Shown: positions 1 through 64,000 of the stretch, in pieces
Numbering within the stretch: position 1 is the first letter of the stretch
How the letters are laid out: every line of letters starts with the position of its first letter
DNA from: Deltaproteobacteria bacterium
Lineage (GTDB): Bacteria; Bdellovibrionota; Bdellovibrionia; Bdellovibrionales; JAMPXM01
Assembly (NCBI GenBank): GCA_017302795.1
Contig: JAFLCB010000010.1
Span: 98,065-162,064 of the forward strand
Direction of reading: 5' to 3'
DNA length: 64,000 bases
Position numbers and translations under genes: made by a program
The notes under the pieces: model-generated
Seen by the model: only the letters and a program-made list of their open reading frames with translations
What the model was told of the DNA's origin: nothing
Databases searched by the model: none

Positions 1-395
1 GTGCCGTGATCAACGATCAAACAATTCAAAAACTAAAAACCAAGGTCATTTGCGGCGGCGCGAACAACCAGCTGGCCGAGGCGCGCCATGGCGACATGCT
101 TCGCGAACTGGGAATCTTATACGCACCTGACTACGTGACCAATGCCGGCGGCTTGATGAATGTCTTCGTCGAACTCGAAGGTTATAGCCCAGATCGCGCA
201 CTCGATAAGACTGTTCAGGTTTACGACAATTTGATGAAAGTCTTCGCGATTGCAAAGCGTGACGGAATTGGAACACATACCGCTGCAGATCGGCTTGCTG
301 AAGAACGCATCATCACTATGGGGAAGTTGAAGCAAACCCACCAGGGCGTGTCTTTACGACCGTTCTCAACGTTAAAAGAAATGAAAAACCGCTAG
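1..395 (+). CDS. Glu/Leu/Phe/Val dehydrogenase, C-terminal part (5' end outside window)
   Basis: This is the C-terminal ~130 residues of an NAD(P)-dependent amino acid dehydrogenase, most like leucine dehydrogenase, which deaminates branched-chain amino acids to 2-oxo acids. The segment A-V-I-N-D followed by [10 protein letters not shown] and then [12 protein letters not shown] is characteristic of the cofactor-binding Rossmann half of this family. The frame is open to the left edge (the codon before the GTG at 6 is GCC), so that GTG is internal and not a start. Seen: motifs and open 5' end. Inferred: substrate. Leucine fits the branched-chain keto acid dehydrogenase E1 elsewhere in the window, but glutamate or phenylalanine cannot be excluded without the N-terminal domain. 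Confidence 0.88.
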
Positions 396-492
396 AGCCG
401 CCTGCGGACCATCTGTGACCGGGCGCTCCATTGGAGTGTCCGCACGCAGGCTTCCATTGACAGAAATAGGCTCTAGGCTCGAGTTTTTTAGT
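396..492. other. Structured intergenic region with nested inverted repeats
   Basis: Between the dehydrogenase stop and the YfgM-like start lies an imperfect inverted repeat: AGCCGCCTGCGGAC just after the stop pairs with GTCCGCACGCAGGCT near 438-452. Within its loop CTCCATTGGAG forms a small second hairpin. There is no run of T after the outer stem, so a classical Rho-independent terminator is not supported. It could be a Rho-type or imperfect terminator, or a structured 5' leader of the next operon. Confidence 0.45.
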
Positions 493-1335
493 ATGGATAA
501 AAACACACCTTCGAATTCTCAGCGCCCCAACCAAAACCCATCAAAAAACCCATCAAAAAACCAGGTTGTGCCAGAGGGCCTCGCCAAAGAACTAGAGGGA
601 ATTTCTGATCGCGATTTTCTTCAGGATTCGGTTCTTGGACTGGTCGAAACACTCGCCAAGCACAAAACAATCGTGATTGCCGTGGTTGCAGCGATCGCGG
701 TGGGCGGGATCGGCTATGCCGCAAACGGCGCGATCAAAAGTCGCACAGAATCAAAAGCGCAAAACGCCTTTTTCCCGATCGAGAAATCCTACACTGAGAA
801 ACGCGAAAAATTTGATCAGGCCAAATTTGCGGACCTGACTGGTCAAAAAGCAGAAGGAGCCATTAAGGCAACTGGCGACCTAGCAAAAGACTATGGCACT
901 CTTGTCGAAGATCTCGAAGCGTTTGCAAAGACCCACGCCGGGACTGCGGCAGGCGCACAAGCGGCAATGCTCGCCGCAGAAACCCGAATGTCCTACAACC
1001 AAGCGGATCTTGCTGGATCGACTTTGGACTCCCTCGTAAAAGAAACTAAAGCTACAAATCTCATGGGTGGTTTGGTTCGGATGGCCAACGGAAATGCGTG
1101 GGCCCAAGCAGGCAAGTGTGACCTTGCTGTAAAAGCATGGGAACAGGTTCTTGCGACGAAGGAAATTTCCTTCCTTCACGGCGAAGCGGCACTTCGTTCG
1201 GGGCTTTGCCTCGAAAAAAGTGGAGACAAAACCAAAGCGGCCGAAATGTACCGCAAAGCATCGGGTGAAAGCGAACGCTCCTCGGCCTCGCAGACAGCGA
1301 AAGCTCTACTTCGCGCCATCGAAATGGGGACTTGA
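493..1335 (+). CDS. YfgM-like membrane-anchored TPR protein
   Basis: A protein of ~280 residues with a charged, Asn/Pro/Lys-rich cytoplasmic N-terminus (containing a short NPSK repeat), one transmembrane segment (roughly residues 55-78, rich in Ile, Val and Ala) and an Ala-rich helical domain that reads like tetratricopeptide repeats. This is the architecture of YfgM, the inner-membrane accessory subunit of the Sec translocon. The frame extends upstream to 415, but the ATG at 493 gives the sensible start and leaves the hairpin untranslated. Its TGA overlaps the ATG of bamB (TGATG), the same order as yfgM-bamB in gammaproteobacteria, which supports the call. The TPR units are inferred from composition and neighbourhood rather than from a strong motif. 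Confidence 0.72.
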   Translation: MDKNTPSNSQRPNQNPSKNPSKNQVVPEGLAKELEGISDRDFLQDSVLGLVETLAKHKTIVIAVVAAIAVGGIGYAANGAIKSRTESKAQNAFFPIEKSYTEKREKFDQAKFADLTGQKAEGAIKATGDLAKDYGTLVEDLEAFAKTHAGTAAGAQAAMLAAETRMSYNQADLAGSTLDSLVKETKATNLMGGLVRMANGNAWAQAGKCDLAVKAWEQVLATKEISFLHGEAALRSGLCLEKSGDKTKAAEMYRKASGESERSSASQTAKALLRAIEMGT

Positions 1336-2540
1336 TGTCTCGAAATGTGCGTTCTCTGTTTGTTTCGACAGTGCTCTTGTTCGGAATCTTTACGAGTGGC
1401 TGCAGCCTGCTTCCTACGTTGAAGAAAGGCGGTCGGGAACTCGTTCTTGAACCGACATTCGTTCGTTCAACTCAAACCGCCGAATCCTTTAGCTATCGAC
1501 GGCTCAATCGAATGACACCGCTGGTAACCAAAAAGACAGTCATTCAAGGTAACGCAGTGGATGGTCTCGTCAATTACGACCGCAAAACGGGCCAGGAGAT
1601 CTGGCGAATCGACCTTGAAAATGGAGTTGAGGGAGGCGCGGAGCTCGCTGCCGACACATTATTTTTTGGAGCCGGCGACGGACTCTTGCGCTCCGTCGAC
1701 GCCGTCAGCGGCAAAACCAACTGGTCTGTTCCAATGCGAGCAGAGCTCTTGTCGGCCCCGACTCTGGACCGCGGTATTTTAATTGCTCAGACAGGTGCTG
1801 ATGTACTTTATGGACTTGAAGCAGAATCAGGAAAACTGCTTTGGACGTACAATCGTCAAGTGACAGGAAATCTTTCTGTTCGATCTTCCACGCGCCCAGT
1901 GGTTTACGGTGACAATGTCCTAGCAGGATTTAGCGACGGTTACCTCGTTGCACTTCGAAAGCGAGACGGTGTCGTACAATGGGAAAGAAAGCTCGGCAAA
2001 GGCAATCGTTTCCGCGATGTCGATTCAACGCCCGCGATTAACGGAAAAAAAGCCTACGTAGCAAGCTACGACGGGCTTCTTGTCGCGTTAAATCTCGATT
2101 CTGGTGAAGTCATTTGGCAATCAGATTTTGGCGGTTATCTACCCGTGACAATCGGCACTGGGGCTTATGCTGATCGGCTTTACTTTTCGACGATCGACGG
2201 TCGAGTTTTAGAAATTGAAGAGGCAACCGGAAAAGAGTTGCGAGCAATCAAGCTCTCGACCGGCATCGCGACACAACCGCTGATCACAAAAAAACTTCTT
2301 ATTTTTGGCGAATCTGAAGGAGCAATTCGAGTCATAGATTTGGATTCTCTTAAAACGGTTGCGCACTATTCTAGCGGTGAGGGGATTTTATCGACGCCGT
2401 TTTTGGACACGAAGAAAAACGAACTTTGGTTTGTTTCCTCGACTGCGAATCTGTATGCGCTGAAACTTTCTTACCGAAGAGTGGCTGAAAGGTTTCCATG
2501 GAAGCGGCTCGAGTCCTCTCCTACATCATCATCGTTTTAG
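1335..2540 (+). CDS. bamB: Outer membrane assembly lipoprotein BamB
   Basis: A ~400-residue lipoprotein with a signal peptide and lipobox F-T-S-G-C (Cys about residue 23). It is followed by a beta-propeller of PQQ-type blades; examples are DRKTGQEIWRIDL, DAVSGKTNWSV, EAESGKLLWTY, RDGVVQWERKL and LDSGEVIWQSDFGG. BamB is the accessory propeller of the BAM complex that inserts beta-barrel proteins into the outer membrane. The length and the position directly after a YfgM-like gene match the conserved yfgM-bamB pair; the usual third gene, der, is absent here and is replaced by a small lipoprotein and an M48 protease. The ATG at 1335 overlaps the upstream TGA, indicating translational coupling. 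Confidence 0.9.
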   Translation: MSRNVRSLFVSTVLLFGIFTSGCSLLPTLKKGGRELVLEPTFVRSTQTAESFSYRRLNRMTPLVTKKTVIQGNAVDGLVNYDRKTGQEIWRIDLENGVEGGAELAADTLFFGAGDGLLRSVDAVSGKTNWSVPMRAELLSAPTLDRGILIAQTGADVLYGLEAESGKLLWTYNRQVTGNLSVRSSTRPVVYGDNVLAGFSDGYLVALRKRDGVVQWERKLGKGNRFRDVDSTPAINGKKAYVASYDGLLVALNLDSGEVIWQSDFGGYLPVTIGTGAYADRLYFSTIDGRVLEIEEATGKELRAIKLSTGIATQPLITKKLLIFGESEGAIRVIDLDSLKTVAHYSSGEGILSTPFLDTKKNELWFVSSTANLYALKLSYRRVAERFPWKRLESSPTSSSF

Positions 2541-2929
2541 TTTTCGGAACTTCGCTTGGCGGATGTGCTAGCCGTCCCTGTCGGCAGCCTCGCGCCCCAG
2601 AGCTTGATCAGACGGTTAAGCAGCCAGCGATTACATCAAGCGCGACGAGCCCAGAAGGTGGATCGAATGGGAACGAAAATGCACCGTTAAAGGTTCGAGT
2701 TTATAAGTCAGATGGAAGCCGCCAATGCGAGAGGCGGGGTGGGAAATCCGTCGAAGCCACTGAACGTGAGCTAGCGGGAATCCCGGTTTATCATCGCGAA
2801 AAACGAAGCGACGGATTGATGCATATTCAAGTTTGCGGAAGTCCAACGGGAATAATTAATATCTACGAAATCGATTCATCTAATCTCAAGCAAGCCGAAG
2901 AACGCGGCTTCAAGCGCTGGGAGGAATAA
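2498..2929 (+). CDS. Small lipoprotein of unknown function
   Basis: A 143-residue predicted lipoprotein: a hydrophobic stretch then L-G-G-C (Cys about residue 23), a low-complexity Pro/Ser/Thr linker, and a basic C-terminal domain with conserved-looking Cys residues (RQCERRGG, IQVCGS). The start lies 43 bp inside bamB in another frame and the stop is 4 bp before the M48 protease start, so it is almost certainly co-translated with both. I do not recognise the family. The position suggests a periplasmic role in envelope assembly, which is inference from context only. Confidence 0.7.
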   Translation: MEAARVLSYIIIVLVFGTSLGGCASRPCRQPRAPELDQTVKQPAITSSATSPEGGSNGNENAPLKVRVYKSDGSRQCERRGGKSVEATERELAGIPVYHREKRSDGLMHIQVCGSPTGIINIYEIDSSNLKQAEERGFKRWEE

Positions 2930-2933
2930 CGAA

Positions 2934-3974
2934 ATGAAACCAGAAGTAAAATCGCGAATCTTGACAACTAAAGACGACAAAGTACTGACCGAGCTCGATC
3001 GCGTGCTCGACCAGATGACGAAAACTCCTTTGGGGAGGCGGCATTTTTTGGCGGCTGTTCCATTTCTAATCTCGGCGTGCGCGTCGGGCGGGGGCAGTCG
3101 GTACCGTGAGGGCGACAATGCTGGCCAAGAAACTGAGATCACAGTGGATGACGAGCGCCGTATGACCCGCGAGGCTCTTCAGGAAATGAAGAAGGACTAT
3201 CCTGCGCTGAAAGATGCTGAAATGCAGAACTATATTTCTGCAATGGGAAATCGGATCGCGGCCGCAAATGGCCTTGAGGGAAAACCCTACGACTATTCAT
3301 TCACTGTCGTAGACGTGCAATACGTGAACGCGTTTGCTCTTCCGGCAGGCACGATCTACGTCACAACACCTTTGATTGCGATGGCCGATTCCGAGGCCGA
3401 ACTTGCAGGTGTGATTGGACACGAAATCGGACATGTGACCGCAAGGCACACAGCTGAACGCATGGACCAACAGAAAAAAGGGACCTCGTCATGGGTGTAC
3501 GCTCTGGGCGGAGGACTGCTTGGCGGTGCCGCTGGCTTCGGAATTGGAAAACTAATCTGTCCTCCAAGCGACAATGACTGCTTACAGAAAGCAGCAACTC
3601 TGGGCGCTGCCGCCGGCGGGGCCGGCGGACTTTTAGTTCAAAAGTACAAATTCATGGCGAACTCGCGTGAAGACGAAATGGAAGCTGATCGAATTGGCTT
3701 TAAAACTTCTGTGAAGGCCGGGTACAGCCCAAAAAATGTTGGCGATTTCTATGCGAAACTTCAAAAAATGGAAGACGAACGAAGTCGCGGTGGACAACCA
3801 CTACTGGCTAGTCTTGCCGACGCGATGTCTACCCATCCACCAAGTCGCGAGCGCGTAAGCCAAATGAACGAGCTTGCAGCGGCAACTCCGGGTAATTCAA
3901 AAGCCATTGTTTCATCGTCCGCTTTTGATCGAATTCGAAAGCGCGCAAACCAGCTTAAAAAACCCACGACCTAA
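2934..3974 (+). CDS. M48 family zinc metalloprotease, probable Tat-exported lipoprotein
   Basis: The protein has the M48 zinc site HEIGH (about residues 163-167) and the third-ligand motif EDEMEAD (about residue 245). These belong to the LoiP/YcaL/BepA group of periplasmic proteases that degrade misassembled outer-membrane proteins. It is ~346 residues and lacks the long TPR tail of BepA, so it is closer to LoiP. The N-terminus is unusual: ~34 polar residues precede an RR-H-F-L-A motif and hydrophobic core ending in S-A-C, which looks like a twin-arginine lipoprotein signal. A Gly/Ala-rich hydrophobic hairpin (about 190-235) sits between the two zinc motifs. Location after bamB fits outer-membrane quality control. 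Confidence 0.85.
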   Translation: MKPEVKSRILTTKDDKVLTELDRVLDQMTKTPLGRRHFLAAVPFLISACASGGGSRYREGDNAGQETEITVDDERRMTREALQEMKKDYPALKDAEMQNYISAMGNRIAAANGLEGKPYDYSFTVVDVQYVNAFALPAGTIYVTTPLIAMADSEAELAGVIGHEIGHVTARHTAERMDQQKKGTSSWVYALGGGLLGGAAGFGIGKLICPPSDNDCLQKAATLGAAAGGAGGLLVQKYKFMANSREDEMEADRIGFKTSVKAGYSPKNVGDFYAKLQKMEDERSRGGQPLLASLADAMSTHPPSRERVSQMNELAAATPGNSKAIVSSSAFDRIRKRANQLKKPTT

Positions 3975-4016
3975 GCCCGGTATAGAAACAAGAGATTCTT
4001 TGCTACGATAGTTGGA

Positions 4017-4664
4017 ATGAAGGCAACGAATCGGCTGAAAGCCTGGATTGCGAACAAATGGGACACAGCAGAAACCTGGCTTCCGGGTTTCTTAGTCGCA
4101 GTTTCAGTTCTTGTTGTGTTGATTGTCGCCGTTGTTCGTTTCTTAGATAGCGGAAGTCCGCGCGAGCCGGCTGCCTTTGTTGAAATCTCTGACTCCGAAA
4201 TTCCGGCTGACACGGTCTATGCTGACGGTCGAATCGATGACGTCGCGAAAAGGCGACCGCGAGACATTGGCTCGGGAAAAAGTGGTTCTTCGCCAACGTT
4301 TATTTTCGCCATCAAAGATAGTCCATCGACAAGTGAGATTTCGACCCGCACTGGAATCAATGGCAGCCGCGCGCGAGCTGTGGTTTTAGCACCGGATCTT
4401 CTTTCGCGCTCACCTGGAAAAGAAATTGCGCTGCCGCTTGAACTTTTTGAGGACACAAAGCCAGTGATTATCTTCAAAGTAATATCCGGTTATGAAGTTA
4501 ATTCGGGAATTCACACCGGACGGGCAGAAGATGACCCAAACAGCCAAGTCAATTTAACGACGGCCGATGGGATGGTGTCTGGTTTTATAAAGTACCGTGG
4601 AAAAAGCTATCGGATCATATCGGATCCAGAGCGCGGTATTCACTACATCATTGAAGTTCAATAG
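4017..4664 (+). CDS. Membrane-anchored protein with a metalloprotease-propeptide-like C-terminus
   Basis: A 215-residue protein with a short cytoplasmic N-terminus, one transmembrane segment (about residues 22-44) and a periplasmic domain. The last ~60 residues (VNLTTADGMVSGFIKYRG, then KSYRIISDPERGIHYIIEV) resemble the propeptide module found ahead of the catalytic domain in reprolysin-like and M12-type bacterial metalloproteases. No HExxH catalytic domain follows; the gene stops after this module. It lies 42 bp after the M48 protease gene on the same strand. The propeptide resemblance is my pattern recognition of spacing and residues, not a confirmed domain hit. Confidence 0.6.
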   Translation: MKATNRLKAWIANKWDTAETWLPGFLVAVSVLVVLIVAVVRFLDSGSPREPAAFVEISDSEIPADTVYADGRIDDVAKRRPRDIGSGKSGSSPTFIFAIKDSPSTSEISTRTGINGSRARAVVLAPDLLSRSPGKEIALPLELFEDTKPVIIFKVISGYEVNSGIHTGRAEDDPNSQVNLTTADGMVSGFIKYRGKSYRIISDPERGIHYIIEVQ

Positions 4665-4668
4665 TTCT

Positions 4669-6630
4669 TTATTTTTCCGTCGCTCGCGATCGGTTTTTGA
4701 TGCGGGTATTAATTCCTTGATTAAGATTTGTGTCACCACAAGGATTTCCAACGAGTCTCGCATGAAGTTCGAACAGCCGCTGCTTCATGGTGTTGCATTC
4801 TTGGCAATGAAACTTTGCCGAGACGGTTTCAGATTTGCACACGCTTTCAAGACTTGTTTTGAACTCATTCCACTTCTCTTGAAGTCCGTTCGCATTGCGA
4901 TTTATGAAAAGCTCTGCATCGCGCGCATTCGAGAGTTTAGCACACTGGCTTGTAACATCTTGTCCGCGCCCAACGCAGATTGCTTTTGTCGGAGAACTAC
5001 CCAAAACAGTGCCAAATAAAAGAGGATTGCACATTGCCTGACCGGCTTCGCACGTCAGATTTTCATTTCCGATTTTATACTCTCTGACGGCCTGACACCG
5101 TTTGTTTTGGCCGTCCAAATTCGAAATCATGCCGGCAAAAACACAGGGGAGTTTTCCTTGATAGTAGGCTTTTTTAATCGCAGCGCGATCACCGCATGAT
5201 TCGGGCTTTGGCGCACAAGCAGCAAACTTCGTCAATACGACTGATTGTACGACTGATTGTTCGGCTGCCGTTGCACCGGCTGCAGGCTTTCCTGCGGTTG
5301 GTGCAGGCGGGGAAACATCGGACGGGTGTCGTTCGATTCCACCGGCAAGAAACAATTTAGCATTTACTTCCGACATGCAACGCCCAAAACTTCCATCGTC
5401 TATCATTGGAACAAAAACAAGTTTGCCATCGCCCAGGTCTTTTCTTTCTTTGTCGCAAATCTGATCAGGGCTTTTGCGCTCATCCAAGTATGGCTGAATT
5501 TCAACACGATTTATTCGTCTTCCAAATTTGAGCGTTGGTGCTGCAGGCGGCGGGAGAGGAAAAGTCGTCGCTAAATTTTCTTCACCAGTCAATTGGGCCG
5601 TAGCTTGAATATTTCCTGCGGCAGGTGCGGGCGCTCGAACAGCCTCAACCACAGGAACTGCTTCAACCGCCTCGACCTCTGGCTGCGCAGTGTCCGAGTT
5701 GAACACAAGTTCTCCAGCAGTTGCTCGATCGAAGAGCGCTTGGATCTTTCCTTCCTCTTCGTCTGTACAAATACTGAGACCCGAATGATCGATTGCTTTA
5801 CCACTATCATTCGTGAATGTTTGGTTTTGATGTTTTGAACGACAGCTGTAGCGCTTTCCCTTGATTTTTCCTTGCGCCAGAAGTTCCACATAATCTTGGA
5901 TGTTCGTCGCCTGCGAGCCAGGGCGGAGTGCTCGGGATACAGCACCAAGTGTTTGAAGCATGGATGTGGGACTTGAGCTCTCGGATTTTACTGGACTCAC
6001 GATAGCAATTACAGCATTGCCTGAGTTCGCACCGCTGGCGGCGATCGCGGCTTCAGTTAACGGCATTTGGGTCTTTGGCAGCGCGGTGTCTGCAGCCGTT
6101 TTTCCGCGTGGATCAGAAACTCTTTCTGCATATTGCAGAAATGCTCTTTCATCGATACGAGCGAAAACTGAAGAGCCCGCGCTTTGAGATTTTGAACCCA
6201 CCTTAACCGCAGGGTTACAGCGATACGTGCCAACTTCTTGCTGCCAAATTATTCCCTGACCTTGATCGAAACAGCTTCTCAAGGCGGACTCACAAAACTT
6301 GCTTTGAAGGCAAGGTTGAACAGTCGCTGCCTTGGCTTCGCGGGTTAAATTCTGATCAAGAAACTCTAGCCACACTTTCAATTTTGACCGCGCCCGCGGA
6401 TCGCTATCAGAAAATCTAGCCTGAGGGTCTTTAGAAAGCTCGATCAAGATCTTCCGAACACCTTCGATATAGGCAATGCGCTTTCCCTGCGGAAGCCGCA
6501 TGAGTTCCGAGTACGAAAGTAAGTCTCCGTTGGACGTTTGCGACCAAACCTTCGGCGACAGGAGACAAATCGCGATAAACGCCGCTAGAATGAACGAGAG
6601 CGCCGATATAGAATGCCTATCTAGTCGCAT
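4669..6630 (-). CDS. Large secreted Cys-containing protein of unknown function
   Basis: A 653-residue protein with a clear signal peptide (MRLDRHSIS start, long hydrophobic core, cleavage after V-W-S-Q or nearby). The mature part carries several Cys-rich patches (about residues 105-140 QPCLQSKFCESALRSCF, about 395 DQICDKE, and a final third with C-x-x-C spacings such as KFHCQECNTMK), consistent with a disulfide-stabilised periplasmic or secreted protein. A Pro/Ala/Val-rich linker separates an N-terminal and a C-terminal half. I recognise no enzymatic motif. It is convergent with the preceding gene, only 4 bp apart. Confidence 0.7.
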   Translation of the reverse strand: MRLDRHSISALSFILAAFIAICLLSPKVWSQTSNGDLLSYSELMRLPQGKRIAYIEGVRKILIELSKDPQARFSDSDPRARSKLKVWLEFLDQNLTREAKAATVQPCLQSKFCESALRSCFDQGQGIIWQQEVGTYRCNPAVKVGSKSQSAGSSVFARIDERAFLQYAERVSDPRGKTAADTALPKTQMPLTEAAIAASGANSGNAVIAIVSPVKSESSSPTSMLQTLGAVSRALRPGSQATNIQDYVELLAQGKIKGKRYSCRSKHQNQTFTNDSGKAIDHSGLSICTDEEEGKIQALFDRATAGELVFNSDTAQPEVEAVEAVPVVEAVRAPAPAAGNIQATAQLTGEENLATTFPLPPPAAPTLKFGRRINRVEIQPYLDERKSPDQICDKERKDLGDGKLVFVPMIDDGSFGRCMSEVNAKLFLAGGIERHPSDVSPPAPTAGKPAAGATAAEQSVVQSVVLTKFAACAPKPESCGDRAAIKKAYYQGKLPCVFAGMISNLDGQNKRCQAVREYKIGNENLTCEAGQAMCNPLLFGTVLGSSPTKAICVGRGQDVTSQCAKLSNARDAELFINRNANGLQEKWNEFKTSLESVCKSETVSAKFHCQECNTMKQRLFELHARLVGNPCGDTNLNQGINTRIKNRSRATEK

Positions 6631-6754
6631 ATATTGATATCGGAACTCTAACGACTCGACTTGAGACTTGTCCTATAAAAAGACACTAAGTAGCTGTAAA
6701 TACAGGAATCATGCATCCCTGATAAGTATTATTATGTTCGCAGCGCCTTGGTAT

Positions 6755-6780
6755 CAACGCCCCGATAAACTGGGGCGTTG
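6755..6780. terminator. Perfect 9-bp stem hairpin downstream of a - strand gene
   Basis: CAACGCCCC and GGGGCGTTG form a perfect 9-bp stem with an 8-base loop, 9 bp beyond the stop of the 6789-7343 gene. There is no T-run on either strand, so it may act as a weak terminator or transcript-stabilising hairpin rather than a canonical Rho-independent terminator. Confidence 0.5.
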
Positions 6781-6788
6781 GCTAGAAA

Positions 6789-7343
6789 TCACAATAAACC
6801 GATAACAAATTGCCAAGCCAAATCATTTGGTTCAGGCGTCCCAAAGCGACCCTGCTGATTGGTGTCGTAAACCAAAGCAGGTCGGTCGTAGAAGTCATTG
6901 AGTTTTAATTCGTAGCTTGAATCCCAGGCTCCAAACCTATCGGAAAATGCGATCTGAATTTTCAAAGGAGTTGGATAGCCACATTCTTCCCAATAACCAA
7001 AACCAGCGCTGGCCGCACTCAGGTAGCCTCGGTTGTTCCATTCTCGTCCAATACTAATCGTTTTCGTAAATGTGCTGGAAGTAGTTCTACCTACCATGCA
7101 TGTGACCGTGATCACCGCATCGATACTGGCTCTGGCCGGACGATTTTGAGCAAGAGGGCCTGAATCCTTGTAGCCTAGGATGTACTGGCTTCCCTGCACA
7201 TTATTGACTCTTGCAACAAAAGCATGATCGGCCAACTTAACCACATGTACTTTTTGGTTGTAAGACTCTGTGGGATAAGAAGTTGCGCCCGCCCAACTTG
7301 CCGCGAACAAGATTAAACTCAGTGCTAAGATATTTTTCTTCAT
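6789..7343 (-). CDS. Small secreted protein of unknown function
   Basis: A protein of ~184 residues. The start is placed at the ATG giving MKKNILALSLILFAASWAGA, a textbook signal peptide cleaved near A-G-A-T; the frame extends 28 codons further but that stretch has no signal character. The mature protein is rich in Tyr, Gly and Asn with only two Cys (VTCMVGR and EECGYPTPLK), which could form one disulfide and suggests a compact beta-rich domain. No family is recognised. It stands alone, divergent from the next gene with ~215 bp between them. Confidence 0.68.
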   Translation of the reverse strand: MKKNILALSLILFAASWAGATSYPTESYNQKVHVVKLADHAFVARVNNVQGSQYILGYKDSGPLAQNRPARASIDAVITVTCMVGRTTSSTFTKTISIGREWNNRGYLSAASAGFGYWEECGYPTPLKIQIAFSDRFGAWDSSYELKLNDFYDRPALVYDTNQQGRFGTPEPNDLAWQFVIGLL

Positions 7344-7558
7344 GTTATGATTTCTCTTTACTAAAATTTTTGAATTGCTTGCGACACCTATCGAAAAAAT
7401 GCGAATTATGCACGCAATACTGATCATTCGAAGTTTTTACATTCCAGCAAGGACTGCCGAAATTGCCCAACTGCTGCGGCGACGCATAACTGCTTTCGAT
7501 ATTAGCCATTGATTTCTTTGCCTCGACTTTCGCGCCTGATCAATTCAGATATCAAAGC

Positions 7559-8239
7559 ATGAATATACTTTCACGCGTTTCGAGTTACTTCGTTTGCGGC
7601 CTCGGTTTGTTTTCCGCCTTGCTGGCGGCAAACCCAAGCCATGCAGGTTTAGATCTCTTGCGCCCGAGGACTTTACATAGGATCTCGGTCGATCCACGCA
7701 CAGGTGCGGGAATTACCTATTTCGATAAGGTTTTGGAAAGCTACCGAGGCGCCGAAAGCATCGCCTTAAAATCTGCTTCCGGAATCTATGTTGGCCGCTG
7801 CTATTACACTGATCATCCCATGAAACCTGTGGCGTCGATTGTCGTGATCACAAAAGAACTTCGATCTCGACATGGCCCGCTTGCGAATGACGAAGTGAGA
7901 TTTATTCCTTTGGTTGATCGATTTGCAGAGCCGGATCGTTACGACCGGATTGCGAAAAAAGAAATCCTATCCATTTCGAATCTTGCCATGGACTTCAGCC
8001 ATGAACTTGCACTTCCCGTCGAATCGCGCCGCGAGACCTACGTCGTGGGTTTAAGAACACCAGACGAAGACAGTCGCCTGTACCGATTTCGCAGAAATGA
8101 AAATGCACTTTTCCTTCGCCTTGAGTGCGCCGAAGACTCAGTTTGTTTGAGCGCAAATTCAAGTCTTGGACGCCAAACTGTCCATGCCTACGAGGGTGAA
8201 CCGATTGCTCAGTGCCATTACTTTAAACGTTTCAAGTAG
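7559..8239 (+). CDS. Secreted protein of unknown function
   Basis: A 226-residue protein with a signal peptide (MNILSRVSSYFVCGLGLFSA, cleavage about A-N-P-S-H-A). The mature part has scattered Cys residues (GRCYYTDHPM, LRLECAEDSVCLS, AQCHYFKRFK) that could form disulfides. No Shine-Dalgarno is evident before the ATG. I do not recognise the family and the neighbours give no functional clue. Its 3' end overlaps the convergent EamA transporter gene by 8 bp. Confidence 0.65.
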   Translation: MNILSRVSSYFVCGLGLFSALLAANPSHAGLDLLRPRTLHRISVDPRTGAGITYFDKVLESYRGAESIALKSASGIYVGRCYYTDHPMKPVASIVVITKELRSRHGPLANDEVRFIPLVDRFAEPDRYDRIAKKEILSISNLAMDFSHELALPVESRRETYVVGLRTPDEDSRLYRFRRNENALFLRLECAEDSVCLSANSSLGRQTVHAYEGEPIAQCHYFKRFK

Positions 8240-9137
8240 CTGCATTTCGTTCGCGCCCAAAAACGCAAATTGCCGTTCCTAAAACGACGGAAGCGGCCGA
8301 CACCATCTGGATTGGCGAAAGCTTTTCGCCCAAAATCGCCCATCCTAGAATCGCGGTCCATACTTGCAATTGAATCGACACGGTCGAAGTGGTCGTCGGA
8401 TTCAGTCGACTTGAGGCATAGGCGATTGCAAAGCCCGGTATCAAAGTGGCGAAAACGCCAAATCCGAGAATTAGAATCCAGTCCTGCACAACTCGGGAAA
8501 ACAGTTGGTCGGATTCGAAAAATAAAATTGGAGATAACAGAACTCCAAATATCGCTGTCAAAAGTGAGATACTTTCCGGCGTCGGAAGCTGCTCCGATTT
8601 CACCGACCGCAACTTGCGCGCATTGATCACTGTCACTATAGCGGCGACCAGGCCGCCGACGTACCCTATGACTGGAACAGCTCCCCCTGGAATTACCGAA
8701 CCTTCATTTTTGCTTAACGCCAAACCTATTAAGCCGAGAATTCCAAAGAACACACCTAATCCTTGAAACCATTCCTGGCCTCGCGGCAAACGCAGCTCAG
8801 TTAAAAGAGGTAAACACCAAGCGATGAGAGGGGACGAGCCAATAACAAGAACAGCAAGAACCAGCGGCAAGTTCTGCACGGCGACAATCGCTCCCAAATA
8901 ATAGAACAACATTGCGAAGCTTACAAAAAAAGCCGTTTTAGTTGACGGGCGATCGCGCTTCAAGAGTCCCTTTCCCAATAGAATCGGAAGTAGCAGCGCG
9001 AATACCACAATCAACCGAAGACCTAATAATTCGAAAGACGAAAACCCGCGGCCTCCTAAGACTCTAACAAAAAGGCCCGTCGTCCCCCACCCAAGTCCGG
9101 CTATCAAAAGCGAAATCAGGGCTAGATGCTGGGTCAT
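8232..9137 (-). CDS. EamA/DMT-superfamily inner-membrane transporter
   Basis: A 301-residue protein with about ten hydrophobic helices arranged as two EamA repeats (first ~residues 6-135, second ~150-295), the typical length of drug/metabolite transporters. Typical signatures include GLGWGTTGLFVRVLGG in helix 1 and the repeat-2 segment with FAIAYASSRLNPTTTS near the end. Family members export amino acids or other small metabolites; the substrate cannot be read from sequence. The ATG overlaps the stop of the upstream gene (ATGA at 9134-9137), so the two are translated from one message. Confidence 0.85.
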   Translation of the reverse strand: MTQHLALISLLIAGLGWGTTGLFVRVLGGRGFSSFELLGLRLIVVFALLLPILLGKGLLKRDRPSTKTAFFVSFAMLFYYLGAIVAVQNLPLVLAVLVIGSSPLIAWCLPLLTELRLPRGQEWFQGLGVFFGILGLIGLALSKNEGSVIPGGAVPVIGYVGGLVAAIVTVINARKLRSVKSEQLPTPESISLLTAIFGVLLSPILFFESDQLFSRVVQDWILILGFGVFATLIPGFAIAYASSRLNPTTTSTVSIQLQVWTAILGWAILGEKLSPIQMVSAASVVLGTAICVFGRERNAAT

Positions 9138-10039
9138 TTTTTATCGACGCATTTGCAGATAGATTTTCCATTTGCCCGCGCGCAGGCGAGGAACCGATCT
9201 TTGGTGAAAACCTGTATGTCGAAAATAAAATCATTGGCAACGATCAACTGCACACCGGATTTATCTGCAAACGACCAGCTTTCATGACGCTCGGTTTCGA
9301 TAGGAACACCTGGTGGATCTGCAAGCTGAAGGAACTGCAGTCGCATTTGATTCGAAATCGGTTCGGTTTTCAGGTCCGAAAGCGCGGCCGGGAAATCAAT
9401 TTCCTCCGGCAAACCGTCATCGGCAACCTGGAAGAGCTGCGCGAAAAGGCGCCCCTTTTGATCGCGCGGAGTAATATGGAGGCGAAGCTCTCGCCCGTCC
9501 CGCGTTCGAACTCGGATGTTTTCAAGGGTGGTGGTGCGCTTCACTCGCCCTCGCTCCTCTTTTAAAACAGTAGAAAATGTTTGTTCAAGAGTAAGGGCCC
9601 CTTTAGAAACCGCATCTGCGTCGAGATTTAACAGCCGAAAGGCATCGACACCTTTTGTACACTCGGCGATCGTCGTGGCAGTCTGGACATCGATAAGTGC
9701 GCCGCCTGTTGCAAGATCAGATAATCCAGGTTCTGAGTTCTTTGTCTGGGATTCGGCCAAACCGATTGACGGCTTTGGCGCAGGCGTTGGTGCCGGAATC
9801 TGAACTTTTAAACGAGTCACCTCTTCCTGAACTTGATCGACTCGCGAGCCCATCATTTCCCAACCAAAATAGACGGAAGCTAGGATAATAAACGCGCCTA
9901 CAAACCGACGAAGCCAAGGCCTGTCACCGGTCTCGAGTTCGCGCAGACGGCGGTCAATTCGCCTCTCAATAACAACATCGTGATCATTTTCAGATTCGTT
10001 TTCAGAATCGTTTGTAGGTCCGTTGCCTGATGTGGACAC
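9134..10039 (-). CDS. Inner-membrane-anchored periplasmic protein of unknown function
   Basis: About 301 residues. I place the start at the GTG at 10039 because GGGAG lies 5 bases upstream; the longer frame to 10087 has no ribosome site. The N-terminal ~60 residues are acidic then basic and probably cytoplasmic (a D/E/N-rich run and RRIDRRLRELE), followed by a membrane segment (FVGAFIILASVYFGWEMM), a short coiled coil and a Pro/Ala linker (PAPTPAPKP). The periplasmic domain is mixed alpha/beta and ends in KSICKCVDKK with paired Cys. No family is recognised. It is coupled to the EamA transporter by an ATGA overlap. Confidence 0.68.
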   Translation of the reverse strand: MSTSGNGPTNDSENESENDHDVVIERRIDRRLRELETGDRPWLRRFVGAFIILASVYFGWEMMGSRVDQVQEEVTRLKVQIPAPTPAPKPSIGLAESQTKNSEPGLSDLATGGALIDVQTATTIAECTKGVDAFRLLNLDADAVSKGALTLEQTFSTVLKEERGRVKRTTTLENIRVRTRDGRELRLHITPRDQKGRLFAQLFQVADDGLPEEIDFPAALSDLKTEPISNQMRLQFLQLADPPGVPIETERHESWSFADKSGVQLIVANDFIFDIQVFTKDRFLACARANGKSICKCVDKK

Positions 10040-10114
10040 ATGATCTCCCGCTGACCAGTAGTAAAATAACCCTGGCGGCATGGCCAACAGGGTTCAGCTA
10101 CAGTAAAGCGGGTC

Positions 10115-11338
10115 TTAGTAAACGGGGCAAGATTTCGCTTTCGCCGACGGTCCTCTTTGCAGACCCCAACGCATTTCCAACGTATCATGTGGATTGTTCG
10201 ATAGCTTGTCAGAAATCGACAACTTATAAACCTCTCCCAACGAAAGCGATTTTCCATTACTCAAAGTAACCGAACACGGCATATCTGAGTTGTTTGAACC
10301 TCGACCATTTACCACAGCTTTTACTTGAGCCTGTAACTGGCGCGAAAGACCTCGTTCGTTGGATCCCTCTTGGAAAGAAGAAGCAAGATCCTCGAACGCC
10401 GATTTAAGGCGCGAATCGCGGCTAGGCGTCGAATGGTCATCATACTCTGTCGCATTCATACACTGGGAACCGAGCTCCGCATTTTTGCGCACTCCCGCCT
10501 CAATGATTTCCACTCGCTCTTCCATCCCTTTGCAGCTATCAGTCAGAAGTCGAGAAACGCGCTGTTCGTGAGTTTCTTCGATCTCTTGCATCAATTTTTG
10601 CACTTGCCGCATGTAGTTTCGCGCCGGAAGAGAGTACTGCTCCAAAGAATAGCCAGGTACTTCGTGAACTGGTTTCCCTAAGTCTCCAATGTAGCGGAAA
10701 TTTCTGAATCCGGCATTGGTTTCAGGACGAATCCCCTTGGGAAAAACGAACGAAGTACTTGGATAGTCCTTTCGTTCATAAAGTTTACTTCGCGCTGGCC
10801 GAGATCCAAAAAGAAGGTGCGGGATCCCAGTTCTTGTGAACGAACGAATGGTCCAAGAGTGATGATTTGCTCGGTCAGATAAAATAAAACTTCCTGAGTG
10901 AAGCGTCGTCCGACCTATCGCCGTTGGGTAGCTATCGTTCGGAAGTGTGGCCGTTGATCCAACACTGTAAAGCAGTTTTATAAATGAACGAATTCGTACA
11001 TCTTGCGGCTTCGAATCCCAGCGGTTCATCTCGTGGGAGATAATTTTGTCGCTAGCACGAGTCGTTGGATCTTTGATCGCAAATGGCAGGCCATTAGTCG
11101 CAGCGAAGTAGGCTCGCATCGTGTAAACTACGTCAGCACAATCAACCACAGAACCCTGCATCGGGTTTTGCTTCAAGAAAAAATCAGAATCCCATTCACG
11201 AGCGACCCAGTCTTGATATCGAGCCTCCCATGAAGCATCCCACTGATTGGTAACTTCCCAGACAGCACCGAAAGAAGACGACGACCAAACAAGTAAACTG
11301 AGACCGACGATCGAAAGACTTTTCAACAGGTTCAACAT
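10115..11338 (-). CDS. Secreted protein with possible Cys/His hydrolase fold
   Basis: About 407 residues, starting at MLNLLKSLSIVGLSLLVW (signal peptide ending S-F-G-A), which has an ideal GGAGGG site 7 bases upstream. The longer frame to 11491 runs into the neighbouring gene and is rejected. The mature N-terminal half contains VDCADVVYTMRAYFA and, ~110 residues later, NHHSWTIRSF; a Cys at a helix start followed by a His in a strand recalls NlpC/P60, transglutaminase and CHAP folds. The C-terminal part is helical with a few Cys. The catalytic reading is a guess from motif spacing. It is probably co-transcribed with the two genes after it on the - strand. Confidence 0.65.
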   Translation of the reverse strand: MLNLLKSLSIVGLSLLVWSSSSFGAVWEVTNQWDASWEARYQDWVAREWDSDFFLKQNPMQGSVVDCADVVYTMRAYFAATNGLPFAIKDPTTRASDKIISHEMNRWDSKPQDVRIRSFIKLLYSVGSTATLPNDSYPTAIGRTTLHSGSFILSDRANHHSWTIRSFTRTGIPHLLFGSRPARSKLYERKDYPSTSFVFPKGIRPETNAGFRNFRYIGDLGKPVHEVPGYSLEQYSLPARNYMRQVQKLMQEIEETHEQRVSRLLTDSCKGMEERVEIIEAGVRKNAELGSQCMNATEYDDHSTPSRDSRLKSAFEDLASSFQEGSNERGLSRQLQAQVKAVVNGRGSNNSDMPCSVTLSNGKSLSLGEVYKLSISDKLSNNPHDTLEMRWGLQRGPSAKAKSCPVY

Positions 11339-11469
11339 GAAGCAACCCTCCACGCTCCCATCAATAGTCGATAGTATGCGCTGCGCTAAACGCATTGCGT
11401 ATAACGAAAAACTTTTCTCTATAAACCGCTGGCCGCGCCGCATCAATGAGCGCCTGGCTTGCCATTGTT

Positions 11470-12822
11470 TCAAAAGACGCGAGATCGCCACTGACTTGAG
11501 CGGAAGATGGCGTCAATGCCGTCATCTTCCGATTGCGACTGCTTTACGGGGCATACGGTCTTGAAGAGATAGGTACTTCTCGAGATTTCGGGGCGAGTGA
11601 TTACCCGAGAAGCTTCGATTTTCGAGCTAATGGCCGAGATTTTTTCGCCATCTGGGTGAAGCAGATACGCCGAAAGACCAAGGGGCGAAGTGTTCGCGTA
11701 CTTCAAAGCTTCATGGAGATACTTAAAGCTAGCCGCTGTTATAACCGGTCCCGACAGTTCCTCGCCCTGAAGCGTAGAACAATTGGTAAGATCGCGAATC
11801 AACGTCGGCTGAATAACATGTTCCGCTCGCGATCCACCCGTCACCAATTTTCCAGTTTCTGATAAAGCCAATTTCAGCTGACGGTCAAAGCGAAGACACT
11901 CTTTCAAAGGCAATTTTCCGGCGAAGGCGCCCGCCGTCTGAACTCTGTCCCACTGGTCGGTGATAATTTCGAGAACTTGTTTGTAAATCGATTCCTGGAC
12001 AAAAAATCGCGATGGGCGAAAAGGCCCTAGGCCGTGTGCATCTAGAACCAAGTCAGCTAATCTCCGAACTTTGGCTTCAAAAATGTCGGCTTCCTGATGG
12101 GGAAAAATGATTGCGGGGTTACGACCGCTTCCAGAGAAAAAAAACCTTTTCCCTTCTTGCAGCGCCGCCACGCGAGCTTTGAGCGCCGCCTCTGTCCGAC
12201 CTATCCAGTAAATCGACTTCATGGCCGGGTGCCGAAGTATCAATTCGCCAATTTGATCTTCACCCTCGCCTGCGCCGTGGAGAATTTGAAAAAGCCCTTT
12301 TTGCAAACCGCCCGCTTCAAGGCTCTTATGCCAAAGCTTTCCCAAAAGGTCATAGGCGGCAGAAGAGGTACGACTGGGCTTAAGGCAAACAGCATTGCCA
12401 GCAGCAAACAGCACCGGAATACGTCTAACAAAAGAGATCAATGGATCCGTCCAACCCAAAAACACAGCACAATGACCGGCTGAGGGAAAAAAGGCGACTC
12501 CCTTTTCAGAAAGCCCCAGAAAGGTTTCTTCGACTTGATTTAACAACTCGGTTGCGGTCGGCAACATCTCCTCAAGGACACGTCTTTTCGGAACCCCGAT
12601 CGATTCGCTGAAGGTGCTAACAATCGCATCTGCATGAGTCGAAAGTTCTAGTTTAAATGAGTGAAGCACACTCGAAATCATCTTTTCTCTCTCGGAGAGA
12701 TCGATTTTTAGAAAACTTGCATGCGCCTGATTCATCGCCTGAACAGATTGAACAAGAGCCATGACATCGGAATTCTGAAAAACTTGAGATGACGACATGA
12801 ATACTTCGTGCCACGATTTCAC
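11470..12822 (-). CDS. Aldehyde dehydrogenase-fold protein lacking catalytic Cys and Glu (probable pseudoenzyme)
   Basis: A 450-residue member of the aldehyde dehydrogenase superfamily. Recognisable parts are the cofactor lysine region LFAAGNAVCLKPS (Lys about 148) and GEELSGPVI (about 355). At the position of the general-base Glu (normally in LELGGKNP) the sequence is FSGSGRNP, so Glu is Ser at about residue 230. At the catalytic Cys (normally GQxC then xxxSR) it reads GLGP then FRPSR, so Cys is Pro at about 267. Oxidation of an aldehyde through a thiohemiacetal is therefore not expected. The protein may bind nucleotide only. Start may be the GTG at 12822 or the ATG at 12798; neither has a strong ribosome site. 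Confidence 0.8.
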   Translation of the reverse strand: MKSWHEVFMSSSQVFQNSDVMALVQSVQAMNQAHASFLKIDLSEREKMISSVLHSFKLELSTHADAIVSTFSESIGVPKRRVLEEMLPTATELLNQVEETFLGLSEKGVAFFPSAGHCAVFLGWTDPLISFVRRIPVLFAAGNAVCLKPSRTSSAAYDLLGKLWHKSLEAGGLQKGLFQILHGAGEGEDQIGELILRHPAMKSIYWIGRTEAALKARVAALQEGKRFFFSGSGRNPAIIFPHQEADIFEAKVRRLADLVLDAHGLGPFRPSRFFVQESIYKQVLEIITDQWDRVQTAGAFAGKLPLKECLRFDRQLKLALSETGKLVTGGSRAEHVIQPTLIRDLTNCSTLQGEELSGPVITAASFKYLHEALKYANTSPLGLSAYLLHPDGEKISAISSKIEASRVITRPEISRSTYLFKTVCPVKQSQSEDDGIDAIFRSSQWRSRVF

Positions 12823-12826
12823 TTAA

Positions 12827-13450
12827 ATGACCACTGATCCGAATCAATCTGTACATAATCAGCTGCAACTCTTTGAAAGTGTAAATCGCCGACGCGCGAC
12901 CAAATCCGATAAATGCGCAGAGTATATATGCACAGAGTCAGAAGCGAGGACGAAACCAGAGATTTACGACTGGGTTATTAGAGAAATGCCGCGCTCTTGG
13001 CGGCTTGAACTTCAGGCGCAAGCATGTGCAACTGACACGGGCACTGGCATGAAATCCGCCCACCGCGCCCAAACAATTCAAGGGGCCTTACTTCGGCAGC
13101 TGCATGGCCTTGCTATTGGACACTTTTCGATCCTCACATTGCCCACCTCACTTATCAAGGGTCCAACGTCGGCGGCAGGAGTCTTTATTGATAAAGACCT
13201 CAACGGCGATTTGGCAGGCGAAACAGCGATCGAGAAGCGACTATTTAATTTTGCGATGAAAGAAACAGCCCGGCAGTACATTGAAGGTTTAGAAAACTGG
13301 CCGAGCTTAGATTGTCCGGTGAAGGGCAACATTCCTGTCGATCCATGGTCCGAGAATTTGTGGTTCTGCGATCGCCAAATCTTGATCTCATCCTTCGAAA
13401 AATGGATACAGCCCTTACGAAGTCGGCAACAATCTTTTGCGAAAGCATAG
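12827..13450 (+). CDS. Protein of unknown function upstream of CDF transporter
   Basis: A 207-residue predicted soluble protein, divergent from the aldehyde dehydrogenase homologue (starts 4-28 bp apart) and ending 3 bp before the cation transporter start. It has a basic N-terminal region and a conserved-looking core (GLAIGHFSILTLPTSL, AAGVFIDKDLNGDLAGE, MKETARQYIEGL). No signal peptide, membrane segment or known motif is evident. The tight spacing suggests it belongs to the transporter operon. Frames on the opposite strand over the same DNA are shorter and less protein-like. Confidence that it is a gene is moderate because there is no Shine-Dalgarno sequence. Confidence 0.55.
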   Translation: MTTDPNQSVHNQLQLFESVNRRRATKSDKCAEYICTESEARTKPEIYDWVIREMPRSWRLELQAQACATDTGTGMKSAHRAQTIQGALLRQLHGLAIGHFSILTLPTSLIKGPTSAAGVFIDKDLNGDLAGETAIEKRLFNFAMKETARQYIEGLENWPSLDCPVKGNIPVDPWSENLWFCDRQILISSFEKWIQPLRSRQQSFAKA

Positions 13451-13453
13451 CAT

Positions 13454-14473
13454 GTGACCACCTCGAAACACGCTCACACCCATCCACATGAACACGGCCA
13501 TGAACATGCTCACAACCACGAACACAACCATTGCCACAGCACCGGTCACCGCCACGTCCATCTGCCAAAAGATCGATCAAATCGTTCGTTTGCAATCGCG
13601 TTCTTCGCGAATTTAATTTTTGCGTTCGTAGAACTGATTGGCGGCGTCCTGGCGCAAAGTTACGCAATCACTGCCGATGCCGTACACGACTTTGGCGATT
13701 CACTCTCCATCGGGATTGCTTGGTGGCTTGAGAATTTTTCTCGACGCGGGAGAACTGAAAGTTTTAATTTTGGCTACCGGCGCTTTTCACTTCTGGCAGC
13801 ACTCATTTCAGGAGTTGTAATTTCTGTCGGAGCGCTCGGCGTTCTCGTTTCTTCTATTTTAAGTTTTTCTACCCCCAAAGAACCTGTGACCTGGGGAATG
13901 GCTCTGCTGGCTGTCCTAGGGATCCTGGTCAATGGAGGAGCATCGCTTGCCCTGAACCGCGGCGCTGGCGCAACCCAAAACGAAAAAGTCTTATCCTGGC
14001 ATTTACTTGAAGATCTATTAGGCTGGGTCGTTGTGCTAGTGGGCGCAGGCTTAATCTACCTAACGAAATGGAATTGGATTGACCCAGTACTCGCCATTTT
14101 GCTCTCGCTTTACATACTCTGGAATATTTCAAAGAGCTTGCGCGAGACCATTTATCTATTGCTTCAAGGCAGACCAATGTCTTTTTCCGAGGAAAATTTT
14201 AAGCGGGAAGCTCTGGCGAATAAGCACGTAGATTCAATTGATTCGATCCATGTTTGGTCGCTGGACGGAGTGAAAGCCGTAATGTCGTTTCGAATTCACC
14301 TCCACAGTCTTGATGATCGAAAACAGGTAGAAGCATTGAAGGCAAAGCTTCGTCATTTGGCTCTTCATCATGGCGTCGATTCAGACAACATCACGATAGA
14401 AACCTGCCTTGCGGCTAGTTGCTCGGAACCAGAAACACTCGTGACAACGCACTCAGAGAACGATTCAAAATAG
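13454..14473 (+). CDS. CDF-family metal cation efflux protein with His-rich N-terminus
   Basis: A 339-residue cation diffusion facilitator (CzcD/ZitB type), a proton-coupled exporter of Zn2+ and similar ions across the inner membrane. The first ~35 residues are exceptionally His-rich (alternating H-T-H-P-H-E-H), a probable metal-sensing or buffering loop. Six hydrophobic helices follow; the transport-site pair appears as ITADAVHDFGDS in helix 2 and NRGAGATQNEKVLSWHLLEDLLGW in helix 5 (H-x3-D type). The C-terminal cytoplasmic domain contains SIHVWSLDG, standard for the family. The GTG start at 13454 follows the upstream stop by 3 bp. Confidence 0.9.
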   Translation: MTTSKHAHTHPHEHGHEHAHNHEHNHCHSTGHRHVHLPKDRSNRSFAIAFFANLIFAFVELIGGVLAQSYAITADAVHDFGDSLSIGIAWWLENFSRRGRTESFNFGYRRFSLLAALISGVVISVGALGVLVSSILSFSTPKEPVTWGMALLAVLGILVNGGASLALNRGAGATQNEKVLSWHLLEDLLGWVVVLVGAGLIYLTKWNWIDPVLAILLSLYILWNISKSLRETIYLLLQGRPMSFSEENFKREALANKHVDSIDSIHVWSLDGVKAVMSFRIHLHSLDDRKQVEALKAKLRHLALHHGVDSDNITIETCLAASCSEPETLVTTHSENDSK

Positions 14474-14627
14474 TACTGTCGAAAAGTTCTGCACCTACCG
14501 CAATTTGTCATACAAAAGTCTTGTTTGATCATGAGAATTTGGCCCAGTGTTGTCGAGATTTTGTCGAACTAGCATACGCTGGCGAAGTCTTTTTCAGTCA
14601 GCATGATTGCTATATTTCAATCTATTC

Positions 14628-14671
14628 AGACACCTAGAATCAACGCCTCAAGACTTAGCTTTGGGGTGTCT
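14628..14671. other. Inverted repeat in the leader of the vWA lipoprotein gene
   Basis: AGACACC at 14628-14634 pairs with GGTGTCT at 14665-14671, with a 30-base loop that itself contains a weaker CCTCAAGA/CTTTGGGG pairing. It lies ~63 bp before the vWA lipoprotein start and ~155 bp after the CDF gene. It may be an imperfect terminator of the CDF operon or a leader structure; no T-run follows. Confidence 0.35.
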
Positions 14672-14733
14672 CAAATTATATCCGCCTGCACCATCGTCGA
14701 GCGAGATCCGAAAAGTTATTACAGGAGGCCGCA

Positions 14734-15855
14734 ATGATCTCGAAAAACATGGTTAGGATGACCTTCAATCGCAAACATCGCCTTCTCGCCCTGCTCTGCC
14801 TATCAATGACAACGCTTGCCATCAATGTTGGTTGCGGCACTCGAGATATCAGCTTTGATCTTCTAAGCGAGTCTGCAACATTCAATCAGAACTCAGCGGA
14901 AATTAACGGCAAAATCGATATCCTTTGGGTCGTGGACAACTCTGGTTCGATGCAAACCAGCCAGCAAGCAGTAGCTGATAACTTTCAACGGTTCATCGAA
15001 AAGTTTCGCGACAATGGATTTGATTTTCAAATCGCAGTAACAACCAGCGACGGCTATAAAGATATGTTCGTCACCGGTCTCACGCAGTCTGTTTACAAAA
15101 ACGGAAGCTACATCGATGCAGATGGCAACACGGTGCAGGCACCGAAAATCATTCGCCCCGATACTCCAGATTTGGATAAAGCATTTATCGCTAACATTCT
15201 CCGCGGCGTCAGCGGTTCCGGCGACGAACGGGTATTTCAATCCTTGCAGGCGGCTCTCGCCAACACGACGAACCAGGGTCTTGGATTTCCGCGACAAGAT
15301 GCATTCCTTTCAGTTATCATCGTAAGTGATGAAGATGATTTTTCTTGGGACGGAGCTGGCTCAATCGATAACCAATACAGCAATCCGAGTTTGCACACGG
15401 CAGCCCGTTATGATGATTTTCTTTCGACATTGACAGGTTCCACTCCGACGAACAAAAAGTTCAACGTGAACACTATTGCGATTTTAGATTCACCATTACT
15501 GACTGGCGCGCAGTGCTTAACACAATTGGGGTCCTCGACACGAAAAATCGGCATCCGCTACAAAGAGCTTTCTGAGCTCTCTGATGGGATTCTCGGCAGC
15601 CTCTGCGAAGACTTCGGTACGACCCTTTCAACGATCTCGAATAAAATTATCGAGCTTAGTACACAGTTTTACCTCGACCGAATACCAGCAATTGGATCGT
15701 TAAAAGTATCCGTCAACGGGAACTTAGTTCTTGCTGATCCTGTCAACGGATACGTCTATAACGCGACCAACAACAGTATTTCTTTCTTTGGGTCAACGGT
15801 ACCGGCGGCCGGCGCGACGATCACCGTCAGCTATGATCCGACGGAATTGAGATAA
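14734..15855 (+). CDS. von Willebrand factor A domain lipoprotein
   Basis: A 373-residue lipoprotein with a lipobox A-I-N-V-G-C and an AGGAGG ribosome site 6 bases before the ATG. A vWA fold follows: the metal-ion-dependent adhesion site begins with ILWVVDNSGSM (D-x-S-x-S) at about residue 70 and is completed by downstream Asp residues such as VIIVSDEDDFSW. vWA domains mediate metal-dependent protein binding. The last ~90 residues, after DRIPAIGSLKVSVNG, look like a beta-sandwich ending in ITVSYDP. A role in surface adhesion or complex assembly is possible but not shown. Confidence 0.82.
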   Translation: MISKNMVRMTFNRKHRLLALLCLSMTTLAINVGCGTRDISFDLLSESATFNQNSAEINGKIDILWVVDNSGSMQTSQQAVADNFQRFIEKFRDNGFDFQIAVTTSDGYKDMFVTGLTQSVYKNGSYIDADGNTVQAPKIIRPDTPDLDKAFIANILRGVSGSGDERVFQSLQAALANTTNQGLGFPRQDAFLSVIIVSDEDDFSWDGAGSIDNQYSNPSLHTAARYDDFLSTLTGSTPTNKKFNVNTIAILDSPLLTGAQCLTQLGSSTRKIGIRYKELSELSDGILGSLCEDFGTTLSTISNKIIELSTQFYLDRIPAIGSLKVSVNGNLVLADPVNGYVYNATNNSISFFGSTVPAAGATITVSYDPTELR

Positions 15856-15895
15856 GAGCATTGCAAGGGCCCCAGTCGGTTACTAATATGAGGCC

Positions 15896-17230
15896 ATGCA
15901 GCGAAAATGGCACTGGCCTTTTATCACCGTCATTCTTACATCATTTTTATTAGGCGCAATTTGGGGCGTAAAAATGATTCGCGATCGTGCCGCCGAAGAA
16001 GGCCGCCTCGAGGCGGATTCGGTTTTAAATATTCTCGCCCCGACGGGATTTCTTCCTAAAGAAATGCTGCTCGAGTTTCAAAAACGAGAGCGCATACAGG
16101 TCATTCTCCATGAAGAATCTTTTCCGAGCGCACTGCTTCGCCGAGCTCTCAAAGCCTCGCCCGGACAATATGACGTGGCGATTGTTTTTCATCACCAAGT
16201 TAGCGCTCTCCGAAATGAAAGGCGCATGCTGAGTCTTTACGATTCTCGAGTGAAATTCCCAACGAACATCGCACCGGATTTTCGAAAGTTGCCGGATGAG
16301 CGAAATTTGATGGACACTGCCCCGCTACAATGGGGCCTATTAGGCTTAGTAGGAAAACAGAAAGAGGATACCGTAAACTCGAAAATCACCGCTTTAAGGT
16401 TAGGATTTTGGCCTTCGATAATGATTGGCGGCGAGGCGACGGATATTCCTACTCAAAATTTCGTTAAAGGCCTTCAGGGTTCGATCGAAGACTTGCGTCC
16501 GAAAAAACCTGGATTGACCTATTTTCTTACCGCTGATCCTGGACAAGTTGAACAGGCGACTCTTACTCCATCTGCTATTGCTGTCTCGCACGGAAGTCTC
16601 GCCTTTCCTCCACTGAAAGATTTGAAGCTCGAACTGCGTCCAATTCGATCGCAAACTTCGACAAATATGGAAGATGGAAACTATCTGCTTTGGATTCTTA
16701 CTGCTGTTGCAATGTCAGACGGCGACCTTGAACGAAGCAGGAAGTTGATCAGGTTTCTGCTAGATCCCGTTCAAAATTTAAAACTTGTGCAACACACGAA
16801 GGTCGGCGCAACGACTCTGCGAAATCAGCCGGGATTCGAAAGGCTTCCGGAAGCGCTTCAATCAAATTATTTTAGAAAATTTCCGCTCAATAAAATTCGC
16901 ATCGAACGCGACGAACGAGTTCAGCAGGTGGATGATCTACTTGAACAATCCGTCCTAGGTGCAGAGATTCAAACAAAGCAGGTCGCAAAGCCCACGTCAC
17001 CGTCAAATGTGTCGGCAAATGAACAGGCAATTGCACCAGTACCGGCTAAAGTCGTGATACCAAAAAGTGCTCCGCCAGTAGGCGCCGCCAAGCCGCTGCC
17101 AGTAAAGGCTGAACAACGGGTCCAGGAAGCGACAGCCTCTTCGACAACCGAGTTCGAAGATGAGGCAGGGTCCACTACCGAGATTGTACCGATTACGGAG
17201 CCGTCAGAAGAGCCACTTCCCGCCGATTAA
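15896..17230 (+). CDS. Membrane-anchored periplasmic solute-binding protein, PotD-like, with low-complexity tail
   Basis: A 444-residue protein with an uncleaved-looking signal anchor (residues ~5-25, then RDRAAEEGRLEADS) and a region resembling type-2 periplasmic binding proteins for spermidine/putrescine or iron (VLNILAPTGFLPKEMLLEFQKRERIQV, then PGQYDVAIV). The last ~110 residues are Ala/Pro/Val/Glu-rich and probably disordered. No ABC permease or ATPase gene is adjacent, so it is either an orphan receptor or supplies a distant transporter. The 3' end overlaps the convergent gene by 38 bp. Confidence 0.72.
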   Translation: MQRKWHWPFITVILTSFLLGAIWGVKMIRDRAAEEGRLEADSVLNILAPTGFLPKEMLLEFQKRERIQVILHEESFPSALLRRALKASPGQYDVAIVFHHQVSALRNERRMLSLYDSRVKFPTNIAPDFRKLPDERNLMDTAPLQWGLLGLVGKQKEDTVNSKITALRLGFWPSIMIGGEATDIPTQNFVKGLQGSIEDLRPKKPGLTYFLTADPGQVEQATLTPSAIAVSHGSLAFPPLKDLKLELRPIRSQTSTNMEDGNYLLWILTAVAMSDGDLERSRKLIRFLLDPVQNLKLVQHTKVGATTLRNQPGFERLPEALQSNYFRKFPLNKIRIERDERVQQVDDLLEQSVLGAEIQTKQVAKPTSPSNVSANEQAIAPVPAKVVIPKSAPPVGAAKPLPVKAEQRVQEATASSTTEFEDEAGSTTEIVPITEPSEEPLPAD

Positions 17231-17711
17231 CACCCGTGGGATGATCGTACTCATTCCCTTGGTCATCAACCGCACGGAAAGTAAGTACGATCGAGTAAGC
17301 GAGATTGTAATTGTAAGCTCCGGGAAGCTCGACCAGGACCCGGAAACGGCCATTAGAATCACATTGGGCGATGGACGCATACGGTGCGACAACCGAGGTC
17401 GTGCCGCTTTTTAGTTCAACGTAAATTTTTGAGCGAGGAAATCCCGCCGGATCACAATAGCCGCCGAGATCAACTGCCCGTTCCGTGTCGCGAGTTATTA
17501 AAATTGGATCAGGATTGCCAACGTAGAGACTTAAAAAGTTCAAATCTCGGGCACAGGTTGGCCCAATGCACGAAGACAAAAGTTCTCGGTCGTAGAGCGG
17601 ATTTAGGAGCGGCTCGTAGGTTCCGCAGTTTTGAAACATCGCAACCACTGACCCGAGCAAAAGCCCCACAAATCCCAAGCGTTTTTTATCGTTTTTACCT
17701 ATTCCTGCCAT
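17193..17711 (-). CDS. Lipoprotein of unknown function
   Basis: About 172 residues, starting at MAGIGKNDKKR with AGGA 8 bases upstream. A short hydrophobic segment ends in M-F-Q-N-C, which I read as a lipobox of the F-Q-N-C form familiar from Bdellovibrio lipoproteins. The mature protein is beta-rich (VYVELKSG, RFRVLVELPG, AYSIVLTFRAVDDQGNEY) like a small Ig-type sandwich. A longer frame to 17780 would put extra residues before the signal sequence and is rejected. Function is unknown. Divergent from the oligopeptide-binding protein gene. Confidence 0.68.
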   Translation of the reverse strand: MAGIGKNDKKRLGFVGLLLGSVVAMFQNCGTYEPLLNPLYDRELLSSCIGPTCARDLNFLSLYVGNPDPILITRDTERAVDLGGYCDPAGFPRSKIYVELKSGTTSVVAPYASIAQCDSNGRFRVLVELPGAYNYNLAYSIVLTFRAVDDQGNEYDHPTGVNRREVALLTAP

Positions 17712-17797
17712 CCATATATCCTTTCGGATATTTTCTATGAAACTCTGACTTATTTCGAGATCTTGCTCAAAGAGTCTCAATATGAGATGGAAGTCCC

Positions 17798-19381
17798 ATG
17801 CCTAATAGATTTCATCTCAAAATGTTGACCTACGTCGTAACCTGTCTCGCGCTACCAATACCCGCCTTCGCTACCCAAACCCTCTCGACACCCCTAGAAG
17901 CTAGTCCATCTTCGCCCAATTTTAGATTTAGCTTATCGACCGAACCTTCCCACTTCGATCCTGCGAAAATTACGTCTTCCGAATCCAATTACTTTATTGT
18001 CAACCTGCTTCGCGGCCTCTATTTCATCGACGGAAACGGAGAAGCAAAACCTGAAATCGCAGAGCACTGCACGCAAACCAGCTCATTAAAGATCGAATGC
18101 GTGATCAAGGAGAATGCGAAATGGAGCGATGGTAAAGAAATAGTTGCCGAGGATTTTGTTAAATCTTGGGGTCGGCTGCTTAATCCAGGAGCCAAGGGCA
18201 TTGGCGCCAGCATTCTCTCGAGTGTCGATAACGCGATTGAAATTCATGGCGGAAAAAAGCCAGCGACTGAACTGGGTGTAAGAGTAAAATCGAAACGTGT
18301 TCTCGAAATTTCGCTTAACAAACCAGACTCTGATTTTTTTTCGAAACTTGCTCACCCCGCACTTTCGGTTGTTCGATCTGAAGCCAATTACGCTAGGTCG
18401 GAAGATGCACCAAGTACGCCGGTCTCAGGTCCCTATAAAATCGCACAATGGACTAAATCAAATCGCATTCGCATTACGCCAAACCCGCACTTTGATTCCA
18501 TTCGGCCCAAGCTAAAGGCCCCCCGCCCAGAGGCAGAAATTTTGATCGTCGAAGATGATGAAACCGCTCTCAACCTTTACCGAGAAGGCACACTGACTTT
18601 CCTTCGACGCCTGCCGACTCATTACTTGAAGGATTGGAAGAATTCAAAAGAGCTCTTTCAAATTCCAGTGGTTCGTTTCGACTATATCGGCTTCGGCCCT
18701 CAATTAAGAAATCAAGCTGATCTTCGCAAGGCACTTGCGCTTTCCTTGAACTACCAGGAACTAAAAATTCTTTATTCTGCGTTAGGTATTCCCGGCTGCC
18801 CTGGCCTCTCGCCGGGATGGATGAGTAAAGTGCCGTGTCATGAATTTGATTTGGAAAAAGCCAAAGGGTATTTTGCGAAAGTGCCTGAGAGCATTCGACA
18901 GATGCCGTTAGCGCTTCAATTTTCGAAACTTGGTGGCGACGACACTCAAAAAGGAATGGAATGGGCGCAAGCCCAATGGAAGAAAAATCTGGGCTTTAAA
19001 GTAGAACTTCAGGCAGTTGAACAATCTGTTTTTGTTTCCGGACTGAAAGCCAATCCCCCACCGATTTTCCGAAAAGGCGTCGGCCTCGACCGCGCTTCTT
19101 GCCTGGCCGCAACGGAAATTTTCACGACCGGCGACGGCGAAAATTATATTCGATTGAATGAGAATAACTTCCAGGCTGCCGTTGATAAACTCGCAATCAC
19201 CCGTTCACCAGAAACTCGAAAAGCTCTCTGTACACGCCTTGTTAAAATCTTGCTGGACGACGCTCATATAATACCGCTTGGACAAATTCATTTATCAATT
19301 CTTGCAAAGCCGTCCTTCAAAGGCTGGACCCTCACTCCGCTCAATCAGCTAGACCTAAGTCGACTTCAGGTCTCAAAGTGA
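17798..19381 (+). CDS. Peptide ABC transporter substrate-binding protein (SBP family 5)
   Basis: A 527-residue periplasmic binding protein of the OppA/DppA family. After a signal peptide (cleavage around A-F-A) comes the family opening FRFSLSTEPSHFDPAKITSSES, then LLRGLYFIDGNGEAKPEIAE and NAKWSDGKEIVAEDFVKSW, all typical of SBP_bac_5. These proteins capture oligopeptides for import. There is no permease or ATPase gene beside it, so it is an orphan in this window. The lobe-2 region contains paired Cys (GIPGCPGLSPGWMSKVPC), a possible disulfide. Confidence 0.88.
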   Translation: MPNRFHLKMLTYVVTCLALPIPAFATQTLSTPLEASPSSPNFRFSLSTEPSHFDPAKITSSESNYFIVNLLRGLYFIDGNGEAKPEIAEHCTQTSSLKIECVIKENAKWSDGKEIVAEDFVKSWGRLLNPGAKGIGASILSSVDNAIEIHGGKKPATELGVRVKSKRVLEISLNKPDSDFFSKLAHPALSVVRSEANYARSEDAPSTPVSGPYKIAQWTKSNRIRITPNPHFDSIRPKLKAPRPEAEILIVEDDETALNLYREGTLTFLRRLPTHYLKDWKNSKELFQIPVVRFDYIGFGPQLRNQADLRKALALSLNYQELKILYSALGIPGCPGLSPGWMSKVPCHEFDLEKAKGYFAKVPESIRQMPLALQFSKLGGDDTQKGMEWAQAQWKKNLGFKVELQAVEQSVFVSGLKANPPPIFRKGVGLDRASCLAATEIFTTGDGENYIRLNENNFQAAVDKLAITRSPETRKALCTRLVKILLDDAHIIPLGQIHLSILAKPSFKGWTLTPLNQLDLSRLQVSK

Positions 19382-19447
19382 TAAGCAACTAGTCGTATTT
19401 CAACACTAGACTCATCAAATTCCTGTGACAGGTCGATAGGTTCGCTG

Positions 19448-21112
19448 ATGAGTCGTAAGCCGCACGCGAAACCTAATGTCGTCACCACGTCCGAAACCGA
19501 GCGTTTAGGCCGTTATCGATCTCTCGTAGATACGGGGATTTCGCTTACTCGTGAAAAAGATATCAGTCGAATTCTTGATATCATCATCGACCGTGCACTA
19601 GACGCCACCGGTGCAGATGCGGCCAGTATCTTTTTAACTGAAAATATTAAAATCGATTCGGTAGCGAATACGCAGGCCAAGTACATCCCTGTTCTACGCT
19701 TCCACAGATCCACCAATCGACGATCTGGGAAAACGTATCAGAACAAAATCCTTGAGCTTGAGAAAACCTCTATTGCTGGCTGGGTCGCTATAGAAGGCAA
19801 GGCTGTTCGAATCAATGACTGCTATAATCTTTCTGGCGAATTGGGACTAGTATTCAACAAAGAAGTCGATCTCGAGACTGGTTACAACACGGTTTCCATG
19901 TTGGCAGTCCCGATGACGAGCTCCAACGACAAGGTTCGTGGCGTTCTGCAAATTATAAATAAAATCAAACCAGGCAGTCCTGGGTATATCGATAAAAACA
20001 AGCTGATTGAAGCAACAGATGTAATGCCCTTCACTGACGAAGATGAAGAACTGATGGCAGCTTTTGCATCGCAAGCTTCTGTAGCAATCGAAAACGCAAA
20101 ACTCACTGAGGACATCGAAAATCTCTTTGAAAGCTTCATTCGCGCTTCTGTGACGGCCATCGAATCGCGAGATCCATCGACCAGTGGCCATAGCGACCGC
20201 GTCGCAGTTTTTACTGTTGAATTCGCGAGAGCTGTTCACCAAGCCGAGCTTGGTCCATTTAAAGAAATTCAGTTCAACGATGGTCAAATTCGCGAACTTC
20301 GATATGCCGCGCTCTTGCATGATTTCGGTAAGATTGGCGTCCGAGAGTCCGTTCTGTCTAAGCAGTTAAAACTTTATCCTCACGAGATGGAAACAATCCT
20401 CAACCGTCTTGAAACTGTTCGAGCCAAACAAGAAATGTTGGCTTGGAAAAACACGACAGAAGAGCTCCTCTCATTGATCGACCGCGGAGTTAAAGTCGAC
20501 AAGCCAAAAGACTATGTCGTGAAAGTCGTTAATAAGATCGATGATTTTGCAAAACAATTGCAGCAAGTCCGCCTGTCAATTGTAAAAGCCAATCAGCCTC
20601 AAGTGATTGCAGGCGATTTTGACATCATCAGTCTGATATCTTGGATCAATAAAACGTCGCAAGAAATTGAACAAGCAATTCTGACTCCTGATGAAATCGT
20701 AAAGCTTTCGCTACCCAAAGGTACATTAACGGAAGTGGAGCGACGGGAAATTGAAAGTCACGTCACTCACACCTACCACTTCCTTCGCCAAATCGCTTGG
20801 ACGGAAGATCTCGGTAGCGTCCCAGACATCGCTTACTCCCATCACGAAAAAATGGATGGTTCAGGTTATCCTCGCGGTCTGGTAACAGAACACATTCCAC
20901 TTCAATCGAAACTAATGACGATCGCAGACATTTACGACGCACTGACTTCGATGGATCGTCCTTATAAACCTGCTGTTCAACCCGAACGTGCTATCGACAT
21001 TCTTTTCATGGAAGGTCGAAGTGGAAAACTTGATCTCGATCTGTTGAAAATCTTCGTTGAAGCAGAGGTATGGCGCGCAGCGCTTGGAATGCGGCCTCAA
21101 AAAGCAGCGTAA
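19448..21112 (+). CDS. GAF domain - HD-GYP domain phosphodiesterase
   Basis: A 554-residue cytoplasmic signalling protein. Residues ~15-220 form a GAF domain (DATGADAASIFL, then AIEGKAVRINDCYN and ASQASVAIENA). A HD-GYP domain follows with SGHSDRVAV, LHDFGKIGVRES and, after a ~110-residue helical insertion, HVTHTYHFL and HHEKMDGSGYPRGL. The metal and GYP residues are intact, so c-di-GMP hydrolysis is likely. The long insertion between the HD and GYP parts is typical of one proteobacterial GAF-HD-GYP subfamily. The GAF domain probably senses a small ligand, unknown. It stands alone on its transcript. Confidence 0.9.
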   Translation: MSRKPHAKPNVVTTSETERLGRYRSLVDTGISLTREKDISRILDIIIDRALDATGADAASIFLTENIKIDSVANTQAKYIPVLRFHRSTNRRSGKTYQNKILELEKTSIAGWVAIEGKAVRINDCYNLSGELGLVFNKEVDLETGYNTVSMLAVPMTSSNDKVRGVLQIINKIKPGSPGYIDKNKLIEATDVMPFTDEDEELMAAFASQASVAIENAKLTEDIENLFESFIRASVTAIESRDPSTSGHSDRVAVFTVEFARAVHQAELGPFKEIQFNDGQIRELRYAALLHDFGKIGVRESVLSKQLKLYPHEMETILNRLETVRAKQEMLAWKNTTEELLSLIDRGVKVDKPKDYVVKVVNKIDDFAKQLQQVRLSIVKANQPQVIAGDFDIISLISWINKTSQEIEQAILTPDEIVKLSLPKGTLTEVERREIESHVTHTYHFLRQIAWTEDLGSVPDIAYSHHEKMDGSGYPRGLVTEHIPLQSKLMTIADIYDALTSMDRPYKPAVQPERAIDILFMEGRSGKLDLDLLKIFVEAEVWRAALGMRPQKAA

Positions 21113-21144
21113 CTGCTTCTCTTTATCCATCTCAGCAGCACCGC

Positions 21145-21210
21145 TTGACATAACCCGGGTCCCACTCTTCAAATGGGAGCTCACTCAATTCAATGAGTTC
21201 CCTAGGAGGG
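21145..21210 (+). promoter_or_regulatory. Promoter and ribosome site of the histone gene
   Basis: TTGACA at 21145-21150 is a perfect sigma70 -35 box; a -10-like TCAAAT starts 18 bases later at 21169. A strong AGGAGG at 21204-21209 lies 5 bases before the histone ATG. Between them GGGAGCTCA (21175-21183) can pair with TGAGTTCCC (21194-21202), directly ahead of the ribosome site. The predicted transcription start would fall inside the left arm, so the hairpin may act as DNA or only partly as RNA. Confidence 0.55.
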
Positions 21211-21214
21211 GTTT

Positions 21215-21421
21215 ATGGCAAAAAAAGGCGCAAAAAAAGCAGCTAAAGGCGAAGTTCTCATCATCGCAAGCAAAATGAAAGATGCAATTCGCAAACACGA
21301 TTGCAACGTATCTAGTGACGTTGTTGACGCTCTTAGCGCAAAAGTTCATTCAATGATCGGTGAAGCGGTTGCTCGTTGCAAAGACAACGGCCGCAAAACT
21401 GTTCGTGGCTACGATTTTTAG
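21215..21421 (+). CDS. Bacterial histone-fold DNA-binding protein
   Basis: A 68-residue protein with a Lys/Ala-rich N-terminal tail (MAKKGAKKAAKGE) followed by a single histone fold: short helix (LIIASKMKDAIRKH), loop with NVSSDVVDAL, a long central helix (SAKVHSMIGEAVARCKDN) and the loop-2 signature GRKTVRGYDF. The end is like the R-K-T-V/L-x-x-D of archaeal histones and of the Bdellovibrio histone Bd0055. Such proteins dimerise and bind DNA, and in Bdellovibrio are major chromatin proteins. The N-terminal Lys tail is longer than I expect for that protein. A strong promoter and AGGAGG site suggest high expression. The stop is 6 bp before the next gene. Confidence 0.88.
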   Translation: MAKKGAKKAAKGEVLIIASKMKDAIRKHDCNVSSDVVDALSAKVHSMIGEAVARCKDNGRKTVRGYDF

Positions 21422-21427
21422 TTCGAT

Positions 21428-22252
21428 ATGACTCGGTCAAACTCGACTGAGGATAAGTCTTCACCCGTGGTTAACACGACTCCGGTCGTCGTGATCACGG
21501 GTGCTGGCTCTGGCATAGGCGCTGCGACTGCAGAAAGATTTGCTCGCGAAGGCTGGGAGCTAGTCTTGATTGGTCGACGGCCCGAAGCATTGGACTTAAC
21601 CGCCAAGCGAATCACGCAAATCCTTCTTCAGGATTATCCCGCGCGAAAGCCTTTAATTCACACAATTCCAGTAGATATTTCCAACCTCGAATCGGTCAGC
21701 GTCCTTAATCGGTGGACGAAAATGAGTAGCGGCGTAGCTAATCGGATTCACGCTCTCATACACAATGCCGGCATATTTGAGCGGGAAAAAACAGCATCCT
21801 CAACTGATGTTTCTTGGCATAGAATATTTGAAACAAATCTCTTCGCCGTCATTCGAGTCACTCAGATTGTTTACCCATTACTTAAACAAAATCGCGGCTC
21901 GGTTACCAATATCAGTTCTACTTTGGGATTTCGCCCGACGATGGACACCGCTGCTTATTCGGCCTCAAAGGCAGCGCTCAACAACTGGACCCAAAGTTTC
22001 GCAATCGAGGCCGCGGCCGATGGCGTTCGTGTCAACGCGGTCTGCCCGGGCATCGTGGATACGCCAATTCATGATTTTCACGCGGCCGCTGACAAAGCTG
22101 CGACGCTAGCAAAACTTGGCCCTATCCAACCACTAGGCCGAATCGGACAGCCTAGCGAAATCGCGCACATGGTGTGGACGCTGGCGGGCCCGGGATCCGA
22201 ATGGACCACCGGCGCACTAATTGCCGTTGACGGTGGAATCAGCCTTACATGA
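21428..22252 (+). CDS. Short-chain dehydrogenase/reductase, possibly pteridine-related
   Basis: A 274-residue classical SDR: cofactor motif TGAGSGIGAATA (about residues 25-36), NNAG equivalent IHNAGIF, catalytic Ser in NISSTLGF, YSASK (Tyr and Lys of the active site) and the C-terminal GQPSEIAHMVWTLAG. RR after the second strand (LVLIGRR) suggests NADP(H). Its TGA overlaps the ATG of a 6-pyruvoyl-tetrahydropterin-synthase-like gene (ATGA), so both are made together. That pairing raises the possibility that it acts like sepiapterin reductase, reducing side-chain ketones of a pterin. The specific substrate is inference; the SDR identity is secure. Confidence 0.85.
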   Translation: MTRSNSTEDKSSPVVNTTPVVVITGAGSGIGAATAERFAREGWELVLIGRRPEALDLTAKRITQILLQDYPARKPLIHTIPVDISNLESVSVLNRWTKMSSGVANRIHALIHNAGIFEREKTASSTDVSWHRIFETNLFAVIRVTQIVYPLLKQNRGSVTNISSTLGFRPTMDTAAYSASKAALNNWTQSFAIEAAADGVRVNAVCPGIVDTPIHDFHAAADKAATLAKLGPIQPLGRIGQPSEIAHMVWTLAGPGSEWTTGALIAVDGGISLT

Positions 22253-23004
22253 AACGCCTCTACGTCAGCACGCGTGGTTTTTTTTCGACGGCCCATTTCT
22301 ACAAACAAAAAAACTGGGACACAGAGACCAACGCGAAAGAGTTTGGGCTTTGTTTTTCAGAATTTGGACACGGGCATAACTACAGCTTAGATATCACCTT
22401 CGCCGTTCCGCGCCGGATCGCCAAGATTGAAACCACGTATTCGCAGATTTTACGAGGAGTGAACTCTATCGCGGGTGTGGTCTTGCAGGATTTCGACCAT
22501 CGGCATTTAAATTTCACCCACCCCGACTTTATCTCCGGCGAAAGAATTTCGACGACGGAAGTGATCACAAAAGTATTGGAATCTTCAATTTCAAAACAAT
22601 GGGCCGCCAAACAGTGGGCCCTGGAACATTGGCTCGAGGTTGAATTCCTAGGCGTTCAAGTATGGGAAACGCATCTTCTCGCAGCCTCAACCCAGAAGTC
22701 GCTGATTTGTGTTTCTCGATCGGAGGAGACGTGGACGGCGTTGAAAATCCAACACCCGATTGTTCTCAATTCGGGCGAATCCCGAAGTCTCGCCATCGCA
22801 TTTTTTGAATCCCCGAAAAGAGAAGGACGATCTTCGTCACTTTTTATCGACGCAGAGAAATTTCTAAAGAATGCTGATGGACGCTTTAGCAGTTTAGAAA
22901 ACTTATGTTGCGCACTTCAAGAGAACTTCGGTCATGATGTTCTCTTGAGCACTAAATCCGACTACTTTTTGTTTGCGGGAGCAGAGGGCGCGGAAGCGGA
23001 ATAG
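22249..23004 (+). CDS. 6-pyruvoyl-tetrahydropterin synthase family protein with C-terminal extension
   Basis: The N-terminal ~130 residues are a PTPS/QueD fold: zinc His in FFSTAHF (His ~16) and HGHNY (His ~41 and 43), Cys ~35, and DFDHRHLN. The spacing C-x5-HGHNY matches the tetrahydrobiopterin enzyme PTPS rather than QueD, where the Cys sits closer to HGH. The protein is ~251 residues, with an additional ~110-residue C-terminal part after WETHLLAAS that I do not recognise. The start codon overlaps the SDR stop. Together they could make a reduced biopterin-like cofactor. The 3' end overlaps the convergent gene by 43 bp. Confidence 0.82.
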   Translation: MKRLYVSTRGFFSTAHFYKQKNWDTETNAKEFGLCFSEFGHGHNYSLDITFAVPRRIAKIETTYSQILRGVNSIAGVVLQDFDHRHLNFTHPDFISGERISTTEVITKVLESSISKQWAAKQWALEHWLEVEFLGVQVWETHLLAASTQKSLICVSRSEETWTALKIQHPIVLNSGESRSLAIAFFESPKREGRSSSLFIDAEKFLKNADGRFSSLENLCCALQENFGHDVLLSTKSDYFLFAGAEGAEAE

Positions 23005-23726
23005 GTATAGACTGTGAATCCGTCAAAATCTTTAAACTTCCCGTCCTTTTGCACTTTCACTGCTGCACGGCCTTCGAGCTCTACTAGCTTCTTGCTTTCC
23101 GACTGAAACGTAAAACGCAGTGGTGCGACAAGCGCTGAGATAATCATACTTGTCGGCTTCATTTTAATGACTACTTTGTCAGCGGTCGCACTTTCCTTCG
23201 AGAAACTAAAACCCACACTTTCGCGTCGATCGACCACACCTAGACGAACTTTCAATGTTTCACCGTTTATCAACTTTTCCCAATTGGCTTGCACAAAACC
23301 GAGAACCATTGAGCTGACAATGTAATTTGGCTCGACGGTTTCGCTAGCGGTTTTAGTCTTCCCATCTTTTGTGAAAGAGAATCCCGCTTTACCATCGGCA
23401 ACTTCAATTTTTCCAACTGTTGCCAACTGTTGATGGTCTTGCTCGAACGACACCAGGCTTTCAACACCATTTTCGCCGACCTTCACCACCGTCTTTTCGA
23501 CAACTAAGACTTTTCCCTCTAGATCAAGAAACGTCGTAAGCATTGTCTTCTTGTCGCCGCCCACTTCAAATTCGTTCTTATAGTCAAACATATGCTTTGA
23601 CCGATCTTGAAGGTCATAAATTTTTGCTGAAAACAATGGTGTCATCGCCGCCGAGGCAGATTCACTCCCAACCGATAGCGATCCGACTAAGATAAGAGCC
23701 ATTAAACTGACTGCCACTTTTTTCAT
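22962..23726 (-). CDS. Secreted protein of unknown function
   Basis: A 254-residue protein with a signal peptide ([20 protein letters not shown], cleavage near S-A-S-A-A). The mature sequence alternates strands with charged turns ([53 protein letters not shown]), suggesting a beta-barrel-like or lipocalin-like periplasmic domain with no Cys. No family is recognised. It is convergent with the pterin synthase gene, whose end it overlaps by 43 bp. Confidence 0.7.
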
Positions 23727-23789
23727 TTGAAACCCATCCCCGTTAAAGTTCTTTTACTGCTACTCGATTTTCGTACTATTATAGCTACT

Positions 23790-24524
23790 ATGAACGATAG
23801 CCCCTTGGTCCGTGTATCAAAAATTATGGCTGAACGCGGAATATGCTCCCGTCGTGAAGCCGATGCTTGGATGGAAAAAGGATGGGTCAAAGTAGACGGT
23901 CAAATCGTCTCTGTTGGCCATAAAGCAAAGCTGGATTGCCAAATCGAAATCTCACCCGGCGCTCGGGAAGAGCGAGAGGATCGCGTAACCATACTCATGA
24001 ATAAGCCTATTGGGTTTGTTTCCGGTCAACCTGAGCCGGGTTACGAACCGGCGGTGCGCCTTATCACCCAAGAGAATCATGTTCTATCGCGAGGCGAACC
24101 CACCTTAGATCGACGTCACTTCGCAGGACTTGCCCCTGCTGGGCGCCTGGATATCGATTCAAAGGGGCTACTTGTTTTCACCCAAGATGGAAGGGTGGCG
24201 AGAGAGCTGATAGGCGAAAATTCTGAAATCGAAAAAGAATATCTCGTCCGAGTAAAAGGAAAAATCGTGCAGGGCGGTTTAAAGCTGCTCAACCACGGGC
24301 TAGAACTGGATGGCGAGGCACTTAAGCCAGCATTTGTTGAATGGATCAACGAAGATCAATTGCGATTCATTTTGACCGAGGGAAAAAAACGGCAAGTCCG
24401 TCGGATGTGCGAATTGGTCGGACTCGGAGTGCTCGGCCTAAAGCGAGTTCGGATAGGAAAAGTCATGCTAGGACATCTTCCTGACGGTAAATGGCGCTTT
24501 CTGCGACCAGATGAGAGTTTCTAA
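23790..24524 (+). CDS. RsuA/RluB/RluF-family rRNA pseudouridine synthase
   Basis: About 244 residues. An S4 RNA-binding domain ([27 protein letters not shown]) precedes the pseudouridine synthase domain, whose catalytic Asp lies in [17 protein letters not shown]. The end [13 protein letters not shown] and LKRVRIG is the usual RluB/E/F signature. It isomerises a uridine in ribosomal RNA; the exact position (RluB-, RluE- or RluF-type) cannot be told. The start is put at the ATG giving [11 protein letters not shown]; a TTG 21 codons upstream would only add a hydrophobic non-conserved stretch. Confidence 0.88.
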
Positions 24525-24525
24525 C

Positions 24526-25149
24526 ATGATCTTTGAGCGTTTAGATCGAGGAATCCTTTCTGTCGATATTGGAAAGCTCAAAGCCCACATTGCGGATCAT
24601 GTTTTACCTCTTGAGCCGATTATGGTCGGTCCTTATTTCGGTGGCTGGTCGGTTTGGTCCTCAGATGGAGACTACAAAGACGGATATCAACGGGGGCAGT
24701 TGATGTATGAACCAAGCTTTATGCCGGGTTCTTCGATAAAGGAAAAAGCGGAGGCGCTAGGAATCAAACCGCGAGAAATGTACCGCATCCCTACTTCCAT
24801 TTGCTTTGGATATCTGGCGGAAACCGTCAATCATATTCGCGCCATTGGCCTAGAGCCAGCTCGCGTTCGCCTCTCGCTGCTGAAAGCTGGTGGACAATCT
24901 ACAAAGCACCGCGATGCACCTGAAGGGCGCTACAGCATCCGCCTACATATTCCCATTCTGACAAATCCCCAGGCGGTTTTTTCTTGTGACGACGAGATTA
25001 CGCATATGCCGGCTGATGGTTCGGCTTACATCATCGATGTCAGCCGCGAACATCAAGTCTTCAACCACGGGACGTCTGACCGTATAATTCTTTTGGCCGA
25101 TATTGTCGACCGTCCCTGGATCACCCAGTTTCATCGTCGTCCACTGTGA
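24526..25149 (+). CDS. Aspartyl/asparaginyl beta-hydroxylase-like 2-oxoglutarate/Fe(II) oxygenase
   Basis: About 207 residues with the family signature: LLKAGGQSTKHRDAPEGRYSIRLHIPI gives the H-x-D iron ligands (His ~128, Asp ~130) and the region AYIIDVSREHQVFNHGTSDRI supplies the distal His and the Arg that binds 2-oxoglutarate. Members hydroxylate Asp/Asn side chains of peptides or proteins, or act on small molecules. The ATG at 24526 has GAGAG upstream and begins 1 bp after the pseudouridine synthase stop. It ends 76 bp before a small secreted peptide and a multinuclear iron oxygenase, so it might be a second tailoring enzyme for that peptide; that link is only positional. Confidence 0.8.
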   Translation: MIFERLDRGILSVDIGKLKAHIADHVLPLEPIMVGPYFGGWSVWSSDGDYKDGYQRGQLMYEPSFMPGSSIKEKAEALGIKPREMYRIPTSICFGYLAETVNHIRAIGLEPARVRLSLLKAGGQSTKHRDAPEGRYSIRLHIPILTNPQAVFSCDDEITHMPADGSAYIIDVSREHQVFNHGTSDRIILLADIVDRPWITQFHRRPL

Positions 25150-25189
25150 ATCATGAGAAAACAAACCGACTCAATCTGCTACAGGGCTT

Positions 25190-25225
25190 TTCTAAAAATG
25201 CTCGTATTCTGCTATGCTTACAAGA
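25190..25225 (+). promoter_or_regulatory. Possible promoter of the small-peptide/DUF692 pair
   Basis: TGCTATGCT resembles an extended -10 box (TATGCT at 25213-25218) and would start transcription at or just before the ATG at 25226. That would fit a leaderless message, because no Shine-Dalgarno is visible ahead of that ATG. The -35 is weak. Low confidence; read-through from the upstream hydroxylase gene is equally possible. Confidence 0.3.
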
Positions 25226-25453
25226 ATGTCAAAACATCACTTAGTAATCAAACTCGCAGTGCTTGGCTTTTTGATCCTTCCTGGCACTTCACTTGCCAAA
25301 CCAGCTGTCGAAAAAACCGGCGCAAAAAACGATGCCCAGGCTCCGACGACAAATTCTCCGAAAACGACCGGCGGAAAGTCGAAAATAGACAAAGAGAAAT
25401 TAAAACTTAAACATGCGCTCGGCGGCGGTTGCATGAAATGCGGGATGGGGTAG
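25226..25453 (+). CDS. Small secreted Cys-tailed peptide, candidate RiPP precursor
   Basis: A 75-residue peptide with an N-terminal signal sequence (MSKHHLVIKLAVLGFLILPG, cleavage after T-S-L-A), a ~40-residue Lys/Thr/Pro/Ala-rich linker that looks disordered, and a Gly-rich C-terminus GGGCMKCGMG holding the only two Cys. Its stop codon TAG is followed immediately by the ATG of the DUF692 oxygenase, whose ribosome site (GGGATGGGG) lies within this gene's last codons. Family knowledge: DUF692/MNIO enzymes modify Cys of short precursor peptides (methanobactin, 3-thiaglutamate, bufferin pathways), and some precursors carry signal peptides. I infer that this is the substrate and that the CxxC tail is the modified core. 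An ATG 12 bp upstream is an alternative start. Confidence 0.75.
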   Translation: MSKHHLVIKLAVLGFLILPGTSLAKPAVEKTGAKNDAQAPTTNSPKTTGGKSKIDKEKLKLKHALGGGCMKCGMG

Positions 25454-26572
25454 ATGTTAAAGACTGGTCTCAGTCTTCTTCCGAGTAATGATTACGAACT
25501 CGTTCTTACTGAAAGCGCTTTACCAAAAGATCTCACTCTTGAGCTAACGCTCGACACATTTCATAGCGAATCCGAGCATCCGAATTGGTACACCGAAGCG
25601 ATCAATCAGCACCTTCGAACCGGCGGATCATTTATCGGACATCTTGTTTCTTGGCCTGTCTTTGGGCAATGGCAGAAAGAGCGAGAGCAGGAATATTTCG
25701 AGCTCGTTCGTTCCCAAGTCACCCGCCTAGGAATTCAGGATCTTACGATTCACTATGGAAGCCTCGCCTCCGATCGCAATACTTTACTCCCGCCTGTACC
25801 TCTTCCCCACACTCAATACACAAAAACGAGCTTGAAAAACCAAATGCGGCGCCTTCAGGAAGCCGTTAACTGCAAGGTTGGTGTCGAGATACTGGCGCTC
25901 GCTGTTTCCAAAGAAGATGTCCTCTGGCAACTCGACACGATTGCTGAAGTGTCGGAGCAAGCCGACACTTATGTGCATCTCGATTTTCATAACCTTTTTT
26001 GCCAGTCCGTGAATTTCGGAGCAGATTTCGGAGAGCTTTTGTCCCGGCTTCCACTGGGCCGAATTCGGCATGCCCATATCAGCGGCGGAAGCCAGTCGCT
26101 TCATGGGAAAAACCCCGTACCCTTTCGCCGAGATACCCATGACGATCATGTACCTGAGGAACTGTGGAGCCTTTTGGAGCATTGGCTTGGAAGTCTCACA
26201 AATCTTTCGACAATTACTTTCGAACGAATTGCGGGTTCTTTCGATGATTCGCCTTTAACCAGAACATCGGTCGTTCGAGAGCTACTTCGTCTCAACGACC
26301 TCGTCATCCGCCAGAATAAAGCTGAATACAATCGCACAAACCGACATTTAACAGATCGAAATTTACGTGACTTTGCGAACAAACGTGAAACAAACCCGGC
26401 CGACATTCAATTGTTGAATCCGATAGCTGCTGAGGTCTTGATTGAGCTAATCAGAAATCAAGATGTTCATAAGCTTTCCAAGCTTTACTCAGCTCAAAAT
26501 TCAAACACGGCAGCCATCGATTTGCGAGCGGTCGACGCCGCTCGCCTAATTTTAGAAAAGTGGACGATTTAA
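25454..26572 (+). CDS. DUF692/MNIO-family multinuclear iron-dependent oxidative enzyme
   Basis: A 372-residue protein whose first ~280 residues match the TIM-barrel DUF692 (MNIO) family. Candidate iron ligands are all present in order: His63 in GSFIGHLVSW, His100 in IHYGS, Glu145 in GVEIL, Asp177/His179/Asn180 in HLDFHN, His208 in AHISGG, Asp227 and His229 in RRDTHDD, Glu257 in TFERI; the PLPHTQYTK segment matches the family's PLPYTEE. These enzymes use a mixed-valent iron cluster to convert peptide Cys into oxazolone/thioamide, thiooxazole or related groups. The last ~90 residues are helical and not recognised; no separate partner (DUF2063/MbnC type) is adjacent, so this tail may replace it. 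The start abuts the stop of a Cys-tailed secreted peptide. Confidence 0.85.
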   Translation: MLKTGLSLLPSNDYELVLTESALPKDLTLELTLDTFHSESEHPNWYTEAINQHLRTGGSFIGHLVSWPVFGQWQKEREQEYFELVRSQVTRLGIQDLTIHYGSLASDRNTLLPPVPLPHTQYTKTSLKNQMRRLQEAVNCKVGVEILALAVSKEDVLWQLDTIAEVSEQADTYVHLDFHNLFCQSVNFGADFGELLSRLPLGRIRHAHISGGSQSLHGKNPVPFRRDTHDDHVPEELWSLLEHWLGSLTNLSTITFERIAGSFDDSPLTRTSVVRELLRLNDLVIRQNKAEYNRTNRHLTDRNLRDFANKRETNPADIQLLNPIAAEVLIELIRNQDVHKLSKLYSAQNSNTAAIDLRAVDAARLILEKWTI

Positions 26573-26575
26573 ATC

Positions 26576-27754
26576 CTAGCGGAACGTCGCAATGCCCGTA
26601 ATCTGTTGACCAACGACAAGACGGTGAATGTCTTCCGTACCTTCGTAAGTGTTCACCGACTCTAGATTTAGCATGTGACGGATGACTGGATATTCATCGA
26701 TGATTCCGTTACCGCCCAGCATATCGCGGGCTTCGCGAGCGGTTTCTAGCGCAAGTTTACAGTTGTTCATTTTTGCCAATGAAACGTGGTGCGGCTGAAG
26801 CTCACCGCGCTCTTTTAGGCGACCCAGCTGAATTGCCAAGAGCTGACCCTTCGTGATTTCTTGTACCATTTTAACAAGCTTCGCCTGAGCCAATTGGTAA
26901 CCTGCCAGCGGCTTGTCATCAAAAATGATTCGCTCTTTCGCGTAATTCAATGCCGCGTGGTAACACGCATCGGCGGCACCCAAAACTCCCCACGCAATAC
27001 CGTAGCGGGCTTGAGTTAAGCAACCAAGTGGCGCCTTCAACCCTTCTCCGTTAGGCAAAAGCTGTGACTCGGGAACAACGCAATCTTGGAAATGTAGCTC
27101 AGAGGTGACACTCACGCGAAGCGAGAACTTCCCTTCCATTTTGCTTGTTGTGAAACCCGGAGTTCCTCTTTCGACGATGAAACCACGAATTTTTCCGCCC
27201 TCGTTTTCAACCCGTGCCCAAACAATTGCTATGTCGGCAATGCTACCGTTGGTAATCCACATTTTATTGCCGTTGATTTTGTATCCACCTGGGACCTTTA
27301 CAGCCCGAGTCAGCATTCCTCCTGGATTCGAACCGGCATCTGGTTCCGTTAAACCAAAGCAGCCAACGAGCTCTGCTGTCGCAAGTTTCGGCAAATACTT
27401 CTGCCGCTGCTCCTCTGAACCATAAGCGTAGATGGGATACATGACGAGCGAGCCTTGAACCGAGCAAAAAGATCGAATGCCAGAATCTCCGCGCTCAAGC
27501 TCTTGAGTCATCAATCCGTAAGCAACGTGCCCTAGGCCCGCACAGCCGTAGCCTTGGATTGTAGATCCCAAGAGTCCCATTTCGCCGAACTGGGGGATGA
27601 GCTCCATCGGAAAACGCTCTTCGCGGTGGCATTGAATCAGAAGTGGTTCGACTTTTTCTGTGACAAAGTCGCGCACACTTTGACGGACCATGAGCTCATC
27701 TTCGGTCAAAAGACTGTCCGAGTTCATGTAGTTGAGTGATTCGTATGCGGCCAT
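26576..27754 (-). CDS. gcdH: Acyl-CoA dehydrogenase, glutaryl-CoA dehydrogenase type
   Basis: A 392-residue FAD-dependent acyl-CoA dehydrogenase. Signatures include CFGLTEPDAGSNPGGM, the FAD/substrate region KMWITNGSIADIAIVWAR and the C-terminal catalytic-Glu block NLESVNTYEGTEDIHRLVVGQQITGIATF, which is the form found in glutaryl-CoA dehydrogenase (oxidation and decarboxylation of glutaryl-CoA to crotonyl-CoA in Lys/Trp breakdown). The window also holds kynA and kynB, the first steps of Trp catabolism. Convergent with the DUF692 gene (3 bp apart) and divergent from the E1 gene. Confidence 0.85.
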   Translation of the reverse strand: MAAYESLNYMNSDSLLTEDELMVRQSVRDFVTEKVEPLLIQCHREERFPMELIPQFGEMGLLGSTIQGYGCAGLGHVAYGLMTQELERGDSGIRSFCSVQGSLVMYPIYAYGSEEQRQKYLPKLATAELVGCFGLTEPDAGSNPGGMLTRAVKVPGGYKINGNKMWITNGSIADIAIVWARVENEGGKIRGFIVERGTPGFTTSKMEGKFSLRVSVTSELHFQDCVVPESQLLPNGEGLKAPLGCLTQARYGIAWGVLGAADACYHAALNYAKERIIFDDKPLAGYQLAQAKLVKMVQEITKGQLLAIQLGRLKERGELQPHHVSLAKMNNCKLALETAREARDMLGGNGIIDEYPVIRHMLNLESVNTYEGTEDIHRLVVGQQITGIATFR

Positions 27755-27882
27755 TGGGACCTCCGGTTACTTCGTTCAGGACATCGTTCAAAACCCGTTT
27801 GCATGACACAAACGCCTTGGGTAGGCTTAACAACGCACTAGCCTTGGCCCTCAGTCTACAAGAAAACACCTTAGGAAACGAA

Positions 27883-30210
27883 ATGTTTAACCGAGCCGAA
27901 GTCGTTGATCAAAACTTTTCTAGATTCGTGCGAGATGGCAATTTACCGACCGCGCGGTCCGAGACCGGTTTTTACGACCCCAACGGTAAATATGGCTACA
28001 AATATGCCCTCAGACCTGCGGATTTTATGGACCTTTTTGAGTCGCAGATGATGAGCCGCCATCTGGACCTGATTGCCCGAGTTTTGAAAAATAAAAACCT
28101 CTGCTACTACACGATCGGGTCTTCCGGGCATGAGGGGAACGTCGCTCTCGGAAAGGCCTTTCGACTGACCGACATGGCTTTTTTGCATTACCGAAGCGGC
28201 GGCTTTATGATTCAGCGCTCGAAACAGCTGCCTGGAGCCACACCGCTTTACGACATGATGCTCTCGTTTTTTGCCTCGACCGACGAACCCATCGCCGGAG
28301 GTCGGCACAAGGTTTTCGGAAGTCTTCCACTACTTGTGCCGCCACAAACCAGCACTATTGCCTCGCATTTGCCAAAAGCTGTGGGTGCAGCACTTTCTAT
28401 TCAGCGCGCGCACGCCTTAGGGATCGAATCCGTTATGCCTGCTGATGCGGTCGTTTCTTGTTCGTTTGGCGATGCTTCGGCCAACCATTCCACGGCTGTC
28501 GGTGCTATTAATATGGCAAGCTGGGTTTCCTACCAAAACCTGCCAGTCCCATTGATCTTTGTTTGCGAAGACAACGGAATCGGAATTTCGGTTCAAACGC
28601 CTGGCAGCTGGATTGAAAGTAGCTTCGGCAATCGGCCCGGCATCAAGTACATCCACGCCGACGGTTTGAATCTCTTTGATGTTTACCAGAAAGCTCAAGA
28701 AGCATCCGACTACGCTCGAACCAGACGTCGTCCCGTGTTTTTCCATATCGATACAGTTCGCCTGATGGGACACGCGGGATCGGACATGGAAAATACCTAC
28801 CGATCGTTTTCACAAATTGAGGCCGTGGAGTTTCAAGATCCGCTCCTTCATTCAGCTCGGCTTGCGGTCGAGAATGGTTTTGCGACTCAAACTCAAATTG
28901 TCGAGATGTATGAAACGATTCGCGAACAAGTCCGCGCGGTTTCTGAAAGCGCTATCAAACGCCCACAGCTTTCTAAACCGGAAGAAGTTCGATCAACCAT
29001 TACTGCCTGCACTGCAAAGCGCAATACGCCTGATCTACCGTCCGAAGAAGAGCGAAAGTCGGCCTTTGGAAATTCGGACTGGGAAAAAGCAAAAACGCCC
29101 CTTCACATGGCGAAACTGATTAACCTAGGCCTTCACGACATACTTTTGCGCTACAAAAATACCGTCATTTTTGGCGAAGACGTCGCGCAAAAGGGGGGTG
29201 TCTACAATGTCACCGACACCCTTCATAAAAAGTTCGGCGCCAAACGAGTATTCAATTCTTTGCTCGACGAACAGTCCATCATCGGAACCGCCATCGGCAT
29301 GGCCCACAACGGTTTCGTGCCAATTCCTGAGATTCAATTTTTAGCATATGTGCACAACGCCGAAGACCAAATCCGTGGTGAAGCCGCGACCCTCGCATTT
29401 TTCTCGCAAGGTCAGTACACTAATCCGATGGTTCTGCGGGTAGCGGGCCTTGCCTACCAAAAAGGTTTTGGCGGACACTTTCACAATGACAATTCCCTCG
29501 CGGTCTTTCGCGATATTCCTGGGCTCGTTATCGCTGTTCCATCAAATGGCGCAGACGCCGTCAAAATGATGAGACGCTGTGTTCGCGAAGCCCATGAAAA
29601 TGGCCGCGTCGTTATTTTCATCGAACCGATTGCTCTTTACATGACGCGCGACCTTGACGAGGACGGCGATAAACTTTGGTGCTCGGAATATCCCGGACCA
29701 TCAGAAGAAATCGCCTTTGGCGAGTTCGGTGTTTACAAGTCATATTCAGAAAAATCATCCACCGAAAAAACTTCGGCCGACGCACCTGCGGATCTCACGA
29801 TCCTGACTTATGGCAATGGCACCTACTACTCACGTCAAGCGACAAATATTCTAGCAAAGAAGTACGGGCAACGCGTAAAGGTCTTAGATCTTCGCTGGCT
29901 ATCGGACGTCAATGTCAAAGCCATCGCCAAAGAAATCGGACTTTCGAAATATGTGCTTGTCGTCGAAGAGTGCCGAAAAACGGGTTCATTTAGCGAATTC
30001 CTTGTGTCGGCAATGGTGGAACAGTTCACCGAGCTTGGCGCTCAGTTGCCAAAGATCAAAGTCGTCGCTGCCGATGATTGCTTCATTCCATTAGGAAAAG
30101 CGTCAGCCGCCGGCCTACCGAAAAAAGAAGAAATTCTCGCCGGCGCCCTCCAGCTTCTGGGACTTCAGGCCCGAACAATGACCGACAAGCGCGAGGGAGC
30201 ATCGCTATGA
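27883..30210 (+). CDS. Fused alpha-beta E1 subunit of a 2-oxo acid (branched-chain) dehydrogenase
   Basis: A ~775-residue thiamine-diphosphate enzyme. The alpha half carries GSSGHEGNVALGKAFR and the cofactor-binding stretch CSFGDASANHS with NMASW (GDG-x~25-N-type motif); the beta half carries VIFGEDVAQKGGVYNVTDTL and FNSLLDEQSIIGTAIGMAHNG. Separate E1-alpha and E1-beta subunits are the rule for branched-chain keto acid dehydrogenase; here they are one chain. It decarboxylates branched-chain 2-oxo acids and passes the acyl group to an E2 that is not in this window. The start is put at the ATG at 27883, which has AGGAA upstream; a longer frame would overlap the divergent gcdH start. Confidence 0.87.
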   Translation: MFNRAEVVDQNFSRFVRDGNLPTARSETGFYDPNGKYGYKYALRPADFMDLFESQMMSRHLDLIARVLKNKNLCYYTIGSSGHEGNVALGKAFRLTDMAFLHYRSGGFMIQRSKQLPGATPLYDMMLSFFASTDEPIAGGRHKVFGSLPLLVPPQTSTIASHLPKAVGAALSIQRAHALGIESVMPADAVVSCSFGDASANHSTAVGAINMASWVSYQNLPVPLIFVCEDNGIGISVQTPGSWIESSFGNRPGIKYIHADGLNLFDVYQKAQEASDYARTRRRPVFFHIDTVRLMGHAGSDMENTYRSFSQIEAVEFQDPLLHSARLAVENGFATQTQIVEMYETIREQVRAVSESAIKRPQLSKPEEVRSTITACTAKRNTPDLPSEEERKSAFGNSDWEKAKTPLHMAKLINLGLHDILLRYKNTVIFGEDVAQKGGVYNVTDTLHKKFGAKRVFNSLLDEQSIIGTAIGMAHNGFVPIPEIQFLAYVHNAEDQIRGEAATLAFFSQGQYTNPMVLRVAGLAYQKGFGGHFHNDNSLAVFRDIPGLVIAVPSNGADAVKMMRRCVREAHENGRVVIFIEPIALYMTRDLDEDGDKLWCSEYPGPSEEIAFGEFGVYKSYSEKSSTEKTSADAPADLTILTYGNGTYYSRQATNILAKKYGQRVKVLDLRWLSDVNVKAIAKEIGLSKYVLVVEECRKTGSFSEFLVSAMVEQFTELGAQLPKIKVVAADDCFIPLGKASAAGLPKKEEILAGALQLLGLQARTMTDKREGASL

Positions 30211-30238
30211 AATTAGTCGATGGAGCATCGCTATGAAA
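30196..30238 (+). repeat. 17-bp tandem repeat creating a coupling mini-ORF
   Basis: GGAGCATCGCTATGAAA occurs at 30196-30212 and again at 30222-30238 (26-bp period). The first copy ends the E1 gene (C-terminus G-A-S-L, TGA) and contains an ATG that opens a 9-codon ORF, MKLVDGASL, whose TGA overlaps the ATG of the FabD-like gene. Each copy therefore has its own GGAG site and ATGA overlap. Confidence 0.75.
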
Positions 30239-31240
30239 AAAAATCGCCTCGCCATAATTTGTCCAGGACGCGGGTCTTACACCAAGGAAACACTTGGCTA
30301 TCTGACAAAGTACCGACCAAGAATTAACGACTTCATCGAGGATCTTGATAGTCGGAGAAAATCGCGCGGCGAACCGACGATTTCAGAACTCGATCAAGCG
30401 ACCACATTTTCTCCTGGTATTCACACCAAAGGCGAAAACGCTTCGACCTTGATATATGCTTGCTCGTACGCGGATTTTCAATCGATTGACCTCGAGAAAA
30501 ATGAAATCGTGGCAGTCACTGGAAATTCCATGGGTTGGTATCTGGCACTGGCATTCGGTGGCGCACTGAATTGGGCCGGTGCTTTTGATGTGATCAACAC
30601 GATGGGCTCGATGATGAAAGATAAAATCATCGGCGGCCAAATCATTTATCCGGTCGTCAACGGCGATTGGATTAAATCGAAAGAGCTTTTAGCCACCGTT
30701 GAAAAGGCGATTCACGAAGCGCGCACACAAGGCGGCGAAATTTACTCGTCTATTCACTTAGGTGGATACGCTGTTTTGGGAGGCGACGCCAAGGGCTTAA
30801 GCCTCATGATGAAGCTACTTCCGAAAATCGAAAATTATCCCTTCCAACTCGTCAACCACGCGGCTTTTCACACGCCGCTGTTAAAGCAAACTTCGGAGCG
30901 CGCTTCTGAAATTCTCTCGCCCGAACTATTTCAAACTCCAACCAAACCACTCGTCGATGGTCGCGGTAAAATCTGGCAACCCTACGCCACCGATCTCGAA
31001 GACCTTTATCGCTACACCTTGGACACACAGGTCGTAGACACTTACGACTTCACGAAAGCCGTTACCGTTACGCTGAAAGAGTTCGCTCCTGACAAGCTTG
31101 TTCTTCTCGGCCCTGGTAACAGTCTCGGCGGATCTATCGGACAGATTTTGGTCGAAAATAAATGGCAAGGAATTCAAAACAAAGTCGATTTTTCAGCGAG
31201 GCAAAAGGAAGACCCATTCCTTATCTCCATGGGCCTCTAG
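30233..31240 (+). CDS. FabD-like acyltransferase (ACP S-malonyltransferase family)
   Basis: A 335-residue member of the malonyl-CoA:ACP acyltransferase fold: opening AIICPGRGSYTK, nucleophile elbow GNSMGW (Ser ~100) and catalytic His in NHAAFHTPLL (about residue 204). Cognate Gln/Arg positions are less standard, and the ~40-residue segment after GRGSYTK is longer than in FabD. It follows the E1 gene with a duplicated coupling element between. A role in loading or trans-esterifying an acyl group linked to branched-chain fatty acid synthesis is plausible given that E1 supplies branched-chain acyl-CoA primers, but this is inference. Confidence 0.75.
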   Translation: MKKNRLAIICPGRGSYTKETLGYLTKYRPRINDFIEDLDSRRKSRGEPTISELDQATTFSPGIHTKGENASTLIYACSYADFQSIDLEKNEIVAVTGNSMGWYLALAFGGALNWAGAFDVINTMGSMMKDKIIGGQIIYPVVNGDWIKSKELLATVEKAIHEARTQGGEIYSSIHLGGYAVLGGDAKGLSLMMKLLPKIENYPFQLVNHAAFHTPLLKQTSERASEILSPELFQTPTKPLVDGRGKIWQPYATDLEDLYRYTLDTQVVDTYDFTKAVTVTLKEFAPDKLVLLGPGNSLGGSIGQILVENKWQGIQNKVDFSARQKEDPFLISMGL

Positions 31241-31294
31241 GGTACCGCCTACCTTTTGGTAGCGCAGCTGCGCTACCAAAAGGTAGGCGGTACC
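31241..31294. repeat. Perfect 54-bp palindrome between convergent genes
   Basis: A perfect inverted repeat with no loop: each 27-bp arm begins GGTACCGCCTACCTTTTGGT and continues AGCGCAG to the centre. It starts at the base after the FabD-like stop codon and encodes the last residues (P-P-T-F-W) and stop of the convergent DUF455 gene. A perfect palindrome this long can form a cruciform or a very stable hairpin in either transcript, and would serve as a bidirectional terminator, although no T-run follows it. A shorter related string (AGGTAAGGCGGTAC) occurs near 39208. Confidence 0.85.
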
Positions 31295-32181
31295 TTTGGG
31301 CGCTTTTGGCTGAAGTCGGTTTTCTCGAACAGCAATCGAATGATTTCGTTTTCAGGTTCAGAAAACCCAGCCTGAGTGCGGTAGGCATAGGCTGGGCGTT
31401 CGGTTCTTGGCATGTGCCAAAGGATTTCGGGATAGTGCTTTCGAAAGTGCTTATCCGAATCGATTTCGCGTTTCCGACAGAGCTCTCGGTACCAACGACT
31501 TCCAAAAGACACATGACCAATTTCTTCGCGCAAAATCGTGCCGACGATCTCACGGGAAATCTTCACATATGGTTCATTGACGCCCGACAGTTTTTCAGTG
31601 ATGCGAGCACCGGCATCTAGCCCTGATCCTTCCATGTAGCGATGAACCAAAAGTACGCGCCCAAGTAAATCCCCTGGCCGCGCAACATCCGACTCAGCAG
31701 TGCGTTCAAATTCACAAACCGCCTCCCAAAGTGCGGCATGAACTGGAAGAGCACCCCAATGACTACCAAGCTCTTCGATGCCGTCCAAGCAAAGCGAAAA
31801 GTGCCTCGCTTCGTCTAGTGCGATTTCAGAAAGCTCTTCGCGAAAAACTGGTGATGCATCTGGAAATTCAATCAACGTTCGCACCGCAAGCTCCATCGCT
31901 TGAAGTTCGATGTTTCCAAGATCATGAAGCAACCGGATCTGACCTTCGCGAGTGGCAAGCCCTGGTTTGCGAGGGTGGAGCTTTATCGAGAGTACCTCGG
32001 CATCTCGGCCGGGAACCTCAGGAAAGATTAAAGCGTCTTTTTTCAGCACTTCGCTGCCGGAGGACGGACCTGCGAGATCGCGGGCCGATAGACGCGATCC
32101 CAATAGCGCTTCGATGACCGATGGTAGCCCATCGATCTTCTGTCGCGCTGTTTCAATTTTCAGCCATGCCGTGGCATCCAT
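31273..32181 (-). CDS. DUF455 family ferritin-like di-iron protein
   Basis: About 302 residues with the DUF455 ferritin-like pattern: HDLGNIELQAMELA (first Glu and a His), DEARHFSLC (E-x-x-H), YMEGSGLDAG and LREEIGHVSFGSRW (second E-x-x-H). This four-helix bundle probably binds two iron atoms, as in MiaE-type tRNA hydroxylases, but the substrate of DUF455 proteins is not known to me. The start is put at the ATG at 32181 (AAGG site upstream); a longer frame to 32274 would run into the divergent yebC gene. The gene ends inside the 54-bp palindrome. Confidence 0.82.
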   Translation of the reverse strand: MDATAWLKIETARQKIDGLPSVIEALLGSRLSARDLAGPSSGSEVLKKDALIFPEVPGRDAEVLSIKLHPRKPGLATREGQIRLLHDLGNIELQAMELAVRTLIEFPDASPVFREELSEIALDEARHFSLCLDGIEELGSHWGALPVHAALWEAVCEFERTAESDVARPGDLLGRVLLVHRYMEGSGLDAGARITEKLSGVNEPYVKISREIVGTILREEIGHVSFGSRWYRELCRKREIDSDKHFRKHYPEILWHMPRTERPAYAYRTQAGFSEPENEIIRLLFEKTDFSQKRPKVPPTFW

Positions 32182-32228
32182 AACTCGCCTTCTTGCCTCC
32201 ACAATTCTCCATGCGTCAAGATAGTGAA

Positions 32229-32936
32229 ATGGGAAAAGGTTGGAAACAAGCAGGTATGGCGGCGAATGCCGCAAAAAAGGGTGCGATCTTCACTAAAATG
32301 GCGCGCGAGATTCAAGTCTCGGCCAAGCTTGGTGGCCCAGATCCCAACGCAAACTCTCGTCTACGAATGGCCATCGACGCCGCACGCGAAGTCTCTTGTC
32401 CAAAAGACACGATCGAACGCGCCATAAAAAAAGGCGCCGGCCTGTTGGATGATGGCGCACAAATCGAAGAGCTTTCTTATGAGGGCTATGGCCCCCATAA
32501 AGTCGGAATTATCGTCGAATGCCAAACTGACAACCGTAACCGCACAGCATCTGAGATTCGAAACGTCTTCAATAAAAATGACGGAGCACTTGGCGCAGAA
32601 GGAAGCGTCATGTGGATGTTTGACCGCGTCGCTCTTCTTGAAGGTACGAAAGCAGGGGTTAAAGATCCCGACGAAGAAGCGATTGAAATTGGAGCCAATG
32701 AAGTTGAACGCCTCGAAGGTGATAAATTTTTATTTTATGGTTCTCCCGAAGATTTAAAAACCATAGAGCACGCAATGACGGCACGTGGTTGGTCTGTTTC
32801 AACTTCTGAACTTAGCTTCAAACCAAAAAACATTACCGAGTTGAACGAAGAACAGAAGAAAGAAGTTCTCGAGTTTATGCAGCTTCTCGATGATTGCGAC
32901 GATACTCACAGGATTCACTGCACTTTAGATCTGTAA
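32229..32936 (+). CDS. yebC: YebC/PmpR family protein
   Basis: About 235 residues of the YebC/TACO1 family: KGWKQAGMAANAAKKGAIFTKMAREI, then GGPDPNANSRLRMAIDAAR and CPKDTIERAIKKGAG are hallmark N-terminal motifs, and YEGYGPHKVGIIVE the start of the second domain. Such proteins act as transcriptional regulators or, as recently shown for several, as translation factors at proline-rich stretches. The ATG at 32229 is chosen by comparison with the family start; an in-frame ATG at 32211 is an alternative. Divergent from the DUF455 gene. Confidence 0.9.
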   Translation: MGKGWKQAGMAANAAKKGAIFTKMAREIQVSAKLGGPDPNANSRLRMAIDAAREVSCPKDTIERAIKKGAGLLDDGAQIEELSYEGYGPHKVGIIVECQTDNRNRTASEIRNVFNKNDGALGAEGSVMWMFDRVALLEGTKAGVKDPDEEAIEIGANEVERLEGDKFLFYGSPEDLKTIEHAMTARGWSVSTSELSFKPKNITELNEEQKKEVLEFMQLLDDCDDTHRIHCTLDL

Positions 32937-32967
32937 ACAAGCCGGTGAGACGTCGAAGGATCTGAAC

Positions 32968-33423
32968 TTATCTCGCGGAAGCCAGCGCCTTGAAAGCGGT
33001 GGCATAGAGGTAGATTTGCTTCACCATAGAGTTCAACCCATTCGCGCGACTAGGGCTTAGGTGAGATTCAAAGCCGAGATCCTTTAAAAACTGCGGCGTC
33101 ACAGATAGAACTTCAGCAGGTGTGGCCTCCGAATAAACACGGATTAAACAAGCCACTAGGCCACGTACGATCACGGCATCGCTATCTCCGACTAATTTCA
33201 TCAAACCATCTTTTCCCAGCTCTGCGTGAAGCCAAACCTGGCTCTGGCAACCCTTCACCAGAAACTGTTCGTTTCGATATTTCTCTGAAAGCGGTGGCAA
33301 GGCTTTGCCGATCTCGATGACACGCTTATACCTAGCTTCCCAATCCGGATCTTTTTGAAAGTCAGATTTCAAAGCTTCAATTCGTTGGTGAATAGTTACT
33401 GTCGAAGGTGTTTGCGCAGTCAT
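32968..33423 (-). CDS. sufE: SufE-family sulfur acceptor protein
   Basis: A 151-residue SufE homologue: the sulfur-accepting Cys lies in FLVKGCQSQVW and is followed by the usual SDAVIVRGLVACLI. SufE takes persulfide from the cysteine desulfurase SufS for Fe-S cluster assembly. No other suf gene is in the window. It starts 6 bp after the stop of the upstream Cys-cluster protein, so the two form a short operon. Confidence 0.88.
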   Translation of the reverse strand: MTAQTPSTVTIHQRIEALKSDFQKDPDWEARYKRVIEIGKALPPLSEKYRNEQFLVKGCQSQVWLHAELGKDGLMKLVGDSDAVIVRGLVACLIRVYSEATPAEVLSVTPQFLKDLGFESHLSPSRANGLNSMVKQIYLYATAFKALASAR

Positions 33424-33429
33424 GATTCT

Positions 33430-34095
33430 TCATTCATCCCAATCGCGAACCGATGTCAACTGAGCGACCTTGTAGGCGCGTCGATAATCGTTGGCCGAGT
33501 CTTCAATTGAATCATAGGTAATTTCTAAATCCTGTTTCGTGAAACCGGTTTCAAACGCCACCTCATGTGCCATTGACCATTCAAACTTAGCCAGTCGCTC
33601 TTCGAACTTGCGCCACGATCGAAGCCCCGTTTCTCCATAATTCGATCGACAAACGTAGGTTGCACACGTGCTTGGCCGGAAAGAGTGGATCGTGCACTGG
33701 CCTGCTTTCAAAAAGGAACATTGGTCATGGGACTTTTTTCCGGTTTCGCATATTGACGTCGCGTCCCTAAGCGAGAAGGCACCGATCGGAGTCAATCGAC
33801 TATCCATCAGGTACCGATTAAGCAAATCTCGATCAAGTCCTCCCTCTTCGACTTCAATCAACAACGCACCGATCGTAAAATTGGGCAAAAAAGGATGATA
33901 CGTGCAGCACTTTATCGATGGATCAAACGGTCCCAAATCCCTCGTTAGGCCGTGAGGTCTAACCATAAAACAGTCGGAACAATTAAAGGCGCCTGGCTTC
34001 GCTTCCAATTGCGGAACCGCCGTTTTGATCCAAGCCGGTGCCTGTTCAGCGGACAGCCAGTGGCGGTAATAGTGAAGATCGTAGTCGTTGAACAT
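33430..34095 (-). CDS. YkgJ-type cysteine cluster protein
   Basis: A 221-residue protein with a Cys-rich pattern typical of the YkgJ zinc- or iron-chelating family: FNCSDCFM near residue 38, KCCTYHPFLPNF near 62, and GQCTIHSFRPSTCATYVC near 127. The central GALLIEVEEGGLDRDLLNRYL and following text match longer members of this family. Function unknown; metal binding is expected. It precedes sufE by 6 bp, a suggestive link to iron-sulfur metabolism. Confidence 0.78.
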   Translation of the reverse strand: MFNDYDLHYYRHWLSAEQAPAWIKTAVPQLEAKPGAFNCSDCFMVRPHGLTRDLGPFDPSIKCCTYHPFLPNFTIGALLIEVEEGGLDRDLLNRYLMDSRLTPIGAFSLRDATSICETGKKSHDQCSFLKAGQCTIHSFRPSTCATYVCRSNYGETGLRSWRKFEERLAKFEWSMAHEVAFETGFTKQDLEITYDSIEDSANDYRRAYKVAQLTSVRDWDE

Positions 34096-34099
34096 AGTT

Positions 34100-34136
34100 A
34101 GAACGTTTCTCTATCGAGACGCCCTGTCAACGTTCT
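34100..34136. promoter_or_regulatory. Inverted repeat upstream of the YkgJ-sufE operon
   Basis: AGAACGTT (34100-34107) and AACGTTCT (34129-34136) form a perfect 8-bp inverted repeat spaced by 21 bp, immediately upstream of the - strand start at 34095. Two half-sites about three helical turns apart centre to centre would suit a dimeric regulator. No protein is assigned. Confidence 0.35.
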
Positions 34137-34292
34137 GGGCACATGTGGGCCCTTTTGAGACAGATCACATGAGCCTCGTTAAAATCGGCCTTAAAACGAA
34201 ACAAATGATGATCCGCTGGACCTTCGATGGCGCACGCCGTGCTCTCTAATAGATTGCAGCTGAATAGCTGATCTGAATATCAGGAGGCCCGA

Positions 34293-34619
34293 ATGTTTGA
34301 ACAAACCGAACTGACCCTCGCCGAGAAAATCGAATTTAAACGCTTCGGACGCGCTTTCTTTATGTCGCTCTTTGTGGTGGCGATCGTCCTGAGCTTCAGC
34401 AATCAGGCGTCTGCCGCCACCTGTAAAGTTCGCTTAGAAGAACTAAAAACCACAATTGTGGGAAAGGGCTCGACCGCGGAACTCGCCTTTGAGGACGCCG
34501 CAACTCAGTGCTTCGAGAAAAAAGCGTCGCGCGCCCGCCGACCCTCACAAAATTCCGTAGATGAAGAATTGGGCCTCGCAATTATTGATCAATGCGCAAA
34601 CGTGCGCTGTGAAAGCTAA
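34293..34619 (+). CDS. Small exported protein of unknown function
   Basis: A 108-residue protein with an AGGAGG site 6 bases before the ATG. It has a long charged N-terminal part (MFEQTELTLAEKIEFKRFGR) before a hydrophobic signal segment (FFMSLFVVAIVLSFSNQASA, cleavage near A-S-A-A), then a short mature region with four Cys (TCKVRLEE, TQCFEKK, DQCANVRCES). Unusual signal length; no family recognised. Confidence 0.65.
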   Translation: MFEQTELTLAEKIEFKRFGRAFFMSLFVVAIVLSFSNQASAATCKVRLEELKTTIVGKGSTAELAFEDAATQCFEKKASRARRPSQNSVDEELGLAIIDQCANVRCES

Positions 34620-34644
34620 CCCAAGCAAAGGCCCGGCAGACAAT

Positions 34645-35025
34645 TTAATTTTTCTTTTTAGATTTATCGGCGCCAGAATGCTTGCGCCAATCGAAAGCGG
34701 GATTTCCGCGAATTCGAGCGTCCCAGGCGGCCCATTTCGCATCGTCGAATTTGTGACGAACGCGGCCGTAAGCATCAAAAATGTCGGGATCTTTTCCAAA
34801 CAGAAAATCTAGAGCTTTACCGACAAATCCGCCAATACGACGTCGTTTCAACGATCCGGAAAAACCAACTTTTGTTTCCGCGCCCGCCGCCTGAATCGTC
34901 AACTTTTCAGCGCCCTCTGAAGTGGCGGCCGTTGTCGTTCCATCGCCCCAACCTGGTTGACCATAATTTTTTGCGGGCTTTGCTTTGGAAGAATGGTTGC
35001 GGTCAGGAGTTTGATTGGATGCCAT
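34645..35025 (-). CDS. Small soluble protein of unknown function
   Basis: About 126 residues, starting at MASNQTPDR, with AGGA about 10 bases upstream. The first ~45 residues are polar and probably disordered; the middle is Gly/Lys-rich (SGSLKRRRIGGFVGKALDFLFGKDPDIFD) and the C-terminus is basic (ADKSKKKN). There is no signal peptide or Cys. A longer frame to 35091 would overlap the divergent methyltransferase start region. Function unknown. Confidence 0.58.
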   Translation of the reverse strand: MASNQTPDRNHSSKAKPAKNYGQPGWGDGTTTAATSEGAEKLTIQAAGAETKVGFSGSLKRRRIGGFVGKALDFLFGKDPDIFDAYGRVRHKFDDAKWAAWDARIRGNPAFDWRKHSGADKSKKKN

Positions 35026-35093
35026 ACGTTCTCGTTCCTTTGTCGACTTCGATCGAACTCTCACGGTACACTGCCTGTCGCGAGGTTTCAAAT

Positions 35094-35786
35094 ATGAGTT
35101 TCTCTAAAAAGAGCTATGCGCAAACAGAACCTGGGATCGCTGACTATGTTGAGCTCCTGTTTCAACCCGTCGACGCACCGCTTGCTTCCATCCGAGCAAA
35201 CTCAAAAGCGGCAGGTCTTCCAGATATTCAGGTCGGTCCTATGGACGGTCGCCACCTCGAAGTCCTCGCACGAATGCTTAATCCGCGCCTTGCCGTTGAA
35301 ATTGGCACGCTAGGCGGTTACTCCGGCCTTTGCCTTGCGCGAGGAATTCAACCCGGTGGCACACTCTTCACGTTCGAAAAAAACGAAAAACACGCGGTTG
35401 TTGCGAAAGAGAATCTCGAGAGGACACTTCCAAAAGAGAATCTCAATGTGAATTTTAAAATTCACGTGGGGTCTGCGATCGAGCTTTTGCCCGGAATCGA
35501 GAGTGAAGGCCCGTTCGACTTAGTATTTATTGACGCCGACAAGCCTGGATACCCTGGCTACCTCAAATGGGCTGTCGACAACTTAAGGATCGGAGGCGTG
35601 GTGATCGGTGACAATACGTTTGCCTGGGGAGAAGTACATCGCGCCCATGAAAAAATCGGCAACGATCTGTTGATGGTTGGCTCACTCGATAAGTTTAACC
35701 GCTCTGTCGCAGCAGATTCGCGCATGCGAGGCACTATTTTTCCAACCGCCGAAGGGCTTACCGTGGCAGTCAAAGTCAGGAACTAG
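35094..35786 (+). CDS. Class I SAM-dependent O-methyltransferase (caffeoyl-CoA OMT type)
   Basis: About 230 residues, starting at the ATG with GAGG 8 bases upstream; the longer frame to 34872 lies over the divergent neighbour and is rejected. The fold is clear: [17 protein letters not shown] (motif I), a Glu-ending strand (TFEKNEKH) and [20 protein letters not shown] with the metal-binding Asp. Bacterial members methylate catechol-type hydroxyls or unknown small molecules. The substrate is not predictable here. Its stop overlaps the convergent broken msrP gene by 4 bp. Confidence 0.85.
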
Positions 35787-36517
35787 TAGTTTTTCTTAAG
35801 ATCTAAGCCCGCGTACAGCGCCGCCACTTCTTTTTCGTAGCCATTGAACTTCAACGTCGGAATTTTTTTCGGAATAAAGCTTCTGTCAATTCTCGTCTCC
35901 CGCGCCTGGCTCCAGCGAGGATGCGAAACTTCCGGATTCACATTGGCGTAAAAACCGTACTCATCCGGTGCGAGTGCTTGCCACAAAGATTTTGGTTCTT
36001 CGCTAGTAAACTCGATCACGTCTATCGACTTAATACTTTTAAATCCATATTTCCACGGAATCACCAAGCGCACCGGTGCACCGTTTTGGTTCGGAAGAGA
36101 TTTATTATAAATCCCAGTCGCAAGGAACGCGAGTGGGTGCTTGGCCTCAACGCATCGGAAACGATAAATTCGCTCCTCTCATGCGACTAATTTCATAAAG
36201 TCAGTCAGATCAAGTTCAAATGGTTTCTCGACTAACCCGGAAATCGAAATTTTCCATTTCTCAGGACGCTTCCAATTCGCTGCTTCTTTCTTTACATCTT
36301 TTTTGTCCAAGCTAAATTCACAATAATTGTTGTAGCTGATCGCTAGATCCTCTTTAGTTATTGGTCGATCTGGATCGCTAACCACGTACTTCACCGCTGC
36401 TGCCGATGGTTTTACAGCCTGCGCGAGCGCAGAGTTATTCAGCAGAGCCGAAGCACCAAGAAAACCTAAACCTGCCAAAATCTCTCGACGATTAAGAAAC
36501 GCCGACTCGGGGGTGTG
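35783..36517 (-). pseudogene. msrP: Broken methionine sulfoxide reductase MsrP (YedY)
   Basis: This is a remnant of the periplasmic molybdopterin enzyme MsrP. Reading from the N-terminus: TPESAFLNRREILAGLGFLGAS (twin-arginine signal) has no start codon in frame because a stop precedes it, with a C-run next to it suggesting a frameshift. The core reads to LTDFMKLVA followed by an in-frame TGA at 36179-36181. After the stop the same frame continues [12 protein letters not shown], which holds the molybdenum-ligand Cys, then jumps to [13 protein letters not shown], skipping about 65-70 residues of normal MsrP. The C-terminal part [19 protein letters not shown] is intact. Three independent lesions make a functional protein very unlikely. 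No msrQ is adjacent. Confidence 0.85.
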
Positions 36518-36837
36518 TCATCGAGATCGTATTCGAGATTGTCCAAGATGATTGAGAAAGCAGATCTTATTCACTTCAGCGCATTGGCGTTTGTCACGGC
36601 GCTTCCTCTTTTTATTCGGCTTGGTTTTTTGGCAACGGCTCAACGCAAGGCACGAAATGCCAAGCGTTAACTCGACGCAAACCATTTCCTAACCCTTTTT
36701 CGGTTGCTGAACCCTCTAGGGACATGGGTACAGTTTCATATCGGAACCACTCGTGCGGCTAAGTATTTTATTCAGCGGCAGTCTTTGAAGTTTCGATAAA
36801 ATAGGCGCCTTAAAACGCCTCACATAGGACGATGTAT
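36518..36837. other. Intergenic stretch between broken msrP and the nuclease gene
   Basis: About 320 bp. A 40-codon + frame from ATG 36548 to TAA 36670 would give a small hydrophobic protein (MIEKADLIHFSALAFVTALP start, basic tail), without a ribosome site; it is listed separately at low confidence. A small AGGCG/CGCCT hairpin lies near 36802-36819. Otherwise I see nothing coding; the left part may be decayed 5' sequence of msrP. Confidence 0.5.
36548..36670 (+). CDS. Possible 40-residue membrane protein
   Basis: A short frame encoding MIEKADLIHFSALAFVTALP, then a hydrophobic stretch and a basic tail ending in RKARNAKR. The hydrophobic centre could span the membrane with positive-inside topology. 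No Shine-Dalgarno, no neighbour support and no homologue recognised, so this may be chance. Confidence 0.25.
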   Translation: MIEKADLIHFSALAFVTALPLFIRLGFLATAQRKARNAKR

Positions 36838-37833
36838 ATGATTGGTCGGATTTGTCGCCAGAACGCAAAAGCTCCTGCCCGCATGCTTTGCCTTCGCATT
36901 TCGTCCTTGATCCCGCTTACCGCCGCCCTTCTGATTTCGATTTTCAGCTCGATTACACTCGCTGAAGAAATTTATCCCGACCGCCAACATCCAGCCGTTC
37001 AAATTGGTTTGTTTTCTGGTTTAACCGGCCTGAATCCAGCCAAAATGCTACGAGACGTGCACTCCGGCTTAAACTCCGAGATATCCCCTGGCTCTGACTT
37101 CACACTTTTACCACTTGCATCGGCGGCGTTCGACCTATTGCAGTACATGCAAAACAATGTGGAAGCTCGAACCGACGAAGATCTTCTTGCTGCGATTCCC
37201 AAGTACAACCGCGTCGAAATGTTTGGCGGATGGGTAAATGAAAACGCACCAGAAGATTGCCTCAACACTCGCGCAGAGGTGTTGATGCGAGATGCTACTT
37301 CTGTCGACGCAGTTAAATTCAGTACACAAAACCCTTGCCAAGTTATCAAAGGCGAATGGAACGATCCCTATTCGGGAACGACTTTCAAGCTAGCAAAGGC
37401 CGTGCAGATTGATCACGTTGTACCTTTGAAGAACGCCTATAAGTCCGGGGCCTATGAGTGGACGAAGGATCGTCGCTGCCATTATGCTAACTATTTGCGC
37501 GAAGAGAACCATCTGATGGCGGTGAGCGGACATGAGAACATGTCGAAAGGCGATGCCGGTCCGGAACGCTATCTTCCACCAAATGAAGAGTATATGTGCG
37601 AATATCTTCATAACTGGTTAAAAATCAAAGCCACCTGGACTCTCGGCTTTTCGTCGAAAGAAGCTACCGCTGTCCTTGAAGCACTCGAAACCCATCAGTG
37701 CGGCTCCAGCACTACCAAAATTCCTTTACCTAAATTTCAAAATTCCCGCTTGGGAACGAATCGTATGAATACGAAATGTATAGATGAGTTCGACTCTGAA
37801 CAGGTAGCTGCTTCGAGATCGGCAGCTCGCTAA
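36838..37833 (+). CDS. Secreted HNH endonuclease-like protein (GmrSD C-terminal/DUF1524 type)
   Basis: About 331 residues; the ATG at 36838 is chosen over that at 36832 because AGGA then has a usual 8-base spacing. A signal segment (LIPLTAALLISIFSSITLA) precedes an unknown ~140-residue domain and then an HNH core: QIDHVVPLKNAYKSGAYEW, CHYANYLREENHLMAVSGHENMSKGDAGPERYLPP. The D-H of the first strand, the central N-H and the later Asn-x-x-K match secreted bacterial nucleases. It should cut DNA outside the cytoplasm; in a predatory bacterium prey DNA is a natural substrate, which is inference. Confidence 0.82.
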   Translation: MIGRICRQNAKAPARMLCLRISSLIPLTAALLISIFSSITLAEEIYPDRQHPAVQIGLFSGLTGLNPAKMLRDVHSGLNSEISPGSDFTLLPLASAAFDLLQYMQNNVEARTDEDLLAAIPKYNRVEMFGGWVNENAPEDCLNTRAEVLMRDATSVDAVKFSTQNPCQVIKGEWNDPYSGTTFKLAKAVQIDHVVPLKNAYKSGAYEWTKDRRCHYANYLREENHLMAVSGHENMSKGDAGPERYLPPNEEYMCEYLHNWLKIKATWTLGFSSKEATAVLEALETHQCGSSTTKIPLPKFQNSRLGTNRMNTKCIDEFDSEQVAASRSAAR

Positions 37834-37838
37834 GTTTT

Positions 37839-39197
37839 TTAAATCACTTCAGCGCGAGAAGTTTTTAGCAATATCTCTCTATTGAGGCGCCGAATCTCTC
37901 TGCCGAGATTTGGGCCTTGAAGACCAAGCCCATCCAAATCTGCAGCTCGGGCTTTTGACGGATCTTCCTTGCCAACGACAAGACCGCGACGATTGATCGC
38001 CATATCCCGTCGACCATCCTGTCCATGAACTTGATCAAGCATATCAAGAGCAACTGCAGCACGAGGATCGGTCCAATGTTCTAGTGCCGACATCCAATCG
38101 CGCTCGTTGGCAGAAAAAAACCGACACTCATCGCGCTTGGTTTCTTTCGTAAGACGATCAGTCTCATAGCGACTTCTAAACTCCATCACGACCGATTCGC
38201 GAGAGACCAACTTTTCGACGGGATCGCGGTCTTGGACTCGAAGTTCCCGGCTAGATCGCATGAGCCAGATCGTCGTATCGATAAACGGTCGACCATACTT
38301 CCAAGCCATCAACCGCTCTTGAACTTCATCGACCGAGTATTTTTGTAAAGTACGATAGAACAGTCCAAGGCGACGCGCTTCAAGCTTTGAACACCTAAAT
38401 ACAGGGTCTCGAACCGGCAAAACTAAATGTGTCCAAGTCTCAAAAACTAGCTCGCCAATTCCTGATAAAGAAAGGTTCTGAAACGCTAGCGCCGCATCAC
38501 CGGCGGATAACATCTTATCGACCTCGTCTCTTATTCGCTCGCGGCTGACCCATGCCGTCCGCTGCTCCGCGCTTCTTCGAGAAACTTCGACCGCTTTTTC
38601 GCGAATGGCCGAAAATGTTTCTTCTGCGATTCCAAATTGAAGCTGACCGGAAAATCGAATTGCACGAAGCATCCGAAGTTCATCTTCATCAAACCTCGCT
38701 TTCGGCTGTCCAACCGCCCTGATGATTCGAGCTTTTAAGTCGTTCAATCCACCGACAAAGTCGATAATTTCTGCCGAGACGGGATCAAAAAACAAAGCGT
38801 TGACGGTAAAGTCGCGACGTTTTGCGTCCTCTTGAAGATCGGAAAAGATCACCGTATCGGGATGGCGGCCATCAGAATATTTTCCATCTTTTCGAAAAGT
38901 CGCAATTTCAATGGAGCCTGACTCACCGACTTGCGGAAGAACGATCACGCCAAACGATTTTCCAACCGACACAGGATTCCAGTCGGCAAAGATAGTCTCT
39001 ACCTCAGTCGGAGTTGCACTCGTTGCAATATCAAAATCATGAGGAGAGATGCCGCGCAGAGCATCGCGAACGGCGCCTCCTGCAAATACAGCCTGAAAGC
39101 CTTTCGCCGTCAAAATCTGGCAAATCTGCAAAGCAGCCGGCCATTGACGATGTAGTTTCAAAACTTCAAGAAAGAGAGGCGAAGCCGGTTCTTTCAC
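37839..39197 (-). CDS. cca: CCA tRNA nucleotidyltransferase / poly(A) polymerase-family protein
   Basis: A 452-residue class II nucleotidyltransferase: FAGGAVRDALRG (nucleotide binding), HDFDIATSA (catalytic D-x-D), DAKRRDFTVNALFFD and RFDEDELRMLRAIRFS are canonical. Such enzymes add CCA to tRNA 3' ends; family members that act as poly(A) polymerase share these motifs, so the exact activity is not certain. The C-terminal third is family-typical helical sequence. Convergent with the nuclease gene (5 bp apart) and divergent from queG. Confidence 0.88.
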   Translation of the reverse strand: MKEPASPLFLEVLKLHRQWPAALQICQILTAKGFQAVFAGGAVRDALRGISPHDFDIATSATPTEVETIFADWNPVSVGKSFGVIVLPQVGESGSIEIATFRKDGKYSDGRHPDTVIFSDLQEDAKRRDFTVNALFFDPVSAEIIDFVGGLNDLKARIIRAVGQPKARFDEDELRMLRAIRFSGQLQFGIAEETFSAIREKAVEVSRRSAEQRTAWVSRERIRDEVDKMLSAGDAALAFQNLSLSGIGELVFETWTHLVLPVRDPVFRCSKLEARRLGLFYRTLQKYSVDEVQERLMAWKYGRPFIDTTIWLMRSSRELRVQDRDPVEKLVSRESVVMEFRSRYETDRLTKETKRDECRFFSANERDWMSALEHWTDPRAAVALDMLDQVHGQDGRRDMAINRRGLVVGKEDPSKARAADLDGLGLQGPNLGREIRRLNREILLKTSRAEVI

Positions 39198-39228
39198 GTT
39201 AAGAACAAGGTAAGGCGGTACTTAAATC

Positions 39229-40299
39229 GTGTCTACTGAGATTCTTAGAAAATCCGATCTTGATCACTGGCTACCGGTGACGGCACCTGGAATTCGCTAC
39301 GGCATTAGTCGGCTGACTCGCCCCATTTCAATGGATTTTTACGATCAGTGGATAAGTGAAAAACATCATGCTGACATGGACTATTTAGTGCGTCATCGCG
39401 ATGTGAAAGAGGAAATACAACGCTGGCTTCCTTTCGCCCGATCCGCGATTGTCTTTGCGATCGATTATGTAACAAAGCCACTTCCTGAAAGTTCGAAACT
39501 GCGAACCGCACTTTACGCGCAATTTGCTCCGAAGATGGCCGACTATCATTCGGAACTAAAACAACGCTTAGAACCTACGCTTGCAGCGCTCAAAGTCAGA
39601 TACCCAAAACACGAGTTCAGATTCTCGGTTGATTCCGAACCTATTCTTGAACGCGATCTCGCAGTCCGAGCGGGACTGGGATGGGTTGGAAAAAACACCT
39701 GCGTGATTGATAAAAACGGCGGGAGCTTGTTTTTTATCGCGGAAATCTTGACGTCTCTTGAAGTAGAAACCGCAAGCGTGATCAGCGCCGATCATTGCGG
39801 CACATGCACCAGATGTTTAGAAATTTGTCCGACCGGTGCCCTCAAAGAGCCCCGTGTCCTGGATGCTGGTCGATGCATTTCGTATTGGACTATAGAGTCG
39901 AAAAAAATTCCTTCACTTGGGCTGAGACAAGGATTCCAAGATTGGTTTTTCGGTTGCGACCTTTGCCAAACAGTTTGTCCTTGGAATGGAAAGGTTTGGG
40001 GCAAAGACCTAATGAATAAGATGACAAACCCTTCGAACAATCCCATGGACCGGGAATCACTGATTCTTGAACTCAAGCAAATCCTCGAAAGTTCAAATCG
40101 CGAACTCCAGAGACATTACAAAGATACACCGCTTGCACGGGCTCGCGGTTCCGGCTTAAAAAGAAACGCGCTGATTGTAATTGAGAATCGTGAGTTACAT
40201 GAACTTCAGCCGGTAGTAGAGGCAATTGTCGCTCACCATTCAACCACTCAGGAACTGAAGCAGTTGGCCTCAGATGTTTTGTTGAAAATCCGAAGATAA
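39229..40299 (+). CDS. queG: Epoxyqueuosine reductase QueG
   Basis: A 356-residue cobalamin/[4Fe-4S] enzyme that performs the last step of queuosine synthesis in tRNA. Motifs: LAVRAGLGWVGKNTCVIDKNGGS (cobalamin-binding core), and two ferredoxin-type clusters CGTCTRCLEICPTGAL and CDLCQTVCPWN. The start is GTG at 39229 with a distant AAGG; weak ribosome site. The 3' end overlaps the convergent gene by 30 bp. No other queuosine gene is in the window (the PTPS-like gene has PTPS-type spacing). Confidence 0.92.
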   Translation: MSTEILRKSDLDHWLPVTAPGIRYGISRLTRPISMDFYDQWISEKHHADMDYLVRHRDVKEEIQRWLPFARSAIVFAIDYVTKPLPESSKLRTALYAQFAPKMADYHSELKQRLEPTLAALKVRYPKHEFRFSVDSEPILERDLAVRAGLGWVGKNTCVIDKNGGSLFFIAEILTSLEVETASVISADHCGTCTRCLEICPTGALKEPRVLDAGRCISYWTIESKKIPSLGLRQGFQDWFFGCDLCQTVCPWNGKVWGKDLMNKMTNPSNNPMDRESLILELKQILESSNRELQRHYKDTPLARARGSGLKRNALIVIENRELHELQPVVEAIVAHHSTTQELKQLASDVLLKIRR

Positions 40300-41355
40300 A
40301 ATCAGTCCTTCAAATTTGAGTCGCTGAAGGTTTTGATAAACTTCTTGCTGCCCTCTAGATAAATCGCTTTCCAACTCTTTTGCGACCGCGGAACAAACTG
40401 CCGCTTCCTGAACTCGAAAACTCTCTCGCACAAATTCCATCACAGCCGCTTCCACCAGATTGAGATCATGCTCGAACATAGAATCACGGTATCGTCCAAC
40501 CACGAGTAGCGGGTTCACATTTTCCTTGGAATGGAAAGATGGCCTCACTAAGACTTCAAGCGTCGGATTTAACATTAAGGCTCTCGACTCGAGAGAATTT
40601 GCTTCCTGCTGTTCATCTTGAGGACTTAAAAACGCCAAAACCAGGGAGACCCGTTTTTCAATTTCAAAAATTTCCCGCGCGCTGAATCGGGTCGAGCTTT
40701 TGCGAAATTTTAACCAAGTCCCCAGTCTGCGGCACGCCATCCACGGCGGCTCTGTGTCGGACAATTCTGTCACCTGCTTTCGACTGGCGGCAAAGAGCTC
40801 CGCAGTTTGACCGTTGGTCAATGCCAAATCGTGCCATAAAAAATTAAGGAATCGATCGATACACTCGCTCGATCGATCGCTACTAATGCGCCCCTCAAAC
40901 TTTACCGGAATATTGAGATCAACCAAATGCGAACGCCAAGCTTCGTCCGCGGAAAGTCGAAACACCATACCGCGGCGGGCATGCGCCGTCAGCCATGCCT
41001 GCAATTCAAAAATTAGCACTGGATCTGGAGCCATGGATACGTGTAGCTCAAGACCACCCTGTCTCTGTCCGCTTCCCTCGCAATATTGATCGAAAACTTC
41101 GCGAAGTGGTCCGCCCATGTGAACAAGCCAGTCTAACCGGATTTCCCCAGAATTGAATTCTGCGAGACTTAAAACTGTTCCAGGCGAATGAAACTCCCGC
41201 ACCAGCCTCGGCCAGCTTTTAACTGACCTTTCATTGAAAACGTCTTCCCACGATGCCCGCTTGCTCACGGGAAAAGCATAAGGCATCCGAGACTTTGCGC
41301 GTAGCCTAAAGGAAGTTTGACGCTCCATACCCGCCCGCGATCGCTTCGGCGTCAT
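40270..41355 (-). CDS. Protein of unknown function (possible regulator)
   Basis: About 361 residues, soluble, with no signal peptide. The C-terminal part (RYRDSMFEHDLNLVEAAVMEFVRESFRVQEAAVCSAVAKEL, then LSRGQQEVYQNLQRLKFEGLIL) looks helical with a terminal winged-helix-like pattern; the N-terminus is basic. I first considered a Bdellovibrio TIGR02147-type regulator but could not match its hallmark motifs. Start is uncertain: ATG at 41355 or 41328. Divergent from the hutG-like gene. Confidence 0.6.
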   Translation of the reverse strand: MTPKRSRAGMERQTSFRLRAKSRMPYAFPVSKRASWEDVFNERSVKSWPRLVREFHSPGTVLSLAEFNSGEIRLDWLVHMGGPLREVFDQYCEGSGQRQGGLELHVSMAPDPVLIFELQAWLTAHARRGMVFRLSADEAWRSHLVDLNIPVKFEGRISSDRSSECIDRFLNFLWHDLALTNGQTAELFAASRKQVTELSDTEPPWMACRRLGTWLKFRKSSTRFSAREIFEIEKRVSLVLAFLSPQDEQQEANSLESRALMLNPTLEVLVRPSFHSKENVNPLLVVGRYRDSMFEHDLNLVEAAVMEFVRESFRVQEAAVCSAVAKELESDLSRGQQEVYQNLQRLKFEGLILSSDFQQNI

Positions 41356-41409
41356 GCCTCTCAGCAAAAGTTTATTCCCTTTCGCCCCTGTAAGAGGGAC
41401 GATAGTGGA

Positions 41410-42378
41410 ATGCTGAGGCCAATCAAAAATGATTTACTTTTTAGCCGCAACGATCCAGCAGATCCACGACTAGGTGACTTCGTAAAAATCGCTACGTTGG
41501 AAGACGTTCGGCGTTTAAATAAAGCAGATCGGGTGACAATAACCGGTTATCCCGATGACGCAGGTGTAAAGTTAAACGGGGGAAGAGTCGGAGCGAGTCT
41601 CGGTCCAAGTCGAATCCGAAGTTTTCTTTACCGTATGACACCTCCTGCATTTTTGGAAGACCTCGATGCAGCGACCGAGATTCTCGATTTAGGCGATCTA
41701 GACTCTGATATAGTAACTTCGCTCGCTGATCGGCACGCGTTGGCTCGCGAAACGGCACTTCGAGTCTTAAACAGCGGATCGAAGCTCATCACCTTTGGCG
41801 GCGGTCATGACTATGGCTTTCCCGATGCTGCTGCTTTCTGTGAACACTCGCTTAACCACGGACAACGTCCACTCGTTATCAATTATGATGCACATTTGGA
41901 CGTGCGTCCAACAGATCGCGGTTTAACCAGCGGTACCCCGTTCTTTCGACTACTAGAAGAATTTCCGGAAATTGATTTTATTGAGCTCGGCCTTCAGGGT
42001 CAATGCAACTCTCGCCAACACCTGAAGTGGGCGCAAGAGCGCGGGGCGCTTTGCTCGTTCGAGGAAGCTCGCTTAGCGGAGGGCCTCACCCTTGCGGAAA
42101 CGCTGCAACGATTCGTCGGGGAAACAACGCTTCGTCGTCGCCCGGCATTTTTATCTATCGATATCGATGGCTTCAGCTCTTCCGTTGCACCTGGCGCAAG
42201 CCAAAGTTGGCCGACAGGATTTCAACCCGCAGATTTCTTCGATTCCCTCAGCTGGTGCTTGTCTCGCCTCGATGTCAAGTCGGTTGGAATATACGAAGTG
42301 TCACCGCCCCTCGATGTAGATGATCGCACATCGCGTCTGGCAGCTTTGATTGCGCACCGTTTTATGTTTCAATTATGA
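41410..42378 (+). CDS. Formimidoylglutamase / ureohydrolase family protein
   Basis: A 322-residue arginase-superfamily enzyme with all Mn-binding motifs: GGGHDYG, NYDAHLDVRP and SIDIDGFSSSVAPGAS. Opening motifs GYPDDAGVKLNGGRVGASLGPSRIR fit formimidoylglutamase (HutG), which hydrolyses formimidoylglutamate in His degradation; agmatinase is an alternative. It heads a tight operon: its TGA overlaps the ATG of the threonine aldolase gene (ATGA). The start is the ATG at 41410; the longer frame to 41317 overlaps the divergent gene. Confidence 0.85.
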   Translation: MLRPIKNDLLFSRNDPADPRLGDFVKIATLEDVRRLNKADRVTITGYPDDAGVKLNGGRVGASLGPSRIRSFLYRMTPPAFLEDLDAATEILDLGDLDSDIVTSLADRHALARETALRVLNSGSKLITFGGGHDYGFPDAAAFCEHSLNHGQRPLVINYDAHLDVRPTDRGLTSGTPFFRLLEEFPEIDFIELGLQGQCNSRQHLKWAQERGALCSFEEARLAEGLTLAETLQRFVGETTLRRRPAFLSIDIDGFSSSVAPGASQSWPTGFQPADFFDSLSWCLSRLDVKSVGIYEVSPPLDVDDRTSRLAALIAHRFMFQL

Positions 42379-43481
42379 CAATGCAATCTTCCTACAGCGA
42401 ATTTGATTTCCCATTTGGACTCGGCAGCGACAACCATTCCGGAGTACATCCCAAAATCATGTCGGCGATGCAGGCAGTCAACCTGGGATTCGCCCCAAGC
42501 TATGGAAGCGATCTCGTTTCCGAGCAGGCCAAGAAAATCTTCCGCGAGCATTTTGGTAAACAGACAGATACCTTCTTCTGCTTTAATGGTACAGCCGCCA
42601 ATGTACTGGCGATCGGCGCACTGATCGAACCTTTCGAATCTGTGATTTGCAGCTCTCATGCACACATCGCCGTCGACGAATGCGGAGCACCTGAAAGGAT
42701 TCTCGGCTGTAAGCTTCATGTCCTTCCGGCAACTCCCACAGGAAAAATTACCGCAGATCAAATTGCTTCACTTCTCATTCGGCGAGGGGATCAACACTTT
42801 TCTCAATGCAAAGTCGTGTCGATCACGCAACCCACCGAGGTCGGAACGGTTTATTCAAAAAAAGAGCTCTCTGAAATCTCTTTGGTCTGTCAGAAAAATG
42901 GGCTCTTCTTACACATCGACGGGGCGCGACTGGTCAATGCCGCTATCTCAGCTGGCGTTTCGCTGTCAGACGTTTCGCTTGGTGCAGATGTAGTGTCTTT
43001 TGGTGGAACAAAAAATGGGCTGCTCTTCGGAGAGGCAGTTTTATTTTTGTCCGACCGAGCTCGCCAGAAGGTTTCAAACTTCCCTTACATTAGAAAACAG
43101 CTGATGCAGCTTCCCAGCAAAACCCGCTTCGTATCGGCGCAATTTTGTGAGTTTTTGGGTACCAACCTTTGGCAGGAAATTGCCAGCCACAGTCTCGAAA
43201 TGGCAAATTACCTTCGCCGAGGGCTCGAAGAGGCAAAACACCTCGGCGCCGACATTCAATTCACCCAGGAAACTCAATCTAACGGGGTCTTCGTGATTTT
43301 TTCTCGAGACTTAGAAAAAGCTTTAAAAAAATCTGCTTTTTTCTATATCTGGAACGAAGACACTCGCGAAGCAAGACTTATGACTTCCTGGAACACGAGC
43401 ACGACCGAACTCGATAAGTTTATCGAGATCGCCAAATCGCACCAAGAATCTCGCCGAAAATCACACGGAGGCTTAGATTGA
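42375..43481 (+). CDS. ltaE: Low-specificity L-threonine aldolase family protein
   Basis: A 368-residue PLP enzyme of the beta-eliminating lyase family. Motifs: FGLGSDNHSGVHPKIM at the N-terminus, SSHAHIAVDECGAP, LHIDGARLVNA (PLP-nitrogen Asp) and SFGGTKNGLL with the Schiff-base Lys. It cleaves threonine/allo-threonine to glycine and acetaldehyde, or a related beta-hydroxy amino acid. Start ATG 42375 overlaps the upstream stop; the stop TGA overlaps the TTG start of the AsmA-like gene. Confidence 0.87.
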   Translation: MTMQSSYSEFDFPFGLGSDNHSGVHPKIMSAMQAVNLGFAPSYGSDLVSEQAKKIFREHFGKQTDTFFCFNGTAANVLAIGALIEPFESVICSSHAHIAVDECGAPERILGCKLHVLPATPTGKITADQIASLLIRRGDQHFSQCKVVSITQPTEVGTVYSKKELSEISLVCQKNGLFLHIDGARLVNAAISAGVSLSDVSLGADVVSFGGTKNGLLFGEAVLFLSDRARQKVSNFPYIRKQLMQLPSKTRFVSAQFCEFLGTNLWQEIASHSLEMANYLRRGLEEAKHLGADIQFTQETQSNGVFVIFSRDLEKALKKSAFFYIWNEDTREARLMTSWNTSTTELDKFIEIAKSHQESRRKSHGGLD

Positions 43482-46400
43482 GCAAAAGTAAAAAGTCCGG
43501 CGGCAGCTTTTTGGGTGCGCTTACCTTTTTTCTCTTTTTTCTTTTGCTTCTAATCGGAGCCGCACTTGTCGGCGTCTATACGATTCGCGATCGTCTGCTA
43601 ATTGAGTACATCCGCGAAAAGGGTCCACGACATTTTGGAGTCGAAGTGCTGGCGGTCGATTCGCTTTTAACACGACCAGTAGGCAGCCTCTCGGTCGAAT
43701 TAAAAGGTGTCATTTTTCAGGCGTCGCCGCAGTCGCCGGTCATTCGTGCCCAGCAGGTTTCGATTGGCACTCCGAAAACACTTCTCGGACTCTACCAACT
43801 CCTCCACTCTAGAGAAACTCTGACTCTGAAAATGCAGCTTCTAGGACCGCAAATTCAGGCGACCTCCAAACCAGAAACTGCGCCCTCGCAATTAGATTCA
43901 ACCGCGCCGGGTCCGAAGACTCCTCAATTGCCATTTCCAGTTTCCATCGAAGCAGAAATTAGGGATGGTCAAGTGGATCTCGGGACGGCAGCCAAACCGA
44001 TTAGCATAAAAGGGCTTACCGGGATTCTGCGCTCCGATATATCGCGGACTTCAAAGGCTGACACCTTGGTCGTTCGCTCAACAGGACAACTTGTTTTAAA
44101 GCTTGGCATTGCGGATCGCGCAGATCTGCCAATGCGCGCTGATTGGACGCTTCAAGCAAAACCCACGCTGTCCTCGGGCGACCCAGTCATTCCGATTGAA
44201 ATTTCAAATCTTTCAGTTTCGACCCTTGGAATGACAATTAAAAGCCAAGGGAAAATGGAGTGGCCCAGTCAAGCGATCGACTTTAGTGCGTCTGGCTTTT
44301 CTACGGATTTAAGCGTAATTCCAATTGATAAAGATGAAAGCGAAGCTCTAGGAATTGTTGGCCGACTTAAGGGCCAAGCTGAAATCGCAGTCAAAGTCGT
44401 CGGCTCTTTGAAGAAATCTGTCAAAACGTCCGGACTATTTAAATTAAAGAATGCAACGATCCCTTTTGAACTATCAAGAAAAACGCCAAAACCGTTTATG
44501 ATAAAAGGCCCCGTCGATGCCGATCTCGATATTCCGTTCGCCGTCGAATATAATTTCGAAGGCCAGAGCATTGAAGGAATAGATCTTCAACTTGCGACTT
44601 TCCGAATTGATATGACCAATGCCGAGGTCCGAGCTGATGGAATTCTTAAAAAAAATCCGGCAATCATGATGGGGCTCCATGGCCAACTTACTGCCGCAGG
44701 AAAAACTATTGAAATTAGCTCTGTCGAGTTTCGACTTGCCAATCTGCTTGTCGCAACGAAAGGTCAAGTTTCGATCGATCCAAATCGTGTGTCTAAACTC
44801 GACCTCCGAGTCTCACTTCCTAATCTTCAGGGCTGGCCACAGCTTGTACCCATGCTTGGAACAATCGACCCAGGACCTGTGATAAACGCTGCGCAAATCA
44901 ATCAAGCTAACGGCTCACTGACACTTGCGGCAACCATCGAGCTTCCTATTGCTGATCCCAGCCGATTGAAATCAGACACCAAAGTTGAACTCGACGCGCT
45001 GGATGCCCGTGATATCGTGTTTCCATTTTCCTTTAAAAAAGATATCGACACACCCAATCGTAAACTCGCCGAGGGCACTCTCAGAGCAGCAGTTCAAGCA
45101 TCTGGATCCTTCAGTTCAACTTCGTGGAAAGTTCGAAGAGCCGTGGGCACAGTGGATTTAAAGGACGTAAAAATTGAATGGGGCGAGCTTCTTAACAAAG
45201 CCCGTGGACGCGACCTATTTGCCCGATTTGATTCCGCAGCAGACGGCGCAAAAATAAAAATTGATAAACTTGAGATTAAAACTGATATCAGCTCGCTGTC
45301 GGTCAAAGGAAATCTCTTGTTAGCCGGAACCGAAAAAGCGCCAGAATATAAAATCGACACCACCGTCGATTCTCAGCTCGTCTTATCGCAGCTCTACGAT
45401 CTCGTGCCAGCGCTCCGCTCCGTTCGATCGAAAGTGCCAAGCGGCACTATTTTTAATTCCTATAAAATGTCCGGAGTTTTTAACGGTGACATTGCAAGTT
45501 CACCGCTTGTACTTGAGGGCCGAACTGTTCTAAGGACACCGCAAGTCGTTTACCTAGAAACTAAAATTTCAAAAAATGAAGGCAATGATTCTAAATCGGC
45601 TTCAGGTGAAAAAGAATCGCCTCCCAACTTTGAATATTTAAAGTGGCCTGTAGTTCGAAATTCCAAAATCATCTTTGACGCACAAATTGCTAACCTAAAA
45701 CACAAAACTGGAGAAATGAAAAACGTCTCAACAGTTATGGCTCTCGACAAAGGAAGCCTCACCGGCACCGCAAAGATTGCACAGGCGTTTGAGGGAACTG
45801 TCGAAATCAAGGCCATTCGCGTCCCAGATTTGACCAGTGCGGCCGTCGAAAATATCAGCGCGAGTACCGCAGGAAGCTTTCAACAAGTGAATTTATCAAG
45901 TGCCGGGGAATATTTTGATCCGGAATTCAAGAAACTCGTCGGAGGAGTCTCATCTGGTAATTTTACTTCTACCTTGAAACCGTTTTCATCTGAAAGCATT
46001 TTAGACAATGCCACGGCATCTGGAACAGTGGCTGTAAAAGATGGCTTTCTTTCAAGTTTGAAATTTGACGAACTCGTCAATTCAAAGATCGCCGAAAACC
46101 CGAAGGTAGCTCAACTTCTAGGAGCCAAGCCCAGTTTAAATACTAAAGGAGCAGCGTTTGATATGGTCGCGAAGTACTCCTTTTCGAAAGGGCGCCTAAA
46201 TTTAAAAGACTTTAAAATGGACTCGCCTGAAAAGAACTCTCTCGAGCTAGAAGGTTGGCTGCAAAAAGACTTCCAGACAGAACTAAAAGGCACCGCCTTT
46301 ATTGCGAACACTTCTATCGGTGGAAGCTTCCGCCAGGCAAACAGCGACAAGACAGGGCGTCTCGTTGTTCCAATTAAGATCTCGGGATCGTTGAAAGAAC

Positions 46401-46573
46401 CGAGCCTAGACATCGCCGAAGAAGTCATCGCAGCGATGGTCTCGAAAACTGTCCAGCTGGAAACTACAAAACTAAAAGACAAAGTTAAGACGGAAGCGAC
46501 GAAGGTATTTGAAGAAAAAAAGAATGAAGCCGTCGACAAAATAAAAAACGAACTCAAACGCTTAGGTCTTTAA
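43478..46573 (+). CDS. AsmA-family inner-membrane-anchored envelope protein
   Basis: A 1031-residue protein with one N-terminal transmembrane segment (FLGALTFFLFFLLLLIGAALVGVY) and a very long periplasmic beta-repeat domain, the architecture of AsmA/TamB/YhdP proteins that bridge the envelope and move phospholipids. The C-terminal AsmA-type region (about 830-990, LDNATASGTVAVKDGFLSSLKFDELVNSKIAENP) and a last coiled, Lys/Glu-rich helix (LKDKVKTEATKVFEEKKNEA) are visible. Start is TTG at 43478 with GGAGG 7 bases upstream, overlapping the ltaE stop. Placement in a metabolic operon may be accidental. Confidence 0.78.
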   Translation: MSKSKKSGGSFLGALTFFLFFLLLLIGAALVGVYTIRDRLLIEYIREKGPRHFGVEVLAVDSLLTRPVGSLSVELKGVIFQASPQSPVIRAQQVSIGTPKTLLGLYQLLHSRETLTLKMQLLGPQIQATSKPETAPSQLDSTAPGPKTPQLPFPVSIEAEIRDGQVDLGTAAKPISIKGLTGILRSDISRTSKADTLVVRSTGQLVLKLGIADRADLPMRADWTLQAKPTLSSGDPVIPIEISNLSVSTLGMTIKSQGKMEWPSQAIDFSASGFSTDLSVIPIDKDESEALGIVGRLKGQAEIAVKVVGSLKKSVKTSGLFKLKNATIPFELSRKTPKPFMIKGPVDADLDIPFAVEYNFEGQSIEGIDLQLATFRIDMTNAEVRADGILKKNPAIMMGLHGQLTAAGKTIEISSVEFRLANLLVATKGQVSIDPNRVSKLDLRVSLPNLQGWPQLVPMLGTIDPGPVINAAQINQANGSLTLAATIELPIADPSRLKSDTKVELDALDARDIVFPFSFKKDIDTPNRKLAEGTLRAAVQASGSFSSTSWKVRRAVGTVDLKDVKIEWGELLNKARGRDLFARFDSAADGAKIKIDKLEIKTDISSLSVKGNLLLAGTEKAPEYKIDTTVDSQLVLSQLYDLVPALRSVRSKVPSGTIFNSYKMSGVFNGDIASSPLVLEGRTVLRTPQVVYLETKISKNEGNDSKSASGEKESPPNFEYLKWPVVRNSKIIFDAQIANLKHKTGEMKNVSTVMALDKGSLTGTAKIAQAFEGTVEIKAIRVPDLTSAAVENISASTAGSFQQVNLSSAGEYFDPEFKKLVGGVSSGNFTSTLKPFSSESILDNATASGTVAVKDGFLSSLKFDELVNSKIAENPKVAQLLGAKPSLNTKGAAFDMVAKYSFSKGRLNLKDFKMDSPEKNSLELEGWLQKDFQTELKGTAFIANTSIGGSFRQANSDKTGRLVVPIKISGSLKEPSLDIAEEVIAAMVSKTVQLETTKLKDKVKTEATKVFEEKKNEAVDKIKNELKRLGL

Positions 46574-46587
46574 CCCGATAGGACTAC

Positions 46588-47676
46588 ATGGCACACCATA
46601 AAAACTATCCCCCAATTTCATACTCTGAATATCTAAAAACTGAATCGCTGCTAGATCTTCAATCGCCTCGAAGTCTAACGTTCGGAAACGAAGCGCACGA
46701 TGAAATGCTGTTCATCATTGTCCACCAAACTTATGAGCTTTGGTTTCGCCAAATTCTTCATGAAATCGATTCAGTTTTAGCCGTCTTCCAACAAAAAGTG
46801 GTTCAAGAAGAGGACATGGGTCGAGTCGTAAGTAGACTTACGCGAATTGTGGAAATTCAAAGATTGCTTGTCGATCAAGTGGCGGTTCTAGAAACAATGA
46901 CACCGCTGGATTTCCTCGAATTTCGAGATATGCTCTACCCGGCAAGTGGTTTCCAATCTATTCAATGGCGTTTGATCGAAAACAAACTGGGACTTAAAGC
47001 TACCAACCGACTCAAATACAATGCCCAACCGTATTACGCGCACGCTGCTCCAGCGGATCAAAAGAAACTGCTCGAAAGCGAATCAACGCCGTCGCTGTTT
47101 GATCGGATCGATGCGTGGCTGTCACGGATGCCTTTTCTCGACTCAAAAGATTTCAATTTCGTAGAGCAGTACTCAGCTGCAGTTAAAGAAATGCTCGATC
47201 GAGACGAAGAAAGTATTCGCCGTTTTGCTAAGTCGGATGAAGACCTCAATCGAAACTTGAAAACGGTCGACGATTCGAAACGCGTATTCGAATGCTTGTT
47301 AGTGGAAGAAAAATATAAAACTCTTGTTGAAGCCGGCACATTCCGCCTCCAACATAAATCGATCCAAGCTGCAATTTTTATTCTACTGTATCGCGACCAA
47401 CCGGTTTTTAGCTTGCCGTTTCAAATGCTAACCAAACTTCAAGACATCGATGAATTAATGACAACCTGGCGTTATCGGCATGCACTTATGGCTCACAGAA
47501 TGTTGGGAACAAAAATCGGAACCGGCGGCTCAAGCGGGCACCAATATCTCAAGGCCGCAACAGATCACCACCGCGTTTTTAGCGATCTGTTTAATCTGGC
47601 CACTTTTCTAATTCCACGGTCTCAGCTACCCCATCTTCCAGAATCATTTTCTAGAAAGCTCGGCTTTCACCTCTAA
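46588..47676 (+). CDS. kynA: Tryptophan 2,3-dioxygenase
   Basis: A 362-residue haem enzyme that opens the indole ring of Trp to N-formylkynurenine. Hallmarks: HDEMLFIIVHQTYELWFRQILHEID (substrate and haem pocket), RFREL-like LEFRDMLYPASGFQS, TWRYRHALMAHRMLG with the proximal His, and GTGGSSGHQYL. An AGGA site lies 5 bases before the ATG, and the gene follows the AsmA gene by 14 bp as last member of the + operon. Kynurenine formamidase is encoded convergently ~650 bp away. Confidence 0.93.
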   Translation: MAHHKNYPPISYSEYLKTESLLDLQSPRSLTFGNEAHDEMLFIIVHQTYELWFRQILHEIDSVLAVFQQKVVQEEDMGRVVSRLTRIVEIQRLLVDQVAVLETMTPLDFLEFRDMLYPASGFQSIQWRLIENKLGLKATNRLKYNAQPYYAHAAPADQKKLLESESTPSLFDRIDAWLSRMPFLDSKDFNFVEQYSAAVKEMLDRDEESIRRFAKSDEDLNRNLKTVDDSKRVFECLLVEEKYKTLVEAGTFRLQHKSIQAAIFILLYRDQPVFSLPFQMLTKLQDIDELMTTWRYRHALMAHRMLGTKIGTGGSSGHQYLKAATDHHRVFSDLFNLATFLIPRSQLPHLPESFSRKLGFHL

Positions 47677-48321
47677 AGTTTTCAAAAAGATGCGGTCCAC
47701 TTCCTGATTTGATAGCCATTGGTCCGCATCTTTCTTTCCGATCTTCTTTTCGGCCTCGCGACAAAGATCTTCAAAAACAACATCCGTCGCGGCATGAGCG
47801 AGGCTAGGAAAAGCCCCATCATCAACTTCACCAACGCCGACAATCGATAGCGTCGACCAAAGCTCTTTCATTGCTGACGTGTACCTTTTCTCATTTTCTT
47901 TTCCCTGGAGGTCCGTAGCGCGTCGAATTTCTTTCGTCGAAAGTGGCGATTCCATCTCCAGAAGCTCAAGAATCTCTGAAGCAGACGAGTAGGAGGGGAA
48001 ACGACTGTCACCGAACAACTGACGTCTTCTATTTTCTAGAGCGACCCACATGTGTTGAAAAAAAATTCGAGAAAAAAATGTGGCACGTCCGCGATACCAC
48101 TTAGCGTAGATAACTTGTTTGGATTCTGCAAGTTCACGGCGAAGATGCCAGAGCTCCGCAACTCGATTGTCCGCGTCATCTGACCACTCCCACTTCATCA
48201 CAGACTTGGGGTGGAGAACGCTCCATAACGATTTCGGTAGGTTTTTCCGGGGAATGGGAAAAACTAAAAGCCAGCCGTGGCGTTCGATCGCCTCTATCGA
48301 CCTTTTCAAAAGTCGACTCAC
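47644..48321 (-). CDS. Protein of unknown function, possible winged-helix DNA-binding (AlkZ-related)
   Basis: A 225-residue soluble protein, rich in Trp and Arg (GWLLVFPIPRKNLPKSLW, KWEWSDDADNRVAELWHLRRELAE, YAKWYRGRATFFSRIFF). The central part SSASEILELLEMESPLSTKEIRRATDL reads like a winged-helix segment, and the overall pattern recalls AlkZ-related helix-turn-helix proteins. This resemblance is weak. Its ATG overlaps the kynB TGA (ATGA), so it is co-translated with kynB. Its 3' end overlaps kynA by 33 bp. Confidence 0.65.
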   Translation of the reverse strand: MSRLLKRSIEAIERHGWLLVFPIPRKNLPKSLWSVLHPKSVMKWEWSDDADNRVAELWHLRRELAESKQVIYAKWYRGRATFFSRIFFQHMWVALENRRRQLFGDSRFPSYSSASEILELLEMESPLSTKEIRRATDLQGKENEKRYTSAMKELWSTLSIVGVGEVDDGAFPSLAHAATDVVFEDLCREAEKKIGKKDADQWLSNQEVDRIFLKTLEVKAELSRK

Positions 48322-49040
48322 GCAAGACCTTGTTTATTTTCACATTCGATCCAGGTGAAAGCCGACGGAACTTCCCCTGACGCGTCAACAATCTTGCCGT
48401 CCAACAAAAGAGCTCTTACAAAACCCGCGTCCCCGCCGCCAATTTTCACCGGCTGGGCCAAAAGCGTGAAGAGACCCTCCGGAACTGAATCTAAACAAAG
48501 TCCCTCTAAAACTCCTAGCGACAAACGCCGCACGGCTTGGTGAGATTCAAGTGCCTTTGAGGTTTCAGGATCGATCGATGGGGTGTCGATTCCAATTAGC
48601 CGAACGCCGAGTCTTGCAACCTGCTCGATAAATTCGGAATCAAAACTTGCGAAGTCTGAATTCCAACTTTGCGGATCTGGAAAGGTTCCGGTCCAAACAA
48701 GAAGCCTACCAGGTAGCTCTTTTCCATCCCGCAGGGCCTCCCGAAAGCTTCCATCAAAACAGGCCTCGGTAATACGAGCACCACGGCTGACTTTCGCACG
48801 CACGACTAGCGCGGGCCCGATGTAAATGGATGGATCTCGATGGTCAATTCCTTCGCCGTCAGCGCTATAATGCGAAGCTGCATCCGCATGCGCACCGACG
48901 TGAAGCGTGGTCTGGATCGAACTCAAGGTGAGATGGTGCCCAGCTTCGAAGCTCATGGCAACGACTCGACGAAATGGTACGTCGCCAGGAAAAACTCCTG
49001 TCGATGCAGTCAAGGTTGGACTTAAATCGAAGACCCGCAT
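48318..49040 (-). CDS. kynB: Kynurenine formamidase (cyclase family)
   Basis: A 240-residue metal-dependent cyclase-family protein with the characteristic zinc motif HVGAHADAASHY (H-x-G-x-H-x-D), near residue 47, and GIDTPSIDP plus LFTLLAQPVKIGGGDAG at the C-terminus as in KynB. It hydrolyses N-formylkynurenine from KynA to kynurenine and formate. Its start codon shares a base with the stop of the upstream peroxiredoxin gene (TGATG), and its stop overlaps the next gene, so three genes form one operon convergent with the kynA operon. No kynU or kmo is in the window. Confidence 0.87.
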   Translation of the reverse strand: MRVFDLSPTLTASTGVFPGDVPFRRVVAMSFEAGHHLTLSSIQTTLHVGAHADAASHYSADGEGIDHRDPSIYIGPALVVRAKVSRGARITEACFDGSFREALRDGKELPGRLLVWTGTFPDPQSWNSDFASFDSEFIEQVARLGVRLIGIDTPSIDPETSKALESHQAVRRLSLGVLEGLCLDSVPEGLFTLLAQPVKIGGGDAGFVRALLLDGKIVDASGEVPSAFTWIECENKQGLA

Positions 49041-49693
49041 CAGTCTAGCGTACCTATAAACTCAAGTACCTCTTCAGCATGACCGTCCACTTTCACCTTT
49101 CGCCACTCTTTCAAAATGAGTCCTTCCTCATCAATCACGAATGTAGACCTCTCGATTCCCATGAACTCTCGCCCGTAGAGTTTTTTCAGCTTGATCACAT
49201 CAAACGAGCGACAAAAGCTTTCATCCTCATCGACAAGCAAATCAAATGTGAATCCACACTTTTCTTTAAAGCTCTCATGCGACTTCAAAGAATCCCTCGA
49301 AACTCCAAGCACAACAGTGTTTTTCGCCGCAAATTCACTTTTCAATCGCTTGAAATCTTGGCCTTCAACAGTACAGCCTGGGGTGTTGTCTTTCGGGTAA
49401 AAATAGATAACCACCCGACTTCCTTTAAAATCTTGAAGCGAAATATTTTTTCCGCCCGTCGCTGGCCGAATCATGGTCGTCGCCTTTTCGCCAACAAGGC
49501 TTGTGCCGGCCTCTCGAGCACCGGCAGCAAGTCGTTGAGCGGAAGTTCGTTTAACGGCGGCAGCGCGTTTGACGGTTTTTTTTCGGACAGTGCTACCCTT
49601 TTTGATCGTGGCCCGAGCCTTGGCTTTTTTTACCGATACGGGCTTAAGGGATTTCTTTGCGGCCAATTTGGATTTCTTTTTTAGCTTTGCCAA
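49040..49693 (-). CDS. PrxQ/BCP-type peroxiredoxin with histone-H1-like N-terminal tail
   Basis: A 217-residue protein. Residues ~70-217 are a peroxiredoxin of the bacterioferritin-comigratory type: YFYPKDNTPGCTVEGQDF has the peroxidatic Cys (about 107), and Arg ~182 completes the site. The usual resolving Cys five residues later is Gln; Cys ~146 and ~161 may substitute. The first ~60 residues are Lys/Arg/Ala-rich (LKKKSKLAAKKSLKPVSVKK onward) like histone H1 or mycobacterial HupB tails, so the protein probably binds DNA. Start is TTG at 49693 with GGAGG 9 bases upstream. First gene of the kynB operon. Confidence 0.86.
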   Translation of the reverse strand: MAKLKKKSKLAAKKSLKPVSVKKAKARATIKKGSTVRKKTVKRAAAVKRTSAQRLAAGAREAGTSLVGEKATTMIRPATGGKNISLQDFKGSRVVIYFYPKDNTPGCTVEGQDFKRLKSEFAAKNTVVLGVSRDSLKSHESFKEKCGFTFDLLVDEDESFCRSFDVIKLKKLYGREFMGIERSTFVIDEEGLILKEWRKVKVDGHAEEVLEFIGTLD

Positions 49694-49729
49694 GGTCGAA
49701 AACCTCCATTTTTACTAAGCGTCACTTTT

Positions 49730-50938
49730 ATGCTGCTCCAGCTTGCAGCAGTTCTGGTAGAAGAAAACATGGCTCAAGTGCGAAATTTGTTAAATTTAGA
49801 ACCGCCCAGTCTTTTTCTTGAAGTCGAGTCGGCATTACGAAACGTGCTCGGCACTGCAGACCCAGCTAAACAAGCAGACAGTGTATTGCGACTTTCAAAT
49901 CATTATGTTTCATCGCCTGATGCGCTCTCGCCTTGGCAGAAGGCCTGGGCCATGAATGCGCTTCTCAGCTACTATCACCCGTTGAACCAAAGTCGGGCTT
50001 ACGGCGTCGCTAACCGCGGTGTTCAGCTTGGATTTTTTGAAGGAATCGAAACACTGTATGATTTCGGCGCCGGAACCGGAGCAGGCACTATTGGTATTCT
50101 TGCCGCGTGCCCGGAAATTAGGAAAGTGATCCTCAGCGATCATTCGACCGAGGTGCTGAAGGCGGCAAACTCTCTTTTTTCAAATCTTCGCTCACTCAAA
50201 GACGCTGGAATCAAGTGGGAGGCTCGGACAGAAACGCTCGAGGAAGGCATCGTACCAGTGGCCCCTTCTTCGTCATTGGCTCTTTTTTCTTATGTTCTCA
50301 CTGAAGCAAACGCGATCGATCGCTTTGAGCGTTTTTTGAAACGCGGAAATCAACACTCATTCGAGGCCATCGCGATTTTAGAGCCTTCCACTTCTGCAGA
50401 CGGCCGTCGCCTTCAGCGACTTCGCAGTGTGCTTTTGGAAAATGATTATCACATCTGGGCCCCGTGTACTCATGCCGACAAATGTCCACTTTTGGAAGAG
50501 TCCGATCGCGATTGGTGCCACGATCGCTTTCCACCTTTTTTACCGGTCTGGTGGAAAAATCTTGAGGCAGGGCTGCCCATGAAAAATCAATCGCTCACTG
50601 TCTCGTACCTATTAGCGCGAAAAAAAGCACCTTCTGACAGCAGGAAGTTTGTCCGTGTGACAGGTGATCCTCTGCACGAAAAGACCAAGATACGCCAGCT
50701 AATTTGCCGCGGGCCGCATCGAGAATTCATAAGCTGGTTTCCATCTCGCTTTGAAAAACCAGCAGCAAAAGAACTGAAAGATTTTGATCTTGCACGGGGC
50801 GATCTGTTTCTTGATGACCAAAGATTTTGGAAAGATCAGCGAGGAGCAGAGCGAGGTCATGAGTACAGACTCACAGAAAATGAAGTTTATCAAATACGAG
50901 CTTCACTGGATGAATTGGCAATCAAACCATCGAGGTAA
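49730..50938 (+). CDS. Rsm22-family methyltransferase-like protein
   Basis: About 402 residues (or 389 if it starts at the ATG at 49769). The SAM-binding motif is TLYDFGAGTGAGTIGILAACPE near residue 105. Later come ILEPSTSADGRRLQRLR, a Cys set CTHADKCPLLEESDRDWCHDRFPP and SYLLARK, all typical of the Rsm22/mitochondrial ribosome assembly family, which binds Fe-S or zinc through those Cys. Family members act in small-subunit ribosome assembly. The 3' end overlaps the convergent acyltransferase by 49 bp. Confidence 0.82.
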   Translation: MLLQLAAVLVEENMAQVRNLLNLEPPSLFLEVESALRNVLGTADPAKQADSVLRLSNHYVSSPDALSPWQKAWAMNALLSYYHPLNQSRAYGVANRGVQLGFFEGIETLYDFGAGTGAGTIGILAACPEIRKVILSDHSTEVLKAANSLFSNLRSLKDAGIKWEARTETLEEGIVPVAPSSSLALFSYVLTEANAIDRFERFLKRGNQHSFEAIAILEPSTSADGRRLQRLRSVLLENDYHIWAPCTHADKCPLLEESDRDWCHDRFPPFLPVWWKNLEAGLPMKNQSLTVSYLLARKKAPSDSRKFVRVTGDPLHEKTKIRQLICRGPHREFISWFPSRFEKPAAKELKDFDLARGDLFLDDQRFWKDQRGAERGHEYRLTENEVYQIRASLDELAIKPSR

Positions 50939-51732
50939 GCCAGCATAGAACGCATTTCCAGATGAACCATTGATGCCTGGTTTGCCACTTGCTCTCGCCA
51001 TTCAGCAGAAGTGAAATCTTTCGAAAATCCATTTAAATCCGCCGGGACCTCCGGATAGAAGATTTTTGTGTACATGGAGAATCGCGCCATTGGGGTCGGC
51101 GGCAATGGAACCGTAACTCCTCCATTTTCCTTCAACCGGTTGCCAATAAACTTTTGCACAATTGACGGAAGCGGTAATTCAGAAATTTTTGTCGTCAAAT
51201 TCTCATTCAACGGCACATTAAGCCCCCAACGCTCCGAACCTCGATGCACGCACAAAAGAATCGGGGTGTTCGTTCTCATCGAAATTTCAACAAATCTGTC
51301 GGAACGAAATGGCTGAAGATTCATCGGGTCTCCAAAAAAACAGTTCGACCCTTCAGGGAAAACCACGAGGTCGGCGGTTTCTAGGTCTTCGAAGTGCTGC
51401 ACGAGTTCTTCGAAGTTAAGAGGCCGATCACTTTGCGTGATAAACTTCGCCACATCCTTTAATCCTGGAATCGAATAAAAAAACCGGTCCATGACCGCAA
51501 TCGGACGACGAGATCCACCACCTCGGGCCGCTAGCTGAGCCGTGAGTAAACAAGGTGCCGGGATCCAAGAAAGTGGAGAGGCATGATTGAATGCAACGAT
51601 CAGGCGCGGGTGTTCACTCATCATCTGATCTAAAGGAACATCTGTGTGAAACTCAGTTTTTTTTGCGACTAGTTTCAAAACTGCGTTTGTCAGCGGCTCG
51701 TACTCTGAAAGGCGTCGAAGCTCAGTTTCCAT
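50890..51732 (-). CDS. Glycerolipid acyltransferase-like protein with altered HX4D motif
   Basis: A 280-residue protein similar to PlsC-type acyltransferases: IVAFNHASPLSW holds the catalytic His (about 50) and VVFPEGSN is motif III. In active enzymes the His is followed at +5 by Asp (HX4D); here that residue is Ser, so catalysis would be impaired or different. No transmembrane segment is obvious, so it is probably a peripheral membrane protein. Acyl substrate unknown. Confidence 0.7.
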   Translation of the reverse strand: METELRRLSEYEPLTNAVLKLVAKKTEFHTDVPLDQMMSEHPRLIVAFNHASPLSWIPAPCLLTAQLAARGGGSRRPIAVMDRFFYSIPGLKDVAKFITQSDRPLNFEELVQHFEDLETADLVVFPEGSNCFFGDPMNLQPFRSDRFVEISMRTNTPILLCVHRGSERWGLNVPLNENLTTKISELPLPSIVQKFIGNRLKENGGVTVPLPPTPMARFSMYTKIFYPEVPADLNGFSKDFTSAEWREQVANQASMVHLEMRSMLAYLDGLIANSSSEARI

Positions 51733-51957
51733 GGTTCACGTCTACTTCGCTCCACGCCCTAGGTCGAGGCAGGCCTTGACGAAGCCCCTTGTGCCGCGTC
51801 AACTGTTACAAATGTCCGCAAAGCCCCGTACGAGCCTCGAAATTTTACTTCCCTACCTGCCTAGCTTTACAGGCCTTGTGTTTGTTTTCGCAGCATATAC
51901 CGCGGCCGTGTTCGGCACTTCCGCTTCAGGTGTCCTCACCAAACTTCCTGCAGGAAA

Positions 51958-52569
51958 TCACAGCCACAGTTTCAAGGTAGCTAAAAAGCTAAGTGCCGAA
52001 AAGCTATCAACACTTACTGTATTGCCCACTAGAGACGTCGCTTCGCCTTTAGAGACTGAATAAAAGCTTAAATCACCGCCGAGCGACAAAGAATCAGTTA
52101 TCCAGTGGTTATAGCCCGCGATCGCACCTGCATGGAACGGAGATGCCGAGACCTGGTTGGGAGAAATGCCAAAATCCATTTTCGTTATGCCCAGCCGAAC
52201 CCCGAAATAAGCTCCTTTCGCCTCGCCTTCGAAATGGTAAGTGCCTTCTACTCCGTAAAAATCCAAATCAAAAGCACCGACAACTCCAGCCTCATCTTTT
52301 TTTGACGTGAAGTAGTACGCTCCTAACCCAAGTTCCGTCCCGATTTTCGCTCCCGCGGTTATCCCCAGCTGAGTCCGCGCAGTTGTGCCGCTTTTGTTCG
52401 GAACCAATAGTCCACCCGCCCCGCCGATCCATAGAGCCTGTTCACCCTCTGCTGCAGCATTTGCCGAGCCCATTCCCGAAATCACAACAAGCGCAACTAC
52501 CATTAGGGTCGACATTCCCGATGCCGCCATACTTACCAATGCCTTCATTTTAGTTTCAGTCCTGATCAT
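51958..52569 (-). CDS. Outer-membrane beta-barrel protein
   Basis: A 203-residue protein with a signal peptide (long core MAASGMSTLMVVALVVISGMG, cleavage around A-N-A-A-A). The mature part is alternating amphipathic strands rich in Gly and aromatic residues (GITAGAKIGTELGLGAYYF, GAFDLDFYGVEGTYHF, GAYFGVRLGITKMDFG) ending in the terminal strand LATLKLWL, typical of 8-strand OmpW/OmpX-like barrels. Two start ATGs (52569, 52548) both have AGGA upstream. The ~225 bp between this gene and the acyltransferase holds nothing recognisable. Confidence 0.78.
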   Translation of the reverse strand: MIRTETKMKALVSMAASGMSTLMVVALVVISGMGSANAAAEGEQALWIGGAGGLLVPNKSGTTARTQLGITAGAKIGTELGLGAYYFTSKKDEAGVVGAFDLDFYGVEGTYHFEGEAKGAYFGVRLGITKMDFGISPNQVSASPFHAGAIAGYNHWITDSLSLGGDLSFYSVSKGEATSLVGNTVSVDSFSALSFLATLKLWL

Positions 52570-52636
52570 TTCATCCTACTTTCGTTCGACAATTATTTAC
52601 TGTCTCTTTCGGGATAAATTATGCTCTCATGAAGAC

Positions 52637-54013
52637 ATGTTCAGACAAGACTTCTGCAATGTGTTGAAGCGCAAAGTGTTCCAAGCCTCGCGGTTTCCGA
52701 TATTTGCTGCCCTTTTGTTTCTCTGTAGCAATGGAAAAACCAATGTCGTTGGCGGCGATGCTCAGAATTTCAACCCAACCAGTAATGGGCTTGATTTTGT
52801 TACCGTACAAAGCTCAGAAACGCTTCGCCCTGGAATTTTCAACCTCGGTCTATTTTTGAACCATGCTGTGAATTCACTTCCCTACTTCGAAGCTTCGCCA
52901 GGAAATCGCCTTAACTTCACAGACAGTCTGACGTCGTTTGATTTCAACGCGGGTGTCGGACTTATGGACAATTGGGACGTAGGCTTCAGTCTTCCCCAAG
53001 TACTCCGACAGCAAGTCGAAGACGGCTCGGGGTCGCGTGGGGAATTTGCAGCGACTGGGATGACAGAGATTCGATTCAATACAAAATTTCGATTCTTGGG
53101 CGATGCTAACGGAGGCGTTGCAGCGATTTTGTCGACAAATTTGAATTTGATTGAAAACAACCCCTATGCGGGGCGAGATAGCGGACCAACATTTAATTTC
53201 GAACTTGCAGGCGACACGACTGTCCACCGCTGGGCGATCGGCGGCAATTTCGGTTATCGCGCGCGCTCAAAAGGAACGAAAATTCCTGGGTCTCTCGCTG
53301 ATCCTCTTGGCAATCAGTGGATTGCTTCCGCAGCCGCTAGCTATCACTTCCCTGAGTACAGCACGAAAGTCATTTCGGAAATCTTCGGCGCTGTTCCAAG
53401 CGAATCAAGCGACAGCTTTGGTGAGCGCAGTCTCTCAAGCTTTGAGTGGTTGATCGGACTAAAATACGACGTGAACACAAATCTCGCGCTGCACGCGGGC
53501 GGTGGCACAGAGTTACTTCAAGGCGTGGCCTCTCCAGATTGGCGACTCTACGCTGGCCTTAATTATGCTTTCGGACCCATCGAAAAAGATCCACCAGTCA
53601 ATCGACCTACAGCAGAAAAGGCCAGCGTCAGTTATTTAGAAGTTGTTCCGATCGGCGTGAAATCCTCTATCCAAGAGCGCTTTCGAACAAGATCCATTCG
53701 GTTTGAATTTGATTCGGACAGAATGATCGGCCGTTACGACGAAGTTCTGCGAGAATTGGCCGACGCACTTTCTCGTGGCTTTAAAATTCTCCGCGTGGAA
53801 GGCCACACTGATTCCGTTGGGCCAGCAAGCTACAACGAATCTCTTTCGCAAAAACGATCCATCGCAATTCGCAAACGATTGATCGAGAAATTCGGTCTCA
53901 ACGGCAATAAAATTCAAGCAGTGGGATACGGCGAAACAAGGCCGATCGAAGATAACGGTAACTACCAAGGGCGCCAAGCAAATCGCCGAGTCGAGTTCGA
54001 AGTCGATCGATAA
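52637..54013 (+). CDS. OmpA-family protein with N-terminal outer-membrane barrel-like domain
   Basis: About 458 residues. After a signal peptide (FPIFAALLFLCSNG) the first ~290 residues look like a beta-barrel or transporter-type porin (GLMDNWDVGFSLPQVLRQ, AAILSTNLNLIENNPYAGRDSGPTFNFELAG). The end is an OmpA peptidoglycan-binding domain (RFEFDSDRMIGRYDEVLRELADAL, VEGHTDSVGPASYNESLSQKR, ANRRVEFEV). It probably tethers the outer membrane to peptidoglycan. The start is ATG 52637; the longer frame to 52385 runs over the divergent barrel gene. Confidence 0.83.
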   Translation: MFRQDFCNVLKRKVFQASRFPIFAALLFLCSNGKTNVVGGDAQNFNPTSNGLDFVTVQSSETLRPGIFNLGLFLNHAVNSLPYFEASPGNRLNFTDSLTSFDFNAGVGLMDNWDVGFSLPQVLRQQVEDGSGSRGEFAATGMTEIRFNTKFRFLGDANGGVAAILSTNLNLIENNPYAGRDSGPTFNFELAGDTTVHRWAIGGNFGYRARSKGTKIPGSLADPLGNQWIASAAASYHFPEYSTKVISEIFGAVPSESSDSFGERSLSSFEWLIGLKYDVNTNLALHAGGGTELLQGVASPDWRLYAGLNYAFGPIEKDPPVNRPTAEKASVSYLEVVPIGVKSSIQERFRTRSIRFEFDSDRMIGRYDEVLRELADALSRGFKILRVEGHTDSVGPASYNESLSQKRSIAIRKRLIEKFGLNGNKIQAVGYGETRPIEDNGNYQGRQANRRVEFEVDR

Positions 54014-54187
54014 ACGTTAAAACTTCTAGACGCCAGATTGGCACTGGGCTTGGCATTTTTTCCAGTCCAAAACCAGCCACCTCCCCAGCGCCACCTATAA
54101 GCGCCGACTTGGACCGTCATGGCGGACCATTCTGTCAAAATCTCATTGGATGGCCCTTGGCCCCAAATATGCCTTTGAAGCAGTCAT

Positions 54188-55036
54188 ATGAAACATTCCC
54201 CTACTCCCCTAAATTCCATCAAAATCGCTCTTTTGTCGGCTCTCATTGGCTCAAGCCTAACCGTTTCGGCAACCGCCTTAGGAAATGAGGGTTTTCAAAG
54301 TCCACTTCAGCGATCAGCCTCCGTATCCTCACTCATTCAGGTCGAGGGGCTCTCACAAGCCGAGAAAACTCGTCTTCGAGGTTTTCTGCGAACAGCAGCC
54401 TACGGTGAAAGTGCGCCAGGAGCCGTGAGGATTTCCGCAAACCTCCTGGATGCTGTCGCTAATGATGGACGTGGGTCTACACGCAAAGCGAAACCAAAAC
54501 CGAATGATGACGGTGAGTGCTTTTTCCAGGTCCCGGAACGCTTTTCGCTTTTCAAAGCGACCACTGACAGAGATCCATGTGCTGGCCTCGGGACACTTTT
54601 AATTGCAGATACCGAAACCCAAATCCTTTACCTCTGCAAGAACGGAAAGTCCGTTAAAGACTTCGACTTTGCAAAAGGATGGAATGGTACCGCAAAGCGG
54701 GAAGAAGGCGACGAACGAACGCCACTCGGCGTCTACAACATCAAGGCTCCGCAGAAATCTTCAAGTGGGTTTCATAAATTCATCCACATCAGCTATCCGA
54801 CCCCGCACCAGAAAAGCCAAGGCTATACTGGCTCGAATGTCGGCATTCACGGTCCAAGCCGATGGGCGCGATGCCTCGGAAGACTTAACACCTACGTTTT
54901 TGATTGGACAAACGGTTGCATCGCCGTTGGGAGCGACCGCGAAATTGACGAAGTCAGTCGCTTCGTAGAAGAAAACACAGTCACGAAACTCGCTGTGTAT
55001 CCGCTGGAAGAAACAGGGAACTCACTTGCGAAATAG
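54188..55036 (+). CDS. L,D-transpeptidase (YkuD domain)
   Basis: A 282-residue exported YkuD-type enzyme: signal peptide (IALLSALIGSSLTVSATA), a ~100-residue linker, then the catalytic domain with ERTPLGVYNI, GIHGPSRWARCLG and the nucleophile in WTNGCIAVG. Such enzymes form 3-3 cross-links or attach proteins or D-amino acids to peptidoglycan. Predatory bacteria use several to alter self and prey wall, which would fit. Second transpeptidase follows 217 bp downstream. Confidence 0.88.
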   Translation: MKHSPTPLNSIKIALLSALIGSSLTVSATALGNEGFQSPLQRSASVSSLIQVEGLSQAEKTRLRGFLRTAAYGESAPGAVRISANLLDAVANDGRGSTRKAKPKPNDDGECFFQVPERFSLFKATTDRDPCAGLGTLLIADTETQILYLCKNGKSVKDFDFAKGWNGTAKREEGDERTPLGVYNIKAPQKSSSGFHKFIHISYPTPHQKSQGYTGSNVGIHGPSRWARCLGRLNTYVFDWTNGCIAVGSDREIDEVSRFVEENTVTKLAVYPLEETGNSLAK

Positions 55037-55253
55037 CACCGCCGCCCACTTCTTGAATCTTCACGGCTTCATGAAAGGTCTTCAGTCGAACTAAAAGACC
55101 GCCCAACCAACGAGGCCCAAACGCAATTAAGCGAGGAATCAGCAGTAAAATTTTCGAAATCTCCTGGCCCAAGGATTGCCTTACCTCGCACCCAGAAGAA
55201 ATTAAGAATTTAAAACTGAAATCGTTTTGTCATTTATTATTAGGAGTTCAAAA

Positions 55254-56756
55254 ATGAAAGTGAACGCACTTCGACGAGCACAAACAGCCCTACTGGCGAT
55301 CACGATCGCCTCTTTGGCAACTGCGTGTTCAAAGTCTGAACTAACACAATCTGATAAAGTTGCTTCGAACACGGGCTACGAAGTGACTGAAGAGCAAGTC
55401 GGGATCGTAGCTCAGTCAGAAGTAAAAGAATCCAAACGCTTCTTTATCTCTGCAGAATCTATTCGCGTTCGCGCGACACCTGAAACTGACACTGTTGAAA
55501 ATGTCGTCGGCCGTCTTTACGTCAATGACCAAGTTGAAGTCATCGACGCAACCCCTGTCGGCAAAGATGCGCTTGTCAAAGTTCGGGTCATTTCTAGCAC
55601 GTCCTCACTTCCCGGTGACAGCGAACTCTATGTGTCGTCGAAATACTTCAATGCAGAAAAAAAAGCGATCGACCCTGTTGCGACTTCGATTCAGGCACCA
55701 GCTGCTGACACTCCGAAAGTCATCGGTCAACGGGCGGCGAAAGCCAATCGCCTGTTCGTTGTCACAAACGTGGCGACAGAGAAGCTGCGCGTTTACGAGC
55801 GTTGTCTTCCAGCCGAAGGATGCGTTAACCGCATGATTCTCGAAACTGACGTTGTTAACGGTGAAGATGATGACGGAACTCGTACAAACGTCGGATTTTA
55901 TCAAGTTCAATACTGGGTAAAGTTCTATGAAGTTTATCGTGACGGCGCAAAAACTTATCCGGCTTGGTACAAACCAGGGTACCCTGCGGTTCCAGAACCA
56001 GGAAACCGAACCGCTTGGTTTAACAGCTCTTACATGCCGAATGGCGAAGGCGACATGCGCGGAGCTTTTGGTTGGTACACGAAATTCGTTGGTCCGAATG
56101 CTAACGGCCAATGGACTCATGGCACAGCCGGCTGGGGAAAAGACAAAAAAGACTTCATTACCTTCAAAGAATCATTTTGGGGTAAACTTACGAACCTCTT
56201 CACCTCGATCCGAAGCCATGGTTGCACACGGGTCGACAACGAATCGATCGCCTACCTCCGAAGTCTCGTTCCAGTTGGTACGCCGTTGATCAAAATTTAT
56301 GCGCGTGAAGCATATCGCGATCCGGCTCGTTCAATGTATCCGAAAAACGCTGGGCGATGGGAATACATCCTCACGAAAAATGGACATCAGGCGAAAAACA
56401 ACCACCAGCTAGCAGATCGCCAAACCGTTCTTAATGAAGGCACTCCACGATCAGAGTGGCTAGACCAAGGGGTTTATGACGTTGATCAAACACCAGATGT
56501 AGCAGACGGCGATCTCTATAGTCTTGGTGGTTCGTCCTTCCGCGGTCACTTTGTCGTGGACGAAGGAACAGTCGTTAACTACCAACATCCATCGGGCATG
56601 AAACGCGGTGGCTACAGTGACCGGCTTGTTCCAGATTACATGGTTTCAAACAACGCTGATGTAAAAGGTGAAACGAATAAAGATCGCGGGGAACCACGCA
56701 ACAATGGAAACAACCATTTTAACAATGACTGGCACAATAACTACGGCGGCGGCTAA
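55254..56756 (+). CDS. L,D-transpeptidase lipoprotein with SH3-like domain and Asn/Gly-rich tail
   Basis: About 500 residues; start ATG 55254 with GGAG 7 bases upstream. Lipobox L-A-T-A-C (Cys ~25), an SH3b-like domain (FFISAESIRVRATPETDTVENVVGRLYVNDQVEVI), then a YkuD catalytic region: THGTAGWGKD and SIRSHGCTRVDNESI with catalytic Cys. The last ~20 residues are low-complexity (NNGNNHFNNDWHNNYGGG). It likely acts on peptidoglycan at the outer membrane. A strong Rho-independent terminator follows. Confidence 0.85.
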   Translation: MKVNALRRAQTALLAITIASLATACSKSELTQSDKVASNTGYEVTEEQVGIVAQSEVKESKRFFISAESIRVRATPETDTVENVVGRLYVNDQVEVIDATPVGKDALVKVRVISSTSSLPGDSELYVSSKYFNAEKKAIDPVATSIQAPAADTPKVIGQRAAKANRLFVVTNVATEKLRVYERCLPAEGCVNRMILETDVVNGEDDDGTRTNVGFYQVQYWVKFYEVYRDGAKTYPAWYKPGYPAVPEPGNRTAWFNSSYMPNGEGDMRGAFGWYTKFVGPNANGQWTHGTAGWGKDKKDFITFKESFWGKLTNLFTSIRSHGCTRVDNESIAYLRSLVPVGTPLIKIYAREAYRDPARSMYPKNAGRWEYILTKNGHQAKNNHQLADRQTVLNEGTPRSEWLDQGVYDVDQTPDVADGDLYSLGGSSFRGHFVVDEGTVVNYQHPSGMKRGGYSDRLVPDYMVSNNADVKGETNKDRGEPRNNGNNHFNNDWHNNYGGG

Positions 56757-56800
56757 ATCTTAAATTGTCAGATAATTGCCCGATGGTTTTCAGGGGCGAA

Positions 56801-56831
56801 AAAAGGCCATCTCCGAACGAGATGGCCTTTT
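56801..56831. terminator. Bidirectional Rho-independent terminator
   Basis: AAAAGGCCATCTC (56801-56813) pairs with GAGATGGCCTTTT (56819-56831), a perfect 13-bp stem with a 5-base loop, followed by GCTTTT on the + side and preceded by an A-run. It ends the transpeptidase gene and, from the other strand, the patatin gene whose stop is at 56837. Confidence 0.9.
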
Positions 56832-56836
56832 GCTTT

Positions 56837-57847
56837 TCAAAGAAATCGCCCCTTGATGTCGATCGAAGATTCTTTTCCGATTTTCTCGAAGCTCTTTTCG
56901 ATCCAACCATCTGCCGATTTGCGGCCCATTTCATACAAGTGCTTTAGAAACTGAGGCTCAATCAAAACTTTAGTAGCAGACCCAAGGCGCATCAACTCTA
57001 CTTCGCTTTCAATCATGTGAACTAAGATCGGGCGATAGCGCTCACCGTCCAGGGCTCCCTTTTGAATCAATCGATTCACAAAATGCACCGCTCGCATTTC
57101 ACTGGCAAGACTGGCATTAAAGGAAATCTCAGACATTCGGTCTTGAATTTCAAATACTGATTTTGGGACCGACTCTCGCTTGATCGGATTGATTTGCACG
57201 ATCACGATGTCTTGCGAATCGCACTCGTAAAACAGGGGATACAGTGCCGGATTCCCTACGAAGCCGCCATCCCAGTAATGTTGATTATCAACTTCGACCG
57301 CATGGAACATCAACGGTAGCGCCGTACTCGCCATCAGAGCAGCTTGTGTCATTTCCTCTCGTCGGAAGACACGTATATGACCTGTTTCGATGGACGTCGC
57401 CGATACAAATATTTTCATCGAATCAAGCGAACGAACGGCCTCAAAATCGACATGCTTCGCAATCAGCTCTCTAAGCGGATTAATGTTCATTGGGTTCCAC
57501 TGGTACGGGGAAACCAAATGCGTGAAAGACGCAAACAGATGATAGGACCAGGAAAGATCAAATCCGAAGCGGCCAAATACCACATCCAGAGGGTGGCGCC
57601 GGTAAGGTGTCAGTTGGTGCATTTCTCCAACCGCAAGCCAGAAATCTCGAAGTGCCAATCGAGCTCCATCGCGACCGCCTTGCGCCAGACCTGAAGCCAT
57701 AACTAGTCCGTTCACTGCACCTGCAGAGGTCCCCGAAAGTCCATCGAACTCAAGTCTCGGATCTTCCAATAGACGATCTAAAACTCCCCACGTGAAAGCT
57801 CCGTGGGAGCCGCCTCCCTGAAGGGCAAGATTGATTTTCTTCGTCAT
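56837..57847 (-). CDS. Patatin-like phospholipase
   Basis: About 336 residues, starting at MTKKINLALQGGGSHGAF with GGAGG upstream; the longer frame to 57892 adds a non-conserved tail. The oxyanion Gly motif GGGSHGAF, nucleophile GTSAGAVNG (Ser ~45) and catalytic D-G-G in YWDGGFVGN are all present. It should hydrolyse acyl groups of membrane phospholipids. There is no signal peptide, so cytoplasmic action or secretion by another route is expected. Confidence 0.88.
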   Translation of the reverse strand: MTKKINLALQGGGSHGAFTWGVLDRLLEDPRLEFDGLSGTSAGAVNGLVMASGLAQGGRDGARLALRDFWLAVGEMHQLTPYRRHPLDVVFGRFGFDLSWSYHLFASFTHLVSPYQWNPMNINPLRELIAKHVDFEAVRSLDSMKIFVSATSIETGHIRVFRREEMTQAALMASTALPLMFHAVEVDNQHYWDGGFVGNPALYPLFYECDSQDIVIVQINPIKRESVPKSVFEIQDRMSEISFNASLASEMRAVHFVNRLIQKGALDGERYRPILVHMIESEVELMRLGSATKVLIEPQFLKHLYEMGRKSADGWIEKSFEKIGKESSIDIKGRFL

Positions 57848-58002
57848 CTGATTTCCGCCTCCCGCACTAATTGAGCTCAGCATTTTTACCACTCAAAGTA
57901 AAAACCCGCTGGTTTAGTATCAACGAGAGACACTTAAAGCCTCAAAGAGAGACTTTACTCCACCAGACTGAAGTCAGAGGTAACTGGACCCGATGAGCAA
58001 AT

Positions 58003-58371
58003 GTGAGATCCGCTAAAGGAATATTCAATATAAAGAACTTCGATCGCGATGGGAGCGAGCTCCTAGTGGGCGACAGAGTTGGCTTTGTGATGCGCGGATG
58101 GTTCTTACCGCGGGAACAAGAGTCCTTCGGAATCATTGTCGAAATCGATCCGCGTGGCGGGATCAAAATCGATGTCGTTGAAAACTACCGTCGGTTCACC
58201 TCGTCGGGTCGTCTTGCGCTGCGCGAAAAGGTCATATTTTTCACCCACCACACTTACTGTTCCAAATCGCGCACACGAAAATTCGCGAAGGAAGAAGATG
58301 GAACTGTTCTCTGCCTCTTTAAAATCGAGGCGGATCAAATACCTGCGAATCAGGCCCCAAGCCTCCCCTGA
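58003..58371 (+). CDS. Small protein of unknown function
   Basis: A 122-residue protein with GTG start (58003). The sequence is basic and beta-rich (LVGDRVGFVMRGWFLPREQESFGIIVEIDPRGGIKIDVV) like a small binding domain of the PilZ or SH3 type, but without a clear RxxxR/DxSxxG pair, so a c-di-GMP role is not supported. No neighbour is informative. The gene call is moderate because the start is weak. Confidence 0.48.
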   Translation: MRSAKGIFNIKNFDRDGSELLVGDRVGFVMRGWFLPREQESFGIIVEIDPRGGIKIDVVENYRRFTSSGRLALREKVIFFTHHTYCSKSRTRKFAKEEDGTVLCLFKIEADQIPANQAPSLP

Positions 58372-58450
58372 GTGCCAATCTGAACTCTAGACAACCTAAT
58401 GAACTTGAATTTAGATGGTCCCGAATCTTCAACATTCAGGAGCGTCGTTC

Positions 58451-58924
58451 ATGAAATTGAAATCGAACACGAAGGTACGCCTTGCACTCTCAATGTGTGC
58501 TCTTATTTTAGGCGCCGTCATGACATTAGGCGGTTGTGCCATTGCACCAAAATCGGTGGCACAGGGCGAAGTGATGTCCCCCGAGGGCGATGCCCAACGA
58601 ATGTTTGAAGTGCTCGATGTCAACGGCGATGGCCTCGTTTCAAAAGCCGAGGCGAAAAGTGGGCTTCAATATTTGGTCGCCTCTTACGATCGTGGGGGAA
58701 AAACAGAGATCCTCGCGGCGAAACAAGGCGCTGATGGGAAATCGAAACCGGTCAAACGCAAGTCAAAACGAAAACCAACTTCACAAGATGCGGAAAAAGC
58801 ATTTGAGGCTCTATTTGCTGAGCCAACGAAGGTGGGAAATGGCCTCACACAAGACGAGTTTAAAACTCTGGTTGTGAAAGCTTCTGACAATCCAGAGTCA
58901 GACCCCTTTGCAGCATTCTTCTAA
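58451..58924 (+). CDS. EF-hand lipoprotein
   Basis: About 157 residues starting at MKLKSNTKVRLAL with GGAG 8 bases upstream. Lipobox T-L-G-G-C (Cys ~28), then one canonical EF-hand loop DVNGDGLVSKAE (positions 1, 3, 5 and 12 fit Ca2+ binding), a Lys-rich middle (PVKRKSKRKPTS) and a weaker second unit ending GNGLTQDEFKTLV. Probable Ca2+-binding envelope lipoprotein of unknown function. Confidence 0.78.
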   Translation: MKLKSNTKVRLALSMCALILGAVMTLGGCAIAPKSVAQGEVMSPEGDAQRMFEVLDVNGDGLVSKAEAKSGLQYLVASYDRGGKTEILAAKQGADGKSKPVKRKSKRKPTSQDAEKAFEALFAEPTKVGNGLTQDEFKTLVVKASDNPESDPFAAFF

Positions 58925-58967
58925 GTATTTCTTTTTTTTAAGTGATTCAATCTTCCTTGCCACACAA

Positions 58968-58990
58968 GCCCCAGGTATTTAACTTGGGGC
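58968..58990. terminator. Hairpin between the EF-hand lipoprotein and the next gene
   Basis: GCCCCAGGT (58968-58976) pairs with ACTTGGGGC (58982-58990), 9 bp with one G-T pair and a 5-base loop. A T-rich run (CTTTTTTTTA) lies upstream rather than downstream. It may be an imperfect terminator or a leader hairpin for the following gene. Confidence 0.45.
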
Positions 58991-59012
58991 CGAAATTCAA
59001 TAGGGAGACATC

Positions 59013-59576
59013 ATGCCATTTAACATTCCAAGTGTACTCATTAGGCTCATAGCACCAGCGATAACGATTTCCGCAGCCGCAGGCATGGTAGTGACTTTTT
59101 CAGTGGCAGGAATTCGATCTGCCGGAGCAGCAGAAATTCGAAAGGTATTTGACGGAACAGCGGCCTACTGCCCACCAAAAGAAGCCCACAACCCGATCGT
59201 TCCCGAAACGGCATTGCGTGCCGAAGTTGACGGCCAGGCGTTGTTAGTCACTCTGAATGTCTGCGAAAATGGCCAATGGATGCGCGATCCGTCGCCAGCC
59301 GTTCATCGCTATACGGCTCCGGGCGGCGAAATTGTTGAATTACAATTTGAAAATTTCCGTCTCGTTGTGCAGACATCCGACTGGACGAAAACAAAGTTCA
59401 TCCCGCTGCCAAACTTTTCTACTCAAGCGTCTGCGCGACTCGCACTGAGCGAGATCGAGTTCATCGAGGCACCCGCGCTCGATATCAGCCTTACGGCTGT
59501 GCGGACAACAAAGACCTCAACCGGATACACCTTCACGGAAGATGTTACCTGGGGCGCATTGCGACTGCTAAAGTAG
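59013..59576 (+). CDS. Secreted protein of unknown function
   Basis: A 187-residue protein with GGGAG just ahead of the ATG. Signal-type N-terminus (MPFNIPSVLIRLIAPAITIS, then FSVAGIRSAGA) followed by a beta-rich mature part with two Cys (AAYCPPKE, LNVCENGQW) that could pair. No family recognised. Its TAG stop is immediately followed by the convergent YeaQ-type gene's end at 59577. Confidence 0.65.
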   Translation: MPFNIPSVLIRLIAPAITISAAAGMVVTFSVAGIRSAGAAEIRKVFDGTAAYCPPKEAHNPIVPETALRAEVDGQALLVTLNVCENGQWMRDPSPAVHRYTAPGGEIVELQFENFRLVVQTSDWTKTKFIPLPNFSTQASARLALSEIEFIEAPALDISLTAVRTTKTSTGYTFTEDVTWGALRLLK

Positions 59577-59828
59577 TTAACGCGCTGATCTTCCCCGAGA
59601 AAATGCCTGAAACAAAAATAAAATTACCATCGCCCCAATGACGGCGGCGATGAACCCAACAGGCTCCCCGGTGGCATAGATCCCAAATGCGCCGCCCGCC
59701 CAATTGGCAAGCATTGCACCAGCGATCCCAAGAATCATCGTCATGAAAATCCCTCCCGGATTCGGGCCGGGCATTATAAATTTCGCTACGATACCGACCA
59801 TCAGCCCAATAATTAAAACCCAAATCAT
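59577..59828 (-). CDS. GlsB/YeaQ/YmgE family small membrane protein
   Basis: An 83-residue integral membrane protein with three hydrophobic helices and the family Gly-rich core: GLMVGIVAKFIMPGPNPGG and MTMILGIAGAMLANWAGGAFG. These transglycosylase-associated stress proteins are widespread, with unclear function. Single gene; a terminator of the downstream-lying OmpA gene precedes it on this strand. Confidence 0.87.
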   Translation of the reverse strand: MIWVLIIGLMVGIVAKFIMPGPNPGGIFMTMILGIAGAMLANWAGGAFGIYATGEPVGFIAAVIGAMVILFLFQAFSRGRSAR

Positions 59829-59861
59829 AGAAAACTCCTGGTTGAAAACCGCATCCTTGGT

Positions 59862-59890
59862 AAAAAAAAAGCCACAAGAAATCTTGTGGC
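59862..59890 (-). terminator. Rho-independent terminator of the OmpA-domain lipoprotein gene
   Basis: GCCACAAG (59871-59878) and CTTGTGGC (59883-59890) form a perfect 8-bp stem with a 4-base loop, followed on the - strand by nine T (A-run at 59862-59870). It lies ~20 bp beyond the stop of the OmpA-domain gene at 59912. Confidence 0.92.
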
Positions 59891-59911
59891 TTCCTGCGGA
59901 ACGAGAACTTC

Positions 59912-61429
59912 TTAGTTAGTCTGGCTAGGCATCAAAATGATGTCAACTCGGCGGTTTTGCGCCCGTCCTTCTTTAGACTTGTTGGTCGCAATAGGCCTTT
60001 TAAAGCCGTGACCTTCTGAAGTTACATCATCAAAACCGTTGGCCTTAAAGTAAGAGGCGACTGTCGCCGCTCGCTTTTCCGAAAGAGTCTTGTTTTGAGT
60101 TTCACTGCCAACCGAGTCCGTGTGACCTTCAACTTTAATTTCTGCTGCGTTCATCGATTTTGCGACATTCGAAACTTTCGCTAGCACCGACAAAGAAGCC
60201 TCAGAAAGTTCATCACGGCCAGTTGCAAAGTTCATCTGCTTCAAGCGAATGACCAAATTTTTACCTTGCTGATAAGCTTCTGCTTCAGAGGTAGTAAACT
60301 GTCTACGAGCAGCTTCCATAGCAGCTTGCGTCGCTACAGTTTCATTTGCAGAGCTAAGATCCTGCTCTAGGTTTTTGTTTTTAAGGTTCATCGCTTTTTC
60401 ATTGGCTGCGCTCTCGGCTTTGCTTGATGCAGAGTCGCTTTGTATGGTGGCAGTCGCTGCATTGCTTGCTACGGCCTCTGCTTGGCTAGCGGTGGCGTAT
60501 GCCATGCTCGCCTCAGCATCTGCCTTGCTTAAACTCGCATCTTGCTGACTCGCCGTCGCTTCCGCTTTGTTGGCTGCAGCCTCCGCTGTTGAAGCCGACA
60601 GATCCTTGTTCAAACTTCGGATCTGGCTAGATTGCGAAACCATCTTTAACGCTGCGGTTTCTGACAACTTTCCACCGTTTTGTTCGATCGTCGTCATGAC
60701 TTCGTTCAAAAGTGTTGTATCTGCTTTCGCAGTTGCTGCTGCTGAAGAATAGCCGCGCGGGTTTCTCACATTTGTCTCGATCACAGATTCCGCATTCTTC
60801 AAAGAAAGCTCTGACTTTCTAAAGGTCTGCGGAGCACGTTTTTCAGCGCCGTTTTTTACAGCACCTCGGAACATCGCTTGCGAGGCTCCAAGATGAGTCA
60901 AAACGGTGGCTTGCTTCTCAAGAACCAAGTAGCGCTCTTGAAGTTCAGACACTTTTTCGGAATCTAAACTACCGAGATTGTCAGCCCGTGAACTTACATC
61001 ACGATCTAAACTTTCAAGATCATCTTTCAGTGCTGGGTGCCGAGCAGCCCCCGCCGTGAGTGCCGCCTGTCGAGCAACAAAAAGACCAGGTGTCTTATCG
61101 GCGCGTGGTGCCGCAACCGCATAAGCCGCCTCAAGCGAACCGCGGCCTTTACGGAGATCATCGATGATTTCATCTTGATTCTGTTTTGAAGCGAGGTCCG
61201 ACTTCGCCTCATCTAACCACTTCACACTTGTTTTGAACTCACTCGGTGCAAGGACATCGATGTTTTTTGATGTGGCAGCGAAGAGATCAGAGCCTAGCTT
61301 TGCAATTTCATCTTGTGGATTAGCTGCACTAGGGATGTCTGCTTTTCTGATACCCGACGCGCAGGCTGTTAACATCAATCCACTTAGCAACATCAAACAA
61401 AATGCGGGAAACTTTGTACTCTTAATCAC
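59912..61429 (-). CDS. OmpA-domain lipoprotein with long Ala/Ser coiled coil
   Basis: A 505-residue lipoprotein: lipobox M-L-T-A-C (Cys ~23), a helical domain of DUF4398 type (~40-230, EFKTSVKWLDEAKSDLASK), and a highly Ala/Ser/Glu/Lys-rich segment (~275-345) with repeated A-x-A-S-x-A-E-A pattern, probably a long coiled coil or rod. It ends in an OmpA-like peptidoglycan-binding domain (NFATGRDELSEASLSVLAKV, VEGHTDSVGSETQNKTLSEKRA). It could span from outer membrane to the wall. A clear terminator follows. Confidence 0.85.
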   Translation of the reverse strand: MIKSTKFPAFCLMLLSGLMLTACASGIRKADIPSAANPQDEIAKLGSDLFAATSKNIDVLAPSEFKTSVKWLDEAKSDLASKQNQDEIIDDLRKGRGSLEAAYAVAAPRADKTPGLFVARQAALTAGAARHPALKDDLESLDRDVSSRADNLGSLDSEKVSELQERYLVLEKQATVLTHLGASQAMFRGAVKNGAEKRAPQTFRKSELSLKNAESVIETNVRNPRGYSSAAATAKADTTLLNEVMTTIEQNGGKLSETAALKMVSQSSQIRSLNKDLSASTAEAAANKAEATASQQDASLSKADAEASMAYATASQAEAVASNAATATIQSDSASSKAESAANEKAMNLKNKNLEQDLSSANETVATQAAMEAARRQFTTSEAEAYQQGKNLVIRLKQMNFATGRDELSEASLSVLAKVSNVAKSMNAAEIKVEGHTDSVGSETQNKTLSEKRAATVASYFKANGFDDVTSEGHGFKRPIATNKSKEGRAQNRRVDIILMPSQTN

Positions 61430-61783
61430 TCAATTCCTTCTTCAACTTCTATTGTGGTTAGCTGGAAACAATATGAATTCGCCAACCCTTCTTTCACAAG
61501 AGCGCCTTAAAATTTTTAAACACAAGCCTGTTCACCTTTATTATGTGGCAACAACACTTAAACGAATTGAAGTGTGACCCGAAACTGAATGGCACTAGTT
61601 CCAAAGTGGCTCTTTTTGATATAAAAATTCGATCTACGGGAAATGCTTTAGGCGCTCATTTCAAAGCTAATACGAACTTATCTTCATTTCGCAAGTTTAC
61701 TCCATTCCGAGTTGATTCTATGATGTGCCAATGTGGCAGTCTAACTTCAATATATTCAAAAAATCCCAGAACAGAATTGGGCC
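61430..61783. other. Intergenic region upstream of the OmpA lipoprotein and the beta-lactamase-fold gene
   Basis: A 354-bp gap between two divergent starts. It must contain the promoters of both genes; AT content is higher than in the flanking genes. The + frame 61543-61806 has no ribosome site and no protein-like features. I see no RNA structure that I can name. Confidence 0.5.
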
Positions 61784-62815
61784 ATGCTAACCGCAACAAA
61801 TTTTGACAGAATTATGGATTCGACCTACCGCAAGGAAATTCCGGGCGTGATAATGGCGGTGGCAAATGAAACTGAACAAATCATTGGGGCTCGTGGCAAT
61901 CTAAGCCCTCAGTCGCAGTACTTCATCGCCAGCGCGACGAAGCTCTACGTGACTGCTCTGATTTTACAACTCATTGATTCGAAACTAATTAAACTCGAAG
62001 ACCGCATTGTAAATCTTTTTCCCCACAATAGTTTTCGCAGCCTTCATGTCATAGCCGGTAATGACTTTACCCACGAGATCACTGTCGAACATTTGCTCAG
62101 CCATACATCAGGACTTCCCGACTATTTTCAAGCGAAGCACAATGCGAAAAGTTCGCTCTTGGAACAGGTGATTTCAGGTCAAGATCAGAATTGGAATTTA
62201 ATCCGCGTTCTGAATGATGCAAAAGAACTTGGGGCAGTATTTTCGCCTGGGTCAGGTAGGGCACTCTATTCGGACACCAACTTTCAAATTTTGGGAGCGA
62301 TAATTGAGAAAATCACTGAAACGAATCTCGCAAACGCGATTCAAAATCAGCTTTGTCAAAGAATCGGACTAACGAATACTTATCTCTATCAAGACGAGGC
62401 TGACACGAGGCCTGCTCCTTTAAATTATAAAAGTGCAGTGCTTAAAGTTCCCAAAGCTATGACATCTTTTGGCGCCGATGGAGGAATCGTCTCGACGGCC
62501 CAAGATGGAATAGATTTTTTGAAAAGTTTTTTTGCCGGCCAACTCTTTGATGAATCCCACCTTAGCTATATCACTGCGCATTGGAGAAAAATCTTTTTTC
62601 CACTTAAATATGGGGTCGGAATTTCTCTCTTTCGTCTGCCCTGGTTTTTTTCGCCATTCAAACGAGCTCCCGATCTCATAGGCCACTCAGGTTTGTCAGG
62701 GACCCTTTTATTTTACTGTCCAGCGAACAGGCTTTACCTTTCGGGAACAGTTAACCAGACTTCCCATCCTGAAGCCTCCTTTCGAATGATGGTCAAATCA
62801 GTCACTACTGATTAG
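61784..62815 (+). CDS. Beta-lactamase-fold serine hydrolase (class C/EstB type)
   Basis: A 343-residue serine beta-lactamase-like enzyme without a signal peptide. Catalytic motifs: SATK (S-x-x-K, in YFIASATKLYV, about residue 48), YSDTN (Y-x-N type, about 166) and the third-box-like HSGLSGT near residue 306. Such proteins include esterases, D-amino acid peptidases and penicillin-binding proteins; the absence of an export signal argues against beta-lactam resistance in the periplasm. Confidence 0.82.
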   Translation: MLTATNFDRIMDSTYRKEIPGVIMAVANETEQIIGARGNLSPQSQYFIASATKLYVTALILQLIDSKLIKLEDRIVNLFPHNSFRSLHVIAGNDFTHEITVEHLLSHTSGLPDYFQAKHNAKSSLLEQVISGQDQNWNLIRVLNDAKELGAVFSPGSGRALYSDTNFQILGAIIEKITETNLANAIQNQLCQRIGLTNTYLYQDEADTRPAPLNYKSAVLKVPKAMTSFGADGGIVSTAQDGIDFLKSFFAGQLFDESHLSYITAHWRKIFFPLKYGVGISLFRLPWFFSPFKRAPDLIGHSGLSGTLLFYCPANRLYLSGTVNQTSHPEASFRMMVKSVTTD

Positions 62816-62867
62816 CGGTTGTTAATTTCTTTTCGGCAGCCAATGCTCTGGCATCATATTATTAGCC

Positions 62868-63332
62868 TCACGGTGCAAAACACTGAACCGATATTGCCAG
62901 TTTGACTTCTTGATCAGGTTTCTGGATCTCAACATCATAGGACTCACGAGGCTGAGCAGAACATGGTTCAGACTGCCGCAACGCTGGCGAGTTTAAGTCC
63001 CAAACAAAGTGATATTTACCTGGCGAAAGTTTGGTGACATAAATCCCGGTCTTGCTCTTCATTTTCTGGACCTGTTGGCAAGTACGAGAGTCATACTTAT
63101 TTTTACAGCCAGACAGAATCACAAAGCGGCCACCGATGGGTCCGCAAGATGGAAGGTCAGGCGGCCCTTCACGGTACATCCCACCGGAAACCGATGAACA
63201 GCTCTCTAGCTTGATTTTAACTGACAATAGTTTTTGATCTGCCTTGGTCGCAGCATTTGCTGCGTTCACTACTGCTGCCGCTAGCGCAAATCCACAAAAC
63301 AAGAAAACAAACAAGACCTTGAGCTCTTTAAT
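62868..63332 (-). CDS. Small secreted Cys-rich protein, start codon uncertain
   Basis: About 155 residues. The mature part has several Cys (LESCSSVSGGMY, PSCGPIGGRF, SGCKNKYDSRTCQQV, EPCSAQ, VQCFAP), consistent with a disulfide-bonded secreted protein. The signal segment (KELKVLFVFLFCGFALAAAV) has no ATG, GTG or suitable TTG at its front: GGAGGG is followed by ATC-ATT, so an ATT start at 63332 is possible, or a TTG a few codons later. The open frame extends to an ATG at 63452 but this runs over the divergent phospholipase D gene. Function unknown. Confidence 0.55.
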   Translation of the reverse strand: MKELKVLFVFLFCGFALAAAVVNAANAATKADQKLLSVKIKLESCSSVSGGMYREGPPDLPSCGPIGGRFVILSGCKNKYDSRTCQQVQKMKSKTGIYVTKLSPGKYHFVWDLNSPALRQSEPCSAQPRESYDVEIQKPDQEVKLAISVQCFAP

Positions 63333-63423
63333 GATCCCTCCACTGCAGACTATAGCAGACGATCGTAATAGGCAGCATTCTTCTTGCCAGGACGAACTTC
63401 TATCGAGAAAATTTAAAGTTAGA

Positions 63424-64000
63424 ATGCGAAAAAAAGCAAAGTGGTTTTTCATATTGCCTTTGGGCCTTATCCTCGTCGTTTACCTAAGTTTAGTTGGTTT
63501 TCTATACCTCAGCGAGAAGTCGTTTTTCACTGATTCCAATCCAGAAGATTCCGTTTATTTTCGCTCAATGAAAACACACTCTGTCACTTTGATCGACGAC
63601 GGTCTTGCTAGCCTCGCAAAAAGGATTGAGCTCATCGACAAAGCCCAAAAAACTTTGGACCTTGAATATTTCATTTATGAACTAGATTTAAGTAGCCAGC
63701 TCATCACGAGAAAGCTGATTACTGCTGCGAAACGCGGCGTCAAAGTCCGACTACTTGTTGATTTTTCTGCTCCAGTTTTCAAACTAAAGCCGCACTTTGC
63801 TCGAGAGCTAAGCCTGTATGGCATCGACGTCCGATATTACAATACAACCTCATTGCTTAGGTTTATTAGCGTACAGCACAGAAGCCATCGGAAACTGCTT
63901 ATCATGGATGGAACTTCCGTCATCACTGGAGGTCGCAACGTTGGCGATGACTACTTTAACCTTTCGGCACATTATAATTTCTTGGATAGCGATGTGCTCA
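63424..64000 (+). CDS. Phospholipase D-family protein, N-terminal part (runs off window)
   Basis: Starts at ATG 63424 (MRKKAKWFFILPLGLILVVYL, a membrane anchor) and continues open to the window edge. The first HKD-type motif appears as H-R-S-H-R-K-L-L-I-M-D-G (about residues 151-162) with GGRNVGDDYF after it, as in cardiolipin synthase-like and secreted phospholipase D proteins. The second HKD motif is beyond the window. Substrate (phospholipid transphosphatidylation or hydrolysis) cannot be decided. Confidence 0.85.
   Translation, partial: MRKKAKWFFILPLGLILVVYLSLVGFLYLSEKSFFTDSNPEDSVYFRSMKTHSVTLIDDGLASLAKRIELIDKAQKTLDLEYFIYELDLSSQLITRKLITAAKRGVKVRLLVDFSAPVFKLKPHFARELSLYGIDVRYYNTTSLLRFISVQHRSHRKLLIMDGTSVITGGRNVGDDYFNLSAHYNFLDSDVL

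Follow-up and report, generated by a model that had tools for sequence, protein, structure and literature searches.

The locus described here raises the question of what kind of histone, if any, is encoded by a short open reading frame in a 64,000-nucleotide stretch of a Bdellovibrionia genome (the window), and whether its basic N-terminus and upstream signals set it apart. The first-pass annotation had proposed that the 68-residue product is a single histone fold with an R-K-T-V-x-x-x-D end, and both proposals held up. The protein ends in GRKTVRGYDF, i.e. R60-K-T-V-x-x-x-D67-F68, and homologues with 95, 88 and 82% identity were found in other assemblies. An AlphaFold2 model built on a 26-row alignment (mean pLDDT 82) contained the two helices listed in Table 1 and a three-residue final turn, with DF as the end of the chain. 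Foldseek matched this monomer model best to HLp of Leptospira perolatii (9QT0; TM score 0.96 normalised by target length, rmsd 0.7), and the histone fold was thereby present in the prediction. VIA gave Z scores of 8.3 to 9QT1/9QT0 and of 7.6-7.7 to HBb of Bdellovibrio bacteriovorus and HTkC of Thermococcus kodakarensis; as rows no more than one Z unit apart count as tied, the gap between HLp and HBb, which is below 1, does not rank them. By sequence, phmmer against the PDB ranked HLp 9QT0 first (E 4.5e-8), followed by HBb (1.5e-5) and HTkC 9F2C (2.6e-4). The Pfam families CENP-X and CBFD_NFYB_HMF matched under their gathering cut-offs and the NCBIfam family archaea_histone reached 13 bits (cut-off 50); a match to NCBIfam L-threonate dehydrogenase (16 bits, cut-off 350) was dismissed as noise. 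Homologues, phmmer matches and predicted fold together indicate that the open reading frame is a genuine histone-fold protein, beyond chance.

Table 1. Features at the histone locus (positions within the window)
Feature	Position	Strand	Remarks
Upstream GAF + HD-GYP protein	19448..21112	+	adjoins histone in five family genera
TTGACA, -35-like	21145..21150	+	6/6 consensus; no acceptable -10
Possible leader hairpin	21160..21212	+	pairs Shine-Dalgarno with upstream CCCACUCUU; weak
Shine-Dalgarno AGGAGG	21204..21209	+	5 nt ahead of ATG
FtF-type alpha3 histone gene	21215..21421	+	68 aa; ORF, phmmer, predicted structure, family residues
Basic tail MAKKGAKKAAKG, residues 1-12	21215..21250	+	net +5; residues 4-10 pLDDT <50, predicted disordered
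Histone fold	21251..21418	+	alpha1 18-26, alpha2 35-57, one-turn alpha3 at C-terminus
Downstream short-chain dehydrogenase (SDR)	21428..22252	+	directly after HD-GYP where histone absent

The protein carries the traits of face-to-face (FtF) histones: a single fold with a short alpha2 and, in the model, an alpha3 truncated to 3-4 residues; the RxTxxxxD motif with its RD clamp (R60, T62, D67); and the dimer-dimer contact residues R48 and N52 of the profile numbering, here R54 and N58. The text sections of PMC12701072 name R49, N53, R55 and F63 as the tetramer residues of HLp and R55-D62 as its RD clamp, and in our alignment HLp R49, N53, R55, D62 and F63 correspond to R54, N58, R60, D67 and F68. 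In the phmmer alignment D57 and Y66 take the place of HLp S52 and T61. All 26 aligned relatives keep R54 and N58. The sequence stands nearer to HLp than to the other families, but this does not extend to HTkC. Archaeal nucleosomal histones have a full-length alpha3 of about 10 residues, and here the predicted chain stops after one turn. For the N-terminal ZZ zinc-binding domain of Bd3044-type histones 68 residues leave no room, and the long relatives of ZZ-like type (e.g. L035, L046) are encoded by genes of their own. HBb dimers cluster with HBb and lack the R/N tetramer residues, which are present here; the HBb-type paralogue in the window genome, 39% identical to the window histone, has S and D at these positions. 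Because HLp is the best match, R54 and N58 are kept and a separate HBb-type paralogue exists, sequence and model together indicate an FtF alpha3 histone and not an orthologue of Bd0055/HBb. The kinship to the main Bdellovibrio histone suggested earlier survives as that of a cousin only; the true orthologue is the paralogue (G000:C1:590749), which matches HBb at E about 2e-30. The window histone adds one more case to an already described family, in which bacterial proteins often have tails.

A Lys-rich tail does precede the fold, as annotated, and we surveyed how widespread such tails are. At least eight residues lie before the fold in 18 of the 22 distinct FtF proteins of class Bdellovibrionia (range 8-38), and a charge of +3 or more was found in 17 of the 22. 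In the window's family the fold is preceded by 10-27 residues, with a charge of +4 or more, in all eight FtF proteins; in the other Bdellovibrionia families at least eight residues precede it in 10/14 (range 4-38; longest L029), and in the other classes of the phylum in 36/84, four of 88 sequences there being without a parsed tail. L012 and L013, among L008-L013, were not parsed as FtF, L094 and L113 were unparsed in the comparison of tetramer residues, and both this survey and the tree described below omit loci that duplicate a genome or a protein (L014-L016, L028, L067-L071, L073-L077, L079, L080, L087-L089). The survey agrees with the text sections of Schwab 2024 (PMC11390915), according to which bacterial FtF histones commonly bear tails, mostly of positive charge; such a tail is usual in this group. 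The first-pass view of the tail as unusual was therefore not sustained, and the question of whether family members share it was answered largely in the affirmative. Its supposed absence from minimal bacterial histones is correct for HBb-type dimers only; these HBb-type proteins also fit the text of PMC10627809, which states that long tails are missing from most bacterial singlets. Three FtF histones, L029 (1417-1707), L097 and L091, start with a Lys/Ala/Thr/Pro-rich stretch of about 36-42 residues ahead of the fold, which resembles linker-histone tails.

A match of any kind to the window protein was present in 130/143 Bdellovibrionia genomes, the class being that given by the NCBI lineage for the organism of L006. 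Our FtF profile search covered 368 genomes of the phylum and, combined with the tetramer-residue criterion, identified an FtF gene in 23 of the 143: in 8 of the 12 genomes of the window's family (f1), in 3 of f6, 1 of f8, 8 of f9 and 3 of f11, and by the same criterion in none of f3, the family of Bdellovibrio-like genomes. In this search the FtF-type matches formed a distinct set. Beyond the regions that already had a locus, 77 (L095-L171) were fetched at E 7.9e-19 or better; 76 were parsed, and each of these 76 has R or K at one tetramer position and N at the other. In the three regions that follow (L172-L174, E 2.7e-18 and worse) the N gives way to E or D. The text sections of PMC11390915 assign FtF histones to class Bacteriovoracia and dimers to class Bdellovibrionia, 'predominantly'. 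A gene for an HBb-type tail-less dimer was present in all 23 FtF-bearing genomes of the latter class, i.e. in the window genome itself, in 18 among fetched regions and in four found by a further search (61-88% identity; E 2.4e-20 or better). In another Bdellovibrionia genome (G016), HBb is identical to 8FVX at 60 of 64 aligned positions. The window genome also carries four HU/IHF-family (PF00216) genes. This constant pairing of an FtF gene with an HBb-type dimer gene is the less expected and more useful observation; in the text passages and sections of the literature searched, supplements being outside the search, the overlap was not found stated, and it may be given in supplements.

The genes next to the histone vary between relatives. 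The order HD-GYP, histone, SDR, PTPS-like is seen in four genera (g1, g5, g6, g7), and in a fifth (g2) the histone is flanked by HD-GYP and PTPS. Since HD-GYP and SDR directly adjoin without the histone in G084 (g3) and G086 (g4), L181 and L183 being such empty sites, the histone gene is a solitary insertion or mover and not a fixed operon member. G084 carries its FtF gene (L017) on a different contig, and the profile search found none in the 57% complete genome G086, whose empty site suggests possible absence from some relatives, so that the gene need not be essential. The absence of the histone from G081, G078 and G085 is no evidence, as the adjoining HD-GYP gene is missing too; in G082 the locus runs off the contig end, and several other seeming absences within the family go back to gaps in the assemblies. 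An operon with functional partners was rejected, because conservation of the neighbours is limited to part of one family and, in G086 and G084, they lie side by side with no histone between them. A phage origin was likewise rejected, with no match to the histone in 50,697 phage records and no PHROG. Plasmid matches (40 records; haloarchaea in 10/10 genera of the tally and in 20/20 rows listed) were to known-type DUF1931/DNA-binding proteins and were set aside. An archaeal MAG carries, on a short contig, an FtF histone without a tail (L008, 968-1144), which is 68% identical to the window histone and nearer to it than many bacterial relatives are. In a FastTree tree of 112 sequences (fold only), a node with support 0.67 joined the window genus group, L008, L010 and others, and L008 did not group with the window histone alone. 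There may have been transfer from DPANN archaea, or L008 may be misbinned. Elsewhere in the window (25214-26572, + strand), a 79-aa open reading frame with a signal-like N-terminus and the C-terminus GGGCMKCGMG is followed directly by a gene for an MbnB/TglH/ChrH-type enzyme (PF05114, E 6e-22), and by sequence the pair resembles a RiPP precursor and the enzyme that modifies it.

The first-pass annotation had also inferred abundance from a strong promoter. The near-consensus -35 box and the AGGAGG site exist as described (Table 1). However, a strict sigma-70 scan found no promoter (0.4 expected), the best -10 after TTGACA is TCAAAT (spacing 18, 4/6), and the -35 counterpart is TTGACT in L005, GTGACT in L006 and unrecognisable in L007. 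With the scan empty and the -35 not conserved, a strong promoter was rejected. In the predicted leader hairpin the Shine-Dalgarno base-pairs with a run of pyrimidines further upstream, both in the window (z -1.0, no better than shuffles, 33/200 of which were as good) and in L005 (z -2.4); no such hairpin was predicted in the L006 or L007 leaders. Since it is limited to the window and L005, and an Rfam search of 19000-26600 gave no match up to E 1, a conserved leader RNA was rejected; the hairpin may conceivably hide the Shine-Dalgarno. Codon usage gave a clearer signal. Relative to 21 ribosomal/EF-G genes of the same genome, the codon adaptation of the histone was 0.835 (fold alone 0.831), above all reference genes (0.66-0.82, leave-one-out) and all 53 window genes of at least 150 aa (0.58-0.73); 3000 pieces of 67 codons, drawn at random from window genes, all stayed below the histone. 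The HBb paralogue scored 0.85, and both histones are thus at ribosomal-gene codon bias. The window histone is probably abundant, as the annotation held, with codon usage as better support than the promoter.

We propose, with a probability of roughly 0.85, that the window histone is an abundant FtF alpha3 chromatin protein whose tetramer wraps DNA, beside an HBb-type dimer and HU/IHF. By homology to HLp, which the text sections of PMC12701072 describe as a DNA-wrapping tetramer (9QT0), monomers would pair into a handshake dimer, and two dimers would join through R54, N58 and R60 into a torus-shaped tetramer that, by analogy, would wrap about 60 bp of DNA with no sequence preference. The flexible Lys-rich tail may add non-specific contacts to the same or neighbouring DNA. 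Judged by codon usage, the protein would be expressed at a high level beside the tail-less, DNA-bending HBb-type dimer, with the four HU/IHF-family proteins alongside both histones. Because the structure predicted was that of a single chain, the tetramer is drawn from residues and homology; the D57/Y66 substitutions and the HLp-HBb Z gap are points against the proposal, as are the weak promoter and the empty site in G086.

Two other accounts have to be weighed against this proposal. The protein could be a second HBb/Bd0055-type histone that bends DNA as a dimer, given that the window genome shares its class with Bdellovibrio, that HBb from the PDB ranks second in sequence and near in structure, and that RKTVxxxD is common to both; but R54 and N58, present here, are missing from HBb-type proteins, the phylum-wide FtF-type matches (E 8e-19 or better) stop just above L172-L174 with their E/D for N, and the genome already holds a separate HBb orthologue, which together make a dimer very unlikely. 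It could instead be a specialised conditional regulator of low abundance, acting for example at one stage of the predatory cycle under hairpin-controlled translation, and not a bulk chromatin protein. The weak, unconserved promoter, the pairing of the Shine-Dalgarno in the window and L005 and the patchy distribution (23/143) would suit such a role, whereas codon usage like that of the most expressed genes, a window leader indistinguishable from shuffles and the lack of the hairpin in L006 and L007 speak against it, and we consider it improbable.

The FtF tetramer reading can be set against the systems already known. The window histone resembles HLp (9QT0-9QT2; PMC12701072, text sections) in its fold, tetramer residues and RD clamp, C-terminal Phe, disordered N-terminus and length (63 aa in HLp); it differs in its core (41% identity), in loop 2 (RKTV versus RTTV) and in its longer, more basic tail. 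Furthermore, the window genome has HBb and four HU/IHF-family genes, in contrast to these Leptospira, for which the same sections report just one histone and neither HU nor Dps. The design of tail and core is shared with other positively tailed FtF histones of bacteria, but those placed in Bdellovibrionota by the text of PMC11390915 belong to Bacteriovoracia, and the window histone to Bdellovibrionia. HBb/Bd0055 (8FVX, 8CMP) shares the alpha3-truncated fold and RKTVxxxD, but is dimeric and has neither tail nor R/N tetramer residues. HTkC has the FtF torus fold that is proposed for the window histone, at about 30% identity, and archaeal FtF histones are described in the text of PMC11390915 as generally tail-less.

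So far, the two architectures have been studied singly, HLp in Leptospira with its single histone and HBb in Bdellovibrio with HBb and a ZZ histone. Here the tetramer type and the dimer type occur in one genome, with a tail on one only, so that division of labour and tail function become testable in one cell; the discussion section of PMC12701072 names the interaction of histone variants as an open question. A tentative extension, which we think doubtful at present, is that some Bdellovibrionia have a two-histone chromatin of tailed DNA-wrapping FtF tetramer, tail-less DNA-bending HBb dimer and HU/IHF, in which the tail would tune bridging or condensation of DNA by the tetramer. If true, this system would mirror, in bacteria, the way in which core-histone tails and linker histones divide their tasks; in L029 the linker-histone-like tail reaches 38 residues. 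In the other classes of the phylum, 16 of the 72 genomes with parsed FtF genes carry two of them, and in most pairs a short, near-neutral protein goes with a longer, basic one; two-FtF genomes of another class include G219 (L085/L099), G221 (L092/L101), G172 (L141/L169), G177 (L140/L165) and G178 (L128/L163), among others.

Follow-up and report, generated by a model that had tools for sequence, protein, structure and literature searches.

Does a gene for a small exported peptide, followed without a gap by a gene for a DUF692 oxygenase, represent a new RiPP system, as a preliminary description of this DNA proposed, or a kind of system already known? Our analysis of the window, by which we mean the whole stretch of 64,000 nucleotides, indicates that the locus adds a member to a known kind and that the reading as a new system fails, since partner-free two-gene loci with CxxCGMG-tailed precursors are the published Dyb/Chr subfamily (PMC12636315). 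We consider it probable that the locus is a highly diverged two-gene member of the ChrH/DybH (chryseobasin) subfamily of MNIO-modified RiPPs, with the mechanism proposed below. What is unusual about it is its divergence, that is, the sequence identity of its enzyme, a proline missing from the precursor tail, isoleucines at enzyme positions 99 and 146, and its absence from the other genomes that we searched in the order.

Both open reading frames described earlier are present in the sequence, abutting as TAG-ATG. The first (25226 to 25453, forward strand) runs from an ATG at 25226, with an alternative ATG at 25214, to the TAG stop at 25453, and encodes a precursor peptide of 75 residues. By eye and by hydropathy we assign its first 24 or so residues to a signal peptide, in which a basic n-region precedes a hydrophobic core (residues 7-18, mean KD 2.7) and an S-L-A site, the sequence around the putative cleavage being MSKHHLVIKLAVLGFLILPGTSLA before the cut and KPAVEK...KHALGGGCMKCGMG after it. 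A K/T/P linker follows, the mature part is very basic (pI 9.8), and the tail GGGCMKCGMG stands at the extreme C-terminus; the signal-peptide-like N-terminus, the SLA site and the terminal CMKCGMG bear out the claim of an exported precursor with a Cys tail. Since the tail holds the only two Cys of the precursor, there is no lipobox, and the Cys at the signal cleavage site that characterizes the DAG-RiPPs (lipidated Dyb type) is absent. The codons of the recognition or modification motif C-M-K-C-G-M-G (25430 to 25450, forward strand) spell the motif published as CPxCGxG (PMC12636315), with the difference that the Pro after the first Cys is Met in this precursor. No Pfam or NCBIfam family matches the peptide above cut-off. 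The enzyme starts at 25454, the base directly after the precursor stop, and a purine-rich GGGATGGGG within the last precursor codons (25442 to 25450, forward strand) is, from its sequence, likely to be the ribosome site for the enzyme, which would couple the translation of the two genes. A scan for promoters and terminators gave nothing exceeding shuffles.

The second frame (25454 to 26572, forward strand) encodes a ChrH-subfamily MNIO (DUF692) enzyme of 372 residues with a TIM barrel at about residues 1-266. It scores 78.6 bits against PF05114, where the gathering cut-off is 25, and by alignment it keeps, as H63, H100, E145, D177, N180, H208, D227, H229 and E257, all nine iron ligands of TglH (H71, H107, E151, D184, N187, H216, D229, H231 and E258; positions from PMC10880893), so that its identification as a DUF692 enzyme with the expected ligands was correct. 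Motif blocks are likewise retained, LDxHNLxCQ..NF and RRDTHD among them. At near-invariant positions other than the ligands the enzyme is far freer, keeping 29 of 56, and it has I99, I146, H206 and Q214 where Glu, Asn, Glu and Trp are near-invariant (E99I, N146I, E206H, W214Q); E99I and N146I adjoin iron ligands, and both had been missed before. An AlphaFold2 model (pLDDT 80, pTM 0.78) predicts the TIM barrel and, less confidently, C-terminal helices; its best structure matches are TglH and MbnB. The C-terminal extension (residues 267-372; 26252 to 26569, forward strand), earlier put at about 90 residues and called unassigned, is indeed there but can be assigned: the NCBIfam profile MNIO_ChrH aligns as far as residue 370, and the model places predicted helices at 267-301, 324-334, 338-348 and 357-371 (low to medium confidence, with pLDDT of about 40-65 from residue 301 on), as in a ChrH-type helical domain.

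That profile is the top NCBIfam match of the enzyme (148 bits over residues 28-370, extension included), while HvfB and BufB reach 71 and 61 bits in alignments that both end at residue 254. The cut-off of the ChrH equivalog NF050165 is 600 bits, and the 148.4 bits of the window enzyme lie far below it, which makes the enzyme a subfamily member and not ChrH itself. Our own profile built from 77 ChrH-like enzymes gives it 194 bits and a profile of the other MNIOs 71 bits; none of those other MNIOs scores above 85 on the ChrH-like profile. In a tree of 108 MNIOs the window enzyme falls with the ChrH-like enzymes (support 99), on a very long branch of 4.05 changes per site, and a second tree (58 rows, with the relative L003, described below, left out) recovers a ChrH-like clade that includes it with support 100/99.9. 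Its identity to this clade is about 30%.

How well is the tail conserved beside such enzymes? We retrieved relatives' loci by the enzyme only, obtaining 82 (80 named genome contigs, a Hymenobacter plasmid and L003), and since the gathering patterns contained conserved ChrH motifs, very divergent members may be missing from the set. An ORF ending in CxxCGxG occurs in 79 of the 82 ChrH-like loci, so the small ORF is conserved beside the enzyme in relatives; in all but one of the 79 it lies closely, and usually directly, upstream of a recognised enzyme, the exception being L099, where our script did not recognise the enzyme. Within the fetched flanks of the ChrH-like loci of Obscuribacter (L075) and Chitinophagales (L069) no such ORF was found, and their precursors may lie elsewhere or be of a different type. 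We also looked for one, and found none, at a Polyangiaceae locus (L097:2923-5127), where by eye a single frame of 734 codons apparently fuses a ChrH-like MNIO to an alcohol-dehydrogenase-like domain. Elsewhere, one Bacteroidota enzyme (L066) is preceded by three ORFs, with tails CNKCGLG, CGPCGMG and CPACGRG, and a 308-codon frame near an MNIO match (L034:92-1018) has a Gly/Ser/Cys-rich end (GSSCGSSCGSSCGGGGCGGGCGGCGGD). The Pro after the first Cys is present in 77 of 87 tails of the ChrH-like clade; the ten tails that lack it include ones from Myxococcota, Omnitrophota, Cyanobacteria and one Chryseobacterium (L079, CVACGMG). In the present sample, then, this Pro does not define the subfamily.

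Within the phylum, the preliminary description had suggested a search for similarly ended ORFs. The pattern CxxCG[M/L]G-stop occurs 19 times in 369 genomes of the phylum, but only at the window site does it end a signal-peptide ORF and adjoin an MNIO. The pairing of precursor and enzyme is not chance. The sole close relative in the phylum sample is L003, whose enzyme is 38% identical over 200 residues and whose precursor, a signal-peptide ORF ending in ...REPCLACGLG, overlaps its MNIO gene. L003 shares with the window enzyme the loss of E99, W214 and other residues; it differs in retaining N146 and in that its C-terminal domain is mostly absent. The remaining MNIOs of the phylum form another clade, and several adjoin Cys-rich, bufferin-like ORFs; at six of these loci (L004, L006, L012, L015, L026, L029) we noted that ORFs upstream have a signal peptide and repeated motifs of the Cys-Lys-Gly type, which gives them a bufferin/oxazolin-like appearance. 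The window's own genome yielded no convincing further substrate ORF ending in CxxCG and a hydrophobic residue followed by Gly, and a search for viral relatives gave none.

Gene anatomy, subfamily membership, tail conservation and iron ligands are thus direct observations, and among characterized systems they are closest to two. DybH and its relatives are partner-free enzymes with an extra C-terminal helical bundle, encoded in minimal loci with a precursor ending in CPxCGxG (PMC12636315). DybA/DybH of Dyadobacter crusticola (L087 in our set), ChsAH and HymAH from that study share with the window the two genes, the precursor directly upstream, the CxxCGxG tail, the C-terminal helical domain and the lack of a partner protein; the earlier observation that no separate partner is encoded here therefore describes the normal anatomy of the subfamily. 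Dyb precursors, however, are lipoproteins with a third Cys, processed by signal peptidase II, their tails have CPAC where the window has CMKC, and their enzymes are about 25-30% identical to ours. In not being lipidated the window precursor resembles ChrA of Chryseobacterium, whose CPACGMG tail is modified by ChrH (PMC10214503) and whose enzyme family profile matches the window enzyme over its full length; yet the operon of ChrH is larger and includes ChrI, and the product is S-methylated (+10 Da), whereas the window locus has two genes. TglHI and MbnBC (structures 8hi7, 7tcr and 7dz9) share the TIM barrel and nine iron ligands but require partner proteins, act on other substrates and have no C-terminal helical domain.

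What chemistry might these two genes perform? For the reaction, its independence of a partner and the order of events we infer from published relatives at about 30% identity or less. DybH alone removes 4 Da from CPACGMG, forming a macrocycle and a hydantoin, and the seven-residue tail alone suffices for its recognition (PMC12636315). By analogy, the two tail Cys of the window peptide would most likely yield a macrocycle and a hydantoin (-4 Da), with export of the peptide through signal peptidase I, and the earlier expectation that modification falls on the Cys tail is then probably right. The precursor would be synthesised with its signal-peptidase-I signal, and ahead of export the cytoplasmic multinuclear iron enzyme would bind the C-terminal CMKCGMG tail directly, aided by its own C-terminal helical domain instead of a partner protein. 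The second Cys would then undergo a four-electron oxidation that depends on O2, in which Fe(II)/O2 takes a hydrogen from the beta carbon of this residue, the next two residues, Gly and Met, contribute their backbone amides to a rearrangement to the hydantoin (imidazolidinedione), and the thiol of the first Cys bonds to the former second Cys, closing the macrocycle with a net change of -4 Da, or +10 Da with a possible S-methylation. The modified peptide would then be exported and cut after SLA, so that a basic peptide of about 51 residues, its modified tail rigid, would reach the periplasm or the exterior.

Identity of about 30%, the long branch, the lost near-invariant residues and the missing Pro mean that the product could differ or the reaction have changed. 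The locus could have the same family and substrate but another product, the loss of Pro together with E99I, N146I and W214Q having altered the reaction so that oxidation of the tail does not end in the chryseobasin macrocycle and hydantoin. We regard this as unlikely, if worth keeping in mind: several of the near-invariant positions replaced on this long branch are shared with L003 and with no other non-Pro member compared, but the nine iron ligands, both Cys and GMG are all kept, the ring residues of DybA are tolerant (the -4 Da change also occurs with CPPC and CPAAC; PMC12636315), and non-Pro tails are also found beside canonical enzymes. Because those other non-Pro members, including every one compared for E99 and W214 apart from L003, keep the canonical residues, the enzyme changes cannot be a simple response to the loss of Pro. 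In an extended form, the window enzyme and L003 would stand apart within the ChrH subfamily as a branch of their own, with changed ligand neighbours and the turn-forming Pro lost, whose modification of CxxCG[M/L]G tails is a different one, a proposal to which we give about one chance in six.

The diverged chryseobasin-type locus that we favour must also be placed in its genome. The pair has a pseudouridine synthase and an Asp/Asn hydroxylase upstream and, by sequence, an acyl-CoA dehydrogenase downstream. The congener G197 has an empty site, hydroxylase and dehydrogenase lying some 35 bases apart with neither pair gene between them, and a second congener, G194, carries there a methionine-sulfoxide-reductase-like ORF (L163:2002-3117) that has a signal sequence and lies between pseudouridine synthase and acyl-CoA dehydrogenase; this suggests that the interval between the latter two genes is a variable insertion site. 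The upstream Asp/Asn beta-hydroxylase-like gene (PF05118; window 24511-25149) has paralogues in its own genome, with five matches there including itself, and in congeners. We considered it as a dedicated tailoring enzyme and reject that role, because G197 has the hydroxylase without the pair and because of the five matches in the own genome. A search of 140 further genomes from the order gave no ChrH-like relative at E <= 1e-12, the one additional match (G202) belonging to the other MNIO clade. The empty site and this absence imply that the two genes form a discrete cassette, which was either acquired here or dropped by the relatives, and the GC content of the cassette (47% vs 48%) shows no sign of recent foreign origin.

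The same absence, the empty site and the fast divergence would also suit an acquired cassette in decay, its enzyme drifting and by now inactive, but this is improbable, as the frames are intact, the TAG-ATG coupling is retained, and an enzyme changed over about 70% of its sequence still has nine of nine ligands, with the tail motif preserved in full. The copper- or metal-binding RiPP of the bufferin or methanobactin kind first inferred, for which an MNIO beside an exported Cys peptide and the bufferin/oxazolin look of the phylum's other MNIO loci might speak, is very improbable indeed, and membership in those families is ruled out, because the enzyme scores with ChrH and clearly lower with BufB and HvfB despite the common superfamily and Sec-exported Cys-containing precursors, the locus shows neither a DUF2282, 6/12-Cys or EGKCG precursor nor a DUF2063-type partner (the precursor had rightly been called unlike bufferins and methanobactin), and the product of DybH has no thioamide- or oxazolone-type absorbance (PMC12636315), leaving metal binding without support here.

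Thus the locus extends the ChrH/DybH subfamily beyond the Bacteroidota, Cyanobacteriota, Myxococcota and Planctomycetota listed in the 2025 preprint. It also shows how far such an enzyme can diverge without change to its iron site or to the CxxCGMG tail, a natural test for the residues on which the chemistry depends. Finally, a minimal cassette of two genes, for which a congener supplies the clean empty site, would provide a simple deletion case, if the organism can be grown.
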